Made by a program: the position numbers and the translations under genes. From a virus, in IMG/VR virus record IMGVR_UViG_3300033153_003908, positions 1 to 20,340 of that record: a stretch of DNA of 20,340 bases; one strand, written 5' to 3'. Positions 1-20,340 of this stretch are shown piece by piece. The notes beneath the pieces were generated by a model. That model was not told the origin of the DNA. It worked only from the letters and a program-made list of their open reading frames with translations, and ran no database searches. Every line of letters starts with the position of its first letter. Position 1 is the first letter of the stretch.

Positions 1-45
1 CTCTAAAAAGTGTTTTGTTGTTTCTGCTGGTTTAGTATATCCCAT
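1..45 (-). CDS. 5' fragment of an uncharacterised CDS cut by the window edge
   Basis: An ATG at 45-43 opens a frame that runs off the left end of the window; the 15 visible codons begin MGYTKPAETT. The start follows an A-rich tract, as for the other genes here, and lies 18 nt after the stop of the preceding gene, so it is probably the next gene of the same operon. Too little is visible to suggest a function. Confidence 0.5.
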   Translation of the reverse strand, partial: MGYTKPAETTKHFLE

Positions 46-63
46 TTTTTTAATTTTAGTTAT

Positions 64-303
64 TTATAATACAATTTTATTTAAAGGTGTTCTATCTACC
101 TCTCTTAGTGAAAAATGTCTTTCTACTAATTTTTTATTTATATAGTCTTCAAATCTACTAGTATCAAAGTCACCATTATATGCACGGCAAACTTTACTAA
201 TATGTCTTATGACTTCTTCTCTACTATCTTTACCAAGATCCATAGCTGCTATAGCATCTGCTAAAGCAACAAAATGGGCCCTAGTTAATGGTGCTCCTCT
301 CAT
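64..303 (-). CDS. Small uncharacterised phage protein (79 aa)
   Basis: This is a 79-residue soluble protein with no signal peptide, membrane segment or recognisable catalytic motif. The N-terminal half looks helical (TRAHFVALADAIAAMD) and is followed by a short charged region. The ATG at 303 lies only 4 nt after the polymerase stop codon, so it is very probably co-transcribed and perhaps translationally coupled with the polymerase. I do not recognise a family with confidence. Its position directly after the polymerase hints at a replication or accessory role, but that is inference only. Confidence 0.7.
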   Translation of the reverse strand: MRGAPLTRAHFVALADAIAAMDLGKDSREEVIRHISKVCRAYNGDFDTSRFEDYINKKLVERHFSLREVDRTPLNKIVL

Positions 304-307
304 ATAT

Positions 308-2302
308 TTAATTAAATAAAGTTAATTGATTTGAGTCAATACCAATAATATTATCAAGCTCCTTTTCCACAGCATGTAAATAATAATCAACATTTACATC
401 ATAGTCTTTCCATTTAGGTTTTAATTCTGCATTATTAAAAATAGTTTGCATCCACCTGCCTGCTTCAAGTTGTATTTCCCGTAGATCTTTAGAGTTAACT
501 TTAATAATTTTTTTCCCATCATTAGATATATAGTATCTATTTATTTTTTGAAGTTTATCTTCATAAGCTTCTTGTTTACTTATATATCGTGCAACCATTT
601 GCCAATCACCTTTAGATTTACCACCTATGCAGTAATCTAGAATATTTTTATTAGTTTTTAAATATTCTTCAGGTAATGTCCCAAATACAAAATAATTATA
701 AATTGCTTTAGGAATTACTAGCTTAGATTTGTTTTTATGAAGTTGTAAATTATTAAACTCAAACCTACCCTTACATTTTGTAGGAGCATAATAAAACTTA
801 TTACCATTGACTCTGTATAAGTAATGAGGATTTTTAGCTTTTATATCTCTCCACTGGGCCATATCAACCTCTTTATAGTCAAATATTCCAATATAATTGT
901 TAACATCTGCTAAGATAAGTTGCTGATACTCATCATGTTCAAGATTTAGATTAGTAATTTCCTCCCATTTTTTACATATTTCCATGTATTGAGGAATATG
1001 CTTTCTTAATATAAGTGTCTCAATACCATCTGTGTTATGCATAATAGGAAATGCCTCTGGGATCTCTTCCATAACCATTTCATATAACATCATAAGACTT
1101 AACTGTCCATTGACGGTTACACGCATAGTAAACTCAGGATCATATAAGAATGCATTTTTATCATTACTTAAACCATAAGTTGAATTTAAAATGATCTTAT
1201 AAATATAATTCATATGATTACTTTTAGGAATCTTTCTCCTTTCAGTATAAAACCATTCATATAATGCACAAAACTTTTCTTTAGGAAGATGTGCGGGTGA
1301 CCATTCATTTCTTATAGCAAGATTAGGATAGAAACTAGTGACATCTGATGACATTATAATTCTATCTTTATCTGATTTATATACACCAGGTGTAGCAGCC
1401 CCATGAACACCTCCTAATCCAAAATCTGTTTTGATTCCCTTATAAGTAACAGAATATTTAAAACTTCCTTTGGTTCTTTCAGGATCCAATTCAACAGTTT
1501 TGAATTTTTCTAGAAGTAATTTAAACTGAGGAGTACTAAATTCAGTATAAGGTAAAATAATATCTTTTACTTTTATAATATCTCTATAGGTCCTTAGTTT
1601 TTTAAGTTCATACTTAGAAATATTAAGTTCTTTACTTAAATAAAAGGTAAACAATTCTTTACTGATTCTGGGTTCAGATGCATTCACTAAGTTTATATTA
1701 TACATTTTTGATAACTCTAATCTAAGCTGTAGATCAGATTTAGATCTTTTATATATTGCTTCAGTTGACTCAACATCATTAATACAATATGTAATGATAG
1801 TATCCCACTGCCTGGTGGATTCAATCATTGTTTCATGATGAATAGGCATATCAATTATATTTTCCCAATCCATACTATATTGGATCCATTTAAGAGAACT
1901 TCTCTTTGCAGGATTGTCCCAATGATTTAATTTAAAGACATCTATTTGTTTAATAGTCATTTGCCATTCAGGATAATCTAAAAATTCTCTCCTATTACTT
2001 CTACTAATAGTTTCTTGAGCATATTCATAAATATCATGAGCAATAAGCTTAGGACTTAACTGTCTTAGTCTATTGTGATTAGCTAATATATAATGAGTGA
2101 TCTGAGCATCAAAGGCCAAGCCATTGTATGATATGTGCCACTCTTTTTTATTCTTATTTTTAATTAGAAATTTAACTAACTTATCAAAGTCATTTTGCAT
2201 CTTACAAACAGAGAATATATGTAATTCTCCTGATTTATAATGTTTAAAGATTCCAATAAAACAATTGATAAGTGTTTCATAATCCATTATGTAATGATTC
2301 AT
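308..2302 (-). CDS. Family B DNA polymerase with 3'-5' exonuclease domain
   Basis: This is the replicative DNA polymerase candidate, 664 aa, short for a cellular family B enzyme but normal for phage versions. The exonuclease motifs are in order: Exo I D7-Y-E9, Exo II N60xxxF-D65, Exo III Y172xxxD176. The polymerase motifs follow: YxGG-like GLGGVHGA near 295-302, motif A DVTSFYP (D320), motif B K369xxxNSxYG (to G377), motif C N423-T-D425-G, and a thumb KCKG near 510. Motif C has Asn where family B usually has the first Asp of DTD; the second, metal-binding Asp is kept. The spacing between motifs A and B is short. The ATG at 2302 comes about 15 nt after the U-run of a strong terminator hairpin, so the gene may need its own promoter or readthrough. 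The polymerase call is firm; the exact subfamily is not. Confidence 0.95.
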   Translation of the reverse strand: MNHYIMDYETLINCFIGIFKHYKSGELHIFSVCKMQNDFDKLVKFLIKNKNKKEWHISYNGLAFDAQITHYILANHNRLRQLSPKLIAHDIYEYAQETISRSNRREFLDYPEWQMTIKQIDVFKLNHWDNPAKRSSLKWIQYSMDWENIIDMPIHHETMIESTRQWDTIITYCINDVESTEAIYKRSKSDLQLRLELSKMYNINLVNASEPRISKELFTFYLSKELNISKYELKKLRTYRDIIKVKDIILPYTEFSTPQFKLLLEKFKTVELDPERTKGSFKYSVTYKGIKTDFGLGGVHGAATPGVYKSDKDRIIMSSDVTSFYPNLAIRNEWSPAHLPKEKFCALYEWFYTERRKIPKSNHMNYIYKIILNSTYGLSNDKNAFLYDPEFTMRVTVNGQLSLMMLYEMVMEEIPEAFPIMHNTDGIETLILRKHIPQYMEICKKWEEITNLNLEHDEYQQLILADVNNYIGIFDYKEVDMAQWRDIKAKNPHYLYRVNGNKFYYAPTKCKGRFEFNNLQLHKNKSKLVIPKAIYNYFVFGTLPEEYLKTNKNILDYCIGGKSKGDWQMVARYISKQEAYEDKLQKINRYYISNDGKKIIKVNSKDLREIQLEAGRWMQTIFNNAELKPKWKDYDVNVDYYLHAVEKELDNIIGIDSNQLTLFN

Positions 2303-2316
2303 ACACTTATATTTAT

Positions 2317-2343
2317 AAAAAAAAGGGAGACAAGCTCCCTTTT
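2317..2343 (-). terminator. Intrinsic terminator between the 149-aa gene and the polymerase gene
   Basis: On the minus strand the sequence reads AAAAGGGAG-CTTGT-CTCCC followed by a run of T. This is a perfect 9-bp stem (2321-2329 with 2335-2343) with a 5-nt loop and an uninterrupted minus-strand U-run at 2324-2317. It should end transcripts coming from the operon upstream. The plus-strand version also has a stem but a shorter T tract, so it is weaker in that direction. Confidence 0.85.
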
Positions 2344-2362
2344 CTTACACACACTTAAAGAA

Positions 2363-2376
2363 GGTCAGAATTGACC
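2363..2376. promoter_or_regulatory. Short inverted repeat in the intergenic region before the polymerase gene
   Basis: GGTCA and TGACC form a 5-bp inverted repeat round a 4-nt centre (GAAT), just after the stop of the 149-aa gene and before the terminator. It could be an operator half-site pair or a small RNA hairpin. It has no T-run of its own. Only the symmetry is observed; a regulatory role is inference. Confidence 0.3.
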
Positions 2377-2379
2377 AGA

Positions 2380-2829
2380 TTAAACTTTTTCAGTTAATCC
2401 TTTCTCAGCAGGTAAAACAAGATTTGATATCCCATTTTTTCTTTCTTCTGCTTTCAGAAAGGTTTTATAATCAAATTTGGATGCATTTACTGCAAATAAT
2501 TTAACAAATTCTTCTATTTCTTTTTCAATATTAACATAGAATTCAGAGAATGTATCTACTAGAACTCTTTGTTCTTTAATAGTTTTTCCATTTTCACGTT
2601 TTTGCATTTTGAGCCTAACAGGATCTCCATTATCATCTAACTTAGGGACCATATGATATGATCCTTTATGTGTTTTAGTAATGATAGCTAAGATCTTAGA
2701 TTCAGGATCAAATAAAGCTTCAACATAAGGACAATTTAATGTTATAGGAATAAGACTAAAAGATTTATTATTCCTAAACGCTGATGTTACAAGCATCATA
2801 TTTTTACCAATTTCAGCATTATTATTCAT
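2380..2829 (-). CDS. Uncharacterised conserved-looking phage protein (149 aa)
   Basis: This is a soluble 149-residue protein with a beta-rich N-terminal half (SFSLIPITLNCPYVEALFDP, then ILAIITKTHKGSYHMVPKLD). An acidic helical segment follows (FYVNIEKEIEEFVKLFAV near residues 97-114), then a charged tail. There is no catalytic motif, signal peptide or membrane segment. The start ATG at 2829 lies 11 nt after the stop of the preceding gene and follows an A-rich tract. It is the last gene before the terminator at 2317-2343. Its place between the nuclease and polymerase genes suggests nucleic-acid metabolism, but I do not recognise a domain and assign no function. Confidence 0.8.
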   Translation of the reverse strand: MNNNAEIGKNMMLVTSAFRNNKSFSLIPITLNCPYVEALFDPESKILAIITKTHKGSYHMVPKLDDNGDPVRLKMQKRENGKTIKEQRVLVDTFSEFYVNIEKEIEEFVKLFAVNASKFDYKTFLKAEERKNGISNLVLPAEKGLTEKV

Positions 2830-2840
2830 ATAAATTTATT

Positions 2841-3422
2841 TTATTTATTAGACTCCAAAGATACTGAATTATTTTTAAATAAATTTAGTTCAGGAAGTTC
2901 AATTTGTAAGCATTCTTTGTTTAAATCTGGTTTACTACATAATTCATAAACTTTTTCAATAGTATCTACCTTGACACCTAGATGAGAAGCATAGAGATCA
3001 TGATATTCTTCAGGGTTAATATAACTTTGTATATACTCTGATATAGTACCCACAGACCCAAAAAATTTAGATATTAAAGTTTTAGTTTTAATACTAAATT
3101 TTGAATATTTTCCAAGTTTAAACATATCTAAGTCATGTCTAAACTTACTATAATCATAGATATAAAGATGTAAATCATTTTCTAATTCATAATACTCTTC
3201 AAAAAGTTTATGAGATAGTAAATATTTTTGTTCAAATATTCTATAATTTTCAGTATCCTCAGTAGCATATAAACAAATAAATTTCAAGTTTTCTTCATCA
3301 TGTATACCTTTCCAGGAAATATAAGTTTCTGCAGGTACATATCTCACTCCCTTCTTAATATTAAGAAGAGGATAAAGAAAAACTTTACTTTTTTGAAAAT
3401 ATTCTGAGTATACTTTTTTCAT
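2841..3422 (-). CDS. Uncharacterised phage protein (193 aa)
   Basis: This is a soluble 193-aa protein rich in Tyr, Phe and Lys. The N-terminus (YFQKSKVFLYPLLNIKKG) is followed by a segment with Trp and acidic residues (ETYISWKGIHDEEN), then a mainly helical C-terminal half. There is no membrane span, zinc-binding cysteine set or nucleotide-binding motif. The ATG at 3422-3420 overlaps a TAA at 3424-3422 that ends the in-frame continuation of the upstream nuclease gene (a TAATG junction), which suggests ancestral translational coupling to that nuclease. I do not recognise the family. A nuclease partner is possible from the coupling alone. Confidence 0.8.
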   Translation of the reverse strand: MKKVYSEYFQKSKVFLYPLLNIKKGVRYVPAETYISWKGIHDEENLKFICLYATEDTENYRIFEQKYLLSHKLFEEYYELENDLHLYIYDYSKFRHDLDMFKLGKYSKFSIKTKTLISKFFGSVGTISEYIQSYINPEEYHDLYASHLGVKVDTIEKVYELCSKPDLNKECLQIELPELNLFKNNSVSLESNK

Positions 3423-3493
3423 TATAAATACACTAATCCATTACTAAATTCATAAGGTAAGTTATACTTTTTTTCTTTATAATGGTAGTCAAC
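3422..3493 (-). other. In-frame continuation of the nuclease gene beyond its TAA (22 codons)
   Basis: After the TAA at 3496-3494 the nuclease frame stays open as VDYHYKEKKYNLPYEFSN and four more residues, then ends in TAA at 3424-3422, which overlaps the next gene's ATG as TAATG. In this tightly packed operon a 71-nt gap is unusual, and the exact junction is the type seen between other genes here. This is best read as a C-terminal tail lost by a point change or reached by readthrough. No separate function is claimed. Confidence 0.5.
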
Positions 3494-4348
3494 TTAAACT
3501 TGATTATACTTATCTATAACTACAAAATTAAATAATATTTTATACTTTTCACATTTTTCATCACAATTAGCTAATACTAATTGTACATAAACAGCTGCTT
3601 GCAACCAATAGTTATAGTAATCAATTGAATCACTAAAATCTGCTAGAGTACGGGCTGTTGTTTTAAGATCCACAATTGTTATTATTTTAGCTTCATGATC
3701 AATATCATAATAATCAATGATTCCTTTCAAACCAAACTCAAAATCAGTTAGTTTACACTCTAACCATTTTTCTTTATAAACTTCTAATGTATCTAACTCA
3801 AAATCAGTTACACCTTTATTGAATAATTGCATCACAGATTCTGTATCTTGAATAATTGCTGCCTTCTCTGTACATTTTTGGATAGTTTCATTATCTACTA
3901 CATCCTTACCACTAGAACAAATGAACTTATAATACTCCTGATTTTCAGTAGTTTGTATCTTTTCTAATCTTTTAGTATCCTCCTTGAAAGACTGATACAG
4001 GTTTTCTTCTTTAAGTACTGCTAATATAACTGTGTCAAGTTTATTAAGATCATTATTATTACTTTGACCTCCTACATCCCTAACAGATTTAAGAATTTTT
4101 TTAATATTATCTGATGGGACCTTTCCTGGAACAATATCAAAGAAATCAGTTAATTTCTCAGGTTCAAACATTAGACAGTGAAGTAACTTTCCTTCAATTA
4201 AATGTTTATCTGTTCTGATCTCACGATCTTTAAGTATATAGTCTTTATAAAACAAAGTTGGTGAAAACATCAACTTGTTTATAGAAGAATAACTAAAATT
4301 AAATGGTTGTGCATAAAATGCAGCTTCTTTTTGTTTATCTATTTTCAT
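3494..4348 (-). CDS. PD-(D/E)XK nuclease (RecE/Exo VIII/Cas4-like), possibly C-terminally truncated
   Basis: This is a likely DNA exonuclease for recombination or end resection. The N-terminal SYSSINKLMFSP (19-30) resembles the start of RecE/Cas4-type nucleases. The catalytic set is in order: H57 in KLLHCLMFEPEKL, D212 in GIIDYYD, D227-L-K229 in the IVDLKTT strand, and Q250xxxY254 in WLQAAVYVQL. The four-cysteine cluster of true Cas4 is not seen. The frame stops at TAA 3496-3494 after DKYNQV. Beyond this stop the same frame continues for 22 sense codons and ends at a TAA overlapping the ATG of the next gene. That continuation suggests an original protein of about 307 aa, with a nonsense change, sequence error or readthrough. 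The catalytic core is complete either way. Confidence 0.9.
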   Translation of the reverse strand: MKIDKQKEAAFYAQPFNFSYSSINKLMFSPTLFYKDYILKDREIRTDKHLIEGKLLHCLMFEPEKLTDFFDIVPGKVPSDNIKKILKSVRDVGGQSNNNDLNKLDTVILAVLKEENLYQSFKEDTKRLEKIQTTENQEYYKFICSSGKDVVDNETIQKCTEKAAIIQDTESVMQLFNKGVTDFELDTLEVYKEKWLECKLTDFEFGLKGIIDYYDIDHEAKIITIVDLKTTARTLADFSDSIDYYNYWLQAAVYVQLVLANCDEKCEKYKILFNFVVIDKYNQV

Positions 4349-4365
4349 ATTCTTATTATTTAAAA

Positions 4366-4680
4366 TAACAGAGGATGGGATACATAGTCTCCAACTATGT
4401 ACCCCACAATTATGGCAACTCCTCTGTCAATAAAATTAGTAATGCAGTAACTTAACTTTATAGACCGTCTTCTCATGTCAGGGATTGCTCCGTTCCATGT
4501 TCATATTGACCCGTAGGTCTTACAAGATACAGGAGTCTTCCCTCCGTTCTCCACACTACTCCTACTTAGGGCTTTTGTTTTACATCTAATTATCTTCATA
4601 CCGTAGTACAGACAAACATTTTGCAGGTAACCTAAATCCAGAACTGTGTACACCAGCGTTACTTACATTACTAATAAATT
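4366..4680 (-). ncRNA. Putative structured noncoding RNA (unidentified class)
   Basis: This lies in a 425-nt gene-free stretch that is visibly G+C-richer than the flanking genes (53 of 120 bases at 4441-4560; the coding line at 5041-5100 has 11 of 60). On the minus strand a long-range helix pairs 4675-4658 with 4451-4435: 6 bp, a small internal loop, then 10-11 bp, enclosing about 200 nt. Inside are two C(UACG)G tetraloop hairpins (4610-4597 and 4519-4508), a GCAA-capped hairpin (4491-4482) and AGGAGT/ACTCCT pairing (4564-4559 with 4536-4531). On the 3' side ACAGAGG/CCTCTGT (4427-4421 with 4374-4368) encloses a 12-bp hairpin (4406-4395 with 4387-4376, 7-nt loop). UACG loops form only on the minus strand, which fixes the orientation. 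It does not match tRNA, tmRNA, RNase P or group I intron signatures that I can recall. Confidence 0.6.
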
Positions 4681-4683
4681 AAA

Positions 4684-4771
4684 AAGGGGCAACCTCTGCA
4701 CCACGCAAATGTGTTATGGGTTATTAAGCTCATCCTGCCACGTCTGGACTTATGTGCTTCAACACCCCCTT
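4684..4771 (-). other. Stem-closed element with U-run, 5' of the putative ncRNA
   Basis: On the minus strand AAGGGG (4771-4766) pairs with CCCCTT (4689-4684), followed by five T (4685-4681). Within the roughly 76-nt interior GCAC (4757-4754) can pair with GTGC (4701-4698). It begins directly after the stop codon of the upstream gene (4776-4774). It could be a terminator with a large structured loop for the AAA+/VWA operon, or the 5' domain or processing element of the downstream RNA. The loop is far longer than in ordinary intrinsic terminators, so the role is uncertain. Confidence 0.4.
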
Positions 4772-4773
4772 AT

Positions 4774-5967
4774 TTAAAATGGTAAAGGACTTTCCTCCTT
4801 ATATTTAATTTTATTTATATCAGTACTTAATATTTTCTTACTAAATTCATCTCTTAAAATTAAAGAGGATGGATCTATTTTAAATACTGAATTAGCTTTA
4901 ACACCATACTGTCCTTCAAATACATTTTTAAATAAACTACATGCAATTGTATTAACAGCAAATTCTGTTAAAGCATTATCTTCTATCAAATGTTTTACAA
5001 TTTGATCAAATGCACCTACATAATGAAAACCATAAGTATTAATATACTTGTTATATTTATTCTTTAATGCTTTAAAATTAACATGATTCCAAGATTTACA
5101 ATTTTTCAGCTCATTACTATGAAAATAAAACAAAAGACTTAAAAAAGTTTTTGATTCTTCAGAATTACAATTTGCCATTATTTCTAAACCCATTGTAACA
5201 TTTTCCTGATCACTACTACTAATCATTTTAATTATATTGCTATAATATTCACTATTTAATATCAGTGAATCAGAAGTAGCTGATTTATTTAAATCTGTAT
5301 CCCAAACTAATTTATCTTTATGTTTAAGAATAGAATGATATTTAGGTATTTCAGAGTTTTTAATATACCACATATATCCACTTGAATCAGCTATTTCTAA
5401 AGAGGATAAATAATCTTTAACTATTTTACCCACATCCTTACTCCAATAGTAGGATGCATTATACCATCTTACTTTATCTTCTGGACCAATATTATTTAGA
5501 AAAGTTTCAATTTTATCAATTGAACCAGGTGTAAAAACATTTTTATTTATACCTTCTTCAAATTTTTTAAAACTTTCAGCTTGATTTCTAACACATGATT
5601 TTCCCCATGTATGATCTGTTAAATTATCCATATAATTTAAAGATAAAACAGCTAGAGTAGCTACCTCTATATCTCTAACTACCTTAGCATTATATTTATC
5701 ACATAGTATTTTAACTTTATCTCTAGGTAATGTAAGTTTAGGAAATCTATAAATTTTTGCATTTTGTAATAAAGAATCACTATAAGCTATACTAAATAAT
5801 TCTTTTAGTGAATGTGATACTTCATGCTCATGATAACCATAACTTTGTTTATTATACATATATAATCCTAAACATTGTAATTCAATACATTCTTCATATA
5901 ATCTACTATTGCTTTCTGAATGATGAGGATTAAATTTTAATTCCCATATTCTATTTTTGTATTCCAT
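4774..5967 (-). CDS. Uncharacterised protein of the AAA+/VWA module, with a DxEN repeat-like motif (397 aa)
   Basis: This is a soluble 397-aa protein with no signal peptide or catalytic motif. Residues 247-288 (KMISSSDQENVTMGLEIMAN and the helix after it) look like a HEAT/ARM-style helical pair. They match a segment in the next upstream protein (about 220-262) and one in the 127-aa protein at 9428-9811 (18-51). The N-terminus has a His-rich stretch (NPHHSES, later GYHEHEVSHS near 44-53), which could bind metal but forms no known motif. The start overlaps the end of the 347-aa gene by 17 nt, so they are probably translated together. It is the last gene before the structured noncoding region. 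It is likely an adaptor or substrate of the neighbouring ATPase/VWA pair, which is inference from neighbourhood and shared motif only. Confidence 0.75.
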   Translation of the reverse strand: MEYKNRIWELKFNPHHSESNSRLYEECIELQCLGLYMYNKQSYGYHEHEVSHSLKELFSIAYSDSLLQNAKIYRFPKLTLPRDKVKILCDKYNAKVVRDIEVATLAVLSLNYMDNLTDHTWGKSCVRNQAESFKKFEEGINKNVFTPGSIDKIETFLNNIGPEDKVRWYNASYYWSKDVGKIVKDYLSSLEIADSSGYMWYIKNSEIPKYHSILKHKDKLVWDTDLNKSATSDSLILNSEYYSNIIKMISSSDQENVTMGLEIMANCNSEESKTFLSLLFYFHSNELKNCKSWNHVNFKALKNKYNKYINTYGFHYVGAFDQIVKHLIEDNALTEFAVNTIACSLFKNVFEGQYGVKANSVFKIDPSSLILRDEFSKKILSTDINKIKYKEESPLPF

Positions 5968-6994
5968 TTGATTTATTTTTTATGTATTTTCTATATTCAG
6001 GTTTTACTTGAACCTTAAAAACATATAAGTTCCTATTATCAATTCTTATTTCTCTTCTTACAATAGGTTCTAGATATCTAAAATTAGTAGGATCTAATAA
6101 TTCATTTTCTTCTAACCATAAAATCATACTTTCAGCAGATCTATAATATAAACCTGATAGATCTGCTTTTCCACACCAATGTTGTACATCTTTATTTCTA
6201 TTTAATTTATATATACGTGATTGTGTTCTTTGAGCTAATTCCCATAATAAATGATAATTTTTAGTATAATCTATAGTAGGAAGTAATTTTCCTGCCATTT
6301 CTATATTTTCTTCATTTCCACTATTTAATTGACTTGAAATATCATCTAATAATTGTTGTGTTAATACTTGTTTAGTAGCACTTTGATCAATTACATCATT
6401 TACAGACATTACTGAAACAGATTCTATTTTAATTCTATGAGCTAAATTAACACACATTCCTGTGAACATATAACCTTCTAATACAGAGTCATATTCTTCA
6501 TTCCATAAATTAAAATTAAATTTATCATCATATATTACAGGATATTTATGCTCATCAAAATATTCACCTATCTTACTATTATTTTTTGCATAAGTTAATG
6601 CATCATAATTCCACATTTTAGCCATCAATCTACTTGTTTGAATAGTATTTCCATCTCTAAGATCTGTACTAAAGTTACTATGTGTTATAACAAGATCACA
6701 ATCAGTATAATCATTTGTCAATACAATACCATGTTCTTTTAAGTTAGCACGTATTCTTGTAATAGAAATAGGAGATTTAGGTAATAAAAAAGCTCTTTTT
6801 TCAGTAGTATATACACAATGTGAAGGAGAAAATTGTTCTTTTATTAGAATATATGTTTGTTCAGAATCAGACATAATTATAGTTGCTATATCTCTTCCTC
6901 CTTGATTAGAAGCTACTCCATAACGAGGAGCAGCTTCTAAATTCCAAAATTTTAATGCATCATTATCAAATTCTTGATGTACGGATTTACTCAT
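5951..6994 (-). CDS. Uncharacterised protein of the AAA+/VWA module (347 aa)
   Basis: This is a soluble 347-aa protein. Residues about 35-110 look alpha/beta (IATIIMSDSEQTYILI, then ISITRIRANLKEHGIVLTND and DCDLVITHSN). This loosely recalls a BRCT-like or Rossmann-type fold, but the similarity is weak. Residues 214-262 (LLDDISSQLNSGNEENIEMA and the following helix) share the S-x-D/N-x-E-N-I/V motif with the two other module proteins. The ATG at 6994 overlaps the TGA of the ATPase gene as ATGA, which indicates direct translational coupling to the ATPase. The C-terminus is basic. No enzymatic residues are recognisable. A role as partner or adaptor of the ATPase is plausible from the coupling. 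Confidence 0.75.
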   Translation of the reverse strand: MSKSVHQEFDNDALKFWNLEAAPRYGVASNQGGRDIATIIMSDSEQTYILIKEQFSPSHCVYTTEKRAFLLPKSPISITRIRANLKEHGIVLTNDYTDCDLVITHSNFSTDLRDGNTIQTSRLMAKMWNYDALTYAKNNSKIGEYFDEHKYPVIYDDKFNFNLWNEEYDSVLEGYMFTGMCVNLAHRIKIESVSVMSVNDVIDQSATKQVLTQQLLDDISSQLNSGNEENIEMAGKLLPTIDYTKNYHLLWELAQRTQSRIYKLNRNKDVQHWCGKADLSGLYYRSAESMILWLEENELLDPTNFRYLEPIVRREIRIDNRNLYVFKVQVKPEYRKYIKNKSNGIQK

Positions 6995-8262
6995 TTTACT
7001 GTCATTTTAATGATTTCAGGATTCATCATAAGTTTATTAAACTTCTGTTTATTTCCATTAAAAATAGTTCTCACAACAAGATATTTCAGATCATTAGTAA
7101 AATACTCTTTTGTACAAAGGGTAATCAATCTTTCTGTAATCTTTTGTGAAACTGTATTGTCTTGAGAATATACTACTGAATAATTAGCTAACCTGGTTGC
7201 CAAAGTTGATGCAATATCTGCACGATAAGCATCACCTTCACCAATACAGCCTTTTAATTCACCCAAGATATATTGTTCATTATCATGAGTTAATAAATCT
7301 TTTGGTGTTACTAATTTATCCAGCTTATTATTAATAAATGTAGTGAACATAGATGCAAATGCATCTCCTACAGAACCTTCTCCAATTAATTGGATCATAC
7401 TCAGTTCCTTTTCAAAATCTTCAAAACTAGAAATAGAATTAAAGAAAGTTGTAATGGATCTTGCATTTGTTTCTTGAGTAACAAGTTCAGGATGTAATAA
7501 CATAAAATTAATACACCTAGAATCAATTCCAACAGATTCTGCCCATCTTGCCCATACATCTATATCAAACTTTAAATTAGCTGTAATATATCTAGTTTTC
7601 TGTGCAGCATCAACAGAGTTAACCATGTAATCACCATTATCAGGATTTGAAGTCAAAATTATATGCCAATCTTTTGGAAGAACCCATGAAATATATGTTT
7701 GTCTATCAATTAATTCCATAACAGCTTGAATAAATCTGATATCAGCCCTATTCCAATCATCTAAAAGAAGGATACCTCCTGCTTTCTTATCAGCAATCCA
7801 TTCAGGAGCACAGTAAGACATTCTATTCTTACCAGTCATTTTATATCCTAGCTTTAAATACTCTTGCACTGCTAATTCATCCACCCACTTACCTACTTTC
7901 TTTGTGACAGTAGGATTTGCATCAGCAAGATCTGCTGAAGCAGAAGCCCTCTGGGCTGCAGTATAGTTAAGTTGATTACTAGTATCTTTAGAAATCTTAT
8001 GTTCTTTATACATTTGAAATTGTCTAGTTGGAAATCCTACTAAATCACCAAGCTCCTCAATTTGAGCCAGATTTAATTTAACAAATGCTAATTTATTTTC
8101 TCTAGCAAGATCCACAACAGCAGAAGTTTTACCAATACCTGATTCACCTACTACTTCAACAGAGACAGATTGTTTACCTCCCTCTTGAAGAAATCTATTA
8201 TTTTTAATAATATGATTGACAAAATCTTTTAATTCATCAATGTTTAAATTTACTTGTGCCAT
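6991..8262 (-). CDS. MoxR-type AAA+ ATPase
   Basis: This is an ATP-driven remodelling ATPase of 423 aa. Walker A is GESGIGKT at 39-46, Walker B is ILLLDDW at 164-170 followed by NRA, and sensor 1 is ILTSNPDNGDY at 202-212. The C-terminal half (about 230-423) is helical, as in MoxR and dynein-related AAA+ proteins. MoxR-family ATPases typically act with a VWA-domain protein encoded next door as chaperones or metal-cofactor insertases. Here the metallopeptidase/VWA gene lies directly upstream (ends 8271; this gene starts 8262), and the next gene is coupled by an ATGA overlap. The start is preceded by an A-rich AAATAAAATT tract. The substrate is unknown. The family call is confident; a role in host takeover, replication or virion maturation cannot be told from the sequence. 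Confidence 0.9.
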   Translation of the reverse strand: MAQVNLNIDELKDFVNHIIKNNRFLQEGGKQSVSVEVVGESGIGKTSAVVDLARENKLAFVKLNLAQIEELGDLVGFPTRQFQMYKEHKISKDTSNQLNYTAAQRASASADLADANPTVTKKVGKWVDELAVQEYLKLGYKMTGKNRMSYCAPEWIADKKAGGILLLDDWNRADIRFIQAVMELIDRQTYISWVLPKDWHIILTSNPDNGDYMVNSVDAAQKTRYITANLKFDIDVWARWAESVGIDSRCINFMLLHPELVTQETNARSITTFFNSISSFEDFEKELSMIQLIGEGSVGDAFASMFTTFINNKLDKLVTPKDLLTHDNEQYILGELKGCIGEGDAYRADIASTLATRLANYSVVYSQDNTVSQKITERLITLCTKEYFTNDLKYLVVRTIFNGNKQKFNKLMMNPEIIKMTVK

Positions 8263-8270
8263 AATTTTAT

Positions 8271-9434
8271 TTAATTTAATTTGATTACTAAACCTGGTAA
8301 CTCATCATTATCAGAAGAACATGAACTCAAACACCATAAGGTATTCTTTGGACAATCATCTGGAGCTGGTGCTTCACCATCTGTACAATATATTAGTGCA
8401 GTATATGCACGTTTGTTTTTATTAAAATGATCTACTACAGGTTGGAAGCTTGTACCTCCTCTTCCTTTAATAGGCCAATCTTTCTTTGGATTAAACTCTT
8501 TTACATCAGCAAGACTAGCATCACACTGTGCTACAGTGATTTTATGACCAGTTTTATGCATATGACATAATTCATTCCAAAACTCTTTTAATTCACTATT
8601 TGATACTGAACCAGATGTATCTACACCAACAAGAATATGATTTTTGAACTTAATTTTAAGTCCTGGATTTTCATTATATCTTTTGTTATATTTTCTACGT
8701 AACTTTTTTGTATAAGTAATGGTAGAACTTCCAACAAATCTTCTAAGATATCCTCTCCAATCAAATTTAGGTGGTTCAATGTGTCTTAATCTTTGAATTA
8801 AATCTGCAAGCTCTCCTGGTATAGTACCACGTCTTTTTTCTGTTTGATCTGCAGTTTCTTTAAGTTGATGTTGAACTTGTTTTTGTATTAATTTTTTATC
8901 TGCTTCAGTTAATTCATCAAACTCATCCCATGTTTTATGACAATATTGACTTTCTCCATCCATTTGATTAAGAACATCATTTAATCCAGGACAAGTACCA
9001 TCTTTACAAGCTTGGTCTAGTAGATCATAATATACTTTAGTTCCTGCTCTTACAGGAAGTTTAAGATCTGGAAAAGAATCTAGAGTTAAACCACCTTCAG
9101 GTAAATATGTTGAATCTATATATTGATTAATTTCTAGATCTGCAGCTATATTAAATAATTTATGATTTTGAAATATATCTCTTAAAAACAAATGACCAAA
9201 TGAAACATGTAAAAGTTCATGTTTTAAAAGACCAATTTGATGTTTATCACAAAGTTTTATAAAGAAATCAGGATTAATAGTAAGTTGTATTCCTATTCCA
9301 TGTTTACTCACCCCTGCAGTAGAAATGTCTGTTCTAAATTTTTTGTTTAATCCTATCATAAATAAACCATAAAAAGGTTCATCTAAGATTAAAGTTTTAG
9401 ATGCTCTTGATAATTTGTTTGTAATATCTACCAT
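8271..9434 (-). CDS. Putative metallopeptidase with C-terminal VWA-like domain (DUF2201-like)
   Basis: This is a two-domain 387-aa protein. The N-terminal domain has a zincin motif H72-E73-LL-H76 within LLKHELLHVSFGH, followed by NIAADLEIN (95-103), which resembles the third-ligand region of DUF2201 N-terminal domains. A charged linker contains DWRGYLRRFVG (225-235). The C-terminal VWA-like domain keeps MIDAS residues: DTSGSVS at 272-278, Thr328 in GGTSF, and Asp352 in CTDGE. In cells this architecture is usually encoded beside a MoxR AAA+ ATPase, as it is here. The start overlaps the 127-aa gene by 7 nt. Four or five cysteines near the C-terminus (C350, C361, C368, C372) could bind a metal. 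Peptidase activity is suggested by the HExxH motif but is unproven in this family. Confidence 0.88.
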   Translation of the reverse strand: MVDITNKLSRASKTLILDEPFYGLFMIGLNKKFRTDISTAGVSKHGIGIQLTINPDFFIKLCDKHQIGLLKHELLHVSFGHLFLRDIFQNHKLFNIAADLEINQYIDSTYLPEGGLTLDSFPDLKLPVRAGTKVYYDLLDQACKDGTCPGLNDVLNQMDGESQYCHKTWDEFDELTEADKKLIQKQVQHQLKETADQTEKRRGTIPGELADLIQRLRHIEPPKFDWRGYLRRFVGSSTITYTKKLRRKYNKRYNENPGLKIKFKNHILVGVDTSGSVSNSELKEFWNELCHMHKTGHKITVAQCDASLADVKEFNPKKDWPIKGRGGTSFQPVVDHFNKNKRAYTALIYCTDGEAPAPDDCPKNTLWCLSSCSSDNDELPGLVIKLN

Positions 9435-9811
9435 TTTAATTCTATTTTAAGTTTCTTAATCATATTAAAGTCAAGTCCTTGTAATGTAGAATGCATTAAT
9501 TTTGTAAATTCTAGTTCTACTAACTCTTTTTCTAAATTAGAAGGATTATTTTCTTTGACTCTTTTAAATATAGCTTCCCAGGATAAACTAAGAAGTCCAT
9601 AATCCTTATCATCTGATAAAGGAAATTCATTTTGAATTTTAGTTCTTTTTTCAAATACTAATTGTTTCTGTAACAATAAAATAATGTTATCACTAACCTT
9701 AATATTTTTTAAATTTGCACAAGCTATTTCAAAATCTTCATCACTAGATTTTAACATTTTCTTGAGTTGTATATACATGTTTTTATTTAATACTATTGTA
9801 TCAATCTCCAT
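9428..9811 (-). CDS. Small helical protein with the DxEN-like motif of the AAA+/VWA module (127 aa)
   Basis: This is a 127-aa, mostly helical, soluble protein. Residues 18-51 (KMLKSSDEDFEIACANLKNI and the next helix) resemble residues 247-280 of the 397-aa protein and 220-254 of the 347-aa protein, in both register and helix spacing. The middle (DDKDYGLLSLSWEAIFKRV) is likely loop and helix. It overlaps the VWA gene by 7 nt and the RusA-like gene by 11 nt, so it is embedded in the operon. It has no catalytic motif. It may be a minimal single-repeat adaptor for the module; this is inferred from the shared motif, which is short and needs a profile search to confirm. Confidence 0.75.
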   Translation of the reverse strand: MEIDTIVLNKNMYIQLKKMLKSSDEDFEIACANLKNIKVSDNIILLLQKQLVFEKRTKIQNEFPLSDDKDYGLLSLSWEAIFKRVKENNPSNLEKELVELEFTKLMHSTLQGLDFNMIKKLKIELKW

Positions 9812-10175
9812 TCTTTAAAATTTTAATTTCTACTCCTGGATTTTCTTTATCATATTCATAATCTTCAAATGCAGGAATTAATATAGTTGCATTATCATCT
9901 TCTATCCATCCATGATGAACCATTTCATCTTGAATTGTTTGAGCTGGATTAATATGATCAAACTTATGTTTGCTTCCTCTAATGAATTTAAAACATACTC
10001 TAACTGGTAGAGCATGTTTAGAAAATTCTTTTATAAAACTATCTTTATATTTTTGGAAAATACTTTTAGTATTCTTTTTATATATCATAGTTGCTTTACT
10101 AGCAATAAAATATTTTCCTGTCCACCTTCTTCCATTTTTGGAACTAGGTACATTTCCTGGAATAAACCACTTCAT
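9801..10175 (-). CDS. RusA-like Holliday junction resolvase
   Basis: This is a predicted endonuclease (124 aa, the usual RusA length) that would cut four-way junctions made in recombination or replication. The N-terminus (FIPGNVPSSKNGRRW) matches the start of RusA proteins. The acidic catalytic region is at about 73-95: FDHINPAQTIQDEMVHHGWI followed by EDDN, with Asp/Asn, a second Asp and the terminal Asp pair in the expected order. The Lys usual after the Asn is replaced by Gln here. The start overlaps the primase stop by 4 nt and the C-terminus overlaps the next gene by 11 nt. Its place beside primase, Sak4-like ATPase and nuclease genes fits phage recombination. Family assignment is fairly confident; activity is inferred. 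Confidence 0.85.
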   Translation of the reverse strand: MKWFIPGNVPSSKNGRRWTGKYFIASKATMIYKKNTKSIFQKYKDSFIKEFSKHALPVRVCFKFIRGSKHKFDHINPAQTIQDEMVHHGWIEDDNATILIPAFEDYEYDKENPGVEIKILKNGD

Positions 10176-11158
10176 TTTTCTTTATTTAAACAATCTTTGA
10201 GTGTGGTTTTAAGTTCTAAATGAACTTTTTTAAAACCAAAATCTCTAACAGCATCAGATATATCTTTACTTACATTAAGATATGTTCCTGATATATCATA
10301 CACTTCTTGATATCTTTTAATAGCATTTTTACCTGCATCATCATTATCAAATAATGTAATAATTTTTTTATATTTCTGTTTAAGATTTTCTATAACATAG
10401 GGTTTGATCATTGTGTTCTCACTATCTGGAGCTATGACTTCAACATTATAATTAAAATGTCTCAGTGTCATTGCATCCTTTAATGAAGAACAAATAATTA
10501 AATTAGGTTGTTTGTACTTTACCTGATCAAGTCCTTGTATATGATGTTTGACCTTAATAAATTTATATTTTTTACTAAGAGGTTGATATATTTTATATAC
10601 TTCACCATTTTTATCAAAATATCCATACAATTGCTTTCCTTTAATTTGTACATTTTCATAACCATCTTTAATTTCTTTGAACATACCATAGTAATGTAAG
10701 GGTTTTACCTTGTACTCAAATAAGATTGATGTTCCTATACCAAATTGTAACCAAAAATCTCTATCTGTTTCATTCCACAAACGAGCATGACAGTGTCCTA
10801 CATGCCATTTATTATGTTCTTTAAATTCTTTTTGTTCATAAATACCATTCTTTAGGACATACTCATTATAGTCTTGTATAATCTTAAAAACTGCTTTTGA
10901 ATAATCAAGATTGAATAATTCCTTAACTAAATCTATTTTACTTCCATATTTCCCTGTAGAAAAGTCTTTGTATTTATATTGCATGGATTTTCTATCCAGA
11001 AAAATATACATACTAGGTGTTTTTTCAGAAGGATTAAATATACTATAGATTTGTAGGTCTTGGCCAATTAATTTTTCAGGCAGATTAAGATAATGTTCAA
11101 ATACCCAATTACTAGGTATTTTTACATCAGTAATTACTAAGTTTTTAGTACTCAACAT
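10172..11158 (-). CDS. Toprim-domain DNA primase (degenerate)
   Basis: This is a predicted primase of 328 aa from the ATG at 11158 (MLSTKNLVIT). A longer frame from a TTG at 11191 is rejected because that codon lies inside a terminator hairpin. Residues about 35-82 (FNPSEKTPSM, YKYKDFSTGKYGSKIDLVKE) match the fold of the DnaG-type zinc-binding domain, but the zinc-ligand Cys/His are absent. The Toprim half shows NLIICSSLKDAMTLRHF (219-235), where the usual catalytic Glu before the Lys-Asp is missing (Ser-Ser-Leu instead), and LFDNDDAGKNA (269-279) with the DxD metal site. This partial loss is seen or suspected in other phage primases. Neighbours are the RusA-like gene (4-nt overlap) and, upstream, SSB-like and DnaB-like genes. 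The fold is well supported; activity is less certain. Confidence 0.85.
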   Translation of the reverse strand: MLSTKNLVITDVKIPSNWVFEHYLNLPEKLIGQDLQIYSIFNPSEKTPSMYIFLDRKSMQYKYKDFSTGKYGSKIDLVKELFNLDYSKAVFKIIQDYNEYVLKNGIYEQKEFKEHNKWHVGHCHARLWNETDRDFWLQFGIGTSILFEYKVKPLHYYGMFKEIKDGYENVQIKGKQLYGYFDKNGEVYKIYQPLSKKYKFIKVKHHIQGLDQVKYKQPNLIICSSLKDAMTLRHFNYNVEVIAPDSENTMIKPYVIENLKQKYKKIITLFDNDDAGKNAIKRYQEVYDISGTYLNVSKDISDAVRDFGFKKVHLELKTTLKDCLNKEK

Positions 11159-11170
11159 ATTAGTAAAGAT

Positions 11171-11209
11171 AAAAAAAAGGGATCTCAACAATATGAAATC
11201 CCTTTTTTT
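11171..11209 (-). terminator. Intrinsic, bidirectional-looking terminator after the SSB-like gene
   Basis: AAAAAAAAGGGAT (11171-11183) and ATCCCTTTTTTT (11198-11209) form a stem of 5 G/C-containing pairs extended by A-T pairs, with a loop of about 14 nt and T-runs on either strand. It lies 18 nt after the SSB-like stop codon (11228) and before the primase ATG (11158). It separates the replication block from the primase operon, so the primase probably has a separate promoter or depends on readthrough. Confidence 0.8.
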
Positions 11210-11227
11210 AAAATCTAATTAACCATT

Positions 11228-11959
11228 TTATAGTTCAAAATCAGAATTTCCATTTGTAGGTGGTTCAAATGAAGCAACATTTTCTTTCTTTTTGATTTCT
11301 TTAACATGGTCAGCTGGATTAAATGTAAGTAATCTTGAATTATCTACATGAAGTCTTTCTAAAGGAATACCATCTTTACTTATTCTTGGAAGAAAAAGAT
11401 CATTATTAATATAACCTTCTTTGTTTTCCCATTGACGGCCACCAACACATGCATTCAAAAACTTAGAATCAGAAAAGATATTATTACAATTAGTCATAAA
11501 ATCTTCAATTGTTTCTGCTTCAATTGCATCAAGCTCATCTCTTACTTCTAATGTTTCAGCTAAATATATCATAGCTTTTAAAATTTCAGTATCTCTACTG
11601 ATTTTTCTACCACTTGGTAAATCAGCATCTTTGAAAGGCCACGGAGCAAATCTTACTCTTCCTACTTGACCTTTAAATCTAGGTGAAGTAGAATCATTAG
11701 AATCAGTTAAAAATCCTTCAAATTCACCTTGTACAGGCTCAGTTTCAACATGAAGGACAATATTCCATGCTTCTGTATCATAAGGAGTTTGATCAAATGT
11801 AATTGAATTGATTTTGATTGTGTGATTACCTGGATCAATTACTGGTTTAATTCTGCCGCTAGTAGCAGACATGTCTTTTGTGTTTAACATACTTTTCTTC
11901 TTTGTAGTTGTGTTCATTTTATTTTGATTTTGTTGATTAATAGATTTATTCTTCTTCAT
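11228..11959 (-). CDS. Putative single-stranded DNA-binding protein (OB-fold, acidic tail)
   Basis: This is a 243-aa protein with a low-complexity polar N-terminus (Asn/Gln/Lys-rich, to about residue 30). A likely OB-fold beta barrel follows (PGNHTIKINSITFDQ near 43-57, WNIVLHVETEPVQGEFEGFL near 65-84, then RFKGQVGRVRFAPW). A helical segment comes next, and the tail ends in NSDFEL. A short acidic C-terminus with a hydrophobic end is typical of SSB proteins, which use it to recruit partners. It overlaps the Sak4-like ATPase gene by 14 nt; Sak4-type recombinases are often paired with SSBs. Initiation may instead be at the second ATG (residue 15). The SSB role is inferred from fold-like pattern, tail and neighbour. 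Confidence 0.7.
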   Translation of the reverse strand: MKKNKSINQQNQNKMNTTTKKKSMLNTKDMSATSGRIKPVIDPGNHTIKINSITFDQTPYDTEAWNIVLHVETEPVQGEFEGFLTDSNDSTSPRFKGQVGRVRFAPWPFKDADLPSGRKISRDTEILKAMIYLAETLEVRDELDAIEAETIEDFMTNCNNIFSDSKFLNACVGGRQWENKEGYINNDLFLPRISKDGIPLERLHVDNSRLLTFNPADHVKEIKKKENVASFEPPTNGNSDFEL

Positions 11960-12632
11960 AACTTACTATGCTTTCCTTAACGTATTGTAAGCAATTGGGT
12001 ATGGTAAGTCCTTCAAACATACCCATTGGTGATTTACATGTATTCTCTCCATTGTTCTGAGTTTCAAAACAATATTCAAGAGTTCCATCATCTTTTTTGG
12101 TGACTTTTCCAAAGAGAACAATTGAAAAGAGTCCTTCCAAAGTTAAGGAATTATCTATCATTTTCCCAATAGTTTTAGCCTTAACTTTCCTATGACCATT
12201 AATATCTGTACTATCTTCAGAATGTGTCAAAAAGAATATATATAAGTCCTCTCTCAGGTCTTTTGGCATCCTAGCAACTTGAGCTAAATTTGCTGCAATT
12301 TGAACAAATTTATCATATCCTTTTTCATTAGCCCTATCAAAATATTCAAAGCTTGACATGTACTGCCAATCATCAATAACAAGGTTCTTTATATGAGGCA
12401 TATTATTATTAACATGATTCATTGCTTTTACAATACCTGGTGCAGTAGATGCATTAGTCATATTACCTTTTTGATTCTCTTTGGTAATTAGAGTATACTT
12501 CTTCTTCCAACCTTTAAAAGGTAAAGGTTTGTTAGCAATGTTAATAATAAAGGTCTCTTTAGGATCCAGGGTTCTAATACTTGTTGATTTACCTGTACCT
12601 GCATCTGCAATAACTAATATTGAATGTGCCAT
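11946..12632 (-). CDS. Sak4-like RecA-fold ATPase (recombinase/annealing)
   Basis: This is a 228-aa single-domain ATPase with Walker A ADAGTGKST at 9-17, Walker B LVIDDWQYM at 84-92, and a downstream strand ending in FFLTHSED (about 153-160) like the polar motif of RecA-fold proteins. Size and motif spacing match the phage Sak4 (AAA_24) group, which promotes strand annealing together with an SSB. The downstream gene, overlapping by 14 nt, encodes the SSB-like protein. Upstream is the 175-aa gene (TAA ends 1 nt before this ATG). The C-terminus is acidic (SYEEE). A role in recombination-dependent replication is likely. The family call is good; the exact biochemical activity is inferred. Confidence 0.85.
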   Translation of the reverse strand: MAHSILVIADAGTGKSTSIRTLDPKETFIINIANKPLPFKGWKKKYTLITKENQKGNMTNASTAPGIVKAMNHVNNNMPHIKNLVIDDWQYMSSFEYFDRANEKGYDKFVQIAANLAQVARMPKDLREDLYIFFLTHSEDSTDINGHRKVKAKTIGKMIDNSLTLEGLFSIVLFGKVTKKDDGTLEYCFETQNNGENTCKSPMGMFEGLTIPNCLQYVKESIVSYEEE

Positions 12633-12633
12633 C

Positions 12634-13161
12634 TTAATTCATTTTTTTTACATAATAACTTAATACTTCTAACTGATCAGCTATTCTTTTAAGCTGAAAC
12701 TCAATTCCTTCTCCTGATTGATCTGGATCAGGAAGTTCTTTAAATTCTAAAATCTTTTCTACTTTAGGATTTCTAGAATTAATATCACTTATTACTTTCA
12801 ATTCTGCAACTGGTATAATATGTCTTTGGAAACCTGAACTACTTTCAATCAGTTCATATTCTTCTTCCCAATGAGCATTATATTCCCATAAGTATAGAGT
12901 CCGTTTAGGATCTTCTGATTCATAGTCTATACTTACAAATTCTGTATAAATATCTTTTCCTTTTTGTAGTTCACTAGGAAAAAATGAAATATGAAGTTCA
13001 TCTTTACCTGTTGGTCTATATGCCATCTTTGGAACATATTGATAATCATGTTTTAAGGTTTCAAAGTACTTATTATACTCTGTACTTAATTCTTTTACCT
13101 TGTGTTTTCTATCTTCAGGTGTCATTTTCTTTGGTTTTATATTTTCTTTTGTTGTTATCAT
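12634..13161 (-). CDS. Uncharacterised replication-operon protein (175 aa)
   Basis: This is a soluble 175-aa protein with a basic N-terminus (MITTKENIKPKKMTPEDRKH). A beta-like middle follows (ELHISFFPSELQKG, TEFVSIDYESEDP, TLYLWEYNAHWEEEYEL) and then a C-terminal helix (FQLKRIADQLEVLSYYVKKM, about 154-173) that could mediate oligomerisation. There is no nucleotide-binding or metal motif. The ATG overlaps the DnaB-like helicase stop by 4 nt, and the stop lies just before the Sak4-like gene. The position suggests a replisome accessory (for example a helicase loader or helicase-interacting factor), but nothing in the sequence proves this. Confidence 0.8.
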   Translation of the reverse strand: MITTKENIKPKKMTPEDRKHKVKELSTEYNKYFETLKHDYQYVPKMAYRPTGKDELHISFFPSELQKGKDIYTEFVSIDYESEDPKRTLYLWEYNAHWEEEYELIESSSGFQRHIIPVAELKVISDINSRNPKVEKILEFKELPDPDQSGEGIEFQLKRIADQLEVLSYYVKKMN

Positions 13162-14114
13162 CTTCTTTGTTGTTGTGGTGGAGTATCCATTTCTTGAATT
13201 TCCATCCGTTCAAATAATGCTTTAAAAAAACTCATTCTTGTATCACCATTTCTGGCTTTTAAAAAATGTAATATTAATGTTCTATCATCTTCAATGATAT
13301 ATCTATCAGGACCATATAGTCTGATCTTTTGTTTAGCAGGTCTATTAAGACCAATCAATGTATCTGCATGTTGTAGCATAGCATCTGAGCCAAATATATC
13401 TGACTCAAGTACATAATTACCATATTTACCATCTACTGCTCTGTCAGGATTATCTATATTTCTATTCAGTTGGGACAAACAAATAATCATACATGGATAT
13501 TGTCTTTTGGTTTCTGTAAAGAATTCACCTAATTCAAATAACATATCAATTCTATTATTTTGATAAGGTGCTCTTTTTACTAAAATGCTATGATCTAAAG
13601 TTATAATGGTTTTTTTCTGATGCTCATTAAAATACATATCTACTTGTTCACGCATCTGGTTTACAGTTAAAGGTCTACCAATAACATCTACAGGATTACC
13701 TACTCTTCCTTTTGCATATGTATGACATTTATCAAAATCAGAAGTAGTTAATATTGTACCTGCACTACATAACTCTTTATATGTTTTACCAGTTAAAGAT
13801 GAGAACTCTCTTATAGCAGATGTTCTTCCTACCATTTCAAATTGAAACTGTAGTACTCTAAAATCATCATCAGGATTTAATGTGAATGCTTCTCTTATAA
13901 TCTGATCTTTAATTAAAGTCTTACCTGATCCTGGTCTTCCACCAATTACAGTTAATGTATTCCACTCAAGACCATCAGTAACAGCATCATTAAATTTTGG
14001 CCAAGGAGTATAGATAGATTTTTCCTTACCATTCTGTCTATCACGCATATATTTTAAGGCTTCATTAAAGGATTGATATTGTCCTTCCCAATGTTTATTA
14101 ACCTTACTCATCAT
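13158..14114 (-). CDS. DnaB-like replicative helicase (RecA-fold core only)
   Basis: This is a hexameric-type 5'-3' replicative helicase candidate of 318 aa. It has the RecA-like domain but not the N-terminal collar domain of cellular DnaB. Walker A is GGRPGSGKT at 58-66. The QFQFEM segment (89-94) carries the likely catalytic Glu (E93), Walker B is TIITLDHS with D174, and the conserved ICLSQLNR is at 211-218. The core domain runs to about residue 295 and is followed by a short tail (TPPQQQRR). The frame begins with ATGATG at 14114-14109 and overlaps the small acidic gene upstream by 11 nt. It would unwind DNA for the polymerase, with the primase encoded in the next operon. The call is firm at family level. 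Confidence 0.92.
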   Translation of the reverse strand: MMSKVNKHWEGQYQSFNEALKYMRDRQNGKEKSIYTPWPKFNDAVTDGLEWNTLTVIGGRPGSGKTLIKDQIIREAFTLNPDDDFRVLQFQFEMVGRTSAIREFSSLTGKTYKELCSAGTILTTSDFDKCHTYAKGRVGNPVDVIGRPLTVNQMREQVDMYFNEHQKKTIITLDHSILVKRAPYQNNRIDMLFELGEFFTETKRQYPCMIICLSQLNRNIDNPDRAVDGKYGNYVLESDIFGSDAMLQHADTLIGLNRPAKQKIRLYGPDRYIIEDDRTLILHFLKARNGDTRMSFFKALFERMEIQEMDTPPQQQRR

Positions 14115-14295
14115 CTTGATTTAAATAGGTTCCATCTTCTTCACATTCATTACCTAATTGATCTTCATATCCTACTAAATATGAATCTGGTTTTTCATAT
14201 TCACCATTTTCACATTCTTCTTTAGAAACTATAACATCCTCAAAGCCTAGTCTAACTAATACTTCAGGTGCTTTTTTTAAATTGTCATCATTCAT
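14104..14295 (-). CDS. Small acidic uncharacterised protein (63 aa)
   Basis: This is a 63-aa, strongly acidic protein (NECEEDGTYLNQDDE at the C-terminus; ECENGEYEKPD in the middle) with no recognised domain. Two cysteines are present but not as CxxC. It overlaps the genes on both sides (4 nt with the winged-helix gene, 11 nt with the helicase), so it is translated within the replication operon. Small acidic phage proteins sometimes mimic DNA or bind host proteins. That is only a possibility here. Confidence 0.7.
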   Translation of the reverse strand: MNDDNLKKAPEVLVRLGFEDVIVSKEECENGEYEKPDSYLVGYEDQLGNECEEDGTYLNQDDE

Positions 14296-14894
14296 ATTAC
14301 TTTTTCTTTAAAATATTGTTCTGGTTCTAGACCTTCTTTGATCATATCACAATAATCAGCTAATTCAGAATACTTTACTTTGGTCTTGTCTTGTTTTGCT
14401 ACAAAATATTGACTGGTTTTCATATACATGTAACTTTTTTCTTCATATTCATTAACATATTGTGCAGTTGCATGTAAAACTTCTTTCCATGTATAGTCAT
14501 ATTCACTGAAAAACCACCTAAAGACTGCTTCTAAGACCTTAACATTGTTTCTGGCAGGCTTACCACTTGGCAGTTTCATTGCAGGAAAGAACATCCTATA
14601 TTTCTTTATGTTATCCATAAAGTTATTTCCCATGATTTGAGTATTAGATTTTTTCTTAGCTTTACTAAAATAAGAATCATACTTAGTTATTACTTTTAAT
14701 CCCTCAGTAGTAATTACATAATAATCTTGTTGTTTAATTGCAACCTTTTGTACATAATCATTTTTGAATAGTGCTTTTAATTCCAAATGTTGATTGATTA
14801 TTGGAACTGATGTTTTTCTTTGCAGCCCCAAAAGAAGTAAAAATTGATTTGGTGATAGGCTGTCTTTTGCTAACATTTGAAATATCTCCCACAT
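14292..14894 (-). CDS. Winged-helix protein, putative replication-associated DNA-binding protein (200 aa)
   Basis: Residues 10-70 look like a winged helix: a helix from LSPNQFLLLLGLQ, a second from the INQHLELKALFKNDYV region, then a beta wing ending in YYVITTEGLKVI, where the T-x-x-G-x-x-hydrophobic pattern is typical of wHTH wings. A basic linker (SKAKKKS) leads to a C-terminal helical domain (FMDNIKKYRMFFPAM to SELADYCDMIKEG). The architecture suits a replication initiation or helicase-loading protein, and the gene lies between the DnaA-domain-IV gene and the DnaB-like helicase. The first 137 nt overlap the end of the DnaA-like gene in another frame, which is far longer than other overlaps here. 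A later start would remove part of the winged helix, so the ATG at 14894 is preferred. Confidence 0.75.
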   Translation of the reverse strand: MWEIFQMLAKDSLSPNQFLLLLGLQRKTSVPIINQHLELKALFKNDYVQKVAIKQQDYYVITTEGLKVITKYDSYFSKAKKKSNTQIMGNNFMDNIKKYRMFFPAMKLPSGKPARNNVKVLEAVFRWFFSEYDYTWKEVLHATAQYVNEYEEKSYMYMKTSQYFVAKQDKTKVKYSELADYCDMIKEGLEPEQYFKEKVI

Positions 14895-15321
14895 AGGCTT
14901 CTATTTTATTGAGTAATGGATAATAAATTTGTTTAAAATCAGGACAATCCCAATACAAGTAATTTTCTGATTGTCTTATTGAATTAATTACTGTTGCATG
15001 ATTCCTGTTTATTAAAGTTGCTATTCTAACTTTGGAATATCCACAGTTAAAAGCTATGTATTGAAATGCTTGAGAATGTCTCATATAAGATAATTTTCTA
15101 GATCTATATTGAAAATTTTTGATATGAGAAAATTCAGGATGTCTATGATGCATTGCTAATATTGCAAATGTTTCAATACTTTTTAATGCATTTTTATTAT
15201 TTGCTATACTACTTTCATCTACACCTATTGTTATTTCTACAAAATGACCATATTTTTTTTCAAACTTTTTAATAAAAGCTCTAATAAATCTAGTCATCTC
15301 CATTACTTTTTTCTTGGACAT
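14758..15321 (-). CDS. DnaA domain IV-like DNA-binding protein
   Basis: This is a 187-aa protein whose residues about 75-122 match the DNA-binding domain IV of DnaA: RKLSYMRHSQAFQYIAF, then GYSKVRIATLIN, then NRNHATVINSIRQ (105-117). The RNHATV signature corresponds to the DHSTV-like motif that reads DnaA boxes. The AAA+ ATPase domain of true DnaA is missing, so it is an origin-binding or regulatory protein rather than a full initiator. Residues 145-187 are polar and low in complexity and overlap the next gene out of frame. It is the first gene of the leftward replication block, divergent from the plus-strand pair at 15378/15550. It may bind the adjacent 107-nt intergenic region, which is inference. 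Confidence 0.8.
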   Translation of the reverse strand: MSKKKVMEMTRFIRAFIKKFEKKYGHFVEITIGVDESSIANNKNALKSIETFAILAMHHRHPEFSHIKNFQYRSRKLSYMRHSQAFQYIAFNCGYSKVRIATLINRNHATVINSIRQSENYLYWDCPDFKQIYYPLLNKIEAYVGDISNVSKRQPITKSIFTSFGAAKKNISSNNQSTFGIKSTIQK

Positions 15322-15428
15322 GTTGGTTATTTAGAATTAGATAAATATACAAATATTTTAGGACTTTATTAACATAAATGTGTGTACTTCTTTCATTTTT
15401 CATTATTTTATTTATCTTTGTTTTAATA
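15322..15428. promoter_or_regulatory. Divergent A+T-rich control region beside the DnaA-like gene (candidate promoter/origin)
   Basis: This is the stretch between the leftward DnaA-like start and the rightward ATG pair at 15429-15434 (or 15377 if the longer small ORF is used). It is very A+T-rich. Two divergent promoters are needed here. A plus-strand TATCTTTG at 15413-15420 fits the Bacteroidota -7 consensus TAnnTTTG, but no clear -33 TTTG is present at the expected distance. On the minus strand TAAAATATTTG is only a near match. A location next to a DnaA-domain protein makes it a reasonable origin candidate. No DnaA-box consensus or iteron repeat is seen. Confidence 0.4.
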
Positions 15429-15584
15429 ATGATGAACTCACTACGTTTTATGTCAAAAGAAGAACAAACTAAAGTACTTGAGTCACCTGTTATGAAAAAA
15501 TTAACCAATAAAAATTGTAAACTTTTTACAGAGCCATTAAAAAAATATTATGACAAAGAAAAAGAAAGAAGAAAAAAAGGATAA
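15378..15584 (+). CDS. Small plus-strand protein (50-68 aa), possible N-terminal membrane segment
   Basis: The longest frame from ATG 15378 gives 68 aa with a hydrophobic N-terminus (residues 3-20, VLLSFFIILFIFVLIMMN). Internal starts at 15429 and 15432 give about 50 aa without it. The common part is charged and helical (SKEEQTKVLESPVMKKLTNK, then EPLKKYYDKEKERRKKG). If the promoter-like TATCTTTG at 15413 is real, only the short form is made, from an almost leaderless transcript. The last 35 nt overlap the 150-aa gene, so the two probably form an operon. Because T-rich noncoding DNA also translates as Phe/Ile/Leu, the membrane segment is doubtful. Function is unknown. Confidence 0.55.
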   Translation: MCVLLSFFIILFIFVLIMMNSLRFMSKEEQTKVLESPVMKKLTNKNCKLFTEPLKKYYDKEKERRKKG

Positions 15585-16002
15585 ACCTATTTTTAAAGAT
15601 AATAAGGATCCTTTAATGTTAGTAGATCAAACTAAAATTCTTCATAATTTAAGTATATCAGCATCATTTGTTGCACTCATGCAAAATGTAATGATTTATA
15701 TATTAAAAGATACAGATGCAAATGAAATTGTAAATACTTATAAAGCAATAGATGATATTATTACATCTGAAGATAAAGAGAAATCACTCACTGAGTTTCA
15801 AACACATATATATACATTAACTACAATAGTTCAATATTTACGTTATGAAGCTTATAAACAAGATGCTTTAATTCCTCATAAAGCATTAACTCCTTCTGAT
15901 CTTGAGCCAGCTTTAAAAGCTTTTGCAAATCAAGATTTTGATACAGTTAGATCAGAAATGGAAAGTATAATGGGAAAGGTTAAATCTACTACCGTAGATT
16001 AG
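15550..16002 (+). CDS. Uncharacterised helical plus-strand protein (150 aa)
   Basis: This is a 150-aa protein with a strongly basic/acidic N-terminus (MTKKKKEEKKDKPIFKD) followed by several amphipathic helices (LSISASFVALMQNVMIYILK, ANEIVNTYKAIDDII, HIYTLTTIVQYLRYEAYKQD). There is no catalytic motif, signal peptide or convincing membrane span. It is one of only two rightward genes in the window and converges tail-to-tail with the leftward 127-aa gene, overlapping its end by 14 nt. No terminator hairpin is visible at the junction, so antisense transcription of the two ends is possible. I do not recognise the family. Confidence 0.8.
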   Translation: MTKKKKEEKKDKPIFKDNKDPLMLVDQTKILHNLSISASFVALMQNVMIYILKDTDANEIVNTYKAIDDIITSEDKEKSLTEFQTHIYTLTTIVQYLRYEAYKQDALIPHKALTPSDLEPALKAFANQDFDTVRSEMESIMGKVKSTTVD

Positions 16003-16372
16003 TATTAGTGAAGTCTCCTATTTCTACCAATGCTTGGATAACTAAGTTAAGTTCTTCTTTATCACAATCAGCAAAGGATTTACAATATTCTGTTCCTTCT
16101 TTTACTATGCAGAGTCCTGATTTTCTTTTAGAAAGTAATTTAACCTCTTCAAATGTATATCCTAATGTTGATGCCAGTTCTCTAATCATAACATGGACCC
16201 TAGCTAACTGAGCACTACTACCTTTAGTAGTTGAAACACTAACAAACATTTCTACTTTAGCTCCATCAGGAAGATCATCAACAAACTTGTTGTATTTAGT
16301 TTCCATTGCCTTTATATTATAAGATAATTCACCATCTTTTTTGGTTAGAAATACATATATATTATTCTTCAT
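15989..16372 (-). CDS. Uncharacterised protein, possibly NinB/Orf-like recombination protein (127 aa)
   Basis: This is a 127-aa soluble alpha/beta protein. The N-terminal half is beta-like (YVFLTKKDGELSYNIK, AKVEMFVSVSTTKG), then a conserved-looking helix RVHVMIRELASTLGYTFEEV (78-97 approximately), KLLSKRKSGLCI, and SFADCDKEELNLVIQALVEI. The pattern 'helix, GYTFEEVK, then Lys-Ser-Phe-x-x-Cys/Ser-x-x-Glu-Leu' recalls phage NinB/Orf recombination mediators, which bind ssDNA. Its size is also close to that family. The match is by eye and weak. The start overlaps the small zinc-ribbon gene by 11 nt and the end overlaps the plus-strand gene by 14 nt. Confidence 0.65.
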   Translation of the reverse strand: MKNNIYVFLTKKDGELSYNIKAMETKYNKFVDDLPDGAKVEMFVSVSTTKGSSAQLARVHVMIRELASTLGYTFEEVKLLSKRKSGLCIVKEGTEYCKSFADCDKEELNLVIQALVEIGDFTNTNLR

Positions 16373-16487
16373 CTTTTTTCTTTTTCTTTTTAGGTTTTAA
16401 ACAGTCCTTACATACCCATACTACTATTTCCACTAATTCTGATATAGGTTTTATTTGTTTACAATAATAACAGGATTTTTCTTTCAT
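16362..16487 (-). CDS. Mini zinc-ribbon-like protein (41 aa)
   Basis: An ATG at 16487-16485 gives a 41-codon frame with two Cys pairs, C6-YY-C9 and C26-KD-C29, separated by 16 residues, followed by a lysine-rich tail (KPKKKKKKDEE). This spacing suits a single zinc ribbon or treble-clef-like knuckle. The start overlaps the TGA of the upstream gene as ATGA, and the stop lies 11 nt inside the next gene. These couplings on both sides strongly support it as a real gene despite its size. Target and function are unknown; nucleic-acid binding is likely given the basic tail. Confidence 0.7.
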   Translation of the reverse strand: MKEKSCYYCKQIKPISELVEIVVWVCKDCLKPKKKKKKDEE

Positions 16488-16849
16488 AATATCTTATTTA
16501 AATATTTCATAAACATATCATGACATTGTTGACTAGATAAATTATATACAGTGATCTGTTTTGATAATCCTTTTCTACTTACATTTTTTGATGAAGATGA
16601 TTTACCAAATTCTTCTCTTCTAACATCAATTTTTGTCCTTATAGAATTTTTTAATTTTCTGGGTTTAATTATAAATTGAATAAAACAATGATGTACATAT
16701 TCACAAACAAGTTTATGATTATATTTACATGTAAAATGACTATCTTCTAATGCTATAGAAGGAACACCTGCACTTAGTGGACGATTATTTATAACATTAA
16801 AAAATTGTACTCTAACAAGTTCAACCTGTTCTCTAGTATATATTCTCAT
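16484..16849 (-). CDS. Uncharacterised basic protein (121 aa)
   Basis: This is a 121-aa basic protein. The N-terminal part (MRIYTREQVELVRVQFFNVI) looks helical. The middle has scattered Cys/His (HFTCKYNHKLVCEYVHHCFI, about 58-77), which might bind a metal but forms no standard motif. The C-terminal half is rich in Lys/Arg/Ser (KLKNSIRTKIDVRREE, SSSSKNVSRKG) and ends in a helix. It is preceded by the single-TM mini-gene (stop 3 nt upstream) and coupled by ATGA to the mini zinc-ribbon gene. No family is recognised. Confidence 0.7.
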   Translation of the reverse strand: MRIYTREQVELVRVQFFNVINNRPLSAGVPSIALEDSHFTCKYNHKLVCEYVHHCFIQFIIKPRKLKNSIRTKIDVRREEFGKSSSSKNVSRKGLSKQITVYNLSSQQCHDMFMKYLNKIL

Positions 16850-16852
16850 AAT

Positions 16853-16966
16853 TTATTGATTTAATGAAACACCTGCCACTATAAGCATACCTGCTACAAT
16901 TGCTAACAATGCTAGCCAGCAAAATATCTCTACTCTTTCTGATCTTTTCTTTTCTTCTTCAGTCAT
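16853..16966 (-). CDS. Single-transmembrane mini-protein (37 aa)
   Basis: An ATG at 16966-16964 opens a 37-codon frame. The charged N-terminus MTEEEKKRSERVE is followed by one clear membrane helix (IFCWLALLAIVAGMLIVAGV, residues about 14-33) and a four-residue tail. The charge pattern alone does not fix the topology. It overlaps the preceding 23-aa frame by 8 nt and ends 3 nt before the next ATG. With the mini-lipoprotein just upstream it could form an envelope-associated pair (spanin-like or superinfection-exclusion type). No family is recognised. Confidence 0.65.
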   Translation of the reverse strand: MTEEEKKRSERVEIFCWLALLAIVAGMLIVAGVSLNQ

Positions 16967-17030
16967 GATTTTCTATTATGTGTGACTGAGGTTGTTCATC
17001 ACCTGGATCACTGATTATATAAGTCTTCAT
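16959..17030 (-). CDS. Possible 23-aa peptide in the overlapping mini-gene chain
   Basis: This is a 23-codon frame beginning MKTYIISDPGDEQPQ. Its ATG overlaps the TGA of the mini-lipoprotein (ATGA), and its stop lies 8 nt inside the next mini-gene. The peptide is polar with no motif. It may simply keep ribosomes moving between the two membrane-related mini-genes. The evidence is only the perfect junctions; the length is too short for confidence. Confidence 0.35.
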   Translation of the reverse strand: MKTYIISDPGDEQPQSHIIENHD

Positions 17031-17137
17031 TCTTTATATTTATTATATTCTTGGAGTGGACTTCCTTTACATTCACGGGAATATCCACATCCAACAGCCA
17101 ATAGACTAATTAGAAATAATATTATTATTATTCTCAT
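17027..17137 (-). CDS. Mini-lipoprotein with lipobox (36 aa)
   Basis: An ATG at 17137-17135 gives 36 residues: MRIIIILFLISLLAVGC is a signal peptide ending in a lipobox (LAVG-C17), followed by a short mature part of 20 residues (CGYSRECKGSPLQE and six more). After signal peptidase II cleavage this would be a lipid-anchored peptide in the cell envelope. The start lies inside the 74-aa zinc-ribbon gene (32-nt overlap) and the end couples to the next frame by ATGA. Tiny phage lipoproteins often act as outer-membrane spanins (Rz1-like) or block superinfection, but the mature part lacks the Pro-rich character of Rz1. Function is unassigned. Confidence 0.65.
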   Translation of the reverse strand: MRIIIILFLISLLAVGCGYSRECKGSPLQEYNKYKE

Positions 17138-17330
17138 TTCTTTTCTTATTATTAAATTTAATTGATGCACCCATAGCTTGAGCAAGTCTAGCTGCTATTA
17201 CCTTATTATTACATTCAGTACAGCATCTTCCTCCCTCAACTACAGGTTCTGCATTGTGACTTTCTTTTGGATCAATTGCAATACCACAAATATCACAATT
17301 GGTTCTACTATCTACGTTTTTTTTCTCCAT
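17106..17330 (-). CDS. Small zinc-ribbon protein (74 aa)
   Basis: This is a 74-aa protein with Cys pairs C12-DI-C15 and C36-C37xxC40 (RCCTECN), giving a zinc-ribbon-like site, then a helix (KVIAARLAQAMGA) and an Asn/Lys-rich low-complexity tail. The NAEPV...GRCCTECN arrangement is common in small phage proteins of unknown function. It overlaps the 87-aa gene by 23 nt at its start, and its last 32 nt overlap the mini-lipoprotein. It probably binds nucleic acid or a host factor. There is no direct evidence for a substrate. Confidence 0.75.
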   Translation of the reverse strand: MEKKNVDSRTNCDICGIAIDPKESHNAEPVVEGGRCCTECNNKVIAARLAQAMGASIKFNNKKRNENNNNIISN

Positions 17331-17571
17331 CTTTATGTATTTTCCTCATTTTACCTTTTGATACCTGATTATAGAAATTAAACCATCTATGAAACTTAGA
17401 AATAAATGCATCTCTACAATCAGTACATAAATGTCTTATACCAAGATTACGTCTTACATCCTTATATGACATGTTGGGAAAATATACTTGTAGAGACCAT
17501 TTATAATTAGTCTCATCTATATCAAGTAAATTATCCCCACATTTATCACAGTAATAACTTTCTAATTTCAT
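17308..17571 (-). CDS. Small zinc-finger-like protein (87 aa)
   Basis: This is an 87-aa protein with C8-DK-C11 at the N-terminus and H47-L-C49-TD-C52 in the middle (RHLCTDCRDAF), consistent with one zinc site. A basic C-terminal part follows (SKGKMRKIHKDGEKKRR). The central NYKWSLQVYFPN and YKDVRRNL segments are likely beta and helix. The ATG at 17571 overlaps the end of the coiled-coil gene by 4 nt, and the C-terminus overlaps the 74-aa zinc-ribbon gene by 23 nt. DNA or RNA binding is likely from the zinc site plus basic tail. No family is recognised. Confidence 0.75.
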   Translation of the reverse strand: MKLESYYCDKCGDNLLDIDETNYKWSLQVYFPNMSYKDVRRNLGIRHLCTDCRDAFISKFHRWFNFYNQVSKGKMRKIHKDGEKKRR

Positions 17572-18383
17572 TTTTTAGCCTGTTTACTTTTTCTTTTATT
17601 CCAATAGCCTTTAACACCATAAATACCTATCTTAAGATCACGTCTCCTCCTGGCATCTAACCTCCATTTGGCTTTCTTAACCTCTTTTAAAGTATCTCTA
17701 CCACCTAATTTAGCTAATTGTAGACTTGATACTTTATCTCTTAACTCAGCAAGGATCACAGCTTTACTAAAGTTTTTAGAATGATTAAGAACATTATTAA
17801 TCTTAGTTAAATACTTAGTAATAGTTTTAGTACCTAAATCATTTTGAACTACTTGATCTGCTATGACTTTTACTACATTTTGTACATTCTTTGGAAGTGC
17901 TTTTGTTCTTTTTTTATAAGGACCTCTCTTCTTACTTTCTTCTTTCTTTTCAGGAAGGATCTCAAAAGTCTTTTTTTCAAGATTTGCTACTCTGGTATTT
18001 ATATTACCTAAATGAGTTGCTAATGTTCCAATATCTTTTTTAGCATTAAACTGAGCTAAAGTTTCAATATCTTTTTGAATAATAGCAATTTTATCTTGTA
18101 ATGATTGAATCTCAAGTCCAAATTTACTTTCATAATTTCCCATAATAGTCTCAAGTCTATCAATTCTTGCTGCTTCTTTAGTTCTTCCTAATTCATCACG
18201 GCTTCTAGGACCTAATGTAACTCCAGTTTTTGAATCTGTAGTCTCTCCATAATTATCTACATCTTGTTGGGTAAGAGTATAATCTATTGAATCTTCATGT
18301 GTTTTATGTTCTTCTTCTGAATGTTCAAATGAATTAATAAGTATGTTAATTATTTTTAAATATATTTCTCTTTCTTTCTCCAT
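17568..18383 (-). CDS. Coiled-coil protein with basic C-terminus and AT-hook-like segment (271 aa)
   Basis: This is a 271-aa protein in three parts. Residues 1-75 are acidic and polar. Residues about 75-145 form a likely coiled coil (IDRLETIMGNYESKFGLEIQ, then LQDKIAIIQKDIETLAQF and INTRVANLEKK). From about 150 onward it is very basic. Near 152-163 KKRGPYKKRTKA resembles an AT-hook core, though Tyr replaces the usual Arg in GRP. The last 50 residues are Arg/Lys-rich (KWRLDARRRRDLKIG). This suggests an oligomeric DNA-binding protein, possibly nucleoid-like or a transcription regulator. No catalytic motif is present. A 73-nt gap precedes it, with a weak GCCT/AGGC hairpin at 18425-18438. Confidence 0.75.
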   Translation of the reverse strand: MEKEREIYLKIINILINSFEHSEEEHKTHEDSIDYTLTQQDVDNYGETTDSKTGVTLGPRSRDELGRTKEAARIDRLETIMGNYESKFGLEIQSLQDKIAIIQKDIETLAQFNAKKDIGTLATHLGNINTRVANLEKKTFEILPEKKEESKKRGPYKKRTKALPKNVQNVVKVIADQVVQNDLGTKTITKYLTKINNVLNHSKNFSKAVILAELRDKVSSLQLAKLGGRDTLKEVKKAKWRLDARRRRDLKIGIYGVKGYWNKRKSKQAKK

Positions 18384-18456
18384 TTTATTGGCTTTATTTT
18401 AAAATTGTTTAAATAGGATTAAATGCCTGTATCTAGGCTATTGTAAAGATCAAAAT

Positions 18457-18756
18457 CTATTGATCATTCATTAAATAATTCTGAAAATTAAATATTCTAA
18501 CAAGAGAAATATTTTTCAGTTTTATATATTTCTTTATACCTTTTAATGTACCTGTACAAACCATATTATTTTCATTAGTTACAAGAGTATACCCTTTTAT
18601 CTTTTCCTCACCAGGTGACAAGTCATATTTTACTAAATGATAATCAAATTGATTTTTAAATTCTTCATCATCATAATCATTACTCCTATGAGATGCTGGA
18701 AAATCAGCTATCCTATCATTAATCATACTTGCAAAAATTTCTTTCATATAACTCAT
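18457..18756 (-). CDS. Uncharacterised protein (99 aa)
   Basis: This is a 99-aa soluble protein with an acidic, Asp-rich middle (HRSNDYDDEEFKNQFDYHLV) and a beta-like C-terminal half (EKIKGYTLVTNENNMVCTGT, then LKNISLVRIFNFQN). There is no known motif. Its start codon overlaps the helicase stop by one nucleotide (TAATG), so it should be translated with the helicase. Its TAG stop is followed by the 73-nt gap before the coiled-coil gene. A role as helicase partner is possible from this coupling only. Confidence 0.75.
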   Translation of the reverse strand: MSYMKEIFASMINDRIADFPASHRSNDYDDEEFKNQFDYHLVKYDLSPGEEKIKGYTLVTNENNMVCTGTLKGIKKYIKLKNISLVRIFNFQNYLMNDQ

Positions 18757-19859
18757 TATACAGGATTTAAAGGGTTAAAATATTTAATCTTGGATTTATC
18801 AAAATCTCCTAAAGCTGTGTTGATCCATTTCATATCTACAGATTCTTTATAGCATAATATATGACATACAGCTGTTTCAGATGGATTCAATCTTAATAAT
18901 CTTCCAATCCTTTGAGCAGATTTTCTCTCATTACCATATGCATGCATTATTATTCCTTGTTTAAGTTCAGGAATTGAAACACCTTCATTTAATTGTAATA
19001 CACATGATAATTTATTTATTCTACCATCAGCAAACAATTCTAAGTTTTCTTCAGAATGTTGATTTCCAGAATGATAACTATGTTTACATACTCTATCTGC
19101 TTGTTTTTGAGTATTAGCAAATACAATACATTTACTATTTATATTCTTAAGAAGACCTTTTAAATAGCTTTCCTTAGTTTTGTAATCCATTAAAGCTCTC
19201 ATTCTCATAATAGATGCAAATTGTTTAGCTTTAGCAGTCTGAGCATTTCCTACTCTGGTTGTACAATATTCATAGTCTTTGTATTCTGATGTATACCATG
19301 TTTTACCTATTTTACTTGTCTTAACTAGTGTATGCAGCTTAGAGAGTTGTAATTCATGAACTACTATCTGATAATTATTAAGAATATTCTGATCTGTAGC
19401 ATCATCTACACTAAATTCATAAATGATAGGACAATATTTATTTACCATTCTAAACTTCTCTGATCCTCTTCTTTTAGGAGGTGTGCCTGTTAAACCTATA
19501 ATTTTTCCTTTAAATACAGATAAAAAAGCTTCATGACTATCTAATAAACTATGACATTCATCTAAATAAACAATATCATATGCATCAGGATCTTGTTTAT
19601 TGATTGATAAATAGGTGGTAAATGTTAAATGATCTAATAAAAACTCTGAATCAGTCTTTTTTAATTCATCTAACCATGATTCTTTTACTGTAAGTTTAGG
19701 AATAACTACTAAAGCTGTAATTAAAGGACTATAGTTTTTTTTTAAATGATCTATAGCTACTCTAGTTTTGCCAACTCCCATAGATATACCTAAACCACAT
19801 CTATCATTTTCTAATGTTTTTTGCAATGCTTCTGCTTGAACTATTTCTCTATTACTCAT
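18756..19859 (-). CDS. Superfamily 2 DNA helicase
   Basis: This is a helicase or translocase of 367 aa from the ATG at 19859 (MSNREIVQAEAL). A longer frame starting at 19922 overlaps the upstream 62-aa gene by 71 nt and adds an unlikely N-terminus. The 19859 start gives a normal 8-nt overlap. The motifs are I MGVGKT (27-32), II DECH (100-103), III LTGTP (123-127), a CIVFANTQ strand for motif IV, a LQLNEGVSIPEL motif V region, and VI QRIGRLLR. It is a compact two-RecA-domain enzyme without extra domains. In a phage it may act in replication restart, recombination or branch migration. It is coupled to the 99-aa gene by TAATG. Confidence 0.9.
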   Translation of the reverse strand: MSNREIVQAEALQKTLENDRCGLGISMGVGKTRVAIDHLKKNYSPLITALVVIPKLTVKESWLDELKKTDSEFLLDHLTFTTYLSINKQDPDAYDIVYLDECHSLLDSHEAFLSVFKGKIIGLTGTPPKRRGSEKFRMVNKYCPIIYEFSVDDATDQNILNNYQIVVHELQLSKLHTLVKTSKIGKTWYTSEYKDYEYCTTRVGNAQTAKAKQFASIMRMRALMDYKTKESYLKGLLKNINSKCIVFANTQKQADRVCKHSYHSGNQHSEENLELFADGRINKLSCVLQLNEGVSIPELKQGIIMHAYGNERKSAQRIGRLLRLNPSETAVCHILCYKESVDMKWINTALGDFDKSKIKYFNPLNPV

Positions 19860-20040
19860 CTTTATAATTTTTATATGCTTCAATAATATCTTCTCCTTGA
19901 CCTTTTTTACACTTAGTGCCATTAAAATAATGTTTGGAATCTACCCGTTGGAAACAATTCCATTTAGAGGTAAAATCATTAAAGTGAAATAAAAGATCAT
20001 AAAGATTTAATTTTTGTTGTTTAATAGTGGAGGATTTCAT
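19852..20040 (-). CDS. Small uncharacterised protein (62 aa)
   Basis: This is a 62-aa protein beginning MKSSTIKQQKLNLYDLLFHF. The YDLLFHFN...W segment followed by a short charged tail (DIIEAYKNYKDE) looks like a compact conserved domain rather than random translation. The start ATG at 20040 follows AAATAAA and lies 5 nt after the HNH gene stop. The end overlaps the helicase start (19859) by 8 nt. I do not recognise a named family. The tight spacing on both sides supports it as a real operon member. Confidence 0.7.
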   Translation of the reverse strand: MKSSTIKQQKLNLYDLLFHFNDFTSKWNCFQRVDSKHYFNGTKCKKGQGEDIIEAYKNYKDE

Positions 20041-20045
20041 TTTAT

Positions 20046-20324
20046 TTAGTTTCTATTGAGTGAATAACCTAATTCAATTGCATCTTCTGGATTAAGTTCT
20101 ATCCAGTTATGACAATTTCTACAGACAGATAACCATGTAGTTTGATCTAAATGATATTTATCTCTGCCTTGTTTATGATGAACTTCTGTTGCTCTGAGTG
20201 TACAATTATGTATTTTAGCATAACACATAGGATTATCAAGTAAGAATTCTTTCCTTTGTTTTGAGTAAGACCGTGTTGTCTTACCCATCTTTTTAGAAAC
20301 CTTTTTGATGTAACTTTTTTTCAT
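20046..20324 (-). CDS. HNH endonuclease-like protein (92 aa)
   Basis: This is a 92-aa protein with an HNH fold signature. C34 and C41 (CYAKIHNC) are the first zinc ligands, the catalytic-type EVHHKQGRD is at 47-55, and CRNCHNWIEL at 68-77 provides the second Cys pair and the final His. A basic N-terminus (KKSYIKKVSKKMGKTTRSYS) would favour DNA contact. HNH proteins of this size in phages nick DNA, or assist packaging when placed next to terminase. Here it heads the operon with a helicase, so a replication/recombination nuclease or a free-standing endonuclease is more likely. No intron or repeat is seen beside it. Confidence 0.82.
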   Translation of the reverse strand: MKKSYIKKVSKKMGKTTRSYSKQRKEFLLDNPMCYAKIHNCTLRATEVHHKQGRDKYHLDQTTWLSVCRNCHNWIELNPEDAIELGYSLNRN

Positions 20325-20340
20325 TTACACTTTAATTGAA

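Follow-up and report, generated by a model that had tools for sequence, protein, structure and literature searches.

A covarying, putatively pseudoknotted RNA module in intergenic spacers of uncultivated phages

Here, we present comparative evidence that an intergenic spacer of an uncultivated phage carries a conserved module of about 88 nt, termed pseudoknot RNA (PK-RNA), whose predicted structure is well supported by compensatory change across its members. The stretch analysed (the window) spans an uncultivated virus record of 20,340 bases, whose replication genes lie mostly on the minus strand. Our preferred reading, held tentatively and with slightly less than even confidence, is that positions 4684-4771 (minus strand) of the spacer specify a non-coding RNA with a pseudoknot, present in one copy per phage genome, that would act in trans. 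No catalogued family matches the PK-RNA, which looks like a new RNA class; the novelty proposed concerns the class and does not extend to its mechanism.

The replication genes of the window comprise a phrog_1252 DNA polymerase, an AAA+ ATPase, a VWA protein, RusA, a TOPRIM primase, a Sak4-like ATPase, DnaB, a helicase, and an SSB-like protein named from its position and acidic tail (no Pfam match). According to the open reading frame listing, positions 4349-4773 (minus strand) form a gene-free spacer of 425 nt between two minus-strand genes, with a G+C content of about 0.40 as compared to 0.22-0.30 in the surroundings. An initial annotation of this DNA had correctly recognized a gene-free, minus-strand stretch of raised G+C. 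It placed a structured RNA at 4366-4680, which lies inside the real spacer and yet excludes, by ending at 4680, the module 4684-4771 that comparison supports. The proposed location between the AAA+/VWA genes and the nuclease gene was accurate on the nuclease side only, as p347 and p397 intervene on the other. The spacer contains three modules and is flanked as follows.

4774-5967, minus strand: p397, the gene upstream of the spacer, with a C-terminus (...PLPF) that is the same in relatives
4684-4771, minus strand: PK-RNA, the whole conserved module of about 88 nt, delimited by homologs and covariation
4428-4683, minus strand: middle domain with two UACG loops, confined to this phage and its near-identical sister contigs
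4368-4427, minus strand: two-stem, terminator-like hairpin with a conserved GCCAUAAUUG bulge at 4407-4416
3494-4348, minus strand: PD-(D/E)XK / exonuclease VIII-like nuclease, the gene downstream of the spacer

The p397 protein had no Pfam, PHROG or PADLOC match. The nuclease reading frame of the window ends at 284 aa (stop codon at 3494-3496) and reaches 330 aa in the near-identical contig L003; because the register between the two is lost there, the window copy appears truncated by an indel or a sequencing error. In many of the eighty-odd relatives with the same gene order that formed our comparison set, p397 and the nuclease gene almost abut. Even below gathering thresholds, the spacer matched no known class in Rfam 15 (cmscan at E up to 5 for the window and up to 10 for the isolated spacer), nor did the PK-RNA at the other loci scanned, and neither ARAGORN nor the Rfam models found a tRNA or tmRNA in it, in agreement with the initial annotation, which had also seen no group I intron signature. 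With the entire spacer as BLASTN query, 50,697 phage records gave nothing beyond short chance matches.

The PK-RNA begins 2 nt past the p397 stop codon. An outer base stem, P1, encloses a four-pair helix, P2, whose loop holds the conserved CCAGACGUGG hairpin (P3) and a strand that pairs beyond P2, forming a predicted H-type pseudoknot inside P1. Its parts in the window are:

4766-4770, minus strand: P1 5' strand AGGGG, pairing with 4685-4689
4754-4757, minus strand: P2 5' strand GCAC, pairing with 4698-4701; all four pairs change on both sides across members
4738-4752, minus strand: conserved core UAAGUCCAGACGUGG, made up of the P3 5' strand and the CCA-GACG-UGG hairpin
4723-4729, minus strand: conserved GCUUAAU, the P3 3' strand (ACUUAAU in most members)
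4719-4722, minus strand: pseudoknot 5' strand AACC, pairing with 4691-4694; six of six pseudoknot positions covary family-wide
4698-4701, minus strand: P2 3' strand GUGC, pairing with 4754-4757
4691-4694, minus strand: pseudoknot 3' strand GGUU, pairing with 4719-4722
4685-4689, minus strand: P1 3' strand CCCCT, continuing into a T tract

Relatives share the core UAA-NN-CCAGACGUGG...AACUUAAU, in which P3 combines UAA.../...UUA pairing with CCA-GACG-UGG, and about 25 bases are near-invariant. P1 ranges from 3 to 11 pairs. Three members (L255, L260, L261) insert an optional extra hairpin between GUAA and CCAGACGUGG, at the P2/P3 junction. Single-sequence minimum free energy prediction misfolds the module, with P2 missing, and it was therefore judged by comparison alone.

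Two alignments support the helices. The first, of 10 sequences, was made by a tool and involved no choice of register by eye other than that given by the structure; both partners changed in 13 of 23 pairs, and 93.8% of cells were paired. The covariation score was 0.488 versus 0.174; none of 500 shuffles reached 0.488, and all were lower on both covariation and cells paired. Sliding the partner strands by 1 to 3 columns reduced pairing to 34-52%. The second alignment, of 20 sequences, is structural and hand-made, with strand register chosen by eye in a way that favours pairing; here 14 of the 15 helix positions (P1, P2 and pseudoknot) show two-sided change, and 92.3% of cells pair, as compared to 62.5 +/- 2.7% (maximum 71.7%) when whole strands were exchanged between sequences. 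The extra hairpin of L255, L260 and L261 was excised by hand before alignment, and their helices fit nonetheless. P2 alone occurs as GAGU/ACUC, GCAC/GUGC, GCAU/AUGC, UGGU/ACCA, GCGC/GCGC and UCGU/ACGA. The P3 hairpin is too invariant for covariation testing, and CCAGACGUGG looks invariant in part because members were found via core sequence patterns; the covariation in P1, P2 and the pseudoknot does not stem from the search. Compensatory helix change across diverged members, which would set a structured RNA class apart, was thus found for this module. It also speaks against the proposal that the spacer contains a degenerate intron or merely folds by chance in AT-rich DNA, a reading that is refuted for the PK-RNA and that we regard as extremely improbable for the spacer. 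Rfam models for group I and group II introns had no match, and no exon is interrupted, since p397 keeps its normal LPF C-terminal end before the spacer.

Chance folding may still account for the middle domain, which by itself is indistinguishable from shuffled sequence. The elements that the initial annotation described there exist in the sequence: two C(UACG)G loops (4598-4609 and 4508-4519), a GCAA loop (4482-4491) and a long-range helix (4658-4674 with 4436-4456). As a significant fold the large domain fails, with a folding z of -1.33 for 4426-4680 and 22 of 200 shuffles equally stable; an uninterrupted long-range stem of at least 12 pairs appears in 43 of 100 shuffles. The z for the whole 425-nt spacer is -2.64. 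Searches for relatives of the domain, by nhmmer on the fetched loci and on further loci retrieved from IMG/VR in a 15-mer scan, found only the domain itself, and the sole natural change among sister contigs, T to A at 4674, disrupts one of the outer pairs in the closing helix. A 50-aa reading frame with a GTG start (4501-4653) inside the domain is regarded as chance. The middle domain may be RNA, an unproven assignment suggested by its G+C and the lack of a credible reading frame. The annotated orphan RNA on the minus strand, unlike anything in Rfam, thus has a counterpart at 4684-4771, just outside the interval given, where the helices covary among relatives; the domain actually described has neither diverged relatives nor significant folding energy.

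The third module, the ACAGAGG/CCTCTGT domain of the initial annotation (4368-4427), is a real hairpin, and a separate element that is kept after p397 in relatives. Running from outer stem through a GCCAUARUUG bulge to inner stem, it is similar to an intrinsic terminator. About a dozen relatives have this hairpin in the p397-nuclease gap, immediately or very soon after the stop codon of p397, and the remaining ~340 nt of the window spacer are missing from these hairpin-only relatives. Its stems vary and stay complementary (GAACGGAG/CUCCGUUC, GGAAUGGAG/CUCCAUUCC, UAGGGAG/CUCCCUA, ACAGAGG/CCUCUGU), as read by eye and from individual folds, and it remains near the p397 end in L016 and L017, where other genes are inserted before the nuclease. 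It probably terminates or stabilises p397 transcripts. L060 and L091 carry a different conserved element, GYACGGGUAAGGUUAWAAUAUCUUGUGGAAGCCCGU, at the hairpin's usual place in this spacer.

The contiguity of the three modules on one strand would be consistent with a single large ornate RNA that includes the middle domain and has the pseudoknot as its 5' domain, and structured-looking modules also lie beside the PK-RNA in L096, L115, L258, L259 and L261. We consider this improbable, as the modules are separable: about a dozen phages have the hairpin without the others, the PK-RNA stands alone in short SSB-primase spacers, and the middle domain has no relatives.

The PK-RNA family emerged from a weak BLAST match (75% over 48 nt) between positions 22-69 of the spacer RNA and a different spacer in L052. 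Scanning its core TAAGTCCAGACGTGG through IMG/VR yielded, amid chance hits, further loci with the same flanking architecture, and relaxed patterns extended the family to about 27 distinct sequences, carried by more than 30 contigs of uncultivated phages. Among the matches listed for the loose pattern, the stretches inspected looked like chance, the already known L096 aside. A covariance model found one strong copy in each of 22 of 22 positive records, six of them 87-113 kb long, and no copy in 14 relatives, 11 of which exceed 90 kb. Beyond these phages, the first core pattern was found in none of 84,980 bacterial and archaeal genomes; a looser one gave four matches there, all without the remaining RNA. 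BLASTN of two PK-RNA variants against the 50,697 phage records and of one variant against plasmids gave short chance matches only. The core sequence is not described in the literature searched; an earlier anonymous listing, among the candidates of microbiome RNA surveys, is possible.

Several carriers have further structured-looking elements near the PK-RNA. As compared to L110 and L121, L107 has ~170 nt of extra structured-looking sequence just downstream of it, at about 100-330 nt as counted from where the conserved core starts. A second RNA-like module that is not catalogued, RUAAGGCAGUCC...CUUAUGUAGAGUGGC...AGGACUCAUCCUCUACAGC, occurs in three carriers (L115, minus strand, 3653-3854; L259:5426-5524; L245:4752-4839) and adjoins the PK-RNA in two of them. 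L254 and L255 share a hairpin motif beside the PK-RNA, CUGGGUAUUGCCAG...UAUGGCUCCAG, possibly another small RNA module. Contig L096, also a PK-RNA carrier, encodes a GOLLD RNA (5274-6207, 201.8 bits) after a tmRNA-like match of only 83 nt.

The genomic position of the PK-RNA varies. Within the syntenic clade of the window, 12 phages have it in the SSB-primase spacer and the window has it between p397 and the nuclease gene; it follows the DNA polymerase in L307 and lies well upstream of the operon in L250. Elsewhere it follows a polynucleotide-kinase-like gene (L107, L110, L112, L121) or a ribonucleotide reductase gene (L096), both named by eye from sequence. Wherever it was readable, the upstream gene was co-directional with the PK-RNA. 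In a Sak4 protein tree, a single supported group of 14 rows (96/92) contains 12 of the 14 carriers; L250 is nested there among the SSB-primase carriers, and the window and L115 branch elsewhere. The carrier label is clustered on this tree (5 state changes versus 12.9 when shuffled; 0 of 500). Together, tree and positions suggest that the PK-RNA passes mostly by descent, is lost at times and has on occasion changed position without being lost. Some carriers (L254, L255, L258, L260, L261) have Shine-Dalgarno signals and the clade of the window is without them, so that the carriers probably infect at least two host groups.

This distribution bears on whether the PK-RNA is a cis-acting mRNA element that controls translation or stability of an adjoining gene, either as a primase leader or as a pseudoknot protecting the 3' end of the upstream gene. 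It often lies only a few nt past the upstream stop codon, ends ~20 nt before the primase start codon in most SSB-primase carriers, as a leader might, and is followed by T-rich sequence after P1 in several members, to an extreme in L115 and L298. However, neighbouring genes differ between members even within one syntenic clade, the distance to the next start ranges from ~20 to more than 300 nt, and the element is absent from the same place in most relatives. Cis action is therefore unlikely in our view. A riboswitch was rejected, as the PK-RNA lies in at least five different genomic contexts with no consistent downstream gene or pathway.

A cis-regulator should stay with its gene, and the PK-RNA does not, which is why we tentatively prefer action in trans. 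Its single copy on the coding strand, in several spacers and in phages with differing ribosome-binding signals, points to a function independent of the neighbouring gene, and a pseudoknot kept by compensatory change while its position shifts suggests that it acts as a folded molecule. We envisage that the PK-RNA would be transcribed in the orientation of the replication operon, fold and act in trans, and that during infection its conserved core would be presented to a protein or RNA of the host (or of the phage); the middle domain and the hairpin would be modules of their own within this spacer. A core that is catalytic or binds a ligand would explain the high sequence conservation equally well.

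A catalytic core is what a new self-cleaving ribozyme would have, cutting its own backbone between operon genes and thereby processing the polycistronic mRNA. Such a ribozyme would be consistent with the compactness of the pseudoknot, its conserved core, closing stems whose sequence is free, the absence of a tie to a single gene and the optional hairpin at the P2/P3 junction (L255, L260, L261); self-cleaving elements likewise lack fixed neighbours. In L250, a twister-P1 match (2686-2737; 53.7 bits, gathering score 67.2) lies in another spacer ~1 kb upstream of the PK-RNA, a single case in 30 records. Yet no Rfam ribozyme matched the module in the window or the 18 carrier loci scanned, about 25 near-invariant bases are more than small ribozymes usually keep, and a non-systematic look revealed no circularly permuted form. 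We rate self-cleavage as rather unlikely, yet as the likeliest alternative to action in trans. Taken more broadly, that the PK-RNA represents either a new natural class of self-cleaving ribozyme or a new RNA for anti-defence or host takeover, distributed among phages of several host groups, is conceivable, with considerable doubt.

Among known systems, small self-cleaving ribozymes such as twister, pistol and HDV-like RNAs resemble the PK-RNA in their compact pseudoknotted core, closing stems of free sequence and absence of a fixed neighbour; no Rfam ribozyme matches the PK-RNA. The order of helices differs from that of HDV, which has a hairpin between the second helix's 5' strand and the first helix's 3' strand; in the PK-RNA the hairpin lies between the two 5' strands.

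Pseudoknot antitoxin RNAs of the ToxI type and the pseudo-ToxI mimic of a phage (PMC3475682) offer another comparison. Like the mimic, which would act in trans and independently of position, the PK-RNA is a small phage-borne pseudoknot RNA in a spacer. In contrast to the 36-nt ToxI units, it has an outer P1 stem and a conserved core. A type III antitoxin RNA (ToxI, CptI, TenpI) was rejected, as the PK-RNA lacks tandem repeats and its neighbours, the PD-(D/E)XK nuclease and p397, match no defence or toxin model.

GOLLD and ROOL, like the PK-RNA, are phage-encoded, intergenic, pseudoknotted and without assigned function. They span hundreds of nt and are often near tRNA arrays (PMC12286853), whereas the PK-RNA of about 88 nt matches neither model and a tRNA accompanies it only in L255 of 15 carrier loci scanned. 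The earlier suggestion of a diverged GOLLD or ROOL was not borne out, as cmscan found no such relation in the window. Unlike orphan phage RNAs such as these, which are large and difficult to assay, the PK-RNA is compact at 88 nt and can be made in vitro for tests of cleavage and of ligand or protein binding.
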